Assembly: GCF_000426305.1 (NCBI RefSeq)
Contig: NZ_KE384518.1
Location: forward strand, 124,001 to 188,000
Origin: Anaerovorax odorimutans DSM 5092
GTDB lineage: Bacteria; Bacillota; Clostridia; Peptostreptococcales; Anaerovoracaceae
Direction of reading: 5' to 3'
Length of the DNA: 64,000 nt
The notes beneath the pieces were generated by a model, which made no database searches, was not told the origin of the DNA, and was given only the letters and a program-made list of their open reading frames with translations. Below are positions 1 to 64,000 of the stretch, piece by piece (within the stretch, counting starts at the first letter, position 1; each line of letters opens with the position of its first letter). Position numbers and translations under genes: made by a program.

Positions 1-2
1 AT

Positions 3-104
3 ATACAATTTAAAAGGCAGTTTAAAATAATATATCATAAAAATAAATATTTAACAGAAACGATCAATGAACTTATAGAATTGTGTATGAGAAAATATAG
101 TTAA
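3..104 (+). CDS. C-terminal end of a protein, possibly LysR-family regulator (partial)
   Basis: A reading frame is open from the first bases of the window to a TAA at 102-104, giving 33 residues. The tail contains 'IIYHKNKYLTETINELIELC', which resembles the last strand and helix of LysR-family effector domains, where a 'YHKNKYLSPA..FIE' type ending is common. The start lies outside the window, so family and function cannot be confirmed. It converges on the minus-strand gene at 156-713. Confidence 0.4.
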   Translation: MQFKRQFKIIYHKNKYLTETINELIELCMRKYS

Positions 105-155
105 ATTAAAAGAAGTAATAAAAAACGAATGATTTTTAAAAAATAAAATATTTTA

Positions 156-713
156 TTATGGATAGATAATATTTTCCTCTACATCATAGGCTTTAAATTG
201 TAGATTAGTTAAAATATTATCTGTATCTGTAATTGTAAAGAAAAAAGTATTATTTATTGTTTTTATTATAGTATTTTTTACTATTGTATCATTGTTTAAT
301 AATGTAACTTTTTTAATATTAGGATCAAATATTTTCCCTCTAAATAAATAATAATCATTGTTTTTTATTGTAGTTATTTTCATTAAATCATATATATAAG
401 ATGACTCGGTTTCAAAATCAAGAAAACAGCATAATCTTTTATATGACCACTCATCATTATTTTTAGAAATACATGCAACTGATAAAGCGTTATCTTTAGT
501 TATAAAAATTAGTTTTTCAGAGTCTTTAATTGATTCAATATACAATATATCATTTTTTGTTAATCCATTATCTTTTAATCCAAGTTCAAGTGTGTCTTCA
601 TACTCGTTAGAGCTAATAAGTGCTGGATTTTGTGTATAATTTAAAATGAATGATATAGATATAATAACAATTATAAAAGTTAATATAAAAACTAAAAAGT
701 ATTTATTTCTCAT
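156..713 (-). CDS. Hypothetical membrane-anchored or secreted protein
   Basis: A 185-residue protein that I do not recognise. Residues about 5-25 form one strong hydrophobic segment after a short basic start (MRNKYF), fitting an N-terminal anchor or uncleaved signal peptide; there is no lipobox. The remaining 160 residues are polar and lack further membrane segments, so the bulk is probably extracytoplasmic. A GGAAAGGG-type ribosome site lies about 6 bases before the ATG at 713. It stands alone, convergent with the partial gene at 3-104, and is more AT-rich than the neighbouring enzyme genes. No function is assigned. Confidence 0.6.
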   Translation of the reverse strand: MRNKYFLVFILTFIIVIISISFILNYTQNPALISSNEYEDTLELGLKDNGLTKNDILYIESIKDSEKLIFITKDNALSVACISKNNDEWSYKRLCCFLDFETESSYIYDLMKITTIKNNDYYLFRGKIFDPNIKKVTLLNNDTIVKNTIIKTINNTFFFTITDTDNILTNLQFKAYDVEENIIYP

Positions 714-789
714 TTATAGCCCTTTCCGGAAAAAATATATTAATTATAATCAGTTAAAAACAATACATAACCCCCCTTTAATTATAGCA

Positions 790-850
790 ATTTGAACTGA
801 CTCCAAAAGTTAGACCTAAAAATTCAACTTTTAGGAGGTTACCTAAATTT
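790..850. mobile_element. Possible IS3-family insertion sequence end (relic)
   Basis: The stretch 'GAACTGACTCCAAAAGTTAG' at about 793-812 is typical of terminal inverted repeats of IS3-family elements in Firmicutes. It is followed by a 7-bp inverted repeat, CCTAAAA/TTTTAGG, at about 814-834. No transposase frame and no second end are visible within the neighbouring kilobase, so at most a solo end or remnant is present. Confidence 0.35.
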
Positions 851-877
851 AGGGGGGATTTTTGTTATTTTCATTTA

Positions 878-1549
878 TTACTTATTTAAAAATTCATAAC
901 ATGATTCATTAATTCCAATATCAACGCACACTGTCTCTCCTAAATGAAATGCCAATTCTTTCATAACATGAGCAGGTTTACAGCTGTCAAAGGCTATTGT
1001 ATAATCTGCATAGACAGCCTCTAAATCCACTTCACCCGTATCACCATTTACACCGCTTGGGATATCCAATGCATAAACCTTGGCTTTGGAACGATTTATT
1101 AATTTAGCTGCTTTTCTTGCGTTTTCTCTTAAAATTCCATGAAATCCTGTTCCGTAAATAGCATCAACAATAATATCCGCTTCATCAAGGGATAACGAGT
1201 TCTCATTTTCCTCTTCAATATTTGTAATCTCAATTTTTAATTTTTTTATAAGCTCATAATTTTTTACGGCATCTTCAGTTAACGGCTCACCATCAACTAA
1301 TAATACTTTAACATGTGAACTATATTGAAAAGCCTGCCTTGCAACTACAAATCCGTCTCCCCCGTTATTACCCTTACCACAAAAGATTAAAATCTTTTTA
1401 TTTTTCAGAGTTTCTCTTGATTTAATAAAATTCAAAGCTTGAGTTCCTGCATTCTCCATCATTTCATAATAGGATAAACCGCGTTCAGCTGCATTTTTTT
1501 CTATTTGTTTCATTTGAGATGCGGTAACTACTCTTTTTAAATTATTCAC
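878..1549 (-). CDS. nnrE: NAD(P)H-hydrate epimerase (YjeF_N domain only)
   Basis: A 223-residue cytosolic protein of the YjeF N-terminal family, which epimerises the R and S forms of damaged NAD(P)H hydrate so the S form can be repaired. Visible hallmarks are 'GKGNNGGDGFVVARQ' (about residues 58-72), 'DAIYGTGFHG' (about 129-138) and 'ALDIPSGVNGDTG' (about 160-172). In many bacteria this domain is fused to the ADP-dependent dehydratase NnrD; here the protein stops after the epimerase domain, so the dehydratase must be encoded elsewhere or be absent. The start is a GTG at 1549 with a GGGGGA ribosome site 8-9 bases upstream. It follows the DNA glycosylase gene by about 18 bases, probably in one transcript. 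Confidence 0.88.
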   Translation of the reverse strand: MNNLKRVVTASQMKQIEKNAAERGLSYYEMMENAGTQALNFIKSRETLKNKKILIFCGKGNNGGDGFVVARQAFQYSSHVKVLLVDGEPLTEDAVKNYELIKKLKIEITNIEEENENSLSLDEADIIVDAIYGTGFHGILRENARKAAKLINRSKAKVYALDIPSGVNGDTGEVDLEAVYADYTIAFDSCKPAHVMKELAFHLGETVCVDIGINESCYEFLNK

Positions 1550-1567
1550 ATAGATTCCCCCTTTTTT

Positions 1568-2062
1568 CTACAAATAAAGTTTAATCTGCCTCCATTTTTC
1601 CATAAATTCAGACTTTGCCTGCTGAGCTCTGTTAGCAGGACTTGTAGACGGTAAATAAATCGCCTCCCTTCCTACTCTTTCCGAACATTTCTTGTTAAAC
1701 AGCTCCGTTGCTGCTTTACCCGTTGTAAAAATAGCTTTAATCTTAGAATTATTTAAAATATCATGAAAATCATTGACCTTAGCATTTTTTATACTTTCAT
1801 CCCTTGCTCCTTTTATTTCGCAGCTAGCCAAAACATCCCAAACAGCTATTTTGTTTTTTATTAGAAATTCCCTGCGCGCATCAGGACTGTTTTCAGGCTC
1901 ATCATCCTCCAAAACTTGTGCTAAAGTCTTCCAAAAAATATTTTGAGGATGACCGTAATAAAAATTTACTTCTCTTGATTTAGGTGATGGCATACTCCCT
2001 AAAATCAGTATCTTTGATTCTTTATTATAAATGGCATCCCAAGGATGCTCTATGTATTCCAT
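1568..2062 (-). CDS. DNA-deoxyinosine/uracil-type DNA glycosylase (Mug/UDG superfamily)
   Basis: A 164-residue protein of the UDG superfamily, closest by eye to the small DNA-deoxyinosine (hypoxanthine) glycosylases. These excise deaminated bases to start base-excision repair. Visible motifs are 'ILILGSMPSPKSRE' near the N terminus, followed by 'YYGHPQNIFWKTL', and the C-terminal 'LPSTSPANR' loop typical of Mug-like enzymes. I place the start at ATG 2062, giving MEYIEHPWDAIY, because AGAGG lies 8 bases upstream; an in-frame start at 2086 has no such site. It lies between crcB and nnrE on the same strand and is probably co-transcribed. The exact base specificity cannot be read from sequence. 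Confidence 0.8.
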   Translation of the reverse strand: MEYIEHPWDAIYNKESKILILGSMPSPKSREVNFYYGHPQNIFWKTLAQVLEDDEPENSPDARREFLIKNKIAVWDVLASCEIKGARDESIKNAKVNDFHDILNNSKIKAIFTTGKAATELFNKKCSERVGREAIYLPSTSPANRAQQAKSEFMEKWRQIKLYL

Positions 2063-2088
2063 TTTAATTACCTCTGTTTTCAACACTA

Positions 2089-2472
2089 TTATAATAAAAT
2101 TCTACCCATTATTGTTCTCCCAATCAAAACAAAAATGAGACAAATAACCACATTTAATACTATATTACATACAGCAATAAAAGTCTTTCCACAAGCAAAC
2201 AAAGTTATTGTTTCAAGGGAGAAAGATGAAAAAGTAGTAAAGCCTCCACATACTCCAACCATTAAAAATAATTGAAGGCTGCTTCCGAAATTACCGCTTT
2301 CAAGGAAATATTTTTCTGCCATTCCTATAACCAGTGCACCGATTACGTTAACTGCAAGAGTATTTATAGGAAATATTACAATAGGATATAACCTCCCATT
2401 TAACAATCCCAGTGAGTACCTGCCTGCTGCACCGATAAAACCTCCAAGTCCTACAATTAAAATATTTAACAT
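2089..2472 (-). CDS. crcB: Fluoride ion channel CrcB/Fluc
   Basis: A 127-residue membrane protein with four hydrophobic segments, the standard size of one Fluc subunit; these work as antiparallel dimers exporting fluoride. Family motifs are 'GGFIGAAGRY' near the N terminus, 'NTLAVNVIGALVIG' in the second helix and 'GGFTTFSSFSLE' in the third, containing the phenylalanines and serines/threonines lining the pore. Start at ATG 2472 is preferred over the ATG at 2484 because GGAG sits 5 bases before it. The 2484 ATG overlaps the stop of the upstream Crp/Fnr gene, so the two are translationally coupled. No fluoride riboswitch is visible ahead of the operon. Confidence 0.92.
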   Translation of the reverse strand: MLNILIVGLGGFIGAAGRYSLGLLNGRLYPIVIFPINTLAVNVIGALVIGMAEKYFLESGNFGSSLQLFLMVGVCGGFTTFSSFSLETITLFACGKTFIAVCNIVLNVVICLIFVLIGRTIMGRILL

Positions 2473-2483
2473 TTCAACTCCCA

Positions 2484-3155
2484 TTACATCATTTTCATTA
2501 ATTTTTCTCTGTCTAAAAGTTTAATCCCTCTTCGTGAAACACTTATCATACCCTCACCTGAAAAATATTTTAACATTCTGGATATGACTTCCCTTGCACT
2601 TCCTAAATGATCAGCAATTTCCTGATGTGTCAATTTAATAATATCTGATTCCTCAAGGCTTGATTGCTCTATGAGAAAAATTGCCAGCCTTCTGTCAAGC
2701 TTCATAAACAAAATCTGTTCCATTATCCACATAGCTTCAGAAAACCTCATAGAAATCAATTCATTCATAAAGGAAGATGCCGCCGTATTTTCCTTTGCAA
2801 TTTTATCATATACAGAAGGGTTTACAATTAACAGTTCCATTTGGCTTTCTGCTTCTACTTGTATTTCAAAAGAAATATTTTTAACAATACAAGAAGCTGA
2901 AAGAATACAAGTATCCCCTTGTAAAAGTCTAAATAAGGTAACTTCTTTGCCTTCTTCAGAAAGTAAATAAACTCTTAACCTTCCCCTTTTAATCCCAATC
3001 AGTCCGGTACAATTCTGACCTCCGCCATGAATATGCTCACCTTTTTCATAATTACGCAGATTTGTATTTCTGGCAAACTCATCTTTTTCTGCTTCGGTAA
3101 GATCCTTCCAAAAAGGAAATATCTCTTCTAATAGTTTAAAATCTAATATTCCCAT
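2484..3155 (-). CDS. Crp/Fnr-family transcriptional regulator
   Basis: A 223-residue regulator with an N-terminal cyclic-nucleotide-binding-type beta barrel (about residues 25-130), a dimerisation helix and a C-terminal winged helix-turn-helix: 'LTHQEIADHLGSAREVISRM' followed by 'GMISVSRRGIKLLD'. There is no N-terminal cysteine cluster like that of oxygen-sensing Fnr, so the ligand is unknown. Start ATG 3155 follows GGAGG by 7-8 bases; an upstream ATG at 3170 is embedded in that site. It is divergent from the CoA-disulfide reductase fusion gene and a Crp-like inverted repeat lies between them, suggesting it controls that gene and its own operon. Confidence 0.9.
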   Translation of the reverse strand: MGILDFKLLEEIFPFWKDLTEAEKDEFARNTNLRNYEKGEHIHGGGQNCTGLIGIKRGRLRVYLLSEEGKEVTLFRLLQGDTCILSASCIVKNISFEIQVEAESQMELLIVNPSVYDKIAKENTAASSFMNELISMRFSEAMWIMEQILFMKLDRRLAIFLIEQSSLEESDIIKLTHQEIADHLGSAREVISRMLKYFSGEGMISVSRRGIKLLDREKLMKMM

Positions 3156-3209
3156 ATATCTATCCTCCATAATTTATTCTCCTATGTACTATCGTATTTG
3201 TCAAGTAAA

Positions 3210-3224
3210 TGTGACTTTATCACT
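3210..3224. promoter_or_regulatory. Candidate Crp/Fnr operator between divergent genes
   Basis: TGTGA-CTTTA-TCACT: GTGA and TCAC form an exact inverted repeat with a 5-base spacer. It is close to the Crp/Fnr consensus (TGTGA-N6-TCACA) but one base shorter. It lies between the regulator and the CoADR fusion gene. Confidence 0.4.
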
Positions 3225-3318
3225 GACCAAATTTTTATTTCCTAATAAAATGGGTACAATAAAAGAGATTGTTATTAAAAAAACAAATTTATAATAAAAC
3301 TTGATGGGAGATTTTGAT

Positions 3319-5856
3319 ATGAGTAAAAAAGTAGTAATTATTGGTGGAGTTGCCGGTGGAGCAACCACTGCTGCGAGATTAAGAAGATTGGACGAATCTT
3401 TGGAAATTATCATTTTAGAGCGTGGCGAATACATTTCTTATGCAAACTGTGGTCTACCATACTATATCGGAGATGTTATCAAAGAAAGAGAAGCTTTATT
3501 GCTTCAGACTCCGCAAGTGATGAAAAGTCGATTTAATATCGATGTAAGAACAAGTAATGAAGTCGTTTCTATTGATAAAAAACAAAAAAGTGTTGTTATC
3601 AAAAATGTAAAAACTCAAGAAGAATATGTGGAAAACTATGATACTTTAGTTATAGCAACTGGTTCTTCTCCTTTAAAGCCTAACATCCCTGGTATAGACG
3701 GTCCTGGAATTAATACACTATGGACAATTCCTGATACAGATGAAATAAAAGCCTTTATAGAGCAAAAAAAGCCTAAAAGAGCTACCGTTATAGGCGGCGG
3801 ATTTATAGGTCTTGAAATGGCAGAAAATCTTCACGCATCAGGATGTGAGGTAACACTTGTTGAAATGCAAGATCAGGTTATGGCACCAGCAGACTATGAA
3901 ATGGCACAGCTTCTTCATGAAAATATGAGAATGAATAATGTGAACTTGTTATTAGGTGACGGTGTAAAATCTTTTTCACATAACAATGGAGTTACAACTA
4001 TAGAACTTCAAAGCGGAAAAACTATTGATACAGAATTAGTTATTTTATCCATTGGAGTAAAACCTAACAGTCAGCTGGCAAAAGATGCAGGATTGACATT
4101 AAATAAACGAGGCGGAATTGTTGTCAATAAAAATTTAAAAACTTCTGACCCTAATATATATTCTGTAGGTGATGTAATAGAAGTTGAAGATTACGTATTA
4201 AAAAATCCTACTATGATACCTCTTGCAGGTCCTGCCAATAAACAAGCAAGAATTTGTGCAAACAATATTTTTAAAGAAACTCACGGAGCTAAAGATAAGC
4301 TGGAAGAATACAAGGGTACTCAAGGAACTTCTGTTGCAAAAGTATTTGACTTAACTGTTGCAACTACAGGTATAAATGAAAAAACATTGATTAAAATGGG
4401 TAAAAAAGTAAATAAAGACTATTATGTTGCTCTTATCAATCAAAAGTCACATGCAGGATATTATCCGGGAGCAACCCCTTTAACCCTTAAATTATTATTT
4501 GATCCTTCAGGTAATATATTTGGTGCGCAAATCGTTGGCTTAGAAGGTGTTGATAAGAGGATTGATGTAATCGCTTCTACTCAGCGTATGGGTGGAACTA
4601 TTCACGATTTATGTGAATTAGAACTAGCTTATGCACCTCCATATTCTTCAGCAAAGGACCCTGTAAACATGGCAGGCTTTGTAGCTGAAAATATATTAAA
4701 TGGCTTAGTATCATTTACTTCTTGGGATCATATAAAAAAAACTCTGAACGAAAATCCAAGTAAACAGATTATCCTTGATGTTGGTGAAGATGCTGAAAGG
4801 ATGGCTTTTGAAATTCCTAACTCTTATCATATACCACTTGGTCAGCTTCGTCAGCGTTTATCAGAATTGGATAAAGATAAATTAATTATACCTTACTGTG
4901 CAATCGGAGTAAGATCTTACAATGCAGCTAGAATACTTATGAATAGTGGATTTAAAAATGTAAAAGTTTATCCAGGAGGAACTACACTTTATAAATCTGT
5001 TTTTCACGAAAATACGGAAAAAAAAACGACTGACACATCAGCTTCTGTAAGTAATAAGAAAGATAGCAATGAAAGTAATGAAAAGAAAATAGATTTAAAT
5101 AATATAGTTGCAAAAAAAGTCTTAGATTGCAGCGGTCTTCAATGTCCCGGACCTATAATGCGTGTTTTCAACACAGTAAACGAAATTGAACCCGGTGATA
5201 TTATTCAAGTTTCCGCTACAGATATGGGATTTGCTCGTGATATTGATGCTTGGTGCAAGCGTACAGGAAATACACTTGTTAAATCTGAAAGAATAGGAAA
5301 AGAAAATATTGTATATATCCAAAAAGGAACAAATAATAATGCAGATACCAATAGCTCGGGTACTCCTTCTGGGGCTGTATCAATTCCGCAAGGAAAAACG
5401 ATAATTGTATTCAGCGGTGATTTAGATAAAGTTTTAGCCTCCTTTATTATTGCCAACGGTGCAGCTTCATTAGGAAGACCTGTAACTATGTTCTTCACTT
5501 TCTGGGGTTTAAATGCTCTAAGAAAAACAGAAAAACAAAATATAAAGAAACCATTTATCGAGAATATGTTCGGCTCCATGATGCCAAGAGGAACAACTAA
5601 ATTATCTCTTTCAAAGATGCATATGGGCGGCATGGGAACTAAAATGATGAAAAAAGTAATGAGAGATAAAAATATTGATTCTCTTGAAGATTTAATGAAA
5701 CAGGCAATGGCAAATGGCGTAAAATTAATAGCCTGCACCATGTCTATGGATGTTATGGGCATTACAAAAGATGAATTAATTGATGGTGTAGATTTTGCAG
5801 GAGTTGCTGCTTATTTAGGTGATGCAGAAGAATCCAATGTAAATCTATTTGTTTAA
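3319..5856 (+). CDS. CoA-disulfide reductase / rhodanese / TusA / DsrE-like multidomain sulfur protein
   Basis: An 845-residue cytosolic fusion. Residues 1-450 are a FAD/NAD(P)H disulfide oxidoreductase of the CoADR/NADH-oxidase group: 'GGVAGGATTAARLRR' FAD fold near residue 10, active-site cysteine in 'YANCGLPYYIG' (about 43), a second nucleotide-binding 'VIGGGFIGLEMAE', and the C-terminal dimerisation domain. Residues about 465-560 are a rhodanese module with catalytic Cys527 in 'YCAIGVRS'. Residues about 600-680 are TusA-like with 'DCSGLQCPGP' (Cys604, Cys609), and about 692-845 a DsrE-like domain. All three downstream modules are persulfide carriers or transferases, so a role in CoA-persulfide/polysulfide reduction and sulfur relay is expected. 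ATG 3319 has GGGAG 8 bases upstream. A strong terminator follows. Confidence 0.9.
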   Translation: MSKKVVIIGGVAGGATTAARLRRLDESLEIIILERGEYISYANCGLPYYIGDVIKEREALLLQTPQVMKSRFNIDVRTSNEVVSIDKKQKSVVIKNVKTQEEYVENYDTLVIATGSSPLKPNIPGIDGPGINTLWTIPDTDEIKAFIEQKKPKRATVIGGGFIGLEMAENLHASGCEVTLVEMQDQVMAPADYEMAQLLHENMRMNNVNLLLGDGVKSFSHNNGVTTIELQSGKTIDTELVILSIGVKPNSQLAKDAGLTLNKRGGIVVNKNLKTSDPNIYSVGDVIEVEDYVLKNPTMIPLAGPANKQARICANNIFKETHGAKDKLEEYKGTQGTSVAKVFDLTVATTGINEKTLIKMGKKVNKDYYVALINQKSHAGYYPGATPLTLKLLFDPSGNIFGAQIVGLEGVDKRIDVIASTQRMGGTIHDLCELELAYAPPYSSAKDPVNMAGFVAENILNGLVSFTSWDHIKKTLNENPSKQIILDVGEDAERMAFEIPNSYHIPLGQLRQRLSELDKDKLIIPYCAIGVRSYNAARILMNSGFKNVKVYPGGTTLYKSVFHENTEKKTTDTSASVSNKKDSNESNEKKIDLNNIVAKKVLDCSGLQCPGPIMRVFNTVNEIEPGDIIQVSATDMGFARDIDAWCKRTGNTLVKSERIGKENIVYIQKGTNNNADTNSSGTPSGAVSIPQGKTIIVFSGDLDKVLASFIIANGAASLGRPVTMFFTFWGLNALRKTEKQNIKKPFIENMFGSMMPRGTTKLSLSKMHMGGMGTKMMKKVMRDKNIDSLEDLMKQAMANGVKLIACTMSMDVMGITKDELIDGVDFAGVAAYLGDAEESNVNLFV

Positions 5857-5876
5857 TAAAAGAAAAGAATAAAAGA

Positions 5877-5918
5877 AAACCAGAAAACGTCAGCTTAAAA
5901 GCTGACGTTTTCTGGTTT
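5877..5918. terminator. Strong stem-loop terminator after the CoADR fusion
   Basis: A perfect 20-bp stem, AAACCAGAAAACGTCAGCTT with its complement, has an AA turn and is followed by a T-rich stretch on the plus strand. It separates the fusion gene from convergent htpG and may act in both directions. Confidence 0.85.
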
Positions 5919-6007
5919 CTTCTTGTAAATATAAAGCTAACACTTATAAGAAAATTTATCTTCTAACCTTGAAATTTCAATTTACATCGTTTAATGCCGA
6001 TATAGAA

Positions 6008-7930
6008 TTAAGATACCATTAAGTCACATATTGCATTGGAAAATGCCACAGGATCGTCAACCGGCATTCCTTCTATTAACAATGCTTGATTATAAAGCAG
6101 TTCTGCATAAACCTTAATCTTGTCCTTATCTTCATCAAAAGCTTTCTTTAAAGCTTCAAAAATAGGATGTGAAGCATTTATTTCAAGAACCTTTTCTGCT
6201 TTTATTTTTTCATCTGTAGGCATGGAATTTATTACTTTTTCCATTTCTATTGAAAGATCTCCACCACTTGTTAAGCAAACGGGATGGCTCTTTAATCTTT
6301 GAGACAATTCCACCTTGGAGATTTTATCTCCTAATGCTTCTTTCATTAACTCAAATAACTCTTTGTTGTCCTCTGCCTGTTTTTTTAATTCTTCTTTTTC
6401 TTCTTTACTTTCTTCAATACCAAGATCTCCACTTGATGCTGATTTAAATTCTTTTTCTTCAAATTTATTTAAAATACGTATTGCAAATTCGTCTATATCA
6501 TCAGTAAAGTAAAGTATTTCGTAACCTTTATCTTTTAAAAGCTCCGTTTGAGGCTGTTTGTCCAGTTTGTCTACTGATTCACCGCAAGCATAATAAATGT
6601 ACTTCTGTTCTTCCTTCATACGGGAAACGTATTCTGATAACGTAACCATCTTTTTCTCACTGGAAGAATAGAACATTATTAAGTCTTTCAATAAATCTGC
6701 CTTAGCACCAAATTTATCATAAATACCAAATTTAAGCTGCAAGCCAAAATTTTTAAAGAATTCATCATATTTTTCTCTCTTGACATTAAGCATTTCCAAA
6801 AGTTCACTTTTAATTTTCTTTTCCAATCTTGATGCTATAGCCTTAAGCTGTCTGTCGTGCTGAAGCATTTCTCTTGAAATGTTTAAAGATAAATCCTGTG
6901 AATCTACAAGTCCCCTTACAAAGCTAAAACAATCAGGTAATAAATCAGGGCACTTGTCCATAATAAGTACACCGCTTGAATAAAGCTGTAATCCCTTTTC
7001 ATATTCCTTTGTGTAATAATTCATAGGTGTCTTAGCAGGAATATATAAAAGAGCATTGTAAGTAGTAACACCCTCTACATTTGTATGAATTACTTTTGCA
7101 GGATCAACAAAATCATAGAATTTTTCCTTATAGAAGTTGTTATAATCCTCATCTGTCAGTTCATTTTTATTTTTACGCCAAATAGGAACCATACTGTTTA
7201 AAGTATCTTCTTCATAGTATGTCTCATATTCAGGCTGCTTTGGCTCCTCTGTGCTATCCTTTTCTGACTCTTTATCTGATTCCTTAACTCTATGTTTTTC
7301 AACCATCATTTTAATAGGATAACGGATATAATCAGAATAACGTGTAATAAGACCTTTAATTCTATATTCTTGTAAAAATTCATCATATTTTTCGTCTTCT
7401 GTATTTTCCTTTATAGTTAAGATAATATCTGTTCCTACACTATCCTTTTCACATTCTGTAATGGTATATCCCTCTGCACCGTTTGATTCCCATTTGTATG
7501 CTTGTTCTTCACCATATGCCTTTGTAATAACAACCACATTACTGCTAACCATAAATGCAGAGTAAAACCCTACGCCGAATTGACCAATTATATCAATTTC
7601 CTCTTTAGATTCATTTTCATTTTTAAATGCTAATGAGCCACTTTTTGCAATTGTACCAAGGTTTGATTCAAGCTCCTCTTTTGTCATACCGATACCATTG
7701 TCTGATATTGTAAGCTGCCTATTATCTTTATCCACTGAGAGCTTAATATAAAAATCTTCTCTCCCAAGTCCAGTATTGTTTTCTTTAAGGCTTTGATAAT
7801 ATAATTTATCTATGGCATCACTGGCATTTGAAATAATTTCTCTCAAAAATATTTCCTTATGTGTGTAAATAGAGTTAATCATCAAGTCAAGCAATCTTTT
7901 TGATTCCGCTTTGAATTGTTTTTTTGCCAT
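6008..7930 (-). CDS. htpG: Molecular chaperone HtpG (Hsp90)
   Basis: A 640-residue bacterial Hsp90, full length for the family. The N-terminal GHKL ATPase shows '[14 protein letters not shown]' (about residues 29-42), 'DNGIGMT' and the lid motif '[13 protein letters not shown]'. A charged linker rich in Lys/Glu (about 210-230) precedes the middle domain, with 'LNISREMLQ' containing the catalytic arginine, and the C-terminal dimerisation domain is intact. It refolds or matures client proteins in the cytosol with ATP. The ATG at 7930 follows AGAGGG. It is a single-gene unit with its own promoter and an HrcA operator, so heat-shock control by HrcA is expected. Confidence 0.97.
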
Positions 7931-7957
7931 ATTTATCCCTCTCTTTCAAATTCCTTT

Positions 7958-7984
7958 TTGGCACTCACTAAACCAGAGTGCTAA
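7958..7984 (-). promoter_or_regulatory. CIRCE element (HrcA operator) of htpG
   Basis: Read on the minus strand it is TTAGCACTC-N9-GAGTGCCAA, the CIRCE inverted repeat with a single mismatch in the right arm. It lies between the htpG promoter and its ATG, where HrcA binding would block transcription. Confidence 0.93.
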
Positions 7985-7988
7985 CAAT

Positions 7989-8017
7989 ATAATAAATCAA
8001 TTATTCCAAATAATCAA
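7989..8017 (-). promoter_or_regulatory. Sigma-A-type promoter of htpG
   Basis: On the minus strand TTGATT (8012-8017) and TATTAT (7989-7994) are separated by 17 bases. The CIRCE operator starts 4 bases after the -10 box, a typical arrangement for HrcA repression. Confidence 0.65.
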
Positions 8018-8254
8018 GGGAAAAATAAAAAAATCTTCTTTTATATGTCATAAAAAGCTGTTTTATAGTGTATATAAAAAAATAACTATTAAAATAGTTA
8101 TACATTTAGGATAATTTTAATTATTTAATTTTCATTTGGTTATAGCCTTTCCCTTAGCTTTATGGAAAAGACTTCTGGTATTTATTAATATTTACTAATC
8201 ATAGAAAGATGGTTAGATATTTATATCTAACCCCCAAAATTGACAAACAATTTT
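8018..8254. other. Non-coding stretch upstream of htpG with a 10-bp hairpin
   Basis: No gene is visible between the htpG promoter and the next terminator. It contains a perfect inverted repeat at 8211-8232, GGTTAGATAT-TT-ATATCTAACC, followed by CCC rather than a T run, so it is not a standard terminator on the plus strand. A weaker AT-only hairpin lies at about 8082-8101. I see no recognisable RNA family. Confidence 0.5.
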
Positions 8255-8282
8255 AAAAAGCAGACTTTACAGTCTGCTTTTT
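8255..8282 (-). terminator. Terminator of the zinc-ribbon gene
   Basis: A stem AAAAAGCAGACT with its complement has a 4-base loop and is flanked by T runs. It begins 4 bases beyond the stop codon of the zinc-ribbon gene on the minus strand. Confidence 0.75.
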
Positions 8283-8285
8283 TGA

Positions 8286-8450
8286 TTAATAATTTCTATT
8301 ATTGTTTCTTTGTCTTTTTCTTGCTGCTCTGCATTCAGGGCATCTTACTGGTTCGTTTTCGAAACCTTTTTCTTTATAGAATTCCTGTTCGCCTACTGTA
8401 AAAGTAAACTCAGCACCACAATCCTTGCAAACAATTGTCTTGTCTTCCAT
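8286..8450 (-). CDS. Small zinc-ribbon protein
   Basis: A 54-residue protein too short for ordinary gene calling. It begins MEDKTIVCKDCGAEF and has two CxxC pairs, Cys8/Cys11 and Cys37/Cys40 ('RCPEC'), arranged as a treble-clef or zinc-ribbon metal site, then a basic tail (RAARKRQRNN). Proteins of this pattern (a 'CxDCGxEFxFxxGEQEFYxEKGF' motif) are widespread in Firmicutes and are annotated only as zinc-ribbon domain proteins; I know of no assigned function. An excellent GGAGG ribosome site lies 8 bases before the ATG and a terminator directly follows, so it is a free-standing, probably well-expressed gene. Confidence 0.85.
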   Translation of the reverse strand: MEDKTIVCKDCGAEFTFTVGEQEFYKEKGFENEPVRCPECRAARKRQRNNNRNY

Positions 8451-8738
8451 ATATCTTACCTCCTTAATAAAATTGGATTTCTATTTCATTTCCGTTTAAC
8501 TCCAAAATATTAAAGAGTGTTTTGTTATGAAAAAAAATATCCTTAATGACTTATGTCATTTAGTTCATTATAACATAATTAAATAAAAATACAAGATTTC
8601 TTTTCAGAATTTTCCATAAAACTTTAGACAAAATTTGACATAAATTGCCCATCTGAATTTTAATAAAATATAGCATACATGTCTATTTTACTGTATACTT
8701 ATTTTGTTAATAATTAATTCCAAAGGAGTAGTATACGC

Positions 8739-10292
8739 ATGTTAAGAATAAATTTAAAAAAACTACAAAACGGAAGTGATATTCGTGGTATTGCTATAGA
8801 AGGAGTTTTGGGAGAATCTGTGAATCTTAATGAATTTACTGCCGGTCTGCTTGCTAAAGGCTTTGTTACATGGTTAAGTGAAAATACAGGTAAATCTGCC
8901 GAAAATTTAAAAATTTCCATAGGTCATGATTCGAGAATTTCCGCTTCTCAGCTGAAAAATACCTTGATACAAAATATGACTGACTGCGGCGTTTCAGTAA
9001 TTGACTGCGGCCTTTCATCTACCCCATCTATGTTCATGTCAACAATATTCCCTGACTTTACATGTGATGGTGCAGTTATGATTACTGCAAGTCATCTTCC
9101 TTATAATAGAAACGGCTTTAAATTTTTCAATAAAGATGGAGGATTAAATAAAAAGGATATTTCACAAATCATAACCTACGCAGAAGAGCTTGAAGAAAAT
9201 GATGCAAATGAAGCTTGCAACAAAGCCGTATCAGGAACAGTTATTCAAGCAGATTTAATTAAAGTTTATTCTGATTTTTTAAAAGACAAAATAAAGGAAG
9301 GTATAAATCATAAGACTAACTATGAAAAACCCCTGACAGGACTAAAAATATTAGTAGATGCAGGCAATGGTGCCGGAGGATTCTATGCAGACAAAGTTTT
9401 AGCACCTCTGGGAGCAGATACATCTTGCAGTCAATTTTTAGAACCTGATGGAACATTTCCTAATCATATACCAAATCCTGAAGATAAAGAAGCAATGGAA
9501 TCAATCTGCAGAGCAGTAATTAAAAGCAAAGCAGATTTTGGTTTGATCTTTGATACTGATGTAGATCGCTCCTCCGCAGTAGATAAACACGGCAATGAAA
9601 TCAACAGAAATTCTATTGTTGCCCTTGCATCAGCATTAGTTGCCGAAGTACATCCGGGAACTACTATTGTAACAGATAGTGTCACATCCGATGGACTTAC
9701 AGAATTTATTGAACAAAAATTAGGTTGTAAGCATTTACGATTTAAAAGAGGTTATAAGAATGTTATTAACGAATCAATCCGCCTAAATAACGAAGGTACT
9801 GACAGCCAGCTGGCAATTGAAACCAGCGGTCATGCAGCTTTAAAAGAAAACTATTTTTTAGATGATGGAGCTTATCTTGCAACTAAAATAGTTATCAAAG
9901 CAGCTAAATTAGCTATGGAAGGAAAGACTTTAGACAGTCTTATTGAGGATTTAAGGCAACCTATGGAATCTAAAGAATTCAGATTTGCAATCAGTGGGGA
10001 AAACTTTAGTGAATATGGTGATAATATCATATCAGAATTAGAATTATTTGCTCATGTTGGTCCTGGCATGACTGTTACATTTCCTAACTATGAAGGGGTA
10101 CGTATTTCTTTTGATACAAGCAATGGAAACGGCTGGTGTCTTTTAAGAAAATCTCTTCATGATCCCATTATGCCTATGAATATTGAATCTGACAGCCCTA
10201 ATGGCTGTAAAATAATATCAAATATACTTTATAGCTTCTTAAAAAAATATGATAGATTAAATCTTACAAAGATAGAAGATTTTATTAAATAA
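8739..10292 (+). CDS. Phosphohexomutase (phosphomannomutase/phosphoglucomutase family)
   Basis: A 517-residue alpha-D-phosphohexomutase that interconverts hexose 6- and 1-phosphates, feeding nucleotide-sugar synthesis. The phosphoserine loop 'TASHLPYNRNGFKFF' puts the catalytic serine at residue 118. The metal loop reads DTDVDRS (Asp272, 274, 276) instead of the usual DGDGDR, and the sugar-specificity loop is 'ETSGH'. Domain 4 has the phosphate-binding 'VRISFDTSNGNGWCLLR'. The altered metal loop still keeps all three aspartates, so activity is likely. AAGGAG lies about 10 bases before the ATG. Substrate (glucose, mannose or glucosamine) cannot be decided; a link to the surface-glycan genes is plausible. 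Confidence 0.88.
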   Translation: MLRINLKKLQNGSDIRGIAIEGVLGESVNLNEFTAGLLAKGFVTWLSENTGKSAENLKISIGHDSRISASQLKNTLIQNMTDCGVSVIDCGLSSTPSMFMSTIFPDFTCDGAVMITASHLPYNRNGFKFFNKDGGLNKKDISQIITYAEELEENDANEACNKAVSGTVIQADLIKVYSDFLKDKIKEGINHKTNYEKPLTGLKILVDAGNGAGGFYADKVLAPLGADTSCSQFLEPDGTFPNHIPNPEDKEAMESICRAVIKSKADFGLIFDTDVDRSSAVDKHGNEINRNSIVALASALVAEVHPGTTIVTDSVTSDGLTEFIEQKLGCKHLRFKRGYKNVINESIRLNNEGTDSQLAIETSGHAALKENYFLDDGAYLATKIVIKAAKLAMEGKTLDSLIEDLRQPMESKEFRFAISGENFSEYGDNIISELELFAHVGPGMTVTFPNYEGVRISFDTSNGNGWCLLRKSLHDPIMPMNIESDSPNGCKIISNILYSFLKKYDRLNLTKIEDFIK

Positions 10293-10336
10293 GGCTTATA
10301 AAATTATTATTGGAAAGCTTCCATATATAAATAAAA

Positions 10337-10375
10337 ACATCTAAAATCAAGACTTTATTTCTTGATTTTAGATGT
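10337..10375 (+). terminator. Long hairpin between the phosphohexomutase and the next gene
   Basis: A perfect 16-bp inverted repeat, ACATCTAAAATCAAGA with its complement and a 7-base loop, ends 8 bases before the ribosome site of the following gene. The T tract after it is short (CTTTT), so it could be a weak terminator or a leader attenuator. Confidence 0.55.
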
Positions 10376-10395
10376 ATACTTTTAAAGGAGAAAAT

Positions 10396-10884
10396 ATGAT
10401 AAAGGAGAATAAATTATTTTCATTGTTCTATATTATATGGATATTATTTTTAATTTTAGTAACATATTTATTTAAAACCGAAAATTTATTTCTAAAACAA
10501 ACTAATATTATTTACTCTATATTATTAATTTTAATACTAATACTATGCAACATATTTTTATTTAAAATATTTTCTTATCTTTTGCTTTTTAAAAAAGAGA
10601 AATCAAAAGATAATGCAACTACTTTTGAATCCGATACACTTTTATTAATAAATGATGATATACATGTAATCCCAAATAGAAAAAGTACCTTGATAATAAT
10701 GATTAAAGTTTTTCTAATCTTCAGCTGCTCTTTTAGTATTTTTTACTTATTCAGTGACGGCAATTCTACAATTTTATCATATTGTTTTTTTATTTCTAAC
10801 TTAATTATTGGACTTATGAGTACTTTAATATATCTAATTTATTCTATATATATTACTGTTAAGGATTTTAAACATTTATCATAA
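10396..10884 (+). CDS. Hypothetical membrane protein, four predicted helices
   Basis: A 162-residue protein that I do not recognise. Hydrophobic segments lie near residues 9-29, 38-62, 104-124 and 131-154, with a short charged loop (KKEKSKDNATTFESD) between the second and third that is probably cytoplasmic. It is very rich in Ile, Leu and Phe. The start at ATG 10396 is chosen because AAAGGAG is 5 bases upstream; an in-frame ATG at 10372 falls inside the preceding hairpin. It sits alone between two stem-loops. No function is assigned. Confidence 0.65.
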   Translation: MIKENKLFSLFYIIWILFLILVTYLFKTENLFLKQTNIIYSILLILILILCNIFLFKIFSYLLLFKKEKSKDNATTFESDTLLLINDDIHVIPNRKSTLIIMIKVFLIFSCSFSIFYLFSDGNSTILSYCFFISNLIIGLMSTLIYLIYSIYITVKDFKHLS

Positions 10885-10916
10885 TTTAAAAGAGGCATTA
10901 AGCGGCCTCTTTTAAA
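10885..10916. terminator. Bidirectional terminator
   Basis: TTTAAAAGAGGC pairs exactly with GCCTCTTTTAAA across an 8-base loop, between convergent genes. It can serve the membrane protein (plus) and the glyoxalase-like gene (minus). Confidence 0.8.
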
Positions 10917-10927
10917 TAATCCTTATA

Positions 10928-11296
10928 TTATCTCTTTGGAACAATCTCAACCCAGTAACCATCAGGATCTTCAATAAAATAAACACCAAAATGATTATTT
11001 TCAAAGCAGACTACTCCCATAGCTTTATGTTTAGCTAAGGCAGCCTCATAATCATCTGTAACAAATCCTATATGAATTTCATTATCTCCCAAATTATATG
11101 GTTCTTTTCGGTCTTTTAGCCATGTAAGTTCAATTTGATGTGTTGCATTTTCATTGGCAATAAACGATAAAATATAATTTCCGTCCTTGTCTGTTAAACG
11201 TCTTACTTCTTTCATACCTAAGGCTTCTTCATAAAATTTCAAAGAACGTTCTAAATCCAATACACTAATACAATTATGGGTCAATGTAAATCTCAT
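10928..11296 (-). CDS. Glyoxalase I-like VOC metalloenzyme
   Basis: A 122-residue vicinal-oxygen-chelate protein resembling lactoylglutathione lyase. It has two beta-alpha-beta-beta-beta modules: 'THNCISVLDLERSLKFYEEALGM' (about residues 5-27) and 'EIHIGFVTDDYEAALAKHKAMG' (about 72-93), ending 'YFIEDPDGYWVEIVP'. Metal ligands expected are His7, Glu56, His74 and Glu117, all present in the right places. Glyoxalase I detoxifies methylglyoxal as a thiol adduct; clostridia often use other thiols, so the thiol here is unknown. It is a single gene with a terminator behind it. Confidence 0.82.
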   Translation of the reverse strand: MRFTLTHNCISVLDLERSLKFYEEALGMKEVRRLTDKDGNYILSFIANENATHQIELTWLKDRKEPYNLGDNEIHIGFVTDDYEAALAKHKAMGVVCFENNHFGVYFIEDPDGYWVEIVPKR

Positions 11297-11380
11297 AACA
11301 TTATCCTCCTGTTTCTTATTGCCTTATTTTACACCTATTCATGCAAATTTTCCAGTTTTAATAAAAAAGTTTCAAAGTCA

Positions 11381-11731
11381 TCATATTTTTTCGTTTGCTT
11401 CATTACCTGATTCCTCTTTTTTAGAACTACATTGAATTGAAGTATCATTATAATTTTCCTCAAAATTTAATTCAAATTTCCAATCTAGTTTTTTTGAGAT
11501 TCTAAATAAAAACTCTATAGAAGGATTATATTCCCCACTTTCTAATTTTGAAACCATTGCTTGTGTTATATCTAACTTACTTGCCAAATCTTTTTGAGTC
11601 ATATTATGATCTAGTCTATAATTTATTATTTTACATGCAATATCAACAAGTATATTGGATAATTCAAATTCTTGTTTTGTTTCTTCATCAATATCATTAA
11701 AAAGATCCCAAGGATTTTTTAAAATATGCAT
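11381..11731 (-). CDS. HTH-XRE antitoxin (HigA-like)
   Basis: A 116-residue protein with an XRE helix-turn-helix at about residues 38-90: 'NMTQKDLASKLDITQAMVSKLESGEYNPSIEFLFRISKKL'. The N-terminal 35 residues (MHILKNPWDLFNDIDEETK) are acidic, and the C-terminal 20 are polar and probably flexible. A strong AGGAGGG ribosome site precedes the ATG. It begins 10 bases after the HigB-like gene, the toxin-first order of HigBA modules, and probably binds the toxin and represses the shared promoter. Confidence 0.8.
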   Translation of the reverse strand: MHILKNPWDLFNDIDEETKQEFELSNILVDIACKIINYRLDHNMTQKDLASKLDITQAMVSKLESGEYNPSIEFLFRISKKLDWKFELNFEENYNDTSIQCSSKKEESGNEANEKI

Positions 11732-11741
11732 ATTTTCCCTC

Positions 11742-11957
11742 CTAACCTTTAAAAAAATGGATTATTTTATTTTTTCTAATATTCCCAACTATTTTCTCAC
11801 TTTCATAATCAGATTTATTTTTTTCTTCAAAAACATTTAATAAAACTACCTTACTTATACTATTAATATTAATAAATGAAAATAAAATCCTTATATTCTT
11901 TTCTCCAAATAATCTAATACTATATAAGTTATCTTCTTCGACTAATTTCTCAAACAA
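11742..11957 (-). CDS. RelE/HigB-like toxin, N terminus uncertain or truncated
   Basis: The frame contains the core strands of the RelE/HigB (Gp49-like) fold: 'NLYSIRLFGEKNIRILFSF' followed by 'VVLLNVFEEKNKS', the region carrying the basic residues that cleave mRNA on the ribosome. The TTG at 11957 gives only 71 residues, whereas the family is about 95-120. The same frame stays open upstream to 12047 and adds a helix-like 'KYQKSLKFLEGLKERCYIGN', but offers no ATG or GTG, and the expected first beta strand is missing. Either it uses a non-standard start, or it is a 5'-damaged toxin. It is directly followed by the antitoxin. Confidence 0.6.
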   Translation of the reverse strand: MFEKLVEEDNLYSIRLFGEKNIRILFSFININSISKVVLLNVFEEKNKSDYESEKIVGNIRKNKIIHFFKG

Positions 11958-12027
11958 ATTACTATTTCCAATATAACATCTTTCCTTTAATCCTTCTAAA
12001 AACTTTAAACTCTTTTGATATTTTATT

Positions 12028-12060
12028 AAAATTATATAACTTATAAGTTATATTTGCAAC
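12028..12060 (-). promoter_or_regulatory. Toxin-antitoxin promoter with palindromic operator in its spacer
   Basis: On the minus strand TTGCAA is followed after exactly 17 bases by a perfect TATAAT. The spacer and edges hold the 20-base perfect palindrome ATATAACTTATAAGTTATAT (12034-12053), which an XRE antitoxin dimer could occupy and so block polymerase. Confidence 0.75.
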
Positions 12061-12145
12061 TTTTTATTGCTTTGGTTTATTTAGGAATATTTTACCATAA
12101 TTTTGCTAATAATGTAAATATATTTTCCAGAATTAATTGCATCAA

Positions 12146-12179
12146 AAAACCGTCAAGGTATAGATTCCTCGACGGTTTT
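12146..12179 (-). terminator. Terminator of the rplM-rpsI operon
   Basis: AAAACCGTCAAGG pairs with CCTCGACGGTTTT (one G-T pair) over an 8-base loop. It lies about 60 bases beyond the rpsI stop. Confidence 0.75.
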
Positions 12180-12236
12180 GGTTGATAACAAGCTTCTTTA
12201 AATATAAGCAAGCTTGTTTGTAATCCAATATAATAA

Positions 12237-12632
12237 TTAACGTTTTGAGAATTGTGAAGCTTTTCTAGCTTTCTTAAATCCGTATTTCTTTCTTTCCTTC
12301 ATTCTTGGATCTCTTGTTAAAAATCCTTTTGCTTTAAGTAAAGGTCTGAAAGCTTCTTTATCAACTACGCAAAGAGCTCTTGAAATACCATGTCTCAATG
12401 CTCCTGCTTGACCTGTAAAGCCACCGCCTCTTACAGTTGCGATTACGTCATACTTTCCTTCGCATCCTGCAACTTCAAAAGGTCTTTTTACTTCTCTTTT
12501 AACTATTTCCATACCGAAATAATCATCAAGAGGTTGTTTGTTTATAGTAATATCTCCTTTGCCAGGGATTAATCTTACTCTAGCAATGGATGATTTTCTT
12601 CTTCCTGTACCTTGGTACTGCATTTTAGCCAT
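12237..12632 (-). CDS. rpsI: 30S ribosomal protein S9
   Basis: A 131-residue S9 protein, full length. It begins '[21 protein letters not shown]' and ends with the conserved basic tail '[12 protein letters not shown]', which reaches the P-site tRNA in the small subunit. A GGGGAGGA ribosome site precedes the ATG. It follows rplM by 18 bases, the universal bacterial pairing. Confidence 0.98.
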
Positions 12633-12650
12633 TTTTGATTCCTCCCCTTA

Positions 12651-13079
12651 TTAAAATTCCCAAACTGTAGGTTTTTGTGCTTCATGCATATGTTCTGCAC
12701 CAGCATATACCTTAAGTTTTTTAAACATCTGTCTTCCTAATTTTCCGTTAGGCATCATACCTTTTACAGCATGTATAATAATTTCTTCCGGCTTTCTTTC
12801 TTGTAACTTTTCAAAAGTTAATTCACGAAGACCTCCTGGATATCCTGTATGTCTTTTGTAAATTTTATCAGTTCTCTTTTTACCAGTTACTTCAACCTTT
12901 TCAGCATTTATTATAATTACATAATCACCAGTATCAACATGTGGTGTAAAAATTGGTTTTCTCTTACCTCTTAATATTGAAGCTGCTTCGGTAGCTAATC
13001 TACCAAGAGTTTTGCCCTCAGCATCGATTATATACCATTTTCTTTCAACTTCATGAGGCTTTGCTATAAATGACTTCAT
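12651..13079 (-). CDS. rplM: 50S ribosomal protein L13
   Basis: A 142-residue L13, one of the early assembly proteins of the large subunit. Conserved segments are '[25 protein letters not shown]', '[12 protein letters not shown]', 'KRHTGYPGG' and '[22 protein letters not shown]'. It is first in the rplM-rpsI operon, behind a clear promoter and a structured leader of about 150 bases. An 'AGGAGAT' ribosome site lies upstream of the ATG. Confidence 0.98.
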
Positions 13080-13080
13080 T

Positions 13081-13225
13081 TGTTAATATCTCCTCATTCA
13101 TTAAAGTAAATACAACTTGCCAGAGCGTTTCACCCCACCCTAGCGGCTTATTATATAAAAAAATCTGGGCTAATAGATTTTTTCCTTTAAAATCTAAGTA
13201 TTGCTTTGAATCTATGCAATACGCA
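13081..13225 (-). promoter_or_regulatory. Candidate L13-type leader / attenuator of rplM-rpsI
   Basis: Between promoter and rplM the minus-strand transcript can form three elements. First is a 7-bp hairpin, GTATTGC/GCAATAC. Second is a terminator-like stem, AAAAAATCT...AGATTTTTTT (about 13160-13185), whose 5' arm can instead pair with an earlier TTAGATTTT. Third, close to the gene, is a GCC...GGC-closed element containing GGGTGGGGTGAAA. Ribosomal-protein leaders upstream of rplM that bind L13 are known in Firmicutes; I assign this one by position and structure only. Confidence 0.5.
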
Positions 13226-13231
13226 TTAAAA

Positions 13232-13260
13232 ATTATAATATAAATAAACTACAAAGTCAA
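13232..13260 (-). promoter_or_regulatory. Promoter of rplM-rpsI
   Basis: TTGACT (13255-13260) and TATAAT (13232-13237) on the minus strand with exactly 17 bases between them, a near-consensus sigma-A promoter. Confidence 0.85.
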
Positions 13261-13314
13261 GATTATTATTACAATGAAGACATAATTTTATGATTCATTT
13301 ATGAATATCTTAAT

Positions 13315-14061
13315 TTATAAACTTAAAGTACTCTCATCCTTTGACATATTATCATTTTCATGTTCTCTTAAAATCAAATCATCATTTTTATCTTCCGTAG
13401 CCTTAGCTTCCAAAGTATCATTCTTTGTGTTTATATGGTCATTCACGCCCTCTAATTTAGAAGAAATTGTTTTACTTATATCATTAATTCTGTTTTCTAA
13501 TTCCGAAAGTTTTGTTTTTTTACTTTCTAAAGCCTTATTTCCATCAGTTTCAATTTCACTAGCCCAAACTTTTGCCTGACCTTCCATTTTAGTTTTAGCA
13601 GAAGAAACTGCATTAACATGTGAAAGATTATTTTTCAGAGAAACAATATTATTTAATTTTTCATTCTCTAAGTCATCCTCACTCTTCTTATCATTTGTAT
13701 TATCCATATTGCTTTTTTCTTGTTTATCTGTTTCTTCTGTTATGGATTTAGCTATTTGTTCATCAATATTTTTAAGCTGCTCATCATATGATTCGAGCTG
13801 AGTTTTGATACTTTCTATGGAACCACCATTTTCTAAAGTTCTTCCCATAAGGTCATTTTTACTTTTAATTATATTTTGTTTCTGTTTCATCAAAGATTCA
13901 ATCAAATTAAAGGCTTTTCCCCTTGAGCTTATGGAGGAAGTATCTTTTCTTTCCTGTTTTATTCCTTTAATCAAAGAATTATCACTCTGAGTTAACCTAT
14001 TATTAATACTATTCGGATTAATAAAACTGTTTCTTACTCCAATATCTATATTAACACGCAT
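13315..14061 (-). CDS. Hypothetical coiled-coil protein
   Basis: A 248-residue soluble, highly charged protein of unknown function, starting MRVNIDIGVRNSF. It has no signal peptide or membrane segment. Residues about 45-105 ('SRGKAFNLIESLMKQKQNII', 'GGSIESIKTQLESYDEQLKN') and about 130-225 are strongly heptad-like and predicted to be coiled coil. Ser/Asn/Asp-rich segments join them. The ATG at 14061 follows GGGGGATTAGGAAT; an in-frame TTG at 14082 lies inside the ribosome site. It is separate from the ABC operon behind it and from rplM ahead. Similar LMKQKQ/GGS-I-SIK proteins exist in clostridia to my recollection, but I cannot name a family. Confidence 0.65.
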   Translation of the reverse strand: MRVNIDIGVRNSFINPNSINNRLTQSDNSLIKGIKQERKDTSSISSRGKAFNLIESLMKQKQNIIKSKNDLMGRTLENGGSIESIKTQLESYDEQLKNIDEQIAKSITEETDKQEKSNMDNTNDKKSEDDLENEKLNNIVSLKNNLSHVNAVSSAKTKMEGQAKVWASEIETDGNKALESKKTKLSELENRINDISKTISSKLEGVNDHINTKNDTLEAKATEDKNDDLILREHENDNMSKDESTLSL

Positions 14062-14151
14062 ATTCCTAATCCCCCTTTTCAAATTAGCTTACAATTAATG
14101 TATCGACAACTTTATAACAAAAGTTAATATAACTTACTTTAATTAGTATTT

Positions 14152-15480
14152 TTATTCATTTCTTAAGCTTTCTAAAGCACTTAAACGCATTGCCCTTTTC
14201 GCTGGATAATAACCTGCAAGTAACCCTATTATGGTGGAAAAGCCAAGAGCCCCCAAAGCTACCCACCAAGGAATAATAGAAACAGTAGAACCATATCCTC
14301 CTGCAATTTCTCCAAGAGCCTGTCCCATCACTTCACTGAGCACAGTATTCATAAGAAGAGATAAGGTAAAGCTTATTATTAATCCTATTAGACCTCCTAT
14401 AAAGCCTATCATTCCTGCTTCCAGTAAAAACATCTTTCTGATGTCAGTTAAATTGGCACCGATTACCTTCATAACGCCTATTTCTTTTGTTCTTTCGTAG
14501 ATAGACATAATCATAGTATTAGTAATACCCAAAGCCGCAACAAATAATGAGATTCCTCCTATGCCACCTAAAATACCTTGTATCATGTTTGCTGTTTCTT
14601 GCATAGATTTCAGCCAGTCATTTAAGCTGCTCGTCTGAAATCCCATATCCCTTATTGCATTGCTTACATCTTCAACATCATTTATATTACCTACATATAC
14701 CATTGCATTTTCATAGCCTGTAGACTTACTTTTTTTGGGTTCTTTTTCAGCTCTGGCTGTATCCTGTTCGATTGCTTTCACTATATCCAATGGCATAAAA
14801 GCACTGTATGCCGAATCATCATTAGGATTTGCCAGTACGCCCACACACTTTGTCTTATATTCTTTATAGGTTATCTTTTCTTCATCTTTAGGTCTTTTTT
14901 GTCCGTAATATTCATCTGCCGTTATAATCATTTTATTAGTAATAACATCGACTTTAGGCTCATCACTCCATTCATTGCCTTGTGATTTTTTTGGATTGAA
15001 AAACATTAATGGAATTTGATTTCCCATTACCATAGTATATTTATCTCCAGTTCTTAAAAGCCTTCCATCTTGTAATTCATAGTTAAATTTCTGCATTACT
15101 TCGGGTCTGAGCCCTATGACTTCATTGTTGCAAATATATTTGCCAATAGCGAAAGTAAGATAAATGCTTTCTTTTGGTGACGCTGCATCTACACCTTCTA
15201 TTTTTTCAATTGCAGCAATAGCTTTATCATCTAAAACTGCAGGTTTACCATTATTCATACCACCCATCATCATACCACCATTACTGTATATATCTATTAA
15301 ATGCAGATTTCCATAACTTTCAATCTGTTCTTGAAAATTTGCAGAAAGGCCAAATCCAATGGACAGCATAACAACAATAGCACAAGTACCTACCACAACA
15401 CCAATTACAGCTAAAAAAGTTCTTGTTTTTCGCCTAAGCAAGTTGCGAATACCTAGACCAAATAAGTCTCGATTATTCAT
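14152..15480 (-). CDS. MacB/FtsX-type ABC transporter permease
   Basis: A 442-residue permease. Helix 1 (about residues 20-44, 'TFLAVIGVVVGTCAIVVMLS') is followed by a large extracytoplasmic MacB-PCD domain (about 45-300, with a Met/Gly-rich 'GGMMMGGMNNG' loop). Three C-terminal helices (about 305-432) make up the FtsX domain, including the 'YERTKEIGVMKVIGA' coupling motif. Such proteins are mechanotransmitters that act on extracytoplasmic substrates rather than classical transporters. The start overlaps the end of the secreted partner gene by 8 bases, so the two are translationally coupled, and the ATPase gene is first in the operon. Confidence 0.9.
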   Translation of the reverse strand: MNNRDLFGLGIRNLLRRKTRTFLAVIGVVVGTCAIVVMLSIGFGLSANFQEQIESYGNLHLIDIYSNGGMMMGGMNNGKPAVLDDKAIAAIEKIEGVDAASPKESIYLTFAIGKYICNNEVIGLRPEVMQKFNYELQDGRLLRTGDKYTMVMGNQIPLMFFNPKKSQGNEWSDEPKVDVITNKMIITADEYYGQKRPKDEEKITYKEYKTKCVGVLANPNDDSAYSAFMPLDIVKAIEQDTARAEKEPKKSKSTGYENAMVYVGNINDVEDVSNAIRDMGFQTSSLNDWLKSMQETANMIQGILGGIGGISLFVAALGITNTMIMSIYERTKEIGVMKVIGANLTDIRKMFLLEAGMIGFIGGLIGLIISFTLSLLMNTVLSEVMGQALGEIAGGYGSTVSIIPWWVALGALGFSTIIGLLAGYYPAKRAMRLSALESLRNE

Positions 15481-17518
15481 CTATCTCAAGCTCCTGCATC
15501 TTTCTTTTTTTACGCTTTTTAAATATAATAATGCCGACTATTGCTATGACAGCTGCAACCAAGCTACCTATAATCCACGGCAAATACTTTTTAAACCCAC
15601 TTTTTTCCTCTTGCGGCGCCTCCATATCTTCATCAAAAGTAGGCATTTCATCCATGACTTCAAAAGAAAAAGGAACAGAATATGTTTGTTTATCTCCGGA
15701 AACATCTTCATAATTAAAGATTATTTCACCCTCAAGAGGACCTCCTTGTCTTGGAATAAAAGAAAAATCATATGTATCGCTTTTACCTGCTTCCATATTA
15801 CCTACATAGTAATTTATGGATTCCTGAGTGTCAAAATCCCCTTTTGCAGTTACTCTTAAATTGTTTAAAACAGTCTTTCCCATATTATAAAATTGTACAG
15901 AAGCAGAAGCAGGCATTCCCATATACAGCTCCGTAGGAGGAACAATATCATCTACCACAAGTCTTGTCTCCTGCATTATTGGAATTGTAATGACATCTTT
16001 AGAAGTAAATTCATTTTCCGATCCATCTTCATAAGTCATATTTACTTCCAAGGATGTGGTTTTTTGCTCTGCATCAGGCTTAACACTTAGCATAATATTA
16101 TTACTTGTATGCCCTTTTTTATCTATACTATCAATAAAGAAAGAATTACTACCGTTTACAGGAACAAAAATTCCATCTTCTGAATTTAAGGTAACCTTAA
16201 TATTTGACAATGTCTTTTTGCTTGTATTATAAAGACCTAAATTCAATCTGAAATTTGTACCTGCCTGAACATAAGACCCTCCGTAGCTATAACGTTCTAC
16301 CATTAACTGTGGAGTCTTGGTATTTCCTCCTATTTTTTTAAGCATAATGCTTGCATATTGTATTACCGCATTTGCATCCGCATCTTCTCCTTTTTGAGGT
16401 TTTGCTGTGATCTTTATGGGGTAACTTTTCTCCTCAGCTGAATCCAGGCTGAAAAAAGTTACAGAATAACTTTTACTGCTTCCTTTCTTTATACTTCTTT
16501 CTGTAAAAATACTTTTGGTTTTATTACTTATACCTTCCGGTGGTTCAACAGAAATTATTATATCCTCAGTATCGAATTTACCATTATTTATAACATCAAA
16601 AGTAAGTTTAAAATCCTCACCGGCTACACTTTGCTGGGGAATATTCATATTTGTAATGTCTAAATCCATCATAGAATAAGCACCGCTGCCGATTACAGGT
16701 ATAAAAAAAGTCCTTTTAAAATCCACATCATTTTCATCTGTATCTTTTCCCTCAATATTAACTACTATAGAATAGTTTTTACTCTCCATTTTTTTATCAG
16801 CAGTAATAGGGAATTTTATAGTTTTCTTATCCCCCGGCATCATATATCCCACAAATTGGTTGGCAAGAGAATTATTGATAGACATACCTTCCGGTAAAGT
16901 TAAGCTGACATCTATATTTTTTACAACACAGTTACCTCTATTAAAAATAGTCACATTTAAATCATTTGTACCACCTGCTGTGATACCTTCTTCATCTTTT
17001 AAGAAATAATCCGCATCCATGGATGCCAAACAATCTCTGTCAGAATGATTACTGGCGCTCTTCTCACTTATTCTAATATCTGCCGAGCAGCTGGCAACTT
17101 CATCACCTGTGCTCTTATCAAATACTTTTATAGGTATATTTTGTAATTTTACATCTGCTGACCTATTTACATCAACATATAATCGAAGAATACCCGAACC
17201 ATTATTGGGATCAATAACAATTGCCTCACTTTTTTCTTCGTCAGTGGAAAATTCACTGCTCAAACCGGCTAAATCCAGTTCGCCATAAACCGTAACATTA
17301 TCTGAAGTATCCGTATTTACTACTGTAATTTGAATCTCTACATCATTGTCTCCCTGCCGTGCCATTGGAATTGCTCCAAGCTGACTTGCGCTTACACTTG
17401 CCGCATACACTTCCTGCGATGTAACTCCTGGGAATATACAAATTCCCAAAATCATTACAATAATAAGAATTACTGCGCCTAATTTCTTCATCATTTTGTA
17501 CATACACTTACTTTTCAT
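15473..17518 (-). CDS. Large secreted, membrane-anchored Ig-fold protein of an ABC operon
   Basis: A 681-residue exported protein. Residues 1-39 are a signal peptide ending near 'SQEVYAA', and a C-terminal hydrophobic segment (about 647-669) followed by KKRKKRK anchors it with the bulk outside. Between them lie about five repeated beta-sandwich modules with recurring 'NxGxxxxxNxxVxLxxPEG' and 'PGDKKTIKFPI' patterns, resembling COG1361/NEW3/CARDB-like adhesion or substrate-binding domains. It lies between the MacB-like ATPase and permease, so it is probably their extracellular partner, perhaps delivering or sensing a substrate at the cell wall. The substrate is unknown. Confidence 0.8.
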   Translation of the reverse strand: MKSKCMYKMMKKLGAVILIIVMILGICIFPGVTSQEVYAASVSASQLGAIPMARQGDNDVEIQITVVNTDTSDNVTVYGELDLAGLSSEFSTDEEKSEAIVIDPNNGSGILRLYVDVNRSADVKLQNIPIKVFDKSTGDEVASCSADIRISEKSASNHSDRDCLASMDADYFLKDEEGITAGGTNDLNVTIFNRGNCVVKNIDVSLTLPEGMSINNSLANQFVGYMMPGDKKTIKFPITADKKMESKNYSIVVNIEGKDTDENDVDFKRTFFIPVIGSGAYSMMDLDITNMNIPQQSVAGEDFKLTFDVINNGKFDTEDIIISVEPPEGISNKTKSIFTERSIKKGSSKSYSVTFFSLDSAEEKSYPIKITAKPQKGEDADANAVIQYASIMLKKIGGNTKTPQLMVERYSYGGSYVQAGTNFRLNLGLYNTSKKTLSNIKVTLNSEDGIFVPVNGSNSFFIDSIDKKGHTSNNIMLSVKPDAEQKTTSLEVNMTYEDGSENEFTSKDVITIPIMQETRLVVDDIVPPTELYMGMPASASVQFYNMGKTVLNNLRVTAKGDFDTQESINYYVGNMEAGKSDTYDFSFIPRQGGPLEGEIIFNYEDVSGDKQTYSVPFSFEVMDEMPTFDEDMEAPQEEKSGFKKYLPWIIGSLVAAVIAIVGIIIFKKRKKRKMQELEIDE

Positions 17519-17629
17519 TTTCCTTTAAATTCCCTTCTTTTCCCTTTTAAATAATATTTTTTATTTTTATGTATAACTTAAAACATAAATTATACAAAAC
17601 CGTTCTATTACACTATGACAAAAATCATA

Positions 17630-18391
17630 TTAACACTCTTCTTTGCACATATCCTTCTTGTTTTGTTCTTTTACATTTAAAATATTTCCGTCTTGAATAG
17701 TAACAACCTTATCAGCGTAATCTGCAATACTCCTGTCATGGGTTACTATTATTAGAGTCTGATTGTTATCCATTACCATATTAACTATTAGTTTCATTAC
17801 TTCTTTAGTCGTATTAGTATCTAAATTACCTGTAGGCTCATCTGCAAAAATAATCTTTGGCTTTCCAACCAAAGCTCTCGCAATTCCAACTCTTTGCTGC
17901 TGACCTCCACTCATCTGGGACGGCTTTCTGTTTTCATATCCTTTTAGTCCAACAGCTTTTAGCATATCTTTTGCCATTTTATTTCTCTTTTTCTTTTCAA
18001 TTCCACCGAAAATAAGAGGTAAGCTGATATTTTCCATGGCAGTTAACATTGTCATCAAATGATATGCCTGAAAGATAAAGCCTATATTTTTCTGCCTAAA
18101 GAGTGTAATCTTTGCTTCATTTAATTTATGTATTGGAATACCGCCAATAAAAATCTCTCCCCTCGTTGGTTTTTCAAGTCCGGCAACCATATTCAAAAAC
18201 GTAGATTTCCCCGAGCCCGAAGTCCCGAGGAAACATACTATTTCGCCTTTATATATGGTAAGGCTAACGTTATCTAGAGCGATGACTTTTTCATCCCCCA
18301 TACGATAAACCTTACGTACATTTTTTACTTCAATTAGTGGTTTTCTGTCAATTTTTGTATCTTGCTTTATGTGATTTTTTAAATCAGACAT
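17630..18391 (-). CDS. MacB/LolD-type ABC transporter ATP-binding protein
   Basis: A 253-residue ATPase with a complete set of ABC motifs: Walker A 'GTSGSGKST' (about residue 53), Q-loop 'FQAYHL', signature 'MSGGQQQRVGIARAL', Walker B 'IIFADEP', D-loop 'GNLDTNT' and the switch 'VTHD'. The sequence is of the MacB/LolD/FtsE group that pairs with FtsX-fold permeases, here the product at 14152-15480. The last 20 residues are a basic, Cys-containing tail (NKKDMCKEEC). It is first in a three-gene operon with the secreted Ig-fold protein and the permease. Confidence 0.92.
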   Translation of the reverse strand: MSDLKNHIKQDTKIDRKPLIEVKNVRKVYRMGDEKVIALDNVSLTIYKGEIVCFLGTSGSGKSTFLNMVAGLEKPTRGEIFIGGIPIHKLNEAKITLFRQKNIGFIFQAYHLMTMLTAMENISLPLIFGGIEKKKRNKMAKDMLKAVGLKGYENRKPSQMSGGQQQRVGIARALVGKPKIIFADEPTGNLDTNTTKEVMKLIVNMVMDNNQTLIIVTHDRSIADYADKVVTIQDGNILNVKEQNKKDMCKEEC

Positions 18392-18669
18392 TATATCTCC
18401 CCCTATTACTTATTCTAATTAATCCCTAAAATTCCCAATTATATTTTAGCACTACTTAAAAGTTTATGCTAGACAAAATTTTACAAATTTCCTTAAATAT
18501 TTTAAAATTCTTTTTATAATTTTAAAGCTAAAAACTAAAGAGACTAATTATAAAATTAAAACTTCTCATTTAAATTGATAATTTAATAATCTATATTTCT
18601 AAATTCCTGATGCATTTTTTCGTTTTTAATATTTTTAATAAATTTTAAATTTAAAAAAGTATAAAAAAA
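18392..18669. other. AT-rich intergenic stretch
   Basis: About 280 bases between the ABC operon start and the tyrS terminator. It should hold the ABC operon promoter on the minus strand. Apart from runs of A and T I see no gene, repeat or convincing structured element. Confidence 0.5.
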
Positions 18670-18701
18670 GATGATTTAGCTTAGTTACATTCTAAATCAT
18701 C
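18670..18701 (-). terminator. Terminator of tyrS operon
   Basis: GATGATTTAG pairs exactly with CTAAATCATC over a 12-base loop. On the minus strand the stem is followed by seven Ts. It lies about 40 bases beyond the tyrS stop. Confidence 0.8.
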
Positions 18702-18739
18702 ATTTTCTTAAAAATATTTTCTTTTATTTCAAAAAATTT

Positions 18740-19969
18740 TTATATTATCTCTACCATATGGAATTTCTTTTTTCCTTTTTTAATAAGCATCTTTCCATCG
18801 TTAAACATATCTTTTGTTATCATCAGTTTCTTATCTGTTATTTTCTGATCTTCAATGGAAAGTCCACCTTGCTCTATAGTTCTGAATCCATCAGAATTAC
18901 TTGATACCAATCCAAGTTCTTTGATTAAAGAAACCACTCCTACGCCTTCTCCTTCAAATTTACTTGCTTCAAATTGTGTTTTAGGAACATCGGTCATATT
19001 TCCGCCGCCTGAGAATAATGCTTTTGAAGCTTCCTGAGCTTTCATCGCTTCTTCTTCTCCATGAACCAAATTTGTAACTTCAAATGCAAGGATTTCCTTA
19101 GCTTTATTAATTTCCGCTCCTTCTAGTGCAGATAGTCTGTTTACTTCCTCCATAGGAAGGAATGTTAACATTCTAAGACAAGTATTTACATCTGCATCTT
19201 CAACATTTCTCCAATATTGATAGAATTCATACGGTGAGGTTTTTACAGGATCAAGCCACAATGCTCCTGCTTGTGTTTTTCCCATTTTCTTGCCTTCACT
19301 TGTAGTAAGAAGTGCAAATGTCATTCCATAGACCTGTGCACCTTCTTCACGACGTACCAAATCAACGCCATGAATAATATTCGACCATTGATCATCTCCG
19401 CCAAATTGCATTTTACAACCATATCTACGATATAATTCCAAAAAGTCATAAGATTGCATAAGCATATAATTAAATTCCAAGAAGGTAAGTCCTACTTCTA
19501 ATCTTTGTTTAAAACATTCTGCTGTCAACATTCTGTTTACAGAGAAATGCTTACCAATATCACGAATAAAATCAATATAATTTAAATCCATAAGCCAGTC
19601 AGCATTATTTACTGCAATTGCTTTATCATCTTCAAAATTAATAAACTTACCAAAAGTTTTTTTAAAATTGTTGCAGTTTTGAATAACATCTTCCTTTGTC
19701 AGAACCTTTCTCATGTCAGTTCTTCCGGAAGGGTCTCCAACCATGCCCGTACCGCCACCTACTAAAACAATAGGCGTATGTCCGTATTTCTGCATATGCA
19801 TCATAATAATGATCTGCATAAAGTGACCTACATGCAAGCTGTCTGCTGTGGGGTCAAAACCAATATAAAATTTAATTTTTTCTTTACCAAGAAGTTCTCT
19901 TATTTCTTCCTCATGTGTTGTCTGCTTTATAAATCCTCTTTCTTTGAGGACATCAAATACATTTTCCAT
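18740..19969 (-). CDS. tyrS: Tyrosyl-tRNA synthetase
   Basis: A 409-residue class I aminoacyl-tRNA synthetase charging tRNA-Tyr. The HIGH-type motif is 'DSLHVGHF' (about residue 45) and the KMSKS-type motif is 'KKMGKT' (about 229). Tyrosine-site signatures '[15 protein letters not shown]', '[29 protein letters not shown]' are present in order, and a C-terminal S4-like RNA-binding domain ('[15 protein letters not shown]') closes the protein. It is last in the apparent prfA-ywlC-rpiB-upp-tyrS operon, 11 bases after upp. No tyrosine T-box leader is visible, as expected for an internal gene. Confidence 0.97.
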
Positions 19970-19980
19970 TTATTTACCTC

Positions 19981-20610
19981 TTATTTTGTTCCGTATAATC
20001 TGTCTCCTGCATCTCCCAAACCTGGCACAATATAAGCATGTTCATTAAGATGGCTATCCTTTGATGCAATAAAGATATCCACATCTGGATGAGATTTTTG
20101 AAGTACTTCAATTCCCTCCGGTGCAGCAATAAGGCACATAAAATGAATATTCTTGCCTCCTCTTGCTTTAATAAAATCAATTGCAGCTGACGCGGAACCA
20201 CCTGTTGCCAGCATTGGATCAACTACAATAACCTGTCTATTTTCAATATCTGAAGGTAATTTACAATAATATTCAACCGGCTGATGAGACTCTGGATCTC
20301 TGTATAATCCAACATGTCCTACTTTAGCATTAGGAATCAATGCCAACATACCGTCTACCATACCAAGTCCGGCTCTTAAAATGGGAACTATAGCAAGATC
20401 TTCGCCTTTTAACATTTTAACCTTAGTCTTACATACTGGTGTTTCAATATCCACATCTTCCAAAGGAAGATTCCTCGTTACTTCATATGCCATTAACATG
20501 GATATTTCCTTTACAAGATCTCTGAAATCCTTAACACTGGTGTCAACTTTTCTTATCATTGCTGTCTTATGTTGAATTAGCGGATGATCGAATACATATA
20601 CTTTTCCCAT
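19981..20610 (-). CDS. upp: Uracil phosphoribosyltransferase
   Basis: A 209-residue pyrimidine salvage enzyme that makes UMP from uracil and PRPP. It begins [15 protein letters not shown] and contains '[14 protein letters not shown]', '[19 protein letters not shown]' and the PRPP loop '[12 protein letters not shown]', plus the uracil-binding '[15 protein letters not shown]' at the C terminus. ATG 20610 is preceded by GGAGG at 10 bases; the in-frame upstream start at 20640 lacks a site. It lies between rpiB and tyrS in the same operon. Confidence 0.97.
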
Positions 20611-20683
20611 AATTTTAATACCTCCATTTACTTCTCTCATATTATCTTATTTTAAATACAACAAATATTATTTTATCTTATTT

Positions 20684-21115
20684 TTACATTTCATTGAGCA
20701 TATCTACTCTTCTTTGGTGCCTTCCACCTTCAAATTCAGTATCAAGCCAAGCCTTTGTTATTTCAAGGGCTTCCTGCTTTGATAGAATTCTACCTCCCAT
20801 AGCAAGAATATTTGAATCGTTATGCTTTCTCGTCATTTCTGCCATATGAGTATTAGTGCAAAGGGCACATCTTATACCTTTTACTTTGTTCGCTGCAATG
20901 GAAATTCCAATGCCTGTACCACAGCATACGATTCCCTTTTCAGCCTGACCTGAAGAAACTGCATCACCACAAGCTTTTCCAAAAGAAGGGTAATCTACAG
21001 ATTCTGTAGAGTTTGTACCTAAATCCAGTATTTCATAATTCCTGCTTTCCAGGTATTTTTTAATTTCCTCTTTTAATTCAAAGCCGCCGTGATCACTTGC
21101 CAAAGCAATTTTCAT
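20684..21115 (-). CDS. rpiB: Ribose-5-phosphate isomerase B
   Basis: A 143-residue RpiB/LacAB-family enzyme interconverting ribose 5-phosphate and ribulose 5-phosphate in the pentose phosphate pathway. The N terminus 'MKIALASDHGGFELKEEI' and the active-site segment 'GIVCCGTGIGISIAANKVKGIRCALC', with its catalytic cysteine, are intact, as is 'HNDSNILAMGGRILS'. It sits 11 bases after ywlC and about 70 before upp. Confidence 0.96.
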   Translation of the reverse strand: MKIALASDHGGFELKEEIKKYLESRNYEILDLGTNSTESVDYPSFGKACGDAVSSGQAEKGIVCCGTGIGISIAANKVKGIRCALCTNTHMAEMTRKHNDSNILAMGGRILSKQEALEITKAWLDTEFEGGRHQRRVDMLNEM

Positions 21116-21126
21116 TTTAATTCCTC

Positions 21127-22212
21127 CTAAACCCTTGCAATATTGTATCCTGCCGATTTCAACATTCTATTCATAACTGCAAATCCTACTTCATTTTGAT
21201 CGCTTAAAGCTCCTGCTAAAATTAAATCAACATTTTCATCATCCAGCTGTCTTAATCTTGCAAAGAATTCATGTGCAGCTACAACAAAATCTTTTTCTTC
21301 AAAAAGTATGACTCCAACCTTAAGGCCAATTCTTTCATTCAGAGCTTTTAATCTTTCAATTTCCTTTTTAACATTACCTCTTTCACCTTCAATAACAGTC
21401 ATCTGAGCTTTAGGTGCATAATGAGTATATTTCATGCCCGGTGCCTTTGCCGGTTCGGACTCATCTCTTGGTCTGTTTAAGATTAAAGCAGGGTCCATTT
21501 GAACTTTACCGCCAATTACCGCTTGTATATCTTCGGAAGTTATTATCCCGGGTCTTAATATAGTAGGTGTATCTACTGTTAAATCCAGTACCGTGGATTC
21601 TATACCTACCCTGCAGTCCCCTCCAACAAGTACAGCATCAATTTTACCATCTAAATCTGCTATTACATGGCTTGCTTTTGTTGGACTTGGTCTTCCTGAA
21701 ATATTTGCACTTGGTGCTGCAATTGGATATCCTGATTTTCTGATAAGCTCAAGAGCAATTGGATCATCAGGCATCCTAACAGCCACAGTGTCTAGTCCTC
21801 CTGTAGTAACATTAGGAACATTATCTTTCTTTTTTAAAACCAACGTTAATGGTCCCGGCCAGAAACTATCTACCAATTTAATAATTTTGGATGAAAGCAT
21901 TGGAGTAAGCTGTCCTATATCACTTGCTCTTGCTATATGAACAATCATAGGATTATCACTAGGTCTTCCTTTAGCTGAATATACCTTTCCTACTGCTTTT
22001 TCATCTAATGCATTTGCACCAAGACCATAAACAGTCTCTGTAGGAAAAGCCACCAAGCCTCCATTTTTAATAATTTCAGCTGCTTCATCAACTTTTTCAA
22101 GTGAAGCATCGATTTTAGCCTGAGCTATGTCATCACTTTTTTCCATAGCGGCTTTTAAATTTTCTTTATTTAAATCTTGTACCTCTAATATTTTAGTTTC
22201 CATTTTATTCAC
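21127..22212 (-). CDS. ywlC: Threonylcarbamoyladenylate synthase (Sua5/YwlC)
   Basis: A 361-residue two-domain Sua5-type enzyme making threonylcarbamoyl-AMP for the universal t6A37 tRNA modification. The YrdC domain spans about residues 45-230: 'GGLVAFPTETVYGLGANA', 'KGRPSDNPMIVHI', 'VAVRMPDDPIALELI' and 'SANISGRPSPTKASHV'. A Sua5-specific C-terminal domain follows a 'PGMKYTHYAPKAQM' linker. About 30 extra residues before the core are charged and helical; the ATG could be at residue 1 or 4. It follows prfA by 10 bases. Confidence 0.95.
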   Translation of the reverse strand: MNKMETKILEVQDLNKENLKAAMEKSDDIAQAKIDASLEKVDEAAEIIKNGGLVAFPTETVYGLGANALDEKAVGKVYSAKGRPSDNPMIVHIARASDIGQLTPMLSSKIIKLVDSFWPGPLTLVLKKKDNVPNVTTGGLDTVAVRMPDDPIALELIRKSGYPIAAPSANISGRPSPTKASHVIADLDGKIDAVLVGGDCRVGIESTVLDLTVDTPTILRPGIITSEDIQAVIGGKVQMDPALILNRPRDESEPAKAPGMKYTHYAPKAQMTVIEGERGNVKKEIERLKALNERIGLKVGVILFEEKDFVVAAHEFFARLRQLDDENVDLILAGALSDQNEVGFAVMNRMLKSAGYNIARV

Positions 22213-22222
22213 CTTGTGCTTC

Positions 22223-23290
22223 TTAAAAATTTTTCATTTTTTCAGCTTGATCAGATGTGATTAATGCATCAATAATTTCATCTAAATCACCATCAAGAAA
22301 ATAATCCAGTTTATATAATGTCAACCCTATTCTATGATCAGAGACCCTTCCCTGAGGGAAGTTATAAGTTCTGATTCTTTCACTTCTGTCTCCGCTTCCA
22401 ACTTGACTTTTTCTTTCAGCTGAAATTTCTTTATTTTGTTCCTGAATTTTTGCATCATAAAGTCTTGATCTAAGTACTTTAAATGCTTTTTCTTTATTTT
22501 TGAGCTGAGATTTTTCATCCTGACAAGTTACTACTAATCCAGTTGGCATATGAGTAAGTCTTACCGCTGAATCTGTGGTATTTACACATTGTCCTCCATT
22601 ACCTGATGCACGATAAACATCTACTCTTACATCATTGGGATTTAAATCAACTTCTACGTCATCTATTTCGGGAAGTACAGCTACAGTAGCAGCAGAAGTA
22701 TGAATCCTTCCGCTTGATTCTGTTTCAGGTACACGTTGTACTCTGTGTACGCCACTCTCATACTTTAATCTGGAATATGCACCATGCCCCTTTATCAAAA
22801 TAACAGCTTCTTTTATTCCCCCTATGCCCGTATCGTTTACTTCCATCATTTCTGTTTTCCATCCACGTCTTTCAGCATATCTCATATACATTCTAAGAAG
22901 ATCACTTCCAAATAATCCGGCCTCTTCTCCTCCGGTTCCTGCTCTAACTTCAAGAATTACATTTTTATCATCATTGGGATCTTTTGGAAGCAATAATATC
23001 TTGAGTTCATTTCCTAAGGTCTCGATTTTCTCTTCTAATTCCGACAGCTCTGCTTTAGCCATTTCCTTAAGTTCATCATCAAGTCCACCCTCATCAAGCA
23101 TTTCTTTAGTATCGCCAATTTCCCCTTTAGTTTTTTTATATTCTTTATATTTATTTACTATAGGTTCCATTGCTGCCATTTCTTTAACATGCTTCTGCCA
23201 AACAGCCTGATTGTTTATTACATCAGGATCAGAAACTTTAATTGATAATTCATCATATTTTTCTTGTATGAAATCTAACTTATCGTACAT
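22223..23290 (-). CDS. prfA: Peptide chain release factor 1
   Basis: A 355-residue RF1 that reads UAA and UAG stop codons. The peptidyl-tRNA hydrolysis motif GGQ is in '[18 protein letters not shown]' (about residue 230). The anticodon-like tripeptide is PET in '[14 protein letters not shown]', the common Firmicutes version of the E. coli PAT. It is the first gene of a run continuing into ywlC, rpiB, upp and tyrS. The usual neighbour prmC is separated from it here by rpmE and lies upstream on the same strand. Confidence 0.97.
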
Positions 23291-23376
23291 ATATTCTCAT
23301 TTCTCCTAATTCGTGTTCCATTTTTATTTAAAATATGGACAACCTTATTATTATCATTCCTAAATTTATCCCAAAT

Positions 23377-23385
23377 ATTATACCA
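23377..23385 (-). promoter_or_regulatory. Possible extended -10 promoter of prfA
   Basis: On the minus strand TGGTATAAT gives an extended -10 element (TG-N-TATAAT) about 90 bases before prfA. No good -35 box accompanies it. Confidence 0.4.
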
Positions 23386-23473
23386 CACTATGAATAATTA
23401 ATTTATATTTTAATAATAATTTATTGCAGTTCACAGTTTTTCATGTTGGATTATACCATAATTTCAACCTAAA

Positions 23474-23503
23474 AAAAACTGGAAATATTAATTTCCAGTT
23501 TTT
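23474..23503 (-). terminator. Terminator of rpmE
   Basis: AAAAACTGGAAAT pairs exactly with its complement over a 4-base ATTA loop, flanked by T runs, 6 bases after the rpmE stop on the minus strand. Confidence 0.85.
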
Positions 23504-23509
23504 AAGCCG

Positions 23510-23710
23510 CTATTCCATATTGAACTTTTTCTTAAATTTCTCAACTCTGCCACCACGGTTAATAAATTTTTGCTGTCCTGTAAAGAACGGATGACAAGCA
23601 GAACAAACGTCTAATTTAAGTTCTTCTTTTGTTGATTTAGTAACAAATGTGTTTCCACATGCACAAGTTACTTTACACTCTTTGTAATCTGGGTGTATAC
23701 CTTGTTTCAT
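23510..23710 (-). CDS. rpmE: 50S ribosomal protein L31 (zinc-binding form)
   Basis: A 66-residue L31, beginning [20 protein letters not shown]. The cysteines in 'CKVTCACG' and 'DVCSACHPF' form the zinc site of the C+ type, so this is the zinc-replete paralogue. It is part of the large subunit at the inter-subunit bridge. I place the start at ATG 23710 because AGAGGTG ends 6 bases earlier; the GTG at 23719 is inside the ribosome site. Confidence 0.97.
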
Positions 23711-23815
23711 TATTTTCACCTCTTTCTTGCTTGTATAATTTGCATTTCACAAATTAGCTGCACAATATGATTAGTATATATATAAATATTTTACTTTCCG
23801 AATCACAGCTCTTTC

Positions 23816-23844
23816 ATGTTATCATAATTACACTGATTTATCAA
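23816..23844 (-). promoter_or_regulatory. Possible promoter of rpmE
   Basis: TTGATA and TAACAT on the minus strand are separated by 17 bases, about 105 bases before the rpmE start and beyond the prmC stop. Confidence 0.45.
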
Positions 23845-23934
23845 GTATTTTTTAATATTTAACATTTTTAAATATTGAATATTAAATGTCCTTTTAAAAA
23901 AATTTATAATGTACATTTTAGTATTTAAGTATAA

Positions 23935-24810
23935 TCAAATATGGCACTTTATAACTCTGTCCAGTCCCGATAAATCCTTTATTATACAAGCATCCTTAAG
24001 CTTGCCGCCATCTGATATCAGCTGTAAAATGTTAGCTCCTTGATCGTGACCGATTTCCAAATAGAGCTTTCCCTCTTTTTTCAAATAATCAGGCGCATGT
24101 TCGATTATCCTTTTATAAAATTTTAATCCATCGTCTCCGCCATCTAAGGCTATAATGGGCTCATGTTCTTTAATCTCTCGCTGTAAAATTGGTATTAGAT
24201 GAGTTGCTATGTATGGGGGATTTGAGATGATTATATTAAATTTTTGGCCGAAAACTCCTGATTTTATGTTATCAAATAAATCACTTTGGATAAATTTAAC
24301 CTTTTTGCTCACTCTCATATTTTTGCCATTTTCTCTGGCTACGTTTAAAGCTTCCTCACTGATATCTGTAGCTACAATTTTTGAATTCGCAAAAAATCTG
24401 CTTAAACTTATTCCTATTGCACCACTGCCACAGCATAAATCTAATATATCGTTATGCTTTTTTATTTTATCACTCTCTTTTATATCTTTTATAACTTCCT
24501 CTACCAAAGTTTCCGTATCTTGTCTCGGTATTAAAACATTTTCATTCACTTTAAATGTAATACCCATAAATTCTTGCTGCCCAGTAATATACTGTACAGG
24601 TTTTCCGCCGGCTCGAAGATCTATTAAATTAAAATATTCCTCACAACTGCGTTCATCCAATAATTTAGAACGCCTTAAAAATAATTGTGTTTTATCTATA
24701 GAAAGCATATAGCAAAAGAGCATTTCTGCATCTAATTTAGGATCCATACAATGGCTATCCTGAAGTCTTCGTTCTGCTATTTGTAATATTTCTTTTACTA
24801 ATAAACTCAT
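23935..24810 (-). CDS. prmC: Release factor glutamine methyltransferase PrmC
   Basis: A 291-residue HemK-family enzyme that methylates the glutamine of the GGQ motif in release factors. An N-terminal helical domain (about residues 1-85) is followed by the SAM-binding Rossmann fold: 'ILDLCCGSGAIGISL' (about 121-135), 'VATDISEEALNVA', and the catalytic 'IISNPPYIA' (about 196-204). Also typical is 'FMGITFKVNENVLIPRQDTETL'. It starts 21 bases after the DUF1385 gene and its substrate gene prfA lies just downstream. Confidence 0.95.
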   Translation of the reverse strand: MSLLVKEILQIAERRLQDSHCMDPKLDAEMLFCYMLSIDKTQLFLRRSKLLDERSCEEYFNLIDLRAGGKPVQYITGQQEFMGITFKVNENVLIPRQDTETLVEEVIKDIKESDKIKKHNDILDLCCGSGAIGISLSRFFANSKIVATDISEEALNVARENGKNMRVSKKVKFIQSDLFDNIKSGVFGQKFNIIISNPPYIATHLIPILQREIKEHEPIIALDGGDDGLKFYKRIIEHAPDYLKKEGKLYLEIGHDQGANILQLISDGGKLKDACIIKDLSGLDRVIKCHI

Positions 24811-24831
24811 GGTCTGCTCCTTGAAATATTT

Positions 24832-25851
24832 CTATTCTGATTCTTTATTGCTTAGTTCATCTAATACTATTAAATTACCCTCTAAATCACAAGTTCCCTC
24901 ATATGTAGGTGTATCTTTTGGAACCATTACTGCTTTCATAGCGGCTATGGCAACCTCAAGCTGTCTATCATCAGGCTGATTTGTAGTAAGTTTTTGAAGT
25001 GTTAAACCCGGCAGGCTTAATATTTTTACTAACATGGAATCGCTTTTTCCTGCCCATCTCAAAAGTTCATAAGAAAGTCCTGCAATAATGGGTATAAGAA
25101 GCAGTCTTGATAATATTCTAATTAAAAGATTTGGCCATCCAAGAAGTGAAAACAATAATAAACTTATTACCATAACAAACATAAGAAAACTTGTACCGCA
25201 TCTTGGGTGCAAAGTCTCAAACTGCTGGCAGTTTTTTGGTATAAGCTCTAAATTATTTTCAAAACAATGAATACACTTATGCTCGGCTCCATGATATTCA
25301 AATACAGTTTTAATATCTTTCATTTTAGAAATTACTGCAATATATAAAACAAACATGACAATTCTAAGTACACCTTCAATAAGATTAAGGGCAATTTCAT
25401 TAGGTACGATACTGCCAAACAAATTAACAACTGCTGTGGGTGCAATAATAAAAATTCCCACCGTAAACAATACAGCAAGAAAAACAGAAAAATACAGCAT
25501 TATATTTAAAGAAGTTTTTTCTCCAAACTTATTTTCCATCCACAGGGTCAACTTATCTTTTTCGTATGTTTCGTCAGAGTCTCCTTCTTCTAACACTTCA
25601 GCAGAATACAGAAGAGTTCTTGTCCCAGTTACCAAAGCATCTACAAATACAAAAACTCCTCGCAGAACAGGTATCTTACGAATCCAATTCGGCTTTTTTA
25701 AAAGCTCAGTTTTAATATGAAGGTCTGAATTGGGCTTACGAACTACCACCGCAGTTCTGTCTTCACCCTTCATCATAATACCCTCTAATACTGCTTGTCC
25801 TCCTATTTTTGTAGGAGAAGCGTTTTTAATAAATATCTTATTTAAATCCAT
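24832..25851 (-). CDS. DUF1385 membrane protein (YqhQ-like)
   Basis: A 339-residue protein of the DUF1385 family. The diagnostic start is 'KIGGQAVLEGIMMKGEDRTAVVVRKP' (about residues 16-41). Four hydrophobic segments (about 115-140, 150-175, 215-235, 240-262) follow, with 'YHGAEHKCIHCFE' and 'FETLHPRCGTSFL' between them, whose conserved His and Cys residues suggest a metal site. Its biochemical function is not established to my knowledge. The neighbourhood rho-DUF1385-prmC(-prfA) is a conserved one in clostridia. Confidence 0.93.
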   Translation of the reverse strand: MDLNKIFIKNASPTKIGGQAVLEGIMMKGEDRTAVVVRKPNSDLHIKTELLKKPNWIRKIPVLRGVFVFVDALVTGTRTLLYSAEVLEEGDSDETYEKDKLTLWMENKFGEKTSLNIMLYFSVFLAVLFTVGIFIIAPTAVVNLFGSIVPNEIALNLIEGVLRIVMFVLYIAVISKMKDIKTVFEYHGAEHKCIHCFENNLELIPKNCQQFETLHPRCGTSFLMFVMVISLLLFSLLGWPNLLIRILSRLLLIPIIAGLSYELLRWAGKSDSMLVKILSLPGLTLQKLTTNQPDDRQLEVAIAAMKAVMVPKDTPTYEGTCDLEGNLIVLDELSNKESE

Positions 25852-25886
25852 TTCATCCCTTTCAAACTTAACGTTTATTCCCTTTA

Positions 25887-27461
25887 TTATTTTAAATTTT
25901 CAAATGTTTTCTTGATCACTTGTATAAAATCAGCATTATTTCTTGTATGGGACAAATGATCGATAATAGTCTCTGTAACTTCTTGTGTCCCTATATTGCT
26001 CATAGCTCTTCGCATAGTCCAAATTGCTTCCAATTCCTCTGTATTCATAAGTAAATCTTCTCTTCGTGTTCCAGATTTGTTTAAATTAATAGCAGGGAAA
26101 ATTCGTTTTTCCGAAAGCTTTCTGTCTAAATGAAGCTCCATATTCCCCGTTCCTTTAAATTCTTCAAATATCACATCATCCATACGGCTTCCTGTTTCAA
26201 CAAGTGCTGTAGCTAAAATAGTAATACTTCCGCCTTCTTCCATATTTCTTGCTGCACCGAAAAACTTCTTTGGCTTGTGCAAAGCGCCGGGATCCAATCC
26301 ACCTGAAAGAGTTCTTCCCGAAGCCGGAACAACTAAGTTGTATGCTCGTGCAAGCCTTGTAATACTATCAAGCAAAATAACTACATCTTTGCCATGCTCA
26401 ACTAAACGCTGTGCTCTTGCAAGTACCATTTCAGCAACTTTAACATGATTTTGAGGAAGTTCATCAAATGTTGAATATATTACTTCTCCCTTTATTGAAC
26501 GCTGCATATCTGTTACTTCTTCCGGTCTTTCATCTACAAGTAAAACAATCATTTCCACTTCCGGATGTATTTTTTCAATGCTGGATGCTACTTTTTTCAA
26601 GAGAACTGTCTTACCTGCTTTTGGAGGAGCTACAATTAGTCCTCTTTGGCCTTTTCCTATTGGTGCAACTAAATCAATTAATCTCATGGATAATTCAGAA
26701 GTGCCATTTTCAAGTGTTATTCTTTCATTTGGAAATATTGGAGTCAAATCATCAAAATCAGGTCTGCGAATAGATGCGCCAGGTTCATCACCATTTACGG
26801 TCACAACATAGAGAAGAGCGCCAAAACGTTCATTTTCACCGGGTTTTCTTGTAATTCCCCTTATTTTATCTCCTGTCTTTAGATTAAATCTTCTAATCTG
26901 AGCAGGGGATACATAAACATCTTTGTCACTTGTCAGGAAATTATGAAATCTCATAAATCCAAATCCGCCATCGGCGATGTCTAAAATACCTTCAACTTCA
27001 GGTCTGTCTTCTTTAGATGGTGTTTGTACTTTTACTTTGTCTGCAGCTTTTTGATTCTTTTTTAATACATTTTTTTTCCCATCTTTGCCTGTTTCTTTAT
27101 CTTCTTCATTCTTTGATAAATTTTTTTCTTTATCTTTTAATACGTCCTTATCTTCATCTTTTGCTTCGATCTTATCATTATCCTTTGCTACAGTTTTATT
27201 TTCATCCTTTACTGCATTTCTTTCTTCATTCTTTATTACTATTTTTTCTTCATTTTTTAATACATTCTTTTCATCTATTTTGTGTTCTTTTACCATTTCA
27301 GGAGCTTCAGTTTCCATTTTAGCTTGCGTCTCCCATCTTGCTTTAATTAAAGCATTAATAAGATCAGCTTTTTTAAGTTTTTCATATCCTTCAAGTTTAA
27401 AAGTTTTTGCTATTTCACGCAATTCTGCAACTTTTTTGCCTTTTAAAGTTTCAATATTCAT
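25887..27461 (-). CDS. rho: Transcription termination factor Rho with lysine-rich repeat insert
   Basis: A 524-residue Rho, about 100 longer than usual. Residues 1-45 are the SAP-like N domain ('[20 protein letters not shown]'). A charged, low-complexity insert spans about 46-150. The RNA-binding cold-shock-like domain starts at '[15 protein letters not shown]'. The RecA-type motor has P-loop 'APPKAGKT', Walker B '[13 protein letters not shown]' and the Q/R-loops. Within the insert, residues 67-122 are seven tandem octapeptides of pattern x-x-K-(N/D)-E-(E/D)-K-x. Rho is a hexameric RNA helicase that ends untranslated transcripts. Insert domains in this position exist in other clostridial and actinobacterial Rho proteins and can bind RNA. 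Confidence 0.95.
27096..27263 (-). repeat. 24-base tandem repeats encoding octapeptides in rho
   Basis: Seven in-frame units encode [48 protein letters not shown] and LSKNEEDK. The DNA has diverged more than the protein pattern, so the array is old or selected at the protein level. Confidence 0.85.
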
Positions 27462-27501
27462 CTTTCTCCCCTATTCTTACAATTTCTTGGAAATGGTTTA
27501 G

Positions 27502-27525
27502 AAGCGGGGCGGTACCCCGCTTTTT
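27502..27525. terminator. GC-rich hairpin between LCP gene and rho
   Basis: AAGCGGGG and CCCCGCTT flank a 5-base loop. The T run follows on the plus strand (TTTTT); on the minus strand the hairpin lies in the rho leader and after the upstream LCP gene's stop, where it could still act as a weak terminator. Confidence 0.55.
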
Positions 27526-27558
27526 AGATTAATAAAAGAATTAAAAATTTTAGAAAAA

Positions 27559-28581
27559 TTAATTTTTTATTGCTGTTTCAGAAGTATTATTTGATTCAAT
27601 AGAATAAATTTCTTCGATCATGTCTCCGATTTCTTCACTCTTTGGATAAACATAAAATGGAGCTTCCGGCTGAGGAGTATAAGGAATAGTATAAGTAGTA
27701 ATATCTTCGGAATTCATTCCCATTCCCTTTGTAGCTAAACTAACAGCTGTTCCTATATTAATATCAGATGTTACATTTTGGAAAACAGTATTTGCTATCT
27801 TTGGAAGATCAAAACTTAAACATTGTTTAAATGCAGATTTTACAAACCTCTGCTGTGCTTTTACACGTCCAATATCTCCCTCGGCATATCCATGTCTGTA
27901 TCTTAAAAACTGTACTGCATGCTCACCGTCCAAAACTTGATAACCTTTTGGAATATTAATTCGAAGCGGCGGTTTATCATAAGGATCATTATAAACCATA
28001 TGAAAGTCTATATCCATGGGAACGCCACCCATAGCATCTACAATATTGGAAACTCCTTTGTAATCAATAACGGCATAATAATTAATAGGCATACCCAGAA
28101 GTACATCGCTGACCGCTTTTGCCGTATTTACCGGATCTCCTTTGTATGCGGCATTGATTTTACATTCTGCATCACTGTCAAATCCGGGTCTGTGATAATA
28201 CGTATCTCGAGGTACGGAAATTACATCTACTTTTTTTGCTTCTTTATCAAAACTCACAAGCATTATAGTATCAGTAAGTCCGGAATTTACTCCTAACAGT
28301 AATACATTTACTCTTTTACTTTCTTTAAAAGCATTGAAAAACGGACTCGTAGAAGAAACCAGCACATCTTCCATCTCTTCTTCCAATACTGGATTATCAT
28401 CTCCAAATGGATTATATTCAGCAACTCCTCCTAATACAGTCATCATAGGAGTAAAAATTATTATAAATATTATAAATGCACCTATGAAGGTTTGAAGAAA
28501 ACTTTGTAATGCTGATTTGTTTTTCTTTGATTTACTAAGTTTCTTTTTCTCGTTCACTTTTCTCTCCAATTCTTTTTCCAC
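27559..28581 (-). CDS. LytR-CpsA-Psr (LCP) family cell-wall ligase, copy 1
   Basis: A 340-residue membrane protein. A basic cytoplasmic start (residues 1-27) precedes one membrane helix (about 30-52) and an extracellular LCP domain (about 85-270). LCP hallmarks are 'VNVLLLGVNSGLTDTIMLVS', 'ISVPRDTYYHRPG', 'INAAYKGD', 'VIDYKGVSNIVDAMGGVPMDI' and 'QFLRYRHGYAEGDIGRVKAQQRFVKS', containing the arginines and aspartates that bind the lipid pyrophosphate. LCP enzymes move glycopolymers from undecaprenyl pyrophosphate onto peptidoglycan. It is closely related to the next LCP gene, from which it is about 190 bases away. Confidence 0.93.
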   Translation of the reverse strand: MEKELERKVNEKKKLSKSKKNKSALQSFLQTFIGAFIIFIIIFTPMMTVLGGVAEYNPFGDDNPVLEEEMEDVLVSSTSPFFNAFKESKRVNVLLLGVNSGLTDTIMLVSFDKEAKKVDVISVPRDTYYHRPGFDSDAECKINAAYKGDPVNTAKAVSDVLLGMPINYYAVIDYKGVSNIVDAMGGVPMDIDFHMVYNDPYDKPPLRINIPKGYQVLDGEHAVQFLRYRHGYAEGDIGRVKAQQRFVKSAFKQCLSFDLPKIANTVFQNVTSDINIGTAVSLATKGMGMNSEDITTYTIPYTPQPEAPFYVYPKSEEIGDMIEEIYSIESNNTSETAIKN

Positions 28582-28774
28582 TAATAATTTCTCCCTATAA
28601 ACATCATCTCTTTTTCTTTATTTTGCCCTTTTATTTCATAAATACTAATTATAAATATAAAAATTTTAATTATTAACTAATACATTTTATACTTTTTTTT
28701 TGTAAAAATATAGAGAAAATTAAATTTCCTATGTTAATTTTTTATTACAAAAATTGACTTAATATGTATGTTTT

Positions 28775-29749
28775 TTATTTTTCTTCTGTTTTATCTTTTG
28801 TTTCGTCTTCAGATGAGCCATATATTTTCATAAGCATAGCTTCAATTTTATCATTATCAGCAAACCAATACGATAGATTATTTCTTGTACCTGATTCACC
28901 TTCCACAGTCCAAGCTTTCAGATCTTCACTTTTTAAGCCAAGTGCTTTTGTTGCAATTCTTGTTGCCATACCAAGGGGTAAATCAGAATCCACATTTTTC
29001 ATTACTGTTGCTGCCACCTTTGGAAGTTTCAAACCCAATGCTTCTTTAAATGCAGATTTTACAAAATTCTGCTGAGCTTCAACACGTCCCACATCTCCTT
29101 GTGTATAGCCATATCCTTTTTTATCATCTTTTCTGTAGCGAAGAAAGCGTACTGCATCTTTACCATCTAACGTAGTCGGCCCTTCTTTAAAATGAATTGA
29201 TAGAGGAGGTTTATCTCTCGGGTCATCATAATCCATATCAAAAGGAATATTTACAGGTACTCCCCCTATGGACTCTACAATATTTGATACGCCTTCATAC
29301 TTTATTACTGCATAATAATTTATTGGCATACCCATAAGCAGATCGCTGACAGCTTCAGCAGTTCCAACAGCACCATCACGACCATAAATTGCGTTGATTT
29401 TCTTGCTTGCTGGAGTTGTTGCACCTTCTTTAGGAAAATAAGTGTCTCTCGGAATAGATATTATATCAACTCTTTGATTTTTCATATCATAACTTCCAAG
29501 CATTATAGTATCTGTCATGTGACCGTTTATACCCATAAGCAGTACATTTACTCTTTCTGATTCGCTGAACTGCTCAAAAAATTGGCTGTTTTTATCCACC
29601 ACATAATCCATATCTCTCATCAGGTTTTCTTCTCCGCTGAAGACTCTAACATCCCCTGCTTTATTTAAAGCATAATTTGCAGGTGTCATTATTACTAAAA
29701 ATATCACAAATGCAACTATAAATGTTTTTATAAAAATTTTCATATTCAT
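28775..29749 (-). CDS. LytR-CpsA-Psr (LCP) family cell-wall ligase, copy 2
   Basis: A 324-residue paralogue of the gene at 27559-28581. It has an N-terminal helix (about residues 5-26) and an LCP domain with the same landmarks: 'VNVLLMGINGHMTDTIMLGS', 'ISIPRDTYFPKEG', 'INAIYGRDG', 'IKYEGVSNIVESIGGVPVNI' and 'RFLRYRKDDKKGYGYTQGDVGRVEAQQNFVKS'. Compared with copy 1 it has a short lysine/glycine insert before 'TQGDVGR'. The C-terminal tail is acidic and lysine-rich. Tandem LCP genes of this kind probably attach different or the same glycopolymers; given the glycan region 10 kb away, a link is possible but unproven. Confidence 0.93.
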   Translation of the reverse strand: MNMKIFIKTFIVAFVIFLVIMTPANYALNKAGDVRVFSGEENLMRDMDYVVDKNSQFFEQFSESERVNVLLMGINGHMTDTIMLGSYDMKNQRVDIISIPRDTYFPKEGATTPASKKINAIYGRDGAVGTAEAVSDLLMGMPINYYAVIKYEGVSNIVESIGGVPVNIPFDMDYDDPRDKPPLSIHFKEGPTTLDGKDAVRFLRYRKDDKKGYGYTQGDVGRVEAQQNFVKSAFKEALGLKLPKVAATVMKNVDSDLPLGMATRIATKALGLKSEDLKAWTVEGESGTRNNLSYWFADNDKIEAMLMKIYGSSEDETKDKTEEK

Positions 29750-29831
29750 CTCAATCCTCTTATTTAAAAATCAACTTTACGTGTTTTTTAACTTTCTCCC
29801 TTATTATAACATACTTATTTACTATGTTATT

Positions 29832-29857
29832 AAAAAAAGCCTATCAAATGATAGGCT
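29832..29857 (-). terminator. Terminator of hbd
   Basis: AGCCTATCA pairs exactly with TGATAGGCT (loop of 2, or larger if fewer pairs form). On the minus strand it is followed by seven Ts, 18 bases after the hbd stop. Confidence 0.85.
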
Positions 29858-29874
29858 CCTCTTTGTGTATTTAA

Positions 29875-30723
29875 TTACTTAGCATAATTGAAGAAACCTT
29901 CTCCAGTTTTTCTTCCAAGTTTTTGAGCTCTTACCATCTTCTTAAGAAGTGGATGAGGTCTGTATTTTGTATCACCGAATTCAGTGTAAAGAACTTCCAT
30001 TATTGCAAGGCAAACATCAAGTCCGATTAAATCTCCTAATGCAAGAGGTCCTATTGGATGATTAGCTCCAAGCTTCATAGCTTCATCAATATTTTCTGCT
30101 GTAGCAACGCCATCTGCTAAAATTCCAATTCCTTCGTTTATCATTGGAATCAAAATTCTGTTTACTACAAATCCTGGCGCTTCTGCAACTTCTACAGGAG
30201 TCTTCTTTAAATTACTTGTAAGCTGTAAAATTGTATCTCTTGTTTCGTCTGAAGTTGTAAGACCCTTAATAATTTCAACAAGTTTCATCATTGGAACTGG
30301 ATTAAAGAAATGCATACCGATGATTTTATCGGGTCTGTTTGTTGCAGCTGCAATTTCTGTAATTGAAAGTGATGATGTATTTGTCGCAAGAATTGTTCCC
30401 GGCTTGCAAAGTTCATCAAGTTCTTTAAATAATGCTTTCTTAGCTTCCATATCTTCTGTTGCCGCTTCAATTATAAGATCAGCATCTTTAACGATAGCAA
30501 TGTCTGTTGAGCCCTGAATTCTTCCCATGATTTCTGCCTTATCTGCTGCAGTAATCTTTTCTTTTGAAACTAATTTTTCTAGATTCTTGTCAACAGTAGC
30601 AATTCCTCTTTCTACTGATGTTTCTCTTCTTGCTCTTAAAACCACTTCATAACCATTTTGTGCAAGTACCTGAATAATTCCAGCACCCATGGTGCCAGTG
30701 CCTAATACACCGATTTTTTTCAT
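29875..30723 (-). CDS. hbd: 3-hydroxybutyryl-CoA dehydrogenase
   Basis: A 282-residue NAD(P)-dependent enzyme that reduces acetoacetyl-CoA to 3-hydroxybutyryl-CoA in butyrate-type fermentation, or the reverse in oxidation. The Rossmann motif is '[21 protein letters not shown]' at residues 3-23. Also typical are '[42 protein letters not shown]', which carries the catalytic serine and histidine, and the C-terminal '[18 protein letters not shown]' and '[11 protein letters not shown]'. It is not next to crotonase, thiolase or acyl-CoA dehydrogenase genes here, unlike the classic bcs operon, and has its own terminator. Confidence 0.95.
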
Positions 30724-30998
30724 AATATTTATCCTCCGTTTTATCCAATTTTATAGGTTAAACTAATATAAACATAATCCATTGTTGAAGTCTTTATACT
30801 TCACCTATGATATAATTTATTATATTTTAAATATAATTTCAATATTTTTTTCGATAATTTTTTAAACTAATTATAAGTTGTAATTTTCTGATTTTTACAT
30901 TTATTGTAATTTTTCATGTCAATTTCATGCTATTTTTTTCTGTACCTCTTGAGATATTAGATTAAACCATCTTCCTTAAATTTAAATTGAAAAAAGTT
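30724..30998. other. AT-rich intergenic stretch upstream of hbd
   Basis: About 275 bases carrying presumably the hbd promoter on the minus strand; several TATAAT-like strings occur in an almost pure A/T context, so none can be singled out. No gene or repeat is visible before the triplicated segment starting at 30999. Confidence 0.5.
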
Positions 30999-31317
30999 AA
31001 TCTGCTTCTCAGATTGGGTAAAGGTGTATAACAATTTCTAACATTCTTTGAAAAATCTAAAGATTTTCCCCCGAATGTAGACAAGTGTTCTTCCGTCTGG
31101 CTGTTCCAATCTGCTTCTCAGATTGGGAGCCAAGTGTATAACAATTTCTAACATTCTTTGAAAAATCTAAAGATTTTCCCCCGAATGTAGACAAGTGTTC
31201 TTCCGTCTGGCTGTTCCAATCTGCTTCTCAGATTGGGAGCCAAGTGTATAACAATTTCTAACATTCTTTGAAAAATCTAAAGATTTTCCCCCGAATGTAG
31301 ACAAGTGTTCATCCGTC
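30999..31317. repeat. Three tandem ~110-bp copies of the pgi 3' end and terminator
   Basis: Units start at 30999, 31108 and 31218 (spacing 109 and 110). Units 2 and 3 are identical over their shared length; unit 1 differs in 5-6 bases after its hairpin. Each unit contains the last 13 codons of pgi or a copy of them, its stop, the following 3' region and the hairpin AATCTG-CTTCT-CAGATT. The hairpin in the outermost unit is followed by CTTTTTT on the minus strand and is probably the authentic pgi terminator. This is recent segmental duplication at the gene's end, not a CRISPR. Confidence 0.9.
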
Positions 31318-32569
31318 TTTTGTATTCTTCTACTCCTGGTTGGTTGAATGGATTTACTCTCATGAGGTATGCGCTTAATGCGCAGCTGGTTTCGAAGAAA
31401 TACACCATTTGTCCGAAATAGTATGGTGTCAATTTTGGTATTTCTACTTTTATGATTGGAATTCCTATGTCTTTATGGGCTGCTATCACTCCATTGACTG
31501 CTGCTTGATTTACTTCATTTATACTTTTTCCTTTTAAAAGATCACTGACGCTTTCAGGAACTTTTAAATCTGTATTCGGCTTTGTAACATTGAGTACGGT
31601 TTCAAAGAAAATCTGATTTCCTTCTTGTAGAAACTGTCCCATAGAATGAAGATCTGTTGTAAATTCCAAGTTTACAGGAAATATCCCTTTACCGTCTTTT
31701 CCTTCACTTTCTCCGAAAAGCTGTTTTAACCATTCTGCAAAATATCTAAGTTTAGGCTCATAATATTCAAAGACTTCAATAAGCTTCCCTCTATCATAAA
31801 GAATTTTCCTCATTGCTGCATACTGCCATACATTTTCCATTACAATTTTACCGCTGTCTGTCTCTTGTTCATCCAGTTTTGCCGTAATATCAGCAGCACC
31901 TTTCAGCATTTCTTTAATATCAATACCTGCGGCTGCTATGGGAAGTAACCCTACAGAAGAAAGTACCGAATATCTTCCTCCAATATCTTTTGGAACAACA
32001 AAGCTTTCATAACCTTCGGTTACAGCTTCTTCCCTAAGAATTCCTTCTGTTTTATCAGTTATAACATAAATCCTACCAGCAGCTTTCTCTTTGCCATATT
32101 TTTTCTGAAGAAATTCTTTAAAAATCTCAAATGCAATACACGGTTCTGTAGTTGTACCTGATTTTGATATAACACAAATGCAAACATCTTTATCTTTTAA
32201 CTTTTGTAAAAGCTCTGAATGATAATTTCCACTTAAATTTTGCCCTGCAAAATAAATTTCAGGAAGATTAGCGCCTCTACTGTTACTATTAGCAGACAAC
32301 ATCTCTATTGCAGCTCTTGCCCCCATATAAGAACCACCAATACCAATGATGATAAAAGCATCACATTGTTTCTGTATCTTCTCTGAAGTCTTTATAATCT
32401 TTTCAATCTCTGCTTTATCATAATTTAAAGGAAGTTTTACCCACCCTGTAAACTCCTCCTTTTCTGACCAAAGCTTTGATTCTCCTTCTTTAAGACTTTC
32501 TCTTTGACACAAGATTTTATCCCTATCAATCTGTGTATCAAAAACTTCTAACCCCAAATAATTATTCAT
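31277..32569 (-). CDS. pgi: Glucose-6-phosphate isomerase
   Basis: A 430-residue phosphoglucose isomerase converting glucose 6-phosphate and fructose 6-phosphate. Signature regions are 'IIGIGGSYMGARAAIEML', 'VCVISKSGTTTEPCIAFEIF', 'VPKDIGGRYSVLSSVGLLPIAAAGIDI', 'EYYEPKLRYFAEWLKQLFGESEGKDGKGIFP' and 'NPFNQPGVEEYK'. It is slightly shorter than the usual 445-450. The last dozen residues (RRMNTCLHSGENL) lie in the triplicated segment and differ from the typical 'NMFALLGK' ending of clostridial Pgi, which may mean the end was remodelled. AAAGGGG precedes the ATG at 32569. Confidence 0.95.
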   Translation of the reverse strand: MNNYLGLEVFDTQIDRDKILCQRESLKEGESKLWSEKEEFTGWVKLPLNYDKAEIEKIIKTSEKIQKQCDAFIIIGIGGSYMGARAAIEMLSANSNSRGANLPEIYFAGQNLSGNYHSELLQKLKDKDVCICVISKSGTTTEPCIAFEIFKEFLQKKYGKEKAAGRIYVITDKTEGILREEAVTEGYESFVVPKDIGGRYSVLSSVGLLPIAAAGIDIKEMLKGAADITAKLDEQETDSGKIVMENVWQYAAMRKILYDRGKLIEVFEYYEPKLRYFAEWLKQLFGESEGKDGKGIFPVNLEFTTDLHSMGQFLQEGNQIFFETVLNVTKPNTDLKVPESVSDLLKGKSINEVNQAAVNGVIAAHKDIGIPIIKVEIPKLTPYYFGQMVYFFETSCALSAYLMRVNPFNQPGVEEYKRRMNTCLHSGENL

Positions 32570-32599
32570 TTTTTCCCCTTTCTTATTATCTTATTCCCT

Positions 32600-34519
32600 T
32601 TAAATACCCCTTCCTTCTTTATAATTTGGAACCATTTGGTGCAGCCATACTTTTGCTTCTTCATCTTGACCTTCCAATAAGCTTTTAATCTTATTCTCCA
32701 CAGTCTCATCTGAAGAGTCAGCTTCTTGTTCTGCTTCAAGCAAATGACTTAGTTCAGCCGTTGCCGGAAGCGGATGACCCACATAAATCTTATCATGTGC
32801 CGTCTTTTCAATTCCTTCTTCATCAAGAAGAAGTTCTTCGTACAGCTTTTCCCCCGGTCTTAATCCAGTAATTTTTATATCAATGTCTACGTATGGAACG
32901 TAGCCTGATAACCTAATAACATTTTCTGCCAAATCTTTAATACGTACGGGTTTACCCATATCAAGTATAAATATCTCTCCTCCTTCTGCCATAGCGCCCG
33001 TTTGTATAACAAGCTGGACTGCTTCCGGAATCGTCATAAAATATCTTGTAATCTCTTCATGAGTTACTGTTACAGGTCCGCCCTGCTCAATTTGTTTTCT
33101 GAATATAGGAATAACACTTCCGTTACTTCCAAGTACATTTCCAAATCTTACAGCTGAAAATCTTGTACGTGAAGTTTTGCTTTTAGTTTGTAATATCATC
33201 TCCGCAACTCGTTTTGTTGCTCCCATTACATTTGTAGGATTTACTGCTTTATCCGTAGATATCATAACAAATTTATCTACAGCATATTCCTCCGACAAGT
33301 CTATCATGTTCTTTGTTCCCAATATATTATTTACAATTGCCTCTTTCGGATGTGATTCCATAAGTGGTACATGTTTATGTGCAGCAGCATGAAATACAAC
33401 ATGAGGCTTATATTTAATAAAAACTTCTCTAAGTCTCTCTTTACATCTCACAGAACAAATTGTAGCTTCAAACTCTAAAAATGGATGCTTTGTTTTTATT
33501 TCATTTGCAAGTTCAAAGACGGAATTTTCATATATATCAAGGGCAATAAGCTTTCTTGGCATAAATTTGGCAATCTGCCGGCACAATTCTGAACCAATAG
33601 AACCGCCTCCCCCTGTAACTAAAACAATTTTACCTTCAATATATCCGCTGATTTCCCGCAAATTTACTTGAACAGGATCTCTTCCCAAAAGATCTTCTAT
33701 ATCAACATCACGAAGCTTACTGATACTTACCTTTTCATTTATTAAATCTATTAAAGCAGGTAATGTTTTCAACTTACATCTTGTCTTATTACCTTCGTTT
33801 ATAATCTGCTGAATTGCTTTTTGGCTTGCGGAAGGAATTGCAATAATAATCTCATCTATATTATATTTCCTTGCAATACTTCTTATTTGGCGATGTCCTC
33901 CTGCGATTTTTACTCCTGCAATTCGTTTCCCTTGTTTTTCCGGATTGTCATCTATTACTACAACTACCTTTTTACTATACTCCGGGTGATTTCTAATTTC
34001 TCTTATCATGGTAGCACCTGCATCGCCTGCGCCTACAACCATAACCTTTGTAATATTATTTCCAATAATATCTTTTTTCCCAAACCTCATCATAAAATTA
34101 TTAAAACTTCCGGGATTTCTGAGATTGCGAATATATCTGTAAAGAAAACGTACTCCACCTATCATTACCACATCTAATACACAAGAGAACACATAGACAC
34201 TTCTCGGGAAATAATCCTGTACAAGTTCTAAATAAAGTACCGATCCTGTAGTAGCTACAAATCCTGCAAATACAATTTTTATGACTTCTTCTGTTCCTGC
34301 ATATTTCCACAAACTATTATATAAACCAAACAACCATAAAATTATTAATTTAACAATAGTAAGAAATATAAGATTATCAATGTATACTGAAAACCAACTT
34401 GAAAAAACATTTGATTCTACTTCAAATTCAAAACGCAAAAGAAATGAGATAATATATGCTAAGTTTATACAAATTGCATCTGCAAATAATAACAATGCAA
34501 CTCTTGTTAATTTTACCAT
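32600..34519 (-). CDS. Membrane-bound UDP-GlcNAc 4,6-dehydratase (PglF/CapD/FlaA1 type)
   Basis: A 639-residue protein with four N-terminal membrane helices (about residues 8-130). A first Rossmann domain has 'VMVVGAGDAGATMIREI' (about 160-176), and the catalytic short-chain dehydrogenase domain begins 'ILVTGGGGSIGSELCRQI' (about 305). The catalytic segment 'MISTDKAVNPTNVMGATKRVAEMI' has the Lys spacing of this family, where the usual Tyr is Met. It makes UDP-4-keto-6-deoxy-GlcNAc, the first step to UDP-di-N-acetylbacillosamine. Downstream aminotransferase, acetyltransferase and PglC-like genes (41322-43737) would complete that route. pgi follows 30 bases downstream. Confidence 0.9.
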   Translation of the reverse strand: MVKLTRVALLLFADAICINLAYIISFLLRFEFEVESNVFSSWFSVYIDNLIFLTIVKLIILWLFGLYNSLWKYAGTEEVIKIVFAGFVATTGSVLYLELVQDYFPRSVYVFSCVLDVVMIGGVRFLYRYIRNLRNPGSFNNFMMRFGKKDIIGNNITKVMVVGAGDAGATMIREIRNHPEYSKKVVVVIDDNPEKQGKRIAGVKIAGGHRQIRSIARKYNIDEIIIAIPSASQKAIQQIINEGNKTRCKLKTLPALIDLINEKVSISKLRDVDIEDLLGRDPVQVNLREISGYIEGKIVLVTGGGGSIGSELCRQIAKFMPRKLIALDIYENSVFELANEIKTKHPFLEFEATICSVRCKERLREVFIKYKPHVVFHAAAHKHVPLMESHPKEAIVNNILGTKNMIDLSEEYAVDKFVMISTDKAVNPTNVMGATKRVAEMILQTKSKTSRTRFSAVRFGNVLGSNGSVIPIFRKQIEQGGPVTVTHEEITRYFMTIPEAVQLVIQTGAMAEGGEIFILDMGKPVRIKDLAENVIRLSGYVPYVDIDIKITGLRPGEKLYEELLLDEEGIEKTAHDKIYVGHPLPATAELSHLLEAEQEADSSDETVENKIKSLLEGQDEEAKVWLHQMVPNYKEGRGI

Positions 34520-34730
34520 TAAGCCAATTTTTCCTTTCTAATACAAGCTGTTATTATTTTACTATTTTTCATAGTTTGCTGCAAGTTAAGATTAAATTAC
34601 AATATTTTTAAAAATTATGTGTTTTTTTGTTGTATTTTTGAAACTATTTTTGCGTTTTTCGTATCTAATATATAGAGTGTCAAATTAGTTAACTTTTTTA
34701 TCGGCAAAAGAGGTTAGCTCATATTTTTCA
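34520..34730. other. AT-rich intergenic stretch between divergent genes
   Basis: Between the dehydratase gene (minus) and the secreted-protein gene (plus). Contains TTGAAA followed 18 bases later by TATCTA near 34637-34666, a weak candidate for a plus-strand promoter. Nothing else is recognisable before the T/G-rich block at 34731. Confidence 0.4.
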
Positions 34731-34845
34731 CTTATGGTTATGGTTTATGTGTGTTTATGTTGTGGGTTATGGTTTATGGTGTCATGGGGTATTGGTTATG
34801 ATTTATGGGGTTATCAGTTATGATTGTGGATTAGGGGTTATGATG
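34731..34845 (+). repeat. T/G-rich degenerate repeat of TTATG units
   Basis: Over 115 bases the plus strand has only about four C residues and ten copies of TTATG, mostly as GGTTATG or GGTTTATG variants with irregular spacing. It has no coding potential in a convincing frame. It lies just upstream of the gene for a small secreted protein. Confidence 0.8.
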
Positions 34846-34847
34846 CT

Positions 34848-34871
34848 TTTCACACTAATCAGAGTGTGAAA
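34848..34871 (+). promoter_or_regulatory. 9-bp inverted repeat ahead of the secreted-protein gene
   Basis: TTTCACACT and AGTGTGAAA form a perfect inverted repeat around the 6-base spacer AATCAG, ending 33 bases before the ATG. It may be a regulator binding site or a hairpin in the 5' leader. Confidence 0.6.
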
Positions 34872-34904
34872 TCAAAATTATTTTATTTAAAGGAGGACAT
34901 AAAA

Positions 34905-35354
34905 ATGTCAAAATCAAGAAAACTATTTTGTATGGTGCTGGCTCTAGCACTGGTTTTAGCAATGAACGGCACAGTATTTGCGGCAACTCCTGAAGTAACC
35001 TCAACTAATCAATCAAACTCTGGAATTTCAGTAAATTCTGTAGGAAGTATTGGAAGTGAATTTGAACGGGAAAGCAACACTTCTGCCTACTCAATAATAA
35101 GTGCCAGCACTTATACTACTGCTTCATACATAAAAGGTACCGTAACTCTTCAGGAGTATGATTCCGGCTCTTGGGTTACAGCCTCCGGAGTATCTCCAAT
35201 AACTCAAACACAAACTGAATATGATACAGCAGGTTTCTATATGGTGAGCAATTGGAATCTTCAAAAAGGTAAAAATTATAGACTTAAAATCGTTATAAAG
35301 GATAAATGTGGCAGCGTTACATCAACAATCACTAGATATTCCAGTTCGATTTAA
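34905..35354 (+). CDS. Small secreted protein of unknown function
   Basis: A 149-residue exported protein. Residues 1-28 are a clear signal peptide (MSKSRKLFCMVLALALVLAM, cleavage after 'TVFA'). The mature part is about 120 residues, rich in Ser and Thr, and looks all-beta: 'TASYIKGTVTLQEYDSGSWV', 'GFYMVSNWNLQKGKNYRLKI', 'SVTSTITRYSSSI'. Similar small secreted sandwich proteins with a 'G.Y.....KG..YRL' motif occur in Firmicutes, but I cannot name a function. The start has an ideal AAAGGAGG site. It converges on the sigma/anti-sigma operon at 35504-37155. Confidence 0.75.
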   Translation: MSKSRKLFCMVLALALVLAMNGTVFAATPEVTSTNQSNSGISVNSVGSIGSEFERESNTSAYSIISASTYTTASYIKGTVTLQEYDSGSWVTASGVSPITQTQTEYDTAGFYMVSNWNLQKGKNYRLKIVIKDKCGSVTSTITRYSSSI

Positions 35355-35413
35355 GCCTGTTGCTTGCTGAGAAGAAAGTGGCATATCTCAGCACAGTATA
35401 ATGGTTTAAATAT

Positions 35414-35487
35414 AAAAGAGCCTCCTATATATTCGAAAGTTTTATTTTCGAATAATTGTTTCCCACAAAACAAAAGGAGGTTCTTTT
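35414..35487. terminator. Branched stem-loop terminator between convergent genes
   Basis: An outer 13-bp stem, AAAAGAGCCTCCT with AGGAGGTTCTTTT (one G-U pair), encloses an inner 9-bp hairpin TATTCGAAA/TTTCGAATA and an unpaired tail. A run of Ts follows on the plus strand. It ends the secreted-protein transcript and may also terminate the minus-strand operon. Confidence 0.75.
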
Positions 35488-35503
35488 TTTATTCTCTATA
35501 TAT

Positions 35504-36253
35504 TTAGTTCTTTAAATTCAATATGATTTTTTCCAGTTCTTCTTTCGTTATATTCCCTGATATATCAATTTTGTTATTATCTGCCTTATAAATTGCCATT
35601 AAATTATTTGTGAAATTGTCTTTCGATAAATAAATTGTCATATCATCTATAATCATTTTTTCATCATAGTCTGATATTGTTAAATTAACTTGCTTAGAAT
35701 CATTATATTCATACTGATTAATAATTAGTTTTTCTTTATTATTACTTTTAAATTCATATTTTATACAGTAAAAACTTTTATCTCTTTTTTTAATAGTTAA
35801 ATTATTAAATTCATACCTTTTCGGAATATATTCCGGTATATAAATACCTTCACAATATTTTTTTGCCCCGTCAAGATCCCTCCAATCTTCAATTAGAAAT
35901 TCTTTTTCTACGCCTTCTTCAGTTAGATTTAAATTGTCCTTTTCAGTAATTAATGTATCATCTTTATGTAAAAGAATCTGTTCCAACTTGCCCTTTACTG
36001 CGCTTACAGGTGTATTGTTAACCATAATCACCATAATATTTGTCATAAGAAAAAATGCTGACACAACTGCTGCAATGGCAATAATTCTTGTAAAACAGTT
36101 GCGATTTTTCTTTTTACTTTGTTTTTTTCCTGCAATAATTTTTTTTATATATTCTTCGTCTATCTTTGTATATTTTAAATCTTTATAAAATCCTACATTT
36201 TCAGGCTCATTTTCTGTTGCCCCTTGTAAAATCTCACTTATCCTTTTGTTCAT
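35504..36253 (-). CDS. Probable anti-sigma factor (DUF4367-like)
   Basis: A 249-residue single-pass membrane protein. Residues 1-55 are cytoplasmic and charged, ending in a Lys-rich stretch (GKKQSKKKNRN). A membrane helix spans about 58-80. The outer domain (about 85-249) has the 'YIPEYIPKRYEFNNLTI' and 'YEFKSNNKEKLIINQYEY' patterns of DUF4367-type proteins found beside ECF sigma genes. Its start overlaps the end of the sigma-factor gene by 20 bases, the classical coupling for a sigma/anti-sigma pair. No zinc-finger (ZAS) motif is present. The signal sensed is unknown. Confidence 0.75.
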   Translation of the reverse strand: MNKRISEILQGATENEPENVGFYKDLKYTKIDEEYIKKIIAGKKQSKKKNRNCFTRIIAIAAVVSAFFLMTNIMVIMVNNTPVSAVKGKLEQILLHKDDTLITEKDNLNLTEEGVEKEFLIEDWRDLDGAKKYCEGIYIPEYIPKRYEFNNLTIKKRDKSFYCIKYEFKSNNKEKLIINQYEYNDSKQVNLTISDYDEKMIIDDMTIYLSKDNFTNNLMAIYKADNNKIDISGNITKEELEKIILNLKN

Positions 36254-36788
36254 CAGTTTGCATCCTCTCAAAATATAATCTCTTTAAATCTCTCAAAGCC
36301 CTGTTGTTGTATGTTTTTATTGTGTTATAGTTGGTCCCAAATATTTTTGCTATTTCCACAAGTGAAATTCTATATATGTAATGTGCTCTTAATACTCTTG
36401 CGTATTTTGGTTTTAGCTTGCTCAATAATTCCACTATTTCTTCTTTTCGTTCTAATTTTGCTAAAAAATCCGCAACATCCCCTTCAGCACTTTCATCTTG
36501 AACTTCTTCAAGATCTACATCCTTCCATTGGTTCCACTTCTTCTCTATATTATAATACCTCGCTGTTTCGTTTTTTGCAATTTCAAAAAGCCAAGAAATC
36601 ATTTTACTTGGCTCTCTAAGTCTGTGCAAACTTTCGTATGCTTTCATCATTGTATTTTGAAGAATATCTTCTTTTGCAAAATTATCATATGTTAAAGTGT
36701 ATATAAATTTTTGAACATCGTTACTGTTTTTTATAAGCTCTTTTTCTAACAAATCAAAGAGCTCTTTCTTGTCATCCTTCTTCCTCAT
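36234..36788 (-). CDS. ECF-type RNA polymerase sigma factor
   Basis: A 184-residue sigma-70 family protein with region 2 (about residues 20-85: 'IYTLTYDNFAKEDILQNTMMKAYESLHRLREPSKMISWLFEIAKNE', including the -10-recognition helix) and region 4 (about 120-180: 'LKPKYARVLRAHYIYRISLVEIAKIFGTNYNTIKTYNNRALRDLK', a helix-turn-helix). Only these two domains are present, as in ECF sigmas. A longer in-frame start at 36806 overlaps the XRE gene more; I choose ATG 36788 with AAGGTG 9 bases upstream, but this is uncertain. Regulates unknown genes, perhaps its own operon, with the following membrane protein as antagonist. Confidence 0.88.
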   Translation of the reverse strand: MRKKDDKKELFDLLEKELIKNSNDVQKFIYTLTYDNFAKEDILQNTMMKAYESLHRLREPSKMISWLFEIAKNETARYYNIEKKWNQWKDVDLEEVQDESAEGDVADFLAKLERKEEIVELLSKLKPKYARVLRAHYIYRISLVEIAKIFGTNYNTIKTYNNRALRDLKRLYFERMQTDEQKDK

Positions 36789-37155
36789 CTCCGTTTTCAC
36801 CTTCATTTACTGCTGCAACAAAAATTCTCATCATTTGCTCTGCACGTTTTAATTGCGCATTATTACATACACTGAGAGGAGCTAAAATACTTTCCTTTAT
36901 AAGATCGTTTTTATCCGTAATTTCCTTATTACTATATTCATAACCTTTTATTATATAATCAATAGATAAATTTAATATTTTTGAAAGCCTTACAAGTGTA
37001 TTTACTGACATACCCTTTGTTCCATATTCAATATCACCGCAGAATTTACTTGAAACACCAAGTTTTTCAGCCAACTTTTCTCTTGTAAGATTTAGGCTTT
37101 CTCTTTGGGTTCTTATTCTCCTTCCAATCTCTTTCAGATCTAACTCATCATTCAT
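36772..37155 (-). CDS. HTH-XRE regulator leading the sigma/anti-sigma operon
   Basis: A 127-residue protein with an XRE helix-turn-helix at about residues 8-66 ('EIGRRIRTQRESLNLTREKLAEKLGVSSKFCGDIEYGTKGMSV'). A helical acidic C-terminal part of about 60 residues ends in GENGDEEEG. The stop codon overlaps the start of the ECF sigma gene, so the three genes (regulator, sigma, anti-sigma) form one coupled unit. It probably represses or tunes this operon. The promoter must lie in 37156-37300. Confidence 0.82.
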   Translation of the reverse strand: MNDELDLKEIGRRIRTQRESLNLTREKLAEKLGVSSKFCGDIEYGTKGMSVNTLVRLSKILNLSIDYIIKGYEYSNKEITDKNDLIKESILAPLSVCNNAQLKRAEQMMRIFVAAVNEGENGDEEEG

Positions 37156-37368
37156 ATTAAATCTCCATTCTATTCTCTGAACTTTTATATTTCTATTGTA
37201 ATGTTAAAGGAACTTATTCAAAATAAACTGAAGATAGTATTATGTATAACTGTCAGTGTATTTTTATCATTTTTAGGCTGTTTTATACCCTTTAAAGTTA
37301 AAATTTGAATATTGAAAAAGAGAATTGTTTTTACTATTTTGGTTAAATTAATAATTGGAGGTGTTAAA

Positions 37369-37533
37369 ATGACTGCAAAAAAAAGAAGACATGAAAAGTC
37401 TCAAAACTTTGTAAACAATAATTCAGAAAATTTTAATGACATTAAAAGTACCTATCTCCCCGGCACAATTAAAAATCAAAACGTGGGGCATAACTCTAAA
37501 AAAGAAGGATTAGGGTTAAATATTGAAAAGTAA
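37369..37533 (+). CDS. Small basic protein (CPC_1213-like)
   Basis: A 54-residue, hydrophilic, basic protein, MTAKKRRHEKSQNFVNNNSE onward, ending 'NVGHNSKKEGLGLNIEK'. The C-terminal 'GHN(S/T)KKEGLGxN' pattern recalls a family of small clostridial proteins annotated as CPC_1213, of unknown function; that match is from memory. GGAGG lies 7 bases before ATG 37369, and an upstream in-frame start at 37312 has none. A terminator follows directly, so it is a free-standing small gene, perhaps sporulation- or stress-related by family, but this is not shown here. Confidence 0.65.
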   Translation: MTAKKRRHEKSQNFVNNNSENFNDIKSTYLPGTIKNQNVGHNSKKEGLGLNIEK

Positions 37534-37536
37534 TAT

Positions 37537-37566
37537 TCTCAAGGCATCTGCCTTGGGAACTTTTTT
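37537..37566 (+). terminator. Terminator of the 54-aa protein gene
   Basis: TCTCAAGGCA-TC-TGCCTTGGGA stem-loop followed by TTTTTT, 4 bases after the stop. Confidence 0.85.
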
Positions 37567-37670
37567 AATAATCTTTTTAATTTTTCAATAAATCTCTTTA
37601 CATAATAAATTTGTCTTCTTATTAAAGTAAATAAACTAAAATTGGAAAAAATAAGAGCAGCTAAGCACTA

Positions 37671-37700
37671 TTGACAATTTACTGCAAATTAGAGTAAAAT
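37671..37700 (+). promoter_or_regulatory. Promoter of the TolC-like gene
   Basis: TTGACA at 37671-37676 and TAAAAT at 37695-37700 with 18 bases between them, about 50 bases before the ATG. Confidence 0.7.
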
Positions 37701-37750
37701 ATTTGTGACCCATTGGTCGGAATTTGAAGAAATACAAAGGAGAGGGATTA

Positions 37751-38932
37751 ATGAAAAAACAAATATCTGTAATAGTTCTAGTATTACTTTTAACTGCAAG
37801 TATAGGAGGATTTGCCTACGGAGCAGAAGAAGAACCTGTTGATACAGATACAACTACTATTGTACCTGATATGAATTTTACTGGTACTGAAATTAAATTA
37901 TCACTGGAACAAGCTACAAAACTGATGATGACAAGCAGTTCCGGTATCAATGATGCAAAAGTAAAGCTAGAACAAGATAAAGCTTCTACAGAAAAAACTG
38001 CTCGTCAAGTTTCTCTTTTAAGGAAACAAGACAGAGAATCAAAAAGTACGGATTTTGTAGGCTCAAGTCCATCAAAAACTGAAAGAGAAATGGGAAAGCT
38101 AACTGTAGAATATCTTAAAGCACAAGCTGAAAATAACTACGAGGCTGCTGTAAATAATTTAAAATCAAAATTATTTAAAATCTATTATGAGCTCCTGCAA
38201 GCAGAGGATCAAGTAAGAATCAGTAAAGAAAATGTACAAATTCAAGAAACTCTCTTAAAAAATGTACAATTAAAATACAGCTTGGGTACTGCTTCAAAAC
38301 AAGATACACTACAGGCAGAAGTAGCTTTAAATCAGAAAAAAGTAGATTTACAGACTGCTGAAAATGATCTAAAAGTGAAAAAAATGGAATTTAACCAATT
38401 TTTCGAATATCCTTTAATGCAAAATGTAAAATTAGCAGATACACTGGAAGCTCCTAAGCCTTCAAATATAAAACTTGCCGATGCTATAAAGCTTGCACTT
38501 AAAAACCGAAATGAAATTGCAGCTGCAAAATTCGGAGTTGAATATAAAACTTTAAATTTAAAAGAAACGGGAAATAATTACTCCGCAAGTTCAGGATATT
38601 ATGTAACAGCTAAGGCTGAATTGTCTGAAGCCAAAAAAACAAATAGAGATACTCCGGGAGATATTGAGTTGGATGTTCGTTCTAAGTATATGGATATGGA
38701 AGCCAGTAAATCAGCTGTTGATTTAGCAAAAAAAAGTTTGGAAATGAGTAAGGAATCCTTTAGATTGATGCAGCTATCATATGATGCAGGTCTAAAAACT
38801 CTTACAGATGTACAGAAGACACAAGTAGAGGCTTATAACGCTGAAGTATCTTACTCAAAAAGTCTCTTAGCTTATAATTTGGCAACTATGGCTTATGAAC
38901 AAGCTACAACTGTTGGCACAAAAGCTTTCTAA
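37751..38932 (+). CDS. Exported TolC-family-like coiled-coil protein
   Basis: A 393-residue protein with a signal peptide (residues 1-24, ending 'GFAYGA'). Two repeats follow, each with long amphipathic helices in the pattern of the outer-membrane efflux protein family: 'IKLSLEQATKLMMTSSSGIN' with 'VQLKYSLGTASKQDTLQAEVAL' and 'IKLADAIKLALKNRNEIAAA' with 'MQLSYDAGLKTLTDVQKTQVEA'. The 'Y..G..(T/S)..D...A.....' turn is typical of TolC hairpins. It lacks clear beta-barrel strands, fitting reports of such proteins in monoderm clostridia, where the role is unknown. RBS GGAGAGGG precedes ATG 37751. No RND or MFP partner gene is adjacent. Confidence 0.78.
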   Translation: MKKQISVIVLVLLLTASIGGFAYGAEEEPVDTDTTTIVPDMNFTGTEIKLSLEQATKLMMTSSSGINDAKVKLEQDKASTEKTARQVSLLRKQDRESKSTDFVGSSPSKTEREMGKLTVEYLKAQAENNYEAAVNNLKSKLFKIYYELLQAEDQVRISKENVQIQETLLKNVQLKYSLGTASKQDTLQAEVALNQKKVDLQTAENDLKVKKMEFNQFFEYPLMQNVKLADTLEAPKPSNIKLADAIKLALKNRNEIAAAKFGVEYKTLNLKETGNNYSASSGYYVTAKAELSEAKKTNRDTPGDIELDVRSKYMDMEASKSAVDLAKKSLEMSKESFRLMQLSYDAGLKTLTDVQKTQVEAYNAEVSYSKSLLAYNLATMAYEQATTVGTKAF

Positions 38933-38978
38933 GGGTAATTACCTAGAATACCTTACAAATATAACAAATAAAAAATTT

Positions 38979-39010
38979 AACCCTTCACAATTAAGTGGAG
39001 GGTTTTGTTT
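38979..39010 (+). terminator. Terminator of the TolC-like gene
   Basis: AACCCTTCAC pairs with GTGGAGGGTT (one G-T pair) over a 6-base loop, followed by TTGTTTT, about 45 bases after the stop. Confidence 0.75.
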
Positions 39011-39187
39011 TAGCCTGCGCTGCGAATAAAGTAACAGAACTTTAACTTGAAGAAATCACCCCCATATTATATAATATATTGGAAATTTTGAAGATAATGA
39101 AAAACTGCATTTTATTATATTAAATAGGAATCTCAAGTTAAAATAAATTTTATATATTACTTATTCATATATAATTGGAGGATGAAA

Positions 39188-41170
39188 ATGGCAAAAAAAA
39201 CAAATGAGTCTAAAGAAAAAAAGCAGGCTCTTAAACAAAAAAATTCCGAATATTTATGGTCCATGAGCTTAGCTCCCAAAATAGGTGAAAGCACACCTTG
39301 GATTCAGATGCTTGTTATTTCTTTTTTTACTGCAATAATAATTCTGATAACAAGATTGCACTCGTATAAGAGAGATTTGAGTGATTTTTATTGGAATGGC
39401 CCTCATGATGATTTTTCAGATTTTTTCAGTTACTTCAAAATGACAGCAATCTGTATATGTGCAGGTTTAGTTATTATCTTTCTCTTATATCGAATATTTT
39501 CCCAATCCCTATATGTAAAAAAAAGCTTTGCCTATATTCCTATGCTTATATATTCCATATTTGTACTTTTATCTTATCTTTTTTCAGATTACAAGGAATT
39601 TGCTTGGTTAGGCTGGAATGATAGATTTGAAGGTACTATTGTATTATTATCTTATATGATAATGCTTTTCTTTATTGTAAATTCTGTTAACACAGAAAAA
39701 AATGTAAAATGGATTATCTACCCTTTGGCCGGATCAAGTGTATTACTGTCACTATTAGGTCTTTCACAAGCTTTAAACAAGGACTTTTTCAGAACAGTTA
39801 TCGGGCAGAAATTACTCGTACCAAATGAGCTTACAAAAGAAGGCTATGTATGGGATTTAATCGATAAAGCGAAAGAAAACGGTAAGCAATACCTTAGTTT
39901 TACCTTTCAACATAAAGAAATTTACCAAACAGTATATAATACCAACTATGTATCTTTTTACCTGACGCTGCTCATACCTCTATTTGGAATGTTGTTTATC
40001 AGATCCATATCAAAGGGAAAAGAAGCTCCTTTATGGACTAAAATTTGTTGGGGCGTGTTATTTGCACTAACTATATTCAACTTGATAGGCTCAGCTTCTT
40101 CCGGTGGGCTCTTAGGTCTTGCGGTGCTTGTAATAGTGGGTATAATTGTATTGAATAAACGTATTCTTACATGGTGGAAACCCGTTATTATGCTTATTAT
40201 TATTACAATAATTATAAGTGGAATTACTTATCAACGTTGGAGTACTGAATTATTAAGTGCTGTAGACGGTGTAATCGGTAAAAATGTTCAAACAAATGAG
40301 GCTGTTAATAATGATAAATCTGATAGTGAAACAGTAAAGCATCATATTGACTATATGGAAACTACAGGCTCTGCTTTAGCTCTCAGCATAGAGGGAAATG
40401 AACTCACTGTCAATACTTATATAGATGACCCTCTATCAGTGAAAATTTTGGATTCTGATGGTAAAAATCTTTCTTTAGCTGAAACAGATGTATCACCTGT
40501 TTATAAGATCGACGATAAACGATTTAATATGATTACAATCAGACCAGCACAAGATAAAGATGGCAATAATTATATTATCGTTGGTACAGATGAATACGAA
40601 TGGCCATTTAGGCTTACAAAAGGCGGTATCAAATACAGAACAGGAATGGCTACTTATACAGATCTATATAGAATTCACTCTATTGGATTTGAAAACAATC
40701 AGGGATTCGGCAGTGGACGTGGCTATATCTGGTCAAGAAGTCTGCCGTTAATAAAGGATACTCTGTTTATAGGTCATGGAGCTGATACTTATTGTGCATA
40801 TTTCCCACATAATGATTATGTCGGTAAATACAACACACGTTTATTCTCTAGTAATATAAATATTATTGTAGACAAACCTCATAATATGTACATTGGTATG
40901 GCAATAGGTACAGGATGTATTTCTGTTCTGGCACTGCTTGCATTATGGGCAATGTACATTATACAAAGCATCAAAATATACTGGAAAGAAAATTATACCA
41001 CATATAATTCATATGTAGGTATTGGTATTTTCCTCGGTATTTGCGGCTTTTTAATATCTGCCATCGTAAATGACAGTTCCGTTTCAGTCATGCCATTATT
41101 CTATGGACTGCTTGGAACAGGTATGGCAATTAATATAATGTTAAAACAAGCAAAAGAATCTTTATCGTAA
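39188..41170 (+). CDS. O-antigen ligase/polymerase-like membrane protein
   Basis: A 660-residue protein with about 12 hydrophobic segments and a lysine-rich cytoplasmic start (residues 1-28). The Wzy_C/WaaL region includes 'LIGSASSGGLLGLAVLVIVGII' (about 300-322). An extracytoplasmic domain of about 145 residues (about 358-505), mostly beta-like, separates the last helices and contains the 'FGSGRGYIWSRSLPLIKDTLFIGHGAD' and 'DKPHNMYIGMAIGTG' segments, with the histidine typical of the ligase motif. It likely transfers or polymerises lipid-linked glycans at the outer face of the membrane. It is convergent with, and closest to, the glycan operon. GGAGG lies 6 bases before ATG 39188. Confidence 0.82.
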   Translation: MAKKTNESKEKKQALKQKNSEYLWSMSLAPKIGESTPWIQMLVISFFTAIIILITRLHSYKRDLSDFYWNGPHDDFSDFFSYFKMTAICICAGLVIIFLLYRIFSQSLYVKKSFAYIPMLIYSIFVLLSYLFSDYKEFAWLGWNDRFEGTIVLLSYMIMLFFIVNSVNTEKNVKWIIYPLAGSSVLLSLLGLSQALNKDFFRTVIGQKLLVPNELTKEGYVWDLIDKAKENGKQYLSFTFQHKEIYQTVYNTNYVSFYLTLLIPLFGMLFIRSISKGKEAPLWTKICWGVLFALTIFNLIGSASSGGLLGLAVLVIVGIIVLNKRILTWWKPVIMLIIITIIISGITYQRWSTELLSAVDGVIGKNVQTNEAVNNDKSDSETVKHHIDYMETTGSALALSIEGNELTVNTYIDDPLSVKILDSDGKNLSLAETDVSPVYKIDDKRFNMITIRPAQDKDGNNYIIVGTDEYEWPFRLTKGGIKYRTGMATYTDLYRIHSIGFENNQGFGSGRGYIWSRSLPLIKDTLFIGHGADTYCAYFPHNDYVGKYNTRLFSSNINIIVDKPHNMYIGMAIGTGCISVLALLALWAMYIIQSIKIYWKENYTTYNSYVGIGIFLGICGFLISAIVNDSSVSVMPLFYGLLGTGMAINIMLKQAKESLS

Positions 41171-41307
41171 AGACAATTAATTTTCTAAAAATGAATTATG
41201 AAATTAAAGATTTTTATTTGTAAATATGAGAAATATAATATCTTGATTTTTGCTTATTATTAATGTGATTTTGTTATATTTCATCTATAAGCAAAGCAAA
41301 CATTAAA

Positions 41308-41339
41308 AAAATAGTGAAGTTTTATTGCTTCACTATTTT
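41308..41339 (-). terminator. Terminator overlapping the 3' end of the aminotransferase gene
   Basis: AAAATAGTGAAG pairs exactly with CTTCACTATTTT over an 8-base loop, with a run of seven Ts on the minus strand. The upstream arm is formed by the last codons (Lys-Ile-Val-Lys) of the gene itself. It ends the ~16-kb glycan operon. Confidence 0.88.
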
Positions 41340-42470
41340 CTTTATCATTTCACAAACATGTTTTACTTCTTCCGTTGTCAAGCTTGTGGAACAAGGTATG
41401 TTTAATATATTTTTTTCATAATAAGGTGCTTTTTCAATTTCAAAAGCTTCATATCTCTCATATGGGCACAAAGTATGAATCAGTTTCCATATTGGCCTGC
41501 ATTGAATTCCATTTCCTATTAATCTATCCATTAGCTCATTTCTTCCTATTCCCAGCTTTTCTTCATCAATCAACAATGAATAAAACCAATGGTTTGCACG
41601 CAATCCATCGTTAAACGGCAATAGGCGAATCCCTTGTAAACCTTTGGGAGAATCCTCATCAAGTAATTCTTTATACAAGTTATAATTTATTATTTTAGTT
41701 TTAATAAATCTTTCAATTTTATCTATCTGCGATACTCCAAGGGCTGCTTGAGTATTTAACATTCTGTAATTATATCCAACTTCATCATGAATGAAATACA
41801 ATGAATCCGTCTTAGCTGTTATACTGAGGTGCCTCATATGTTCCAAAATTTCTTCATCTTTGGCAACAATCATGCCTCCCCCACCTGTAGTTATTATCTT
41901 ATTTGCATTAAATGAATATATACCTATATCTCCTATGGTTCCAGCGTAATGACCCTTGTACTTACCCTCTGTCACATAGGTGCCCAGAGCCTCTGTCGCA
42001 TCCTCTAAGACCTTTAAGCCATACTTCTCTGCCAATTCCATTATACGTTCCATATTTGCCAGATTACCGAAAATATGGACTGCTATAACAGCCTTAACTT
42101 TACCTCTGTTCTTTTTTAAGTATTCTTCTAATTTATTTGTATCAATGCATAAACTGTCATCACAATCCATGAACACAGGTATCGCACCCTGATAAATAAC
42201 AGGATTAACAGCAGCTACAAAAGTAAGGCTAGGAACAATCACTTTATCTTCTTTTCCTATTCCTAAAGCTTTAAGTGCTAAATGAATACCTGCCGTTCCA
42301 CTTTGTGTAGATACAGCACTTTCCACTCCCACATATTCAGCTATCTTTTTTTCAAACTCACCAATAAATTTTCCACCAGTAGAAACCCATCCTGTTTCTA
42401 TACATTCACGAAGGTTTTCTACTATTTCAATATCTAAATTTGGTACGCTTAATTGTATTTCTTTTTTCAT
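41322..42470 (-). CDS. legC: LegC/PglE-type UDP/GDP-4-keto-sugar aminotransferase
   Basis: A 382-residue DegT/DnrJ/EryC1/StrS-family PLP aminotransferase that puts an amino group on C4 of a nucleotide-4-keto-6-deoxy-HexNAc. It starts 'MKKEIQLSVPNLDIEIVENL' and carries LegC-family features: 'ETGWVSTGGKFIGEFEKKIAEYVG', 'QSGTAGIHLAL', 'VIVPSLTFVAAVNPVIYQGA', 'FMDCDDSLCID', and the PLP lysine in 'IGIYSFNANKIITTGGGGMIV' (about residue 190). The ATG at 42470 is preferred to the TTG at 42488 in the ribosome site. It is last in the operon, next to PglD- and PglC-like genes, yet resembles LegC, so it may serve bacillosamine and legionaminic pathways both. Confidence 0.88.
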   Translation of the reverse strand: MKKEIQLSVPNLDIEIVENLRECIETGWVSTGGKFIGEFEKKIAEYVGVESAVSTQSGTAGIHLALKALGIGKEDKVIVPSLTFVAAVNPVIYQGAIPVFMDCDDSLCIDTNKLEEYLKKNRGKVKAVIAVHIFGNLANMERIMELAEKYGLKVLEDATEALGTYVTEGKYKGHYAGTIGDIGIYSFNANKIITTGGGGMIVAKDEEILEHMRHLSITAKTDSLYFIHDEVGYNYRMLNTQAALGVSQIDKIERFIKTKIINYNLYKELLDEDSPKGLQGIRLLPFNDGLRANHWFYSLLIDEEKLGIGRNELMDRLIGNGIQCRPIWKLIHTLCPYERYEAFEIEKAPYYEKNILNIPCSTSLTTEEVKHVCEMIKKIVKQ

Positions 42471-42492
42471 ACGAATACTTCTCTCCAATTTT

Positions 42493-43119
42493 TTAAATCG
42501 CTTTAGCCGGAATACCTATTGCTGTTACATTATGGGGAATATCTGAAACAACTACAGCTCCTGCTCCAATCATAGTATTTTCACCAATTTTTATTCCTTG
42601 TATTACTTTAGTTCCCGTGCCTAACATAGTCACATCTCCTACAGTTACATTTCCTGCTGTAGTTACTCCTGATGCTAAATGTACAAAGTCACCTATTCTA
42701 TTATCATGTTCCACAATCGCCCCTGTATTAATAATTGTTTTTTTACCGATTTTGCTGTCAGCATTGATGATTGCACCCGGCATTACCACCGTACCCTCTT
42801 TAATTTCAACACCGCTTCCAATTATGGCACTGGGATGGATAACGCTCTGCCATTTGATTCCCTTATATTTGTCATAAATCTTCTTTCTTACGACATTTGA
42901 ACCAATACCATCAATAACAGACACGTTGGAATCATTCTTATATTTTACTATATCATCAATCATGCCAAGTATAGGATATCCCTTTATTTCTTTTTTGTTT
43001 ATATCATCATCAAGAAAGCCTAAAATTTCTAAGTCCTCTTTTAAAATTAATTTTCTTGCAAGTATAATGTCTAAAATAACCTTGCTGTTTCCTCCTGCAC
43101 CTAAAATTATGATCTTCAT
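42493..43119 (-). CDS. PglD/NeuD-like sugar N-acetyltransferase
   Basis: A 208-residue protein with an N-terminal Rossmann-like domain ('MKIIILGAGGNSKVILDI') and a left-handed beta-helix of hexapeptide repeats (about residues 90-205: 'IHPSAIIGSGVEIKEGTVVMPGAIIN', 'ITVGDVTMLGTGTKV'). The catalytic histidine of PglD-type enzymes is in 'IVEHDNRIGDFVHLASG' (about residue 134). It would acetylate the C4 amino group made by the neighbouring aminotransferase, giving UDP-di-N-acetylbacillosamine. Immediately upstream is the PglC-like phosphoglycosyltransferase, exactly the pgl gene triad. Sits 22 bases before the aminotransferase. Confidence 0.87.
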   Translation of the reverse strand: MKIIILGAGGNSKVILDIILARKLILKEDLEILGFLDDDINKKEIKGYPILGMIDDIVKYKNDSNVSVIDGIGSNVVRKKIYDKYKGIKWQSVIHPSAIIGSGVEIKEGTVVMPGAIINADSKIGKKTIINTGAIVEHDNRIGDFVHLASGVTTAGNVTVGDVTMLGTGTKVIQGIKIGENTMIGAGAVVVSDIPHNVTAIGIPAKAI

Positions 43120-43125
43120 ATTTCT

Positions 43126-43737
43126 CTAATCCTCTTCATTTCCCATAAACTCACTCATAGTAGCTTCACCATGGGCATTTACTCCTGATCTTTTAAACAC
43201 TACCATCAAAGTCATAAAAATTATCTTTATATCAAATAAAATTGACCAATGATCCACATACCATACATCTAATTTAAACTTCTCTTCCCAACTGATTGCG
43301 TTACGTCCATTGACCTGCGCCCATCCAGTAAGGCCCGGTCTCACTTCATGTCGGCGTGCCTGCGTTTTAGAATACCTATCTAAATATTGCACAAGCAATG
43401 GTCTTGGTCCTACAAAACTCATATCTCCCTTTAATATATTAAATAGCTCCGGTAATTCATCTATGCTTGTTTTACGTAATATCTTACCAAAATTAGTAAG
43501 CCTATCCGCATCAGGCAGCAAATTTCCCGCTTTATCTTTTGCATCTGTCATGGTTCTGAATTTATACATGGTAAAAATTTTTCCATCTTTACCTGGTCTT
43601 TTCTGTTTGAATATAACAGGACTTCCAAGCATTACTTTTGCCAAAAAATACATGACAAAAATTAATGGAGACAAACAAATAATCAATATTAGGGAAAAAA
43701 CAATATCCAAAACTCTTTTAATCAAATTTTTCATCAA
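43126..43737 (-). CDS. PglC-like initiating phosphoglycosyltransferase
   Basis: A 203-residue monotopic sugar transferase that attaches a sugar phosphate to undecaprenyl phosphate, the first step of lipid-linked glycan assembly. An N-terminal re-entrant hydrophobic helix (about residues 8-30, 'VLDIVFSLILIICLSPLIFV') is followed by 'GSPVIFKQKRPGKDGKIFTMYKFRTM' and the catalytic 'RKTSIDELPELFNILKGDMSFVGPRPLL' with its Asp-Glu pair (about residue 94). The size matches small PglC-type enzymes, not the large WcaJ type. Its end abuts the PglD-like gene (6 bases) and its start overlaps the GT4 gene by 20 bases. Substrate is inferred, probably UDP-diNAcBac. Confidence 0.92.
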   Translation of the reverse strand: MMKNLIKRVLDIVFSLILIICLSPLIFVMYFLAKVMLGSPVIFKQKRPGKDGKIFTMYKFRTMTDAKDKAGNLLPDADRLTNFGKILRKTSIDELPELFNILKGDMSFVGPRPLLVQYLDRYSKTQARRHEVRPGLTGWAQVNGRNAISWEEKFKLDVWYVDHWSILFDIKIIFMTLMVVFKRSGVNAHGEATMSEFMGNEED

Positions 43738-44926
43738 TATCCTGCTCCATTATTCTATTATATGTAGTTTGAACAGTCCAATTCTTCTCTAAATATTTTC
43801 TGCCGTTACGTCCCATCTCTTTTCTTAAAGATTCATTACTTAACAATTTTTGCAGATTAGCTTTATAGCTTTCCAAATCACCTGTAACAGACCATAATCC
43901 TGCTTTAGCATCTTCTAATATTTTGCCGTAATCAGTATTTTTATCGACTGATGCTAAAATAGGTAATTCAACTGCAAAATAGCCTACTGTTTTTGATGGT
44001 ATATTGGGAATTGTAAACCTTCTGTCCAGATTAATCAGACCGATATCACATTGTTTTAATAAACCTTCATAATCATCTCTTGGAATAAAATCCCTGATTA
44101 TAACATTTGAAAGATTATTATTAATAACTTCTTTTTCTATATAATCTTTTAAAACGCCTTTTCCTATAATTAAAAAAATCAAATCTTCTCTATATTTGTA
44201 TGCCTTTGCAAGCTCCAATAAAAAAGTTAATTCCTGAGGCCATCCGATATTACCTCCAAACACACAAACGATTTTTCCTGTCAATCCGTATTTCTCTTTA
44301 AAATCAATTTTTAAATTTTCTTTTTCATCCTCAAGTTTTATCCAATTTGGAAGCAGCTCCAGCTTATCTACACTAACTTCCGGATTATATTTTTTTACAT
44401 AATCTATATTACCTTGTGACATGCATCCAATACGATCAGATATATGATACATATACTTTTCTTTTCTTCTAAAGAAATTATACATCATATTATTCTTGAT
44501 TAATCCAATATCTTTTGCATTTTGCGGAAAAATATCTCTCAGTATCAAATATGATTTTGCATTATCTCTTAATTTAATATAATTTACTACCTTTGCAAAA
44601 GTAATTGGAGGGGTGGGCATAATTACCAAATCAAATTTAACATGATTAAAGTATGTATTTATGGCTTTTTTAAATTTAGATTCTAAAGATAAAGTGGTAA
44701 TACCTTTTTCTATGGCTCCAACACCAAACATATTACCTGTTTTAACTTGAAGAATATTAATACCATCTGTTTCTGTAATTTTTGTCTCTTCACCATACTT
44801 TTTTTCTTTAATGGTAGCGCCATAAACAAGGTGACCTCTGTCTCTAAATTCTTCCATTAGGTCTGTATAAAGATTTGGGCTGTTCTTAATGTCAATGGGC
44901 AGTATCATTAAAAATAAAACATTCAT
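43718..44926 (-). CDS. Glycosyltransferase family 4 (WbuB-like)
   Basis: A 402-residue GT-B glycosyltransferase. The N-terminal half begins 'MNVLFLMILPIDIKNSPNLYTDLMEEF' and the C-terminal half carries 'VCVFGGNIGWPQELTFLLELA' (about 230) and the donor-binding 'IPNIPSKTVGYFAVELPILASVDKNTD'. It resembles WbuB, which transfers L-FucNAc in E. coli, and sits directly after the fnl genes, so it probably adds L-FucNAc to the lipid-linked acceptor. No membrane segment is seen. The overlap with the sugar-transferase gene indicates tight coupling. The donor assignment is by context. Confidence 0.85.
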   Translation of the reverse strand: MNVLFLMILPIDIKNSPNLYTDLMEEFRDRGHLVYGATIKEKKYGEETKITETDGINILQVKTGNMFGVGAIEKGITTLSLESKFKKAINTYFNHVKFDLVIMPTPPITFAKVVNYIKLRDNAKSYLILRDIFPQNAKDIGLIKNNMMYNFFRRKEKYMYHISDRIGCMSQGNIDYVKKYNPEVSVDKLELLPNWIKLEDEKENLKIDFKEKYGLTGKIVCVFGGNIGWPQELTFLLELAKAYKYREDLIFLIIGKGVLKDYIEKEVINNNLSNVIIRDFIPRDDYEGLLKQCDIGLINLDRRFTIPNIPSKTVGYFAVELPILASVDKNTDYGKILEDAKAGLWSVTGDLESYKANLQKLLSNESLRKEMGRNGRKYLEKNWTVQTTYNRIMEQDIDEKFD

Positions 44927-44949
44927 TCCATATGGCTCCTTCTATTTAA

Positions 44950-46074
44950 TTATTTATTCCAAATAACCTTATTTATAATTTTTGTATAGCTTTGTATCAA
45001 TCTTACAATTTTAGTTGATACATTTCGGTCTTCATAATCTAAAACAGATTCTAAAATATCATCATCTCTCCATAACTGCACTGCCAAATCTATAGATTGC
45101 TCTACATCTTTCCCTTTGATTCCTCCAATAATAATTGTACCTTTATCCAAAACCTCCGGTCTTTCCGTAGATGTCCTTATGAGCACTGCCGGGAATCCCA
45201 GCATAGCACTTTCTTCCGAAAGTGTACCACTATCGGAAAGTACACAATATGCACCTAATTGAAGTTTGTTATAGTCAAAAAAGCCAAGGGGCTTAATATT
45301 TTTCACTAAAGAATGAAATTTGAATTTTCTCTGCTCTATATATTTCATACTTCTCGGATGAGTAGAATATATAACAGGTAATTGATATCTTTCTGCCACA
45401 TTATTTATTGCAGTCATTAATGACATAAAATTTTCTTCATTATCAATATTTTCTTCTCTATGGGCAGATACAAGTATATATTTGCCCTCAGTTAAATTTA
45501 ACTTATCTAGGATATCACTGGACTCTATACTATCAAAATTTTTTTCTAAAACTTCATGCATAGGTGATCCTGTTACAAAAATATGTTCTTTTCTAAAGCC
45601 TTCGCTGAGTAAGTATCTTCTGGAATGTTCCGTATACGGTAAATTTATATCTGAAATATGATCAACTATTTTTCTGTTTATTTCTTCCGGTACATTTTGA
45701 TCAAAACAACGATTGCCTGCTTCCATATGAAATACAGGAATTTTAAGTCTCTTTGCAGATATGGCAGACAACGCCGAATTTGTATCTCCTAAGATTAATA
45801 AAGCATCGGGCTTCTCTTTTTCCATTACTTCATACGATTTTGATAAAATATTTCCCATAGTCTGTCCAAGATTTTCTCCTACACTATCAAGATAATAATC
45901 AGGTTCTCTGAGTTCTAAATCTTGAAAAAACACTTTATTTAGAGTATAATCCCAATTTTGCCCAGTATGTACTAAAATATGCTCAAAATACTTATCACAT
46001 GCCTTAATACAAGCAGAAAGCCTTATTATTTCGGGTCTTGTCCCAAGTATAGTCATTACCTTTAATTTTTCCAT
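44950..46074 (-). CDS. fnlC: FnlC/WecB-like UDP-sugar 2-epimerase
   Basis: A 374-residue non-hydrolysing 2-epimerase. It begins 'MEKLKVMTILGTRPEIIRLSACI' and has 'HTGQNWDYTLNKVFF', 'LGDTNSALSAISAKRLKIPVFHMEAGNRCFDQNVPEEINRKIVDHISD' and 'LSDSGTLSEESAMLGFPAVLIR'. 'HMEAGNRCFD' is the FnlC/CapG variant; WecB itself has 'AGLRTG'. It converts UDP-L-PneNAc (talose form) to UDP-L-FucNAc, the last step of the fnl pathway. It is 2 bases after FnlB. Confidence 0.9.
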   Translation of the reverse strand: MEKLKVMTILGTRPEIIRLSACIKACDKYFEHILVHTGQNWDYTLNKVFFQDLELREPDYYLDSVGENLGQTMGNILSKSYEVMEKEKPDALLILGDTNSALSAISAKRLKIPVFHMEAGNRCFDQNVPEEINRKIVDHISDINLPYTEHSRRYLLSEGFRKEHIFVTGSPMHEVLEKNFDSIESSDILDKLNLTEGKYILVSAHREENIDNEENFMSLMTAINNVAERYQLPVIYSTHPRSMKYIEQRKFKFHSLVKNIKPLGFFDYNKLQLGAYCVLSDSGTLSEESAMLGFPAVLIRTSTERPEVLDKGTIIIGGIKGKDVEQSIDLAVQLWRDDDILESVLDYEDRNVSTKIVRLIQSYTKIINKVIWNK

Positions 46075-46076
46075 CG

Positions 46077-47222
46077 TTATACCTCCAAATAATATGTATC
46101 CGGCTTATCAGGATTAAATGCTTCATTTGCCCACATAATAGTCACCATATCTGAATCACCCATATTACTTATGTTATGAGTATACCCAGAAGGAATATCT
46201 ATAATTTCAAGTTTTTCGTCACTAACCTCATATTCTATGATTTCATCTTCAAAAGGTTTTCTAAATCGCACTACCCCTTTGCCTTTCACCACAAGAAATT
46301 TTTCATTCTTCGTATGATGCCAATGGTTTCCCTTTGTAATCCCGGGTTTTGAAATGTTTATGGAGACTTGCCCTCTTTCTCTTGATTTAAGGAACTCTGT
46401 AAATGAGCCTCTTTCATCTTTATTCATTTTAAGAGGATAGGAAAATTTGTCTTTAGGCAGATAACTTAAATATGTGCTGTATAGCTTCTTGGTAAATTCA
46501 TCACCCATATCTGGTATATATAGTAATTGCGATATATTTTGGTCTTCAGAACTTGCCGCCTTTCTGCTTTGGTGAAATGAATATATTAAATCAGCAATTG
46601 CACCCAGCTTCACAGGATATGCTGTAATTACATAATACAATCCATCATTTGCACTTTTTTCTTTTCCTTCAATGGCAGAAATAAAAGTGTTTATCACATC
46701 ATCAATATACACTAAAGTAATACTTTGTTCTCTATCATTTACTTTAATTGGCAGATCATTTGCAATATTATTACAAAATGTTGCAACTACACTGTTATAA
46801 TTTGGCCTGCACCATTTACCAAAAACATTTGAAAGCCTGTAAATCAATACTTTTGAACCTGTATCTTTTTCATAAGCTAACAATAAATCTTCCCCAGCCT
46901 TTTTACTCTTGCCGTAAGGATTATCTAAAATTGCTTGGATAGATGATGTCATAAGTATAGGGCAATGGTTTTTATTCTTTTTTAAACTATCCAATAAAGT
47001 AGAAGTAAATCCAAAATTTCCTTCCATAAATTCCTTTTGTTCTTCAGGTCGGTTGACCCCTGCCAAGTGGAATACAAAGTCACAAATTTTTGTATATTCA
47101 TTTAGCTGCTCGTAAGTCGTATCTATATCACAAAGAAACAGGTCTTCATATCCCCTGTTTCTTAATTCTAAAGTTAAGTTTTTGCCTATAAATCCCTTTG
47201 CTCCTGTAATGAGTATTTTCAT
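46077..47222 (-). CDS. fnlB: FnlB/CapF-like UDP-sugar reductase with C-terminal cupin
   Basis: A 381-residue two-domain enzyme. The N-terminal Rossmann domain (about residues 1-245) has 'MKILITGAKGFIGKNLTLEL' and 'SSIQAILDNPYGKSKKAGEDLLL', with the Tyr-x3-Lys catalytic pair. The C-terminal cupin (about 260-381) has 'KPGITKGNHWHHTKNEKFLVVKG', whose His cluster binds zinc. This architecture is typical of CapF/WbjC, which epimerise C3 and reduce C4 of the keto-sugar made by FnlA. ATG 47222 overlaps the stop of FnlA and follows GGAGG by 8 bases. It is central to the UDP-L-FucNAc route. Confidence 0.92.
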   Translation of the reverse strand: MKILITGAKGFIGKNLTLELRNRGYEDLFLCDIDTTYEQLNEYTKICDFVFHLAGVNRPEEQKEFMEGNFGFTSTLLDSLKKNKNHCPILMTSSIQAILDNPYGKSKKAGEDLLLAYEKDTGSKVLIYRLSNVFGKWCRPNYNSVVATFCNNIANDLPIKVNDREQSITLVYIDDVINTFISAIEGKEKSANDGLYYVITAYPVKLGAIADLIYSFHQSRKAASSEDQNISQLLYIPDMGDEFTKKLYSTYLSYLPKDKFSYPLKMNKDERGSFTEFLKSRERGQVSINISKPGITKGNHWHHTKNEKFLVVKGKGVVRFRKPFEDEIIEYEVSDEKLEIIDIPSGYTHNISNMGDSDMVTIMWANEAFNPDKPDTYYLEV

Positions 47223-48244
47223 TATTCGTTCCTCCAAGATTTAAGTTCTTCTCTTATATAATCAAGCTGTAATAGCTTTTGTTTGATTTCTTCCACATTA
47301 AGAAGCTTAGTATTATTTGAATTAAATTCCGATAATGCACTTCTGCTCGTCTCTCCGTCTACAAAGTATTTATCATAATTTAAATCTCTGTTATCGGCAG
47401 GGACTCTATAAAAACTTCCTAGATCAACAGCATGGGCACATTCTTCATTTGTAAGTAAGGTCTCGTACATTTTTTCGCCGTGCCTTATACCTATAATTTT
47501 TATTTCATTATCAACATCAAATAATTCCTTTACAGCCTGTGCCAAGTCGCCAATAGTGGAAGCAGGTGCTTTTTGCACCATAATATCACCGCTTTCGGCG
47601 TTATCGAACGCAAAAATAACAAGTTCAACTGCTTCTTCAAGACTCATAATAAATCTAGTCATATGAGGATCGGTAATAGTCAAAGGCTCTCCTGATTTTA
47701 TCTGCTCTATAAATAAAGGAATCACTGAACCTCTGGAGCACATAACATTTCCATACCTTGTCCCACAAATAAGGGTTTTTTCAGAATTCACAGTTCTGGA
47801 TTTGGCAATCAAAACCTTTTCCATCATTGCTTTTGATGTACCCATAGCATTGACAGGATATGCAGCTTTATCAGTTGATAAGCATATAATCTTTTTAACT
47901 CCTGCATCAATAGCTGCTGACAACACATTATCTGTGCCTATTACATTTGTCTTTACCGCCTCTAACGGAAAAAACTCACAAGATGGCACTTGTTTTAATG
48001 CCGCAGCATGGAAAATATAATCAACCCCATGCATGGCATTTCGAACGCTGTTTACATCACGTACATCTCCAATATAATATTTTAACTTATCATTATTATA
48101 TTCCTTACGCATATCATCTTGCTTTTTTTCGTCACGAGAAAAAATACGAATTTCTCCGATATCAGTCTGTAAGAAACGAGCTAAGACAGCATGGCCAAAA
48201 GAGCCCGTGCCGCCCGTGATAAGTAAGGTTTTATTTTTGAACAT
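47222..48244 (-). CDS. fnlA: FnlA/CapE-like UDP-GlcNAc 4,6-dehydratase/5-epimerase
   Basis: A 340-residue soluble short-chain dehydrogenase. It begins 'MFKNKTLLITGGTGSFGHAVLARF' and has 'SRDEKKQDDMRKEY', 'VDYIFHAAALKQVPSCEFFP' and the catalytic 'CLSTDKAAYPVNAMGTSKAMMEKV', with Lys but no Tyr at the usual position. It makes UDP-2-acetamido-2,6-dideoxy-beta-L-arabino-4-hexulose, the first step to UDP-L-FucNAc. Start is ATG 48244 with 'GAGGG' upstream; an in-frame extension to 48340 gives an unlikely lysine/isoleucine-rich leader. It lies 62 bases after the upstream glycosyltransferase gene. It is distinct from the membrane-bound PglF-type dehydratase at 32600. Confidence 0.93.
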   Translation of the reverse strand: MFKNKTLLITGGTGSFGHAVLARFLQTDIGEIRIFSRDEKKQDDMRKEYNNDKLKYYIGDVRDVNSVRNAMHGVDYIFHAAALKQVPSCEFFPLEAVKTNVIGTDNVLSAAIDAGVKKIICLSTDKAAYPVNAMGTSKAMMEKVLIAKSRTVNSEKTLICGTRYGNVMCSRGSVIPLFIEQIKSGEPLTITDPHMTRFIMSLEEAVELVIFAFDNAESGDIMVQKAPASTIGDLAQAVKELFDVDNEIKIIGIRHGEKMYETLLTNEECAHAVDLGSFYRVPADNRDLNYDKYFVDGETSRSALSEFNSNNTKLLNVEEIKQKLLQLDYIREELKSWRNE

Positions 48245-48305
48245 AATTGTACCCTCGTTTTTAATTAATTTAATAAATATTATATTCTTTACTAATATTT
48301 TTTTA

Positions 48306-49553
48306 TTAAATATATTTTTTATGATATATTGGATGCTCATATTTATTCATATCAAATGAGAATGGCCATTTTATATATTTTATTATTCCAAGCCTATAAA
48401 ATGTATAAAACGCTATATTGGCAATAATACTAGAATATTTTTTCTTATTATTTACATTACAATTAATAAACTGTGTCTTGTTTTTTGACATAGCTAAAAT
48501 ACTATTTATTTCATAAACTAAACTTTCTACTGTATTATTTTTTATCTCTCCTATATAATCTTTGTAAAGCCCTTTTACTACTTCTTTTTTATCAATCAAT
48601 ATATCTTCTATATCCTCTACTGTTTGACATGTTGAATATTCACATACTCCCACAACTTCATATTTGAAATATACCGGCTTTAGTACAAAAGATTTTATTC
48701 CCATTGCATCACTCTCAAAAATAGAGGTACTATACGATACAATATTAGCTTCAACATGTTGAAACCAAGTATATACAGAATAATCTCTAATTATCTTAAT
48801 TTTACTATTAAATTGACTAGAATCAAAATCTTTAACTCCCGGATGTAATCTAAAAATTATTTCAAAATCTTCCTTATGCTTATCTATAAAATCACCAAGG
48901 ATTTCAACAGATTTAACATACGTATCGGCATATGGCTTGACCATTTCATTTAATTCAGTTGTTCCACCAATTAGGGTAGTGGCTTTTTGGCCTTTTTGTT
49001 TCATATCATAAAAAAGAGCTCCACCACTGTCACAATACAGCAGCCACTTTTTATCCGGATCAAGATTATATTTTCTTGCAAGTTCTTCTCTATTTACTTT
49101 TTCTGCTTTTATATAACCCTCTTGCAATCTAATACTACCCGTTTTTATAATGAAATCCTCTGAAACACCATGATCTATTAAATTTTGCTTAAAATATTCT
49201 CCCCATGCCAAGTGATACATTGTGTTTTTACATAAATCTTCATTAGGTATTAAATAGTCATCCTTCAGTCCTACATATCCTATCTGCTCATTATGCATAC
49301 ATAATATTGTTGTATTCATATTTAAATTTTTAAATGGCATTACTACTCTTTGGTAATCTGCTCCTGTATAACAACTCGGTATGATTAGTAAATCAATTAA
49401 ATTATTTTTTGCAACAGATAACGCTTTATAATATTCAAAATTCCATTGAAATAAATATACAGAATAACCTTGATCTTTAAGAATTTTCATTAATTCATTA
49501 CATGACCAATACTCTCTTGCAATTAAATCATACAATATTATTATATTTTTCAT
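48306..49553 (-). CDS. Putative GT-B glycosyltransferase of surface-glycan assembly
   Basis: A 415-residue protein starting MKNIIILYDLIAREYWSCNE. The C-terminal half has 'KEDFEIIFRLHPGVKDFDSS' and 'HVEANIVSYSTSIFESDAMGIKSFVL', the 'HP' and 'SxxxxEAxxxG' pattern of CDP-glycerol/sialyltransferase-like GT-B enzymes (surface-carbohydrate biosynthesis group). No signal peptide or membrane helix is seen; the last 45 residues are basic and aromatic, perhaps for membrane contact. It overlaps the amidotransferase gene by 4 bases at the end of the legionaminic block, so a CMP-legionaminate transferase is the best guess, from position only. Confidence 0.65.
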   Translation of the reverse strand: MKNIIILYDLIAREYWSCNELMKILKDQGYSVYLFQWNFEYYKALSVAKNNLIDLLIIPSCYTGADYQRVVMPFKNLNMNTTILCMHNEQIGYVGLKDDYLIPNEDLCKNTMYHLAWGEYFKQNLIDHGVSEDFIIKTGSIRLQEGYIKAEKVNREELARKYNLDPDKKWLLYCDSGGALFYDMKQKGQKATTLIGGTTELNEMVKPYADTYVKSVEILGDFIDKHKEDFEIIFRLHPGVKDFDSSQFNSKIKIIRDYSVYTWFQHVEANIVSYSTSIFESDAMGIKSFVLKPVYFKYEVVGVCEYSTCQTVEDIEDILIDKKEVVKGLYKDYIGEIKNNTVESLVYEINSILAMSKNKTQFINCNVNNKKKYSSIIANIAFYTFYRLGIIKYIKWPFSFDMNKYEHPIYHKKYI

Positions 49554-50644
49554 TTAAGCTTCCATTCTCCATATTTATTTTTTTCAAAGATTTCTTTATT
49601 ATAAAATTTATCAATTATTTTCCAAAACTCAGTCTCTGCATATCCTGTAAAATCACAAAAATCTTTAATCGCTTTTGGGTCTAAAGCATGGTCTTTTTCT
49701 GATACGAGCTTCTCTGCTTCTTCTCTTGTCATCATACCATATCGAACAAATCTGCTTGCATAATCTGTCGCACAGGCATGTCCAAATTTAGGATATTTCA
49801 TCCATGCATGAACTAAATAAGCATAACTGTCAACTTGATCAAAATTTTCTGCACACATAGTTCTATCCCATTCATGCGTTAAATCATGGAATCCTCTACT
49901 TTTAGCAAAGATATAGTTTTTATAACTGTTCCATTCTATAAAATAGCTTAAATAAATGGGGTCCAGCTTATTTATATCTTCTATTGAAGGAGCAATTGTT
50001 AAATGTAAATCTTTTTCATTTATATCTTCATCTATCAGTTCTTCTAATGGTATATCTGAAGCAACTCCATTACTTAAAATTTCTCTTGCAGAATATGTTT
50101 CAACAGCATCTGATCCGCCATATTCATAACTTACATTTTCTCCGTAAACAAGCAAAGGTGTATTAAATTTAATTGCCATTTGCAGAGGATACGTATATAT
50201 TAAACGATCAATATACCATGTGGGTTTTCCATATTTTTCAAAAGTTTTTCTCATTAGTTTTTTCTGTAATTTTATGTTCGGCTTTATAGATATAATATCA
50301 CAACCAAATTCTTCAGAAATATTTTTAAGATTATGTTTTCCTGCCTCAGTCATGGTAAAATTATCTTCCACAGAAAATAAAATAGGATTCATATTTAAAA
50401 GTTCTTTCATAACGTAAACTTGATAATGACTATCTTTTCCTCCACTGACAGCTATAGCGCAATCAGGCCCGTTTCCATTAATTCCTCTATATTTATCGCA
50501 AATCTTTTTTAATTCTTCAAATCTTTCATCATAATTAATCTTTTTCTTTTTCTCTTGAGTATTACATGCACTGCAAACACCATTTTCATCAAAAGAGATT
50601 CCCGGTCTAGTGTCAGGCATAACACATTTTTTACAATATTTCAT
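49550..50644 (-). CDS. N-acetyl-sugar amidotransferase (WbpG/PseA family)
   Basis: A 364-residue ATP-PPi-type amidotransferase. It begins with a zinc-ribbon 'KYCKKCVMPDTRPGISFDENGVCSACN', then the PP-loop 'CAIAVSGGKDSHYQVYVMKEL' (about residues 64-84). 'LLVYGENVSYEYGGSD' and 'ACATDYASRFVRYGMMTREEAEKLV' are typical of the family. Such enzymes turn an N-acetyl group into an acetamidino group, as PseA does for pseudaminic acid or WbpG in B-band O-antigen. Here it is coupled to legF by a 4-base overlap, so legionaminic acid is the likely substrate. No HisH/HisF-like ammonia-supplying genes are adjacent. Confidence 0.85.
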   Translation of the reverse strand: MKYCKKCVMPDTRPGISFDENGVCSACNTQEKKKKINYDERFEELKKICDKYRGINGNGPDCAIAVSGGKDSHYQVYVMKELLNMNPILFSVEDNFTMTEAGKHNLKNISEEFGCDIISIKPNIKLQKKLMRKTFEKYGKPTWYIDRLIYTYPLQMAIKFNTPLLVYGENVSYEYGGSDAVETYSAREILSNGVASDIPLEELIDEDINEKDLHLTIAPSIEDINKLDPIYLSYFIEWNSYKNYIFAKSRGFHDLTHEWDRTMCAENFDQVDSYAYLVHAWMKYPKFGHACATDYASRFVRYGMMTREEAEKLVSEKDHALDPKAIKDFCDFTGYAETEFWKIIDKFYNKEIFEKNKYGEWKLK

Positions 50645-51357
50645 ATTTTAACCTCATCATTTTTCTTTTTTATTAAAAATTCAGCATATAAAAAATCATT
50701 TATATTATCAATATCTATAGAATTTTCATTATTCATAATAAATGCTAAACTATCTTTCATAATAAATTCTTTAGTTTGTAATAATATTTCAGTATTTAAC
50801 AAATATATCGCTCCATTTATGCGATAATATTTAGGTAAATTCTGTCTTCTTGCATTTTTATAATCCAGAGCTTTTATTTTACCAATTTGTAAGTTATCAT
50901 CAATTGTTGTACATAAAAGTGGGGAAAATTCACATTCACAAACACTTATTAATGATATGGCTTTTTTTTCTATAAATAAACTATAAGCATCTTTAATATT
51001 ATTATAATCTCTCAATGGTGACGTTGGTTGAAGTAAGCATACAGAATCAAAAACCTCTCCTCGGTCCTTATAATAATCAATACAATGTTCAACAACATCT
51101 ATTGATTTTGTATCATCTTGTGAAATTTTTTCAGGTCTTAAAAATGGCACTTCTGCACCACATTTTCTAGAAATATCTGCAATATCTTCCCCGTCTGTTG
51201 AAACAACAACCTTATTAAAAACTTTACTTTTAACAGCTGCTTCTATTGTATAATCAATCAATGGTTTCCCACATAGACTCTTTATATTTTTACCTGGCAA
51301 CCCTTTACTTCCTGCACGAGCAGGTATTATAGCTATTGTATTTTGTTTTTTTATCAT
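50641..51357 (-). CDS. legF: CMP-legionaminic/acylneuraminic acid synthetase
   Basis: A 238-residue nucleotidyltransferase activating a nonulosonic acid with CTP. The signature 'AIIPARAGSKGLPGKNIKSLCGKPLI' (about residues 9-34) is followed by 'VVSTDGEDIADISRKCGAEVPFLRPEKISQD' and 'LQPTSPLRD', all typical of NeuA/LegF. The 240-residue size fits the CMP-sugar synthetases without an esterase domain. It lies between legG and the amidotransferase gene, overlapping the latter by 4 bases. Confidence 0.92.
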   Translation of the reverse strand: MIKKQNTIAIIPARAGSKGLPGKNIKSLCGKPLIDYTIEAAVKSKVFNKVVVSTDGEDIADISRKCGAEVPFLRPEKISQDDTKSIDVVEHCIDYYKDRGEVFDSVCLLQPTSPLRDYNNIKDAYSLFIEKKAISLISVCECEFSPLLCTTIDDNLQIGKIKALDYKNARRQNLPKYYRINGAIYLLNTEILLQTKEFIMKDSLAFIMNNENSIDIDNINDFLYAEFLIKKKNDEVKI

Positions 51358-51367
51358 TATAAACTAT

Positions 51368-52528
51368 TTACCTCATATCATAAAACTCTTTTTCCAAATT
51401 AATATTTCCTTCCATAAGAGCTTGTTTTATTATCTTTACAATATTTTCAGATGTATTTTCACCTTCTAACGGGCTTTTTACATCCTTTATGCTATTAATA
51501 AATTTTTGTTGTGAAGCTTTATTTATTGCTTCTATAATGTCTACCGATTTTGGATTACAATTAATTATTGATTTTGCCTGCAATCTTCCCTTCTGCCTGT
51601 TACCAATGTTAATAGTAGGTATATGAAAACTAGGTGCTTCGTATATTCCGCTTGAAGAATTACCTATGACCATTTTAGCATATTTCATTGCAGAGAGATA
51701 TTTTAAAGTTCCAAGAGAATTAAAAGCAATACAATTAGACTTATCCTTAACAAATTCATCTACCATTTTATTAATTATTCTCCCTTTAGCATCTGAATTG
51801 GCTTTTGTAAATATAAAATTAATATTTGATAATTTTTCCATTGCATTGAATAATTCTTTAAGTTGTTTCTCTTCATTCCCATATTCCATTGTCACAGGAT
51901 GAAAAGTGACTAATGCATATGGAATATTGAGTTTAAAATCAAGACTTTCTTCTAACTGTTCCTTACTAAGAAGTTTCATTTTTAAGATATTCTCAATACC
52001 GGTAGCTCCAACATTAAATACTCTTTTTGGATTTTCTCCAAGCTGCTGTACTCTTTTTTTAGATTGTTCATTACTTACAAAATGCAAATAACTCATCTTT
52101 GTAATAGAATGTCTCATAAACTCATCAACAGCACCTTCTGTAGTATCCCCCCCATACAAATGTGCAATTGGAATTTTCGCCATAGCTGCTGCAACGGCAC
52201 AAGCAAATATTTCATACCTGTCACCTAATAAAATTAGCATATCCGGGTTTCTTCTGTTAAAATACTCTGAAAAAGAAAACATAGCCATCGCTGTGGATTT
52301 AGTCATTCCTACAATTGTATCAGAACTTAATACACATTCTATTTTTTCATCCACCTTGAACCCATCGTCATGAATTTCTTTAATTGTATATCCAAATTCA
52401 GAACAAAGATGCATGCCTGTGACAGCCAGCCTAAGTTCTAAGTCTGAATCATCATTAATCTTCTCAATTACAGGTTTTAATAATCCATATTCTGCTCTTG
52501 TCCCTGTTACTACGCATATAGTTTTCAT
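51368..52528 (-). CDS. legG: NeuC/LegG-type hydrolysing 2-epimerase
   Basis: A 386-residue GT-B-fold enzyme that hydrolyses UDP/GDP from a 2,4-diacetamido-trideoxyhexose while epimerising C2, giving the mannose-configured precursor. Signatures are 'MKTICVVTGTRAEYGLLKPVI', 'DRYEIFACAVAAAMAKIPIAHLYGGDTTEGAVDEFMRHSITKMS', and 'MVIGNSSSGIYEAPSFHIPTINIGNRQKGR'. The start could be 52528 (the family-like MKTICVV) or 52543. It lies between legI and legF. Substrate assignment to legionaminic rather than sialic acid rests on the LegB, PtmE-like and LegH genes in the operon. Confidence 0.9.
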   Translation of the reverse strand: MKTICVVTGTRAEYGLLKPVIEKINDDSDLELRLAVTGMHLCSEFGYTIKEIHDDGFKVDEKIECVLSSDTIVGMTKSTAMAMFSFSEYFNRRNPDMLILLGDRYEIFACAVAAAMAKIPIAHLYGGDTTEGAVDEFMRHSITKMSYLHFVSNEQSKKRVQQLGENPKRVFNVGATGIENILKMKLLSKEQLEESLDFKLNIPYALVTFHPVTMEYGNEEKQLKELFNAMEKLSNINFIFTKANSDAKGRIINKMVDEFVKDKSNCIAFNSLGTLKYLSAMKYAKMVIGNSSSGIYEAPSFHIPTINIGNRQKGRLQAKSIINCNPKSVDIIEAINKASQQKFINSIKDVKSPLEGENTSENIVKIIKQALMEGNINLEKEFYDMR

Positions 52529-52550
52529 TCTTTTCACCATCATATATTTC

Positions 52551-53564
52551 TTAAAGCTCTATTAACTCGTCCTTTTGATAATCTTTTGTTGATATCAGTC
52601 CTAAAACATCAAACCACCTTGTTGGACTGATACCGCTACCCGGACGTTTTACAGTAATATTCTCTTCAGTAAAATATTCTCCTTTACTTATTGCTTTTTT
52701 AGCAACTATACTTTTTCTTGCAACTTGAATATTTTTAATTTCTGATTCAGAAGGCTTCTTTTTTCCATTTCCTATGGCCATTTCAATATTTCTAATAGCT
52801 GAAATCATCTTTTTTAGTTCATCTGGCTCTAAGCTAGATTTATGATCAGGTCCTATCATATTTTTATCAAGAGTAAAATGCTTTTCAATTACTTCTGCAC
52901 CCATAGCCACTGCTGCTATTGGTGCTTCTATTCCAAGTGTATGATCAGAGTAACCAGTTCTGCAATTAAATGTTCTTTTTAGAGTATTCATTGCTGCTAA
53001 GTTTACATCTTTAAAAGGAGTAGGGTATTCTGTATTGCAATGAAGCAAAGAAATTTCTCCCGAACCATTTTCTTTAAGTAATTTCACTGCAAACTCAACC
53101 TCTTCTAAAGTGCACATTCCTGTAGACATTATTACTGGTTTTCCAGTATTTGCAATCCTATTCAAATAAGGTACATTTGTAATTTCCCCGGAAGGAATTT
53201 TCCAAAATGGAATATTTAAATGATTTAAAAATTCAATACTTTTAAAGTCAAATGGCGTAGAAATAAATTGAATTCCAATTTTATCACAATGGCTTTTTAA
53301 TTCTATAAATTCATCAAAAGATATTTGAATTTTTTTTACCATATCTAACTGGCTTTCTTCTGCCTGAGTATTCTTTTTTTGATATTCTGCTTTACTTGCA
53401 AAATTAGAAATACAATCTTCCGCTATAAAGGTTTGAAATTTCACAACATCTGCACCTGCATTTTTTGCAACTTCAGCCAATAATTTTGCAGTTTCTAATT
53501 TTCCATTATGATTTACTCCTGCTTCTGCAATTATAAATGTTTTACTATTTGTAATATAATTCAT
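52551..53564 (-). CDS. legI: Legionaminic/sialic acid synthase (NeuB family)
   Basis: A 337-residue enzyme that condenses a 6-carbon acetamido sugar with phosphoenolpyruvate. It has the N-terminal TIM barrel ('FIIAEAGVNHNGKLETAKLLAEVAKNAGADVVKFQTF', 'FISTPFDFKSIEFL', 'KIPSGEITNVPYL', 'STGMCTLEEVE', 'YSDHTLGIEAPIAAVAMGAEVIEKHFTLDK') and the C-terminal antifreeze-like SAF domain (about residues 280-337). Which nonulosonic acid is made cannot be read from the protein alone; the operon argues for legionaminate. RBS AAAGGT precedes the ATG. Confidence 0.93.
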   Translation of the reverse strand: MNYITNSKTFIIAEAGVNHNGKLETAKLLAEVAKNAGADVVKFQTFIAEDCISNFASKAEYQKKNTQAEESQLDMVKKIQISFDEFIELKSHCDKIGIQFISTPFDFKSIEFLNHLNIPFWKIPSGEITNVPYLNRIANTGKPVIMSTGMCTLEEVEFAVKLLKENGSGEISLLHCNTEYPTPFKDVNLAAMNTLKRTFNCRTGYSDHTLGIEAPIAAVAMGAEVIEKHFTLDKNMIGPDHKSSLEPDELKKMISAIRNIEMAIGNGKKKPSESEIKNIQVARKSIVAKKAISKGEYFTEENITVKRPGSGISPTRWFDVLGLISTKDYQKDELIEL

Positions 53565-53579
53565 ACTTTTACCTTTAAA

Positions 53580-54254
53580 TTATTTATCTTTAATTGATCT
53601 TGCAGGAATACCAACTAATACTTCACCTGCTTTTGCATCTTTAGTTAGTACTGCTCCTGCACCTATTGTAACATTATCTTCAATTATGAGCTGCTGTAAA
53701 ACTGTACTCCCCGCACCTATAAGACAACCATTACCTATTGTAACATTTCCCGAAATAGCAGTTAAAGGATTTATTGTATTAAAATTACCTATTATTACGT
53801 CATGTCCTACGGTACAAGTTATATTTACTAAATTAAAGTCACCTATTTTCAATCCGCATGATAAAATAACACCTGCTGAAATAATATTTCCTTGTCCTAA
53901 TTTAGTTATCTTACTATCAAATAGTACGCTTGGATGAATAATATTGGGGAAAAATATATTTGAAAAAGTTTTAATTCTTTCATAAATTTTTATCTTAATA
54001 TGCGGATCACCTATAGGGATTATACATCCTATTTTTTCATAGTCTTTAATAAAATTTTCTATTGTATCATCTGATGCAATTATTTTTTGATTATCAAAAA
54101 TTTTCTCTCCTATTTTTTCTTTTTTATCCTCTACAAAACCTAAAACATTAAAAAACCTTTCACAATTGGCTTCATTTATTTGCTTTATACAATAATAAAC
54201 TTCTTTGGACAATCCGCCTGTACCATATATCAAAACAGAAATTTCTTCCTTCAT
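53580..54254 (-). CDS. LegH/NeuD-like sugar acetyltransferase
   Basis: A 224-residue hexapeptide-repeat acetyltransferase with an N-terminal nucleotide-sugar-binding domain ('VLIYGTGGLSKEVYYCIKQIN') and a beta helix (about residues 105-220: 'IHPSVLFDSKITKLGQGNIISAG', 'CTVGHDVIIGNFNTINPL', with the catalytic His in 'GHD'). A second member of this family is at 42493 beside the PglC-like gene; this one, within the legionaminic block, probably acetylates the 4-amino group (LegH). It follows the PtmE-like gene by 4 bases. Confidence 0.82.
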   Translation of the reverse strand: MKEEISVLIYGTGGLSKEVYYCIKQINEANCERFFNVLGFVEDKKEKIGEKIFDNQKIIASDDTIENFIKDYEKIGCIIPIGDPHIKIKIYERIKTFSNIFFPNIIHPSVLFDSKITKLGQGNIISAGVILSCGLKIGDFNLVNITCTVGHDVIIGNFNTINPLTAISGNVTIGNGCLIGAGSTVLQQLIIEDNVTIGAGAVLTKDAKAGEVLVGIPARSIKDK

Positions 54255-54258
54255 AGTT

Positions 54259-55302
54259 TTACCGATCCAATCTTTTTTTCATTTTTTCCATATCCTCAAA
54301 TTGACCCATGTCCATCCACGCATCCTCACTAATTGGATATGTCCCCACTCTTTTATTATCACGCAAACATTTTGCTATCAAATCTGTAATATGCATAAAT
54401 TCATTGTCATTTAAATAATTCAAAACATCTGGTTCCACAACATATACCCCTGTATTTACCAAATAATCTGCAGAAGGCTTTTCGATTAAAGAATTAATAC
54501 TACCATCAGAATTTATATTTACCACTCCATACGGGACAGTATATTTTTTTAATGAAGTAACAACCGTTATTATATTTTTACTTGTCCTATGGAAATTCAT
54601 TATATCTGCATAATCTGTTTCTAATAAAATATCACAATTGCTTACAAAAAATGTGGAGTTTATATCATTTTTTAAAAAATATAAGCTTCCGCCGGTTCCA
54701 AGAGGTTTATCTTCTTCAACATACTTTATTTTATAATCTTTATCTAGTTCTTCAAGATAAGCTTTGAGCATATTTTTTTTATAATTTACAGTTATAAAAA
54801 ACTCTTTACAGCCATAATTTTTAAAACTATCTATAACAAGTTCTATTATAGGTTTTTCCCCTATTGGAATAAGGGGTTTAGGTACAATACTTGTATATGG
54901 CATTAATCTTTCACCTTTACCGCCAGCCATAATTACAACTTTAGCATTAATTGTTTTTTGGCAATCTAAGTCTTCTTCTGCCCAAAAACATATATCTATA
55001 ATTTTTCTATTCTCTTGAATAATAGGTATTGCCGTTATACCTTTTTTTCTCATAATCATCATAGCTTTTTGTAAATCTTTTGTGTTCAAAGTTATTGGAT
55101 TTTTGTTCATTATTGAATCAACGCCAGCATCTAAGCTCCCGTTTTTCAATATCCATCTGCGAATATCCCCATCACTCAGTGAACCTATAAGTTTACTGTC
55201 TTCATCAACTATAAATAAGACTTTTTTAGAAGCATTATCTATAGCTTGCATTGCTTGTCTGATATTTTTATTTCTATTTATAATAACTTTATTAATATCC
55301 AT
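54259..55302 (-). CDS. PtmE-like sugar-1-phosphate nucleotidyltransferase with CBS domains
   Basis: A 347-residue fusion. Residues about 5-115 are a CBS-domain pair ('FIVDEDSKLIGSLSDGDIRRWIL', 'KNPITLNTKDLQKAMMIMRKKGITAIPII'). Residues about 122-347 are an NTP-transferase ('VVIMAGGKGERLMPYTSIVPKPLIPIGEKPII'). This layout is that of Campylobacter PtmE, the glucosamine-1-phosphate guanylyltransferase starting the GDP-linked legionaminic acid route. The CBS pair may bind nucleotides as an allosteric site. PtmF and PtmA, which supply glucosamine in Campylobacter, are not in the window. 117 bases separate it from legB. Confidence 0.87.
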   Translation of the reverse strand: MDINKVIINRNKNIRQAMQAIDNASKKVLFIVDEDSKLIGSLSDGDIRRWILKNGSLDAGVDSIMNKNPITLNTKDLQKAMMIMRKKGITAIPIIQENRKIIDICFWAEEDLDCQKTINAKVVIMAGGKGERLMPYTSIVPKPLIPIGEKPIIELVIDSFKNYGCKEFFITVNYKKNMLKAYLEELDKDYKIKYVEEDKPLGTGGSLYFLKNDINSTFFVSNCDILLETDYADIMNFHRTSKNIITVVTSLKKYTVPYGVVNINSDGSINSLIEKPSADYLVNTGVYVVEPDVLNYLNDNEFMHITDLIAKCLRDNKRVGTYPISEDAWMDMGQFEDMEKMKKRLDR

Positions 55303-55419
55303 TTATTGTCCCTTATTATTCCAGAGTTATTTTTTTAATTTAAAGGCATCATCTTTTTATATTCATTTTTATTTAATAAATTATTTCAATATTGCTTCAT
55401 TTATCTCTTTATTTAAAAT

Positions 55420-56400
55420 TTATATATTATATATTTCTGTTTTATATTTATCCAGATTATTTTTTAAAAACTCTATTGTCTCTGAAATACCTTGTTTAAA
55501 AGTATATTTAGGTTCCCAATTTGTAAGCTCTTTTATCTTTGAATTATCTCCAAGTAATCTGTTTACTTCACTTTTTTCAGGTCTTAGTCTTTGCTCATCA
55601 CAAATAATTTTTGACTGTGGATTAATTTGATTAATAAGCTCTTGAGCAAGTTCACCTATAGAAATTTCTTGCTGTGTTGCTATATTAATCTCCTGCCCGA
55701 TTGTTTTTGATGATTTTGCTATCTCTACAAATCCATTCACAGTATCTTTTACATAATTAAAATCTCTAGTAGGTGTTAAAGATCCTAATTTAATTTCAGT
55801 TTTTCCAGCTAAAAGCTGTGTAATAATAGTAGGTATAACTGCCCTTGCAGATTGTCTTGGTCCAAAAGTATTAAAAGGTCTTACTATAGAAATTGGCATA
55901 TCAAAACTACGATAAAAGCTTTCTGCTATCCTGTCTGCACCTATTTTGGTCGCACTATACGGTGATTGTCCTTGAAAAGAATGTTTTTCATCAATCGGCA
56001 CATATTGAGCAGTTCCATAAACTTCTGAAGTAGAAGTTACTAAAATTCTACTTGTATTTAAATCTCTGCCTGCCTGAAGTATATTTAGGGTTCCTTTTAT
56101 ATTTGTATCAACATAAGCATCAGGTGAATGATAGCTATATGGTATAGCTATTAATGCTGCTAAATGAAAAACTTCTTCTATTCCTTTCATAGCTTGTCTT
56201 ACACCATTTGGATCTCTCACATCACCAGCAAAAACTTCAATTTCATTAAGTATATTCTTTGGTAAAGTATCTAACCAACCCCAGCTGTTAAACGAGTTAT
56301 AATATACAAAAGCTTTTACTTTTTTTCCTTCTTCAATTAACTTCTCAACTAAATGGCTGCCAATAAAACCATCTGCTCCTGTTACTAATACATTTGTCAT
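55420..56400 (-). CDS. legB: LegB-like GDP-GlcNAc 4,6-dehydratase
   Basis: A 326-residue extended short-chain dehydrogenase. The NAD site is 'VLVTGADGFIGSHLVEKLIEEG' at residues 4-25. The catalytic triad is in 'VTSTSEVYGTAQYVP' and 'YSATKIGADRIAESFYR' (Tyr-x3-Lys, about residues 147-151). 'VFHLAALIAIPYSYHSPDAYVDTNIKGT' is typical of LegB proteins. It removes water from a GDP-amino sugar to give the 4-keto-6-deoxy intermediate of the legionaminic pathway. Its start is 3 bases after the flippase stop; it heads the legionaminic block. Confidence 0.9.
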   Translation of the reverse strand: MTNVLVTGADGFIGSHLVEKLIEEGKKVKAFVYYNSFNSWGWLDTLPKNILNEIEVFAGDVRDPNGVRQAMKGIEEVFHLAALIAIPYSYHSPDAYVDTNIKGTLNILQAGRDLNTSRILVTSTSEVYGTAQYVPIDEKHSFQGQSPYSATKIGADRIAESFYRSFDMPISIVRPFNTFGPRQSARAVIPTIITQLLAGKTEIKLGSLTPTRDFNYVKDTVNGFVEIAKSSKTIGQEINIATQQEISIGELAQELINQINPQSKIICDEQRLRPEKSEVNRLLGDNSKIKELTNWEPKYTFKQGISETIEFLKNNLDKYKTEIYNI

Positions 56401-56402
56401 AT

Positions 56403-57935
56403 TTACCTCTTTACAATCTGTTTTATTATCCCTATTTCATCAACTTTAAAAATTTTCAGCATAATTAAATACACTATCCCTGCTGTCAATATAGAAATCC
56501 CCAATTGAACAGTTCTAATATAAATAATATTTGCAATTGTCCCAATAATTATGTTGTATACCATATATGAAAGTCCTACTGCAATAACAGCTGATAAAAT
56601 AATCTTTAAAAGCTTCTTTTTGGATTTTAATATTTCTATATATGGATAGCTTCTCTTCATCCCAATAAACAGCATTATTGTGTTTGCCATATATGCAATA
56701 CTTGTTGCCAATGCTAATCCATTATGCTGCATAAATTTAACTAGTATTAAATTCAAAATTATATTAATTATAACACCAATCCCTGCAAAAATCATCGGTA
56801 TTTTCATATCCTGCATAGAGTAATATGCTCTTACCATCAAATCATTAAACGACATAAATATAAGACCTATAGCGTAATAGAAAAAGGCTGTGGAAGTCAT
56901 GGCAGTAGCTGCAGGATCAAAGGCACCTCTTTCATATACAATCTGCACAATTTGATGACTGTAAACCATAGCTCCCAATGCACATGGTACTGCTATGATA
57001 GCCACCAAAGTTATCCCTGTTCCTATTAATTCACTAAGCCTGTTATATTGCTTTAAGGAATTTGCCTTATTTAGCTTTGGGTAAAGAATTGTGGAGAGTA
57101 CGGTTATTGTAAGACCCGTAATAAGAGTTATTAAAATCATTCCGTAATTTAATGCTGAAACACTTCCCTCGGGAAGACCCGAAGCTAAAGTTTTATCTAC
57201 AAAAGTATTTATCTGTTGAATATAACTGCCAATAAATACCGGAATCGCAATTACAGTTATTCGTTTTATGGTATCATTTACTGAAAAGTCAGGGGTATAA
57301 TCAAATCCCTTTTTCTTTGCAATTATCATAAGGATAATTACTCTCATCCCATGAGCTAAAAGCCATCCAACAGCTAAATAATAATAGCTTGTAAAAGCAC
57401 TGATTATCATAACCGCTATAACTATTATATTTTGTATATATCCAATGGTAATTTGAACTAAAAACACTCCCTTATATTGTAAATAAGCTTCTAATATGCC
57501 CGCTGCAGAGGTAAAAAGTACATAAGCAAAAGTAACTTTTATAAAAAAGCTCGTAAGTTTTGCTGTTTCTCCCACAAATCCGCTGGCAAAAATACTTACT
57601 ATCTGGTCTGAAAAAACCAGCCCTATTATTGCTGATATAATTGATACGATAAGCAGCAGATTTATTACCTCACTTGTAAATTTATTTCCTTGCCTGTCTC
57701 CATTATTTTCTACAATTTTTGAAAATAACGGCATATATGCCGTTGCAACTGCAAGAAAAATGCCGCCAAAGATTACACTAGGCACCGCAATAGCCATAAC
57801 ATAAGCATCTGTTATATACGACGTACCAAAAAAATTTGCCATGACCATTTCTCTTACAAAGCCAAAGCATTTTGATATTAAGGTTAATATTGCCATTAAT
57901 ACAGCTGTCTGTGCTGCTGTTCTCATTGTTTTCAA
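56403..57935 (-). CDS. murJ: MurJ/MVF-family lipid flippase
   Basis: A 510-residue membrane protein with about 14 helices of the MATE/MVF fold. It starts 'TAAQTAVLMAILTLISKCFGFVREMVMANFFGTSYITDAYVMAIAVPSVIFG', close to MurJ, with the arginine in the first helix and the 'RGAFDPAATAMTSTAFFYYAIGLIF' segment late in the protein. MurJ flips lipid II; in a glycan operon a homologue may instead flip the lipid-linked oligosaccharide, and no separate Wzx is seen. It is adjacent to legB and the HepT-like gene (9 bases), so co-transcription is likely. Confidence 0.88.
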   Translation of the reverse strand: MKTMRTAAQTAVLMAILTLISKCFGFVREMVMANFFGTSYITDAYVMAIAVPSVIFGGIFLAVATAYMPLFSKIVENNGDRQGNKFTSEVINLLLIVSIISAIIGLVFSDQIVSIFASGFVGETAKLTSFFIKVTFAYVLFTSAAGILEAYLQYKGVFLVQITIGYIQNIIVIAVMIISAFTSYYYLAVGWLLAHGMRVIILMIIAKKKGFDYTPDFSVNDTIKRITVIAIPVFIGSYIQQINTFVDKTLASGLPEGSVSALNYGMILITLITGLTITVLSTILYPKLNKANSLKQYNRLSELIGTGITLVAIIAVPCALGAMVYSHQIVQIVYERGAFDPAATAMTSTAFFYYAIGLIFMSFNDLMVRAYYSMQDMKIPMIFAGIGVIINIILNLILVKFMQHNGLALATSIAYMANTIMLFIGMKRSYPYIEILKSKKKLLKIILSAVIAVGLSYMVYNIIIGTIANIIYIRTVQLGISILTAGIVYLIMLKIFKVDEIGIIKQIVKR

Positions 57936-57944
57936 AAGTCTCTC

Positions 57945-58352
57945 CTAGTCAAATTTATCTATAGATTCATCTATATTTTTTATTAATTCTTTTATTGCCG
58001 GTAAATATTCCGTTACCACTCTATTGGCTATTTCATCAGCCAATTTTTCATTATATATATGAGACGTCATATTTCTGTCCTGTATCAATCTGATCCATAC
58101 ATCTTCTCTTGATATTAAATTATTTGCATATGCTTTTTTAAATATGGCTCTTGGAAATGTATCATCTAAAAAAACTCCCATATATTTCATATATTCTTGC
58201 AAAGTTTTATAGCAAAACTCGTAGTTTAATTCAAATCTTTGTATCAAGCTGTCACGAATAAGAGCATCTTTGCCATCATAAAGATTACAAGCTTCTTCAA
58301 GTTTTTCATAAGTTTTTTTTAAATTGCTGTATTTAAATTCAAAGTTTTTCAT
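57945..58352 (-). CDS. HepT-like HEPN toxin/nucleotidyltransferase-binding protein
   Basis: A 135-residue all-helical protein of the HI0074/HepT group. It starts 'MKNFEFKYSNLKKTYEKLEEA' and has the HEPN RNase motif as 'RNMTSHIYNEK' (Arg-x4-His, about residues 108-114). HepT proteins are RNases neutralised when the cognate MntA adenylylates a tyrosine beside the motif; here the Tyr in 'SHIY' is present. The start overlaps the end of the nucleotidyltransferase gene by 14 bases. Start ATG 58352 is chosen since the longer form begins inside the partner gene. Confidence 0.85.
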   Translation of the reverse strand: MKNFEFKYSNLKKTYEKLEEACNLYDGKDALIRDSLIQRFELNYEFCYKTLQEYMKYMGVFLDDTFPRAIFKKAYANNLISREDVWIRLIQDRNMTSHIYNEKLADEIANRVVTEYLPAIKELIKNIDESIDKFD

Positions 58353-58629
58353 ATAGATACACCCCATCTTTTTTTATCTGCTCCAAAAGAAGCTTGTCTA
58401 AACCATCCCTTACAAAGGTTATATCAAATTCAAGTAAAGTGTCAACATTTTCTTCTAAATCATAAGCAAATTGTAATTCTTCACTGTCTGCATAAATTGC
58501 TAAATCAATATCGCTTCTTAAAGAATTATCCCCTCTTGCTCTGGAACCGAAAAGTACAATTCTATTTATCTCATTGTATTTTTTTCCAATTTCAATAATT
58601 TTATTGATAATATTTTTTTCCAGATGCAT
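58339..58629 (-). CDS. MntA-like nucleotidyltransferase (antitoxin)
   Basis: A 96-residue minimal nucleotidyltransferase with the motif 'GSRARGDNSLRSDIDLAIYAD' (about residues 28-48): GS...RG and the two metal-binding aspartates. A third acidic residue lies in 'LEFDITF'. MntA-type proteins adenylylate the HEPN toxin HepT, and the pair is a toxin-antitoxin system. Start ATG 58629 has AGAGG 6 bases upstream. It is upstream of hepT and, beyond it, the flippase, so the pair may be at the head of the glycan operon. Confidence 0.85.
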   Translation of the reverse strand: MHLEKNIINKIIEIGKKYNEINRIVLFGSRARGDNSLRSDIDLAIYADSEELQFAYDLEENVDTLLEFDITFVRDGLDKLLLEQIKKDGVYLYEKL

Positions 58630-58717
58630 ATTCATCCTCTTTTCAATCTATCTGTTCTTATATTTTTTTCTTATATCCCCGGATTTTACTTTTTGTCCTT
58701 ATCTATAATTATATCAT

Positions 58718-58996
58718 TTACAAAAACTCTGTAATAATCCAGTATACTGCTACAATGGCAAGAAGAATCCATGACAATATAACAGTTATTCGCCTTGCTC
58801 TGTATTTTCTGGGAAATGATTTCTGCTTAGAATAGGACATACCACTTCCCGGAATTCCCACACTGCCCCTTACACCCTTTTTATTTACCGTAACTCTTAT
58901 ACCTTTTTTACCAAAACTGAGACCAGGTCCATTTTGTGTCATATTTATACGAAAACCTTTTCCTATATTTTTTGATTTCCTGTAATTAAAACCCAT
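58718..58996 (-). CDS. DUF4236 domain protein with C-terminal membrane helix
   Basis: A 92-residue protein. Residues 1-55 are a DUF4236 domain: 'MGFNYRKSKNIGKGFRINMT' with 'GLSFGKKGIRVTVNKKGVRGSVGIPGSGMSYSKQ', glycine-rich and probably all-beta. A basic stretch (PRKYRARR) and a membrane helix (about residues 68-89) complete it. GGAGG lies 6 bases before ATG 58996. Its function is not known. It is separated by about 80 bases from the MntA-like gene downstream and is the first minus-strand gene before the recombinase pair. Confidence 0.8.
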   Translation of the reverse strand: MGFNYRKSKNIGKGFRINMTQNGPGLSFGKKGIRVTVNKKGVRGSVGIPGSGMSYSKQKSFPRKYRARRITVILSWILLAIVAVYWIITEFL

Positions 58997-59344
58997 ATGT
59001 ACCTCCAAATATTTCTGCAATTTTTATTATGACTAAATCTAACCTTTAATTCACACCAATTTTATATTACCGTTTGACTTATGACAAGTCAATGAATATC
59101 CTTTATTTTTTTACTAAACTAATTTTACGGCTTTATTATTTATATACAATTTATCTAAGTTGATAAATTCAATTTTATCAATTCATAAAAAGACATATTT
59201 CGACAAAATTTGGAAAGTGTATATTTACTTTATTAAAACGTAGCCATATAATTACTTTTGGATGAAATGATTGTAAATTAAATCAAATTAAATCAGACCA
59301 ATTGAAATTAAATAAAACAACACTAGGGGAAATAGGGGGAACTT
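58997..59344. other. Divergent intergenic region with inverted and direct repeats
   Basis: This 348-base region separates the DUF4236 gene (minus) from the first recombinase (plus). At 59152-59181 three copies of a GATAAA/TTTATC half-site form two overlapping inverted repeats: AATTTATC-N6-GATAAATT and TTGATAAA-TTCAAT-TTTATCAA (59160-59181). At about 59076-59094, TTGACTT and AAGTCAA form another inverted repeat. At about 59276-59320 AAATTAAATC occurs twice in tandem and once more as AAATTAAATA. These may be recombination or regulatory sites, or chance in AT-rich DNA. Confidence 0.5.
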
Positions 59345-60388
59345 ATGAACGATATAGAGATTCAGTCAGAGAAATTTTTAAAGTATTGTAAAAATCAAAG
59401 AAGGCTTTCAAGTGCCACTGTTAGAGCATATCGCTTTGACATTTCACTTTTCGTCAGATTCTTAAACACACTTGAACCACCTATAGAAGAAAATATAAAA
59501 GTTACAAAAGATATCTTAGGTGAATATTTAGACTATTTGAACGAAAATTTTGCAGTTAAAACTGTTAGAAGAAGAATTGCAAGCATACGATCACTGTTTA
59601 ACTATTTAGAATACGAAGAAATCGTTCCAAATAATCCATTTGAAAAATTTCATATGAATATAAAAGAGCCTTTTCGTATTCCAAAAACAATGTGCCTTGA
59701 AGAAATCAGCAAAATATTATCTACAGCTTACAGTGACTCTCCTACCTTAATGCCTGTAATGGATAAAAAGTATGCGTCTCTTCCTATGGGTGCCAGACCT
59801 AGGATCAGAATAACGTCAAATGAATTTATATGGGCAAGAGATATTGCAGTCTTGGAGCTGCTCTTTGCAGGCGGTTTACGAGTAAGCGAACTATGTGACT
59901 TAGAATTAAGTGATTTTAGTGCCGACCATTTAATGATACGAATTAAAGGCAAAGGAAATAAGGAAAGAACAATATATTTAGAAAATGTTGAAGTAGTCAA
60001 TGCTTTAAACAGATATTTACTTTTTAGAGATGTAGCCGAGGTAGACTGTTCTCATATCTTTATAAGTAAATTCGGGAAACCTTTATCTACACAGGCAGTA
60101 AGAAATCTAGTGGAAAAATATACAAAGGAAGCAGGAATAACAAAGAAAATAACACCTCATGTATTCAGACATTCTTTTGCATCTTTATTACTTGAAGAAG
60201 GGGTTGATATAAAATATATTCAGGATTTTTTAGGACATAGCTCCATATCCACTACACAAATTTATTTACATACAACAAGTAATCAAAAAAGAAAAATCAT
60301 GTCTACCAAACACCCAAGACAAAAACTGATTTTATCTGATATTGCTCCAATGGCAAATGCAGAAAGTCATGTCTTAAAACATGATTAG
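59345..60388 (+). CDS. Xer-type tyrosine recombinase, copy 1
   Basis: A 347-residue site-specific recombinase. The SAM-like core-binding domain (about residues 5-115) has 'SATVRAYRFDISLFVRFL' and the catalytic domain (about 120-325) holds all key residues: Arg179 in 'GGLRVSELCDLEL', Lys in 'KGKGNKERTIYL', His272 and Arg275 in 'HVFRHSFASLLLEEG', His298 in 'LGHSSISTTQIYLHTT' and the nucleophile Tyr307. About 40 residues ('YSDSPTLMPVMDKKYASLPM...') are inserted ahead of the first catalytic arginine compared with XerC/XerD. A strong GGGGGA site lies upstream. A near-identical-architecture paralogue follows. Confidence 0.93.
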   Translation: MNDIEIQSEKFLKYCKNQRRLSSATVRAYRFDISLFVRFLNTLEPPIEENIKVTKDILGEYLDYLNENFAVKTVRRRIASIRSLFNYLEYEEIVPNNPFEKFHMNIKEPFRIPKTMCLEEISKILSTAYSDSPTLMPVMDKKYASLPMGARPRIRITSNEFIWARDIAVLELLFAGGLRVSELCDLELSDFSADHLMIRIKGKGNKERTIYLENVEVVNALNRYLLFRDVAEVDCSHIFISKFGKPLSTQAVRNLVEKYTKEAGITKKITPHVFRHSFASLLLEEGVDIKYIQDFLGHSSISTTQIYLHTTSNQKRKIMSTKHPRQKLILSDIAPMANAESHVLKHD

Positions 60389-60444
60389 GATAATATTAAT
60401 AAAATTTTGAAATATCCTCTGTCATTATATTAAAATTACTTTTA

Positions 60445-60472
60445 TGCGAGTTACGGTAACTCGCATTTTTTT
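60445..60472 (+). terminator. Terminator between the two recombinase genes
   Basis: TGCGAGTT and AACTCGCA pair over the loop ACGGT, followed by TTTTTTT, 55 bases after the first recombinase stop. The two recombinases therefore probably have separate transcripts. Confidence 0.88.
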
Positions 60473-60532
60473 ATTGCAATTTGTCAACAATACATATTAA
60501 GTAGGTTAATTCATATATAGGAGGATGATTTA

Positions 60533-61618
60533 ATGATTGATAATAAAACTATAATTAAACAATTTATTCAATACTGCCAAAACCAAAGAAGACTTTCAGC
60601 CAGTACTATCAAAGCATATAACTTTGACATTGCCTGCTTCATATCTTTTTTAAAAAAGAGCGAGTCTGAAAATTTCAATTTGACTGATGTAACTAAACCC
60701 ACATTGGAACATTATTTAGATGATATTAATCAAAGACTTGCAGTTAAAACAGTAAAGCGAAGATTTGCATGCCTGCGATCTCTTTATAATTATTTAGAAT
60801 ATGAGGAACTCATTGAAACTTCACCTTTTGACAAATTCCATTTTAATATGAGAGAACCATATAAGCTGAGAGAATCCATGACCTTAGAAGAAGTAAATCA
60901 AATTTTAGCTACTGCCTATAAACAAATGCCACCATCCATTCCTTTGGAAGTAATAGACGCACAAGATAATTATAATAAAACAAATGGCAAAATTACATTC
61001 AGAAATGATGTAAGTCTATCTTCTGAGGAATATATTTGGGTAAGGGATATCGCAATATTGGAATTGTTGTTTGTAGGTGGCGTTAGGGTCAGTGAACTTT
61101 GTGATTTAAAGCTAGAAGATTTCAAATCTGTTCATATGGCTTTGCATGTGCACGGAAAAGGCAATAAGGAAAGGCTTGTATATCTAGAGAATGATGAAGT
61201 AATCATCGCCCTCAATCGTTATTTATATTACAGAATGGCATCGGGAATAAACCTTCCCGGAATATTTATCACTAGGTTTGGCAAGAAGTTATCTTCACAA
61301 GCAGTTAGGAATCTTGTTACTAAATATTCTCATTTAGCAGGAATCAAAAAAAATATTACACCTCATGTTTTCAGACATACGTTTGCCACATTATTATTGG
61401 AGGAAGGTGTTGATATTAAGTACATTCAAGACTTTCTTGGTCATAGTTCCATATCCACTACGCAGATTTATCTGCATACTACTAATAGGAAAAAAAGGAA
61501 AATTATTTCAGAAATGCACCCTCGTCAAAAGCTTTCTTTATCTAAAATTTCTTCTATGGATAATGTCAAATTATCTTCAGAAGGGGACGATAATTTGAGT
61601 AAAATTACAAAAGAATGA
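60533..61618 (+). CDS. Xer-type tyrosine recombinase, copy 2
   Basis: A 361-residue paralogue of the preceding gene, with the same order: 'NQRRLSASTIKAYNFDIACF' in the N-terminal domain and the catalytic Arg ('GGVRVSELCDLKL'), Lys ('HGKGNKERLVYL'), His-x2-Arg ('HVFRHTFATLLLEEG'), His ('LGHSSISTTQIYLHTT') and Tyr. An insert of similar position but different sequence ('YKQMPPSIPLEVIDAQDNYN...') lies ahead of the first arginine. GGAGG is 8 bases upstream of ATG. Its stop is just 41 bases before the S-layer gene, so the two may share a transcript. The pair may act together as a heterodimer like XerC/XerD. Confidence 0.93.
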   Translation: MIDNKTIIKQFIQYCQNQRRLSASTIKAYNFDIACFISFLKKSESENFNLTDVTKPTLEHYLDDINQRLAVKTVKRRFACLRSLYNYLEYEELIETSPFDKFHFNMREPYKLRESMTLEEVNQILATAYKQMPPSIPLEVIDAQDNYNKTNGKITFRNDVSLSSEEYIWVRDIAILELLFVGGVRVSELCDLKLEDFKSVHMALHVHGKGNKERLVYLENDEVIIALNRYLYYRMASGINLPGIFITRFGKKLSSQAVRNLVTKYSHLAGIKKNITPHVFRHTFATLLLEEGVDIKYIQDFLGHSSISTTQIYLHTTNRKKRKIISEMHPRQKLSLSKISSMDNVKLSSEGDDNLSKITKE

Positions 61619-61659
61619 ACCCCTTCGAAGAGTATTACCTTAAAGGAGGAATTTAAAAA

Positions 61660-64000
61660 ATGAGAAAGATACTTTCATTTGTACTAGTATTATCACTAGT
61701 ATTAGGAAGCTTCTCAATGGCATTCGCTGCAGATTCCACTGCTTCAACTGCAGGATTAAGCGATATTGAAGGAATTGCCAATGAAGATGCTATTCAAGTA
61801 AATTATGATCTTGGGATTGTAACGGGTAACCCTGATGGAACTTACCTTCCTGAGAAAGCTGTAACAAGAGCAGAATTTGCTGCATTGATTACAAGAGCAT
61901 TAGCTATTCCTGACAGTGCACTTGCTGGATATAAGAACACAAAGTTTAAAGACACTGTTGGATATGGTTGGGCTGTACCTTACCTAGGTTTCTGTGAATC
62001 AAAGGGTATTATCCTTGGTGATGGTAACGGAAACGCAATGCCGGGAAGAACAATTAACACAAACGAAGCAATGACAATGGCTCTTAGAGCGATTGGTTAC
62101 ACTGCAAACTCAGCAGAGTTAGTAGGAACATGGCCTTCAAACTACGTTACAGTAGCACAGAACAACAGCATGTATGATGATGTTGCTAAGGTTACAAATG
62201 TAGACAAGGCAAATGCTGCACAGATTATCTACAATGCATTAACTGTACAAAAGGTATCTGTAAATTCTGATGGTGAAACAATTGCACTTTGGGATGACTC
62301 TGCAAAGACAGTTCCGGCTAATTTACTTAGCACTGGATTAAATTGTGACTCAGAGGAAGATAAAATCATAACAGGAGCTGACTATGACAGTGCTGTTATG
62401 AATATTACAAAGTATATGGGTGCTTATGGTACTGCATACACAAATGATGACGGTGATATCGTTGCATTTACTGTAGATTCTACTCCTCTTACAGGTTCAT
62501 TTGATGGAGATAAGTTTGAAGCTGATGGTGTAGAATACACTCTTGGAACAAACACATTTACTACACCTAAAGCTATCTCAAATACTGATGCTGTTGATAC
62601 AGCACTATTAACAAAAGCAGGAATCGAAGCTTTCGCAACTGCTTCTGCTGACGATGATGTAACAATCAACGTTGATCTTTCAGGAAAAACAATCAAAGAT
62701 ATCTATTCAGTTGTTGGTTGGACTGCAACTTCTGCAAATGTAGCTGACGATGCTGACGTTGAAGATATTGCTGATGATAATTCTTTATTAGGATATGACT
62801 TCGTAGAAGATGACAATAATGATATTGATACTGCTTCATTCACACTAGTTGGTGTTTCAAACTTAAACAAGATTAAAGAAGATAATGTAGTATATGTATA
62901 TACTGACGCTGATAATGATATCAGAAAGGTTGCAGTAGGTACAGAAATTGTTGAAGGTATTGTAGCAGAAGAAAATACAGGATCAGATGCTTACGTTATT
63001 ATTGATGGCAAGAAGTATGAACAAGCAGAATTTGTAGGCGGATCAGCTTGCGCTGCTGATGCTCTTCCATCACTTGATGACTCTACTAAGTTATCATTAG
63101 ATGCTTATGGCTATGTATATGATGTAGATTCTTCAAGCTCAACTCCTGATAAATTTGCTGTAACAAAAGTATTCGTAACTCCTGCAGGAGTAGACAATGC
63201 AAAAGCTAAGATCTACACTTCTGATGATGCTACAAAAACAGTAACATTTGAAGATTGGAATGCTGAAGACATTGACTTTACAAACAACGTATCTGCCCCA
63301 GCAATTACTGCCGGTGCTTTAATCGGATATGACGTAGATGCTGAAGGTATTGTTGATACTCTTGACCTTACTGCAGTACACCCTGCTTCAGCAGAGTTAC
63401 AAAGTTCAAAGGTATTAAAGATTGGTGCAGGATATCTTGATATCGCAAAAAATGTTGCAGTATTCACATACACAGGTGCGACAAATGCTGCTATTGATTT
63501 ATCAACTACTGAATTAGACGTAGTAAATATTTCTGATATCGATACAGGTGATGTATTCAGTAACGACTTCCAGTATATCTACAATAGTAGTGACAAAGAA
63601 GTAGTTGCAATCTTAGTAAATGACACTTACAATAATGGTGGATCTGATGACATCTTCGCAGTATTAAACAGTGCAACTAAGGTTAAAGACGGAAGTGACA
63701 CAGTTCAAAAACTTGTTGGTTTTGTAGCTGGCAAAGACTATACTAAAAATGCAGACAGCGACAGCGCACTTAGCACAGCAGACTTCAATGCAGTTCCTAC
63801 AATAGCTGCTCTATACAAGATTGAAGAAACAGGTTCAGGCGATGTTAAAACTGCAACATTAGTAGGTGCTCCAAATGGAGATGAAGCTTGCATGTTAGCA
63901 GGCGGAACAAATGGTCTACTTGTTACAGATGTAAATTCTGACAGAACTGTTGTAACTGTAACATCAGGTGGTGTTGAATCTAAATATACAGTAGAAGCTG
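61660..64000 (+). CDS. S-layer protein with N-terminal SLH domains (3' end outside window)
   Basis: The frame is open from ATG 61660 to the end of the window, giving 780 residues without a stop, so the gene is partial. Residues 1-24 are a signal peptide (cleavage after 'MAFA'). About three SLH motifs follow: 'QVNYDLGIVTGNPDGTYLP' with 'VTRAEFAALITRAL', then 'FKDTVGYGWAVPYLGFCESK' with 'INTNEAMTMALRAI', and a third near 'DKANAAQIIYNAL'. These bind secondary cell-wall polymer. The rest is acidic, Asp/Thr/Ala-rich, with almost no basic clusters, as in S-layer arrays. The codons used (GCA/ACA/AAG/TTC) differ from neighbouring genes, fitting very high expression. An AAAGGAGG site lies upstream. 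Confidence 0.92.
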   Translation, partial: MRKILSFVLVLSLVLGSFSMAFAADSTASTAGLSDIEGIANEDAIQVNYDLGIVTGNPDGTYLPEKAVTRAEFAALITRALAIPDSALAGYKNTKFKDTVGYGWAVPYLGFCESKGIILGDGNGNAMPGRTINTNEAMTMALRAIGYTANSAELVGTWPSNYVTVAQNNSMYDDVAKVTNVDKANAAQIIYNALTVQKVSVNSDGETIALWDDSAKTVPANLLSTGLNCDSEEDKIITGADYDSAVMNITKYMGAYGTAYTNDDGDIVAFTVDSTPLTGSFDGDKFEADGVEYTLGTNTFTTPKAISNTDAVDTALLTKAGIEAFATASADDDVTINVDLSGKTIKDIYSVVGWTATSANVADDADVEDIADDNSLLGYDFVEDDNNDIDTASFTLVGVSNLNKIKEDNVVYVYTDADNDIRKVAVGTEIVEGIVAEENTGSDAYVIIDGKKYEQAEFVGGSACAADALPSLDDSTKLSLDAYGYVYDVDSSSSTPDKFAVTKVFVTPAGVDNAKAKIYTSDDATKTVTFEDWNAEDIDFTNNVSAPAITAGALIGYDVDAEGIVDTLDLTAVHPASAELQSSKVLKIGAGYLDIAKNVAVFTYTGATNAAIDLSTTELDVVNISDIDTGDVFSNDFQYIYNSSDKEVVAILVNDTYNNGGSDDIFAVLNSATKVKDGSDTVQKLVGFVAGKDYTKNADSDSALSTADFNAVPTIAALYKIEETGSGDVKTATLVGAPNGDEACMLAGGTNGLLVTDVNSDRTVVTVTSGGVESKYTVEA

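Follow-up and report, generated by a model that had tools for sequence, protein, structure and literature searches.

In the sap locus of Campylobacter fetus, a Gram-negative bacterium, a single promoter serves several S-layer genes whose 5′ ends are conserved, and switching is RecA-dependent. The cwpV switch of Clostridioides difficile works by DNA inversion and turns one gene on or off. For Lactobacillus acidophilus, inversion of the slp segment was reportedly described by Boot et al. in 1996; the Lactobacillus slp S-layer proteins belong to a different family from those considered here, and we know of no dedicated recombinase pair flanking the slp genes. In L. acidophilus, the two S-layer genes (slpA and slpB) lie on a segment of 6 kb, and the silent gene lacks a promoter (PMC6015585); in C. 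difficile, expression of the clostridial wall protein CwpV is phase-variable (PMC2784873). In Mycoplasma agalactiae (vpma, recombinase Xer1) and M. bovis (vsp, recombinase Mbr), one active promoter is accompanied by silent surface genes, the 5′ untranslated and signal-peptide regions are conserved, recombination sites are proposed within the 5′ untranslated region, and a tyrosine recombinase is encoded near the locus, Xer1 being essential for inversion (PMC2268961).

The locus described here, at the end of a 64,000-nucleotide stretch of the Anaerovorax odorimutans DSM 5092 genome (the window), resembles vpma and vsp in having a single promoter, promoterless surface genes, a conserved 5′ leader, and a nearby tyrosine recombinase. 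It differs in that vpma and vsp genes encode lipoproteins, with one recombinase gene named per locus, whereas here there are SLH-domain S-layer genes and a recombinase pair common to three genera; the candidate site here also has the potential to form a pseudoknot, and several contigs of one genome carry copies. Moreover, the need for Xer1 in inversion is demonstrated, whereas such a role is only proposed for Rec1 and Rec2. The slp-type layout of two opposed S-layer genes with a common 5′ part, one of them without a promoter, is found here as well, although L. acidophilus has two such genes only. CwpV is likewise a phase-variable clostridial wall protein, but the system proposed here would choose between genes. 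Among open-access titles and abstract beginnings, we found no description of a recombinase-linked S-layer switch of this kind. From its sequence, we consider this probably to be an S-layer switching locus, with one expression site and silent cassettes exchanged by site-specific inversion.

Recombinase genes and opposed S-layer genes

The features of the locus are listed in Table 1. The original prediction of two intact paralogous recombinases holds: both reading frames are open, and the products are 57% identical over 338 aligned positions. Both match Phage_integrase (PF00589) and N-terminal SAM-like domains, and alignments to E. coli XerD (1a0p) retain Arg-Lys-His-Arg-His-Tyr in full at what we take to be the catalytic positions, as had been claimed; by catalytic domain and R-K-H-R-H-Y set, both belong to the tyrosine recombinase superfamily. 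The distinct insert described before the first catalytic arginine is also present, as about 28 to 34 residues extra relative to XerD between the two aligned domains, and the rec1 version is unlike that of rec2. Neither protein reaches the NCBIfam equivalog cut-offs for XerD (rec1 239 and rec2 218, against 330) or XerC (237 and 221, against 335); another, 302-aa recombinase of the same genome scores 326 for XerD, just short of the cut-off, and passes the PRK00283 subfamily. In a phylogenetic tree, rec1 groups (100/99) with rec1 of G343 (Sinanaerobacter), rec1 of G094, and the single recombinases of G091 and G092, and rec2 groups (94/91) with rec2 of G343 and G094.

Table 1. Positions of locus features, in window numbering
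Feature	Position	Strand	Basis and remarks
rec1, Xer-like tyrosine recombinase, 347 aa	59345..60388	+	intact ORF, Pfam domains
Intrinsic-terminator-like hairpin between rec1 and rec2	60444-60466, T-run to 60476	+	terminator scan, visible sequence
rec2, paralogous Xer-like tyrosine recombinase, 361 aa	60533..61618	+	last codons overlap leader element
Proposed recombination core	61566..61598	+	arms TCAAATTATCTTC / GACGATAATTTGA, spacer AGAAGGG, 12/13 palindromic; arm comparison, boundary
Leader able to form H-type pseudoknot	61566..61626	+	stem 1 TCAAATTATC/GATAATTTGA; stem 2 GAAGGGG/CCCCTTC; A-rich loop 3
Ribosome-binding site AAAGGAGG	61642..61649	+	within 22-nt block
S1, SLH-domain S-layer gene, 836 aa, promoterless	61660..64000, continues to 64170	+	domain search
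S2, convergent S-layer paralogue, 1181 aa	64442-67987, outside window	-	SLH domains
Proposed inverted partner site upstream of S2	68042-68082 (L009:10042-10082), outside window	-	9/13, 8-bp spacer
S2 promoter TTGACT-N18-TATAAT	68163-68134, outside window	-	consensus match

The predicted placement of rec2 just ahead of an S-layer gene is confirmed, with 41 bases between the rec2 stop and the S1 ATG and AAAGGAGG inside that gap; the 22-nt block holding AAAGGAGG occurs twice in the genome, exactly at S1 and with one mismatch at S2. A terminator had been described between the recombinases and none before S1, which agrees with the hairpin and T-run and with a rec2-S1 gap that is empty in the terminator scan, so that S1 may be read through from rec2. 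Because the scan count in the region (four) is no higher than in shuffles (mean 4.0), the terminator call rests on the visible sequence.

An alternative S-layer gene had been expected beyond the window, and S2 lies just past its end, facing S1; it has the leader in inverted orientation and, of the two genes, is the only one with a consensus promoter. A 464-nt stretch of S1 matches S2 at 81% identity, with further similar blocks; their leaders differ inside the element, the S2 site being degenerate. Beyond the S2 promoter lie SLH genes of 470, 219, and 811 aa. When the segment is inverted in silico, rec2 stays open (356 aa, with a new tail) and S1 lands behind the promoter.

The leader element across the family

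S1 and S2 carry the only strong forward matches to the element's sequence model in this genome. Across the family, the element is present in 45 genomes as 67 copies, 14 genomes being multi-copy and 31 single-copy; from 68 original matches, three with three mismatches and unexamined context were dropped (G132 and one each in G265 and G323), and two four-mismatch copies were added by hand (S2 of this genome and C3 of G343). The arms match at 9 to 12 of 13 positions in 64 of 65 copies, and at 9 or more in 47 of 3250 shuffles; palindromic arms of this kind would suit a recombinase core. Pairing of the leader is also conserved. Of 61 copies, 60 form a helix of at least seven pairs with the GGGG strand, as do 111 of 3050 shuffles; the stem 2 counts, which cover all 51 distinct copies of sufficient length with none excluded, are anchored on both motifs and thus reflect universal motifs, not independent covariation. 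For stem 1, 455 of 459 cells are paired, with G.U pairs dominating the changes (59, against 4 breaks) and with the outermost pair, unpaired in 24 of 52 rows, not part of that count. Energy folding by a method that predicts no pseudoknots returns stem 2 and not stem 1, and no Rfam 15 family matches L009 at the gathering threshold.

Two inverted repeats had been named, near 59160 and 61623. At the latter, 61620-61626 is the 3′ strand of a predicted helix within the conserved leader. The one near 59160 we rejected as a recombination site; it lies upstream of this rec1, but the corresponding regions of two relatives (L140 and L141) showed no such repeat.

Copies within a genome have unrelated flanks through position -4 and near-identical sequence from -3, followed by surface-protein genes. 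In 5-nt blocks, ungapped identity between within-genome pairs stays at 0.28-0.43 between -60 and -6 and reaches 0.93-1.00 over -3 to +9 (40 pairs, 21 from G008, with G323 left out); the per-genome average, with G323 included, ranges over 0.19-0.69 between -15 and -4, takes the values 1.00, 0.79, and 1.00 at -3, -2, and -1, and stays at 1.00 from 0 through +6. A common 5′ untranslated sequence that could serve as the site, as proposed for vpma and vsp, is present. Contigs end within 350 bp downstream of 23 of the 67 copies (1.58 expected), several of them about 127 or 141 nt past the common boundary, which we read as the assembly word length; since repeats of this size produce contig ends in any case, we rejected them as proof of switching and count them only as support for the boundary position.

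Exactly one copy bears a promoter in 12 of the 14 multi-copy genomes, that is, here and in 11 more, the vpma/vsp arrangement of one promoter with the rest promoterless; no clear promoter was found at any element copy in G002 and G062. Single-copy genomes have a promoter at the element in 26 of 31 cases, and 102 of 7650 random 150-nt windows pass the same test. Because C5:36 and C7:92 of G008 carry the same flank, we take them as one junction and count six distinct copies in that genome, not seven; the promoter, boundary, and recombinase tallies count both, and the random-window test drops one (66 copies, 12/14 unchanged). Nine of ten fully assembled promoterless genes in multi-copy genomes are open, and the stored gene of G262 is frame-broken. 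A copper-amine-oxidase-type gene follows the promoterless copy in G094 and the promoter copy in G353, and an SLH gene the reverse. The five assembled paralogues of G008 are alike at 87-100% over the N-terminal ~200 aa and have bodies that for the most part diverge; G008 C5, considered as another arrangement of the expressed gene, proved to be a 90%-identical paralogue and was rejected. Convergent S-layer pairs lacking a recognisable element occur in G194 and G024.

The recombinase (E<=1e-40) is found in 11 of 14 multi-copy, 7 of 31 single-copy, and 10 of 304 element-free genomes (Fisher p 1.7e-11 for element versus none and 7e-4 for multi- versus single-copy, with taxa not independent; a partial match in G263, which is not in the tree, was manually counted in the S-layer clade). 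There is no match at this threshold in the two-copy genomes G013, G264, and G323, and no element was found in the ten other recombinase-bearing genomes. Single-copy genomes such as G084, G085, G171, and G172 keep the element without this recombinase, and element conservation alone is therefore no proof of a recombination site; in G083 and G086, a recombinase of the sister clade shares the element's contig at a long distance from it. A recombinase reading frame lies within 1.2 kb of the element in nine genomes (this one, where it is in the locus as at vpma and vsp, and eight others), plus G263 by coordinates. Among the matches listed, Sinanaerobacter keeps the rec1-rec2-S1 order and G094 has the pair between two leader copies. 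The end of rec2 runs into the element in three genomes (G000, G343, and G094); the single clade recombinases of G091 and G092, however, adjoin unrelated efflux and two-component genes (named from sequence, with no family search).

A candidate switch and its alternatives

As the recombinases adjoin a promoterless copy facing a promoter-bearing one, and relatives repeat the pattern, coat change by DNA flipping is probable. We propose an expression site with a strong sigma-70-type promoter beside the SLH gene cluster, with other surface-protein genes stored promoterless and presumably silent, each opening with the same leader. Recombination by Rec1 and Rec2 between the inverted core sites of the two leaders (TCAAATTATCTTC and the inverted right arm), with crossover probably within the AGAAGGG spacer, would turn the 6.5-kb segment between the sites, bringing S1 behind the promoter and S2 behind rec2. 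Because the site, once transcribed, can adopt a pseudoknot fold, each stored gene would bring its own leader, together with its ribosome-binding site and signal peptide, ready for expression. The inverted leader of S2 and the one-promoter pattern in relatives favor the original idea that the recombinases switch alternative S-layer genes, but each assembly gives one state and no inverted form was observed.

A less likely reading is that switching is real but depends on RecA, with the common leader and N-terminal coding region providing the homology for recombination or gene conversion, as at C. fetus sap, and with the recombinases bystanders or acting at another site; we consider this unlikely. 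The long block common to S1 and S2, the G008 paralogues (about 86-90% identical across the first 700 nt), and the three multi-copy genomes lacking a recombinase would fit such a route; against it, the left identity boundary is constant across genera between unrelated flanks (G323 excepted), so a fixed site fits better than generic homology, recombinase presence follows copy number, and rec2 overlaps the element in three genomes. Since single-copy genomes that lack the recombinase retain the element, its conservation may instead be purely an RNA matter, the element being a 5′ untranslated structure for mRNA stability or translation control duplicated with S-layer paralogues, and S1 a spare gene read through from rec2. 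Near-universal pairing, present in those single-copy genomes too, and the lack of a visible terminator 3′ of rec2 agree with this; yet we judge it quite improbable that nothing switches, as one promoter per genome, promoterless copies behind unrelated flanks, the recombinase link, and the openness of nine of ten promoterless genes would all be left unexplained. We give very little credence to rec1 and rec2 being chromosome-dimer or mobile-element recombinases beside S-layer genes by chance: they are Xer-like, and clade relatives adjoin other genes, but both fall far under the XerC and XerD cut-offs that the 302-aa recombinase nearly reaches for XerD, and the association recurs across genera.

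The site-specific inversion model may extend further. We advance only tentatively the possibility of Anaerovoracaceae-wide S-layer antigenic variation, in which one sequence of about 35 nt would be both the Rec1/Rec2 recombination core in DNA and the first stem of a 5′ untranslated pseudoknot in RNA, with cassettes for no fewer than two unrelated kinds of coat (SLH and copper-amine-oxidase-domain). Phages can use S-layer proteins as receptors, C. difficile SlpA being an example (PMC12680318). If the model is true, it would provide an example of one sequence serving both as recombination site and as structured RNA leader, and a simple 24-nt signature for cassette searches in metagenomes, and a dedicated switch with one promoter and many cassettes would explain coat diversity in this family of Clostridia.

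Arrangement of the S1/S2 locus

The two Xer-like tyrosine recombinases of the original prediction, rec1 and rec2, are both intact, are 57% identical to each other, and lie head to tail ahead of the SLH S-layer gene S1. Extension of the locus (L009) past the window, which spans C3:124001-188000 of source genome G000 (3.26 Mb in 54 contigs), bears out the expectation of further S-layer genes beyond position 64000: a paralogue, S2 (1181 aa), runs towards S1 from the opposite side, and three more SLH genes lie behind it. S1 and S2 are 81% identical across their first 229 residues, and their leaders are inverted repeats of each other, including a 22-nt RBS block with two occurrences in the genome at ≤3 mismatches. 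Upstream of this block is a conserved sequence (the element), which on the S1 side starts inside the 3' end of rec2, and on the S2 side starts downstream of a consensus promoter. These two copies differ within the element, and are the only strong forward matches to its sequence model in G000. A second leader hairpin (AUAGAA..UUCUAU) lies between promoter and element upstream of S2, and may protect the mRNA 5' end; inspection by eye shows similar sequences (TAGAATATGC..GCATTTCTA) in those copies of relatives that have a promoter. Near the recombinases is a nucleotidyltransferase/substrate-binding protein pair, which we take to be of the MntA-HepT-like kind.

Positions of features at the S1/S2 locus and of one disrupted gene in a relative
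Feature	Numbering	Position	Strand
Nucleotidyltransferase/substrate-binding pair (PF18765, PF08780)	window	57945-58635	minus
rec1	window	59345-60388	plus
rec2	window	60533-61618	plus
S1, end (past window edge)	window	64170	
Second leader hairpin	L009	10090-10125	minus
Promoterless S-layer gene, genome G262	L122	8493-10866	minus

Element copies, promoters and cassette genes

The sequence ATGTCAAATTATCTTCNGAAGGGG is present at ≤3 mismatches in 46 of 349 family genomes, with no control matches in that search; across 297 genomes of the order, 20 contain it at ≤2 mismatches. The sole one of these from another family, G378, contains two copies according to the sequence model. Both are ahead of S-layer-like genes, one with a promoter (within one mismatch) and one without; no recombinase of the rec1/rec2 kind was seen on the two contigs that bear them. 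After removal of three doubtful matches and addition of two degenerate copies, the final set has 67 copies in 45 genomes, with many relatives' assemblies fragmented, one assembly state per species, and ORFs called automatically.

Copies within one genome have unrelated flanks to about -4, and are near-identical from -3 through the leader, RBS and signal peptide. The pooled identity profile (40 pairs) is weighted towards genome G008, which contributes 21 pairs, and averaging by genome gives the same step at the boundary. Pair identity falls to 0.75-0.84 at +35 to +49, within loop 3 of the predicted RNA. In G323, excluded from the pooled profile, the shared stretch exceptionally begins further upstream.

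We scored promoters as TTGAC(A/T)-N15-18-TATAAT with ≤1 mismatch, ≤150 nt upstream of a copy, a test that 102 of 7650 random windows pass. Promoters precede 38 of the 67 copies (30 with zero mismatches), starting at -73 to -85. Exactly one copy bears a promoter in 12 of the 14 multi-copy genomes, and the same test finds none at any copy in the other two, G002 and G062. Single-copy genomes have one in 26 of 31 cases; among the other five, G350 lacks upstream sequence.

Genes downstream of copies assembled far enough encode, as read from their translations, S-layer-like or other secreted surface proteins; for G006 this is an S-layer gene, the frame in the downstream-gene table being spurious. 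Fully assembled promoterless genes of multi-copy genomes are open in nine of ten instances (three in G008 and one each in G000, G013, G034, G094, G343 and G353). The tenth, in G262, is broken into several frames, reflecting a decaying cassette or an assembly error. Five assembled paralogues in G008 are 87-100% alike over ~200 N-terminal residues. Apart from one recent pair (DNA 90% identical), similarity across their bodies is mostly 27-75% per 100 columns. The promoterless copy of G094 precedes a gene with copper-amine-oxidase N-terminal domains and two smaller genes, and such a gene, likewise with two smaller genes after it, is at the promoter-bearing copy of G353; in each genome the SLH gene is at the other of the two copies. 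The proposed expression site of G000 retains adjoining SLH genes (470 and 219 aa); G353 has relatives of both close to its promoter-bearing copy, with two other genes in between. Convergent or multiple S-layer genes with no recognizable element or recombinase nearby are also seen at L126 (G194:C123), L127 (G024:C9) and L128 (G261:C29); the L128 contig stops at the leader, and that of L127 within the N-terminal region of an S-layer gene.

Recombination site or RNA structure

Read as DNA, the element consists of 13-nt arms separated by a 7-nt spacer, and the arms match at 9-12 of 13 positions in 64 of 65 copies; a score of 9 is reached by 47 of 3250 shuffles, copies and shuffles alike being scored with the best of three spacers. 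A palindrome by itself is no proof of a recombination site, and the element could also form two crossing helices as RNA. Across 51 distinct copies, the nine inner pairs of stem 1 give 459 cells, of which 396 are Watson-Crick, 59 are G.U and 4 are unpaired. With the outer pair included (itself unpaired in 24 of 52), 94.6% of cells pair in a MAFFT alignment, compared to 18-61% in slid comparisons; changes affecting both partners occur at three pairs (5 cells). The preference for G.U among stem 1 changes points to selection on RNA. A stem 2 helix of at least seven pairs is found in 60 of 61 copies and 111 of 3050 shuffles, although the search chose a different pairing for G062, G264 and G265; an eighth pair is missing from 16 of 51, and there is little covariation because stem 2 varies little. 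Loop 3 is 57% A, and no Rfam family matches L009 at gathering threshold. Conservation purely as a 5'UTR RNA structure, with no switching, seems an unlikely account; DNA-site and RNA roles can be compatible at once.

Recombinases and the predicted switch

Among the matches listed, the closest named relative by recombinase is Sinanaerobacter chloroacetimidivorans (Anaerovoracaceae, Peptostreptococcales; 66% identity). In a 40-row tree, 22 recombinases form one supported group (97/99), within which rec1 (100/99) and rec2 (94/91) clades contain separate partners each in G343 (taken to be the Sinanaerobacter genome) and G094, and the pair therefore probably predates these genera.

Recombinase matches at E≤1e-40 occur in 28 of 349 genomes. 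By element content these comprise 11 of 14 multi-copy genomes, 7 of 31 single-copy genomes and 10 of 304 genomes without a copy. Because related genomes are not independent, p-values for this association are overstated. Counting against the link are three multi-copy genomes with no match at this threshold, sister-clade genes far from the element in G083 and G086, and clade recombinases beside efflux genes in relatives.

Single same-clade recombinases at L065 (G092) and L066 (G091) adjoin genes labelled from sequence as RND-efflux/TolC-like, with two paralogous two-component pairs flanking that of L065; the element was not found at either locus, and these are possibly another switch. G170 has three sister-clade recombinases (L162, L163, L164), and the element was not found in that genome.

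Crossover in AGAAGGG at both inverted sites would, by in silico inversion, turn round 6484 bp, such that the promoter would read into S1 and S2 would move behind rec2, which would remain open (356 versus 361 aa) with altered final residues. The nearest working parallel is mycoplasma vpma/vsp (PMC2268961); among S-layer systems, the slp segment of L. acidophilus (PMC6015585) is nearest. The likeness to both is one of anatomy. We consider S-layer switching by site-specific inversion at S1/S2 reasonably probable. That one sequence performs two jobs, as DNA recombination core for Rec1/Rec2 and as an RNA pseudoknot stem, in family-wide coat switching is a more tentative proposal.
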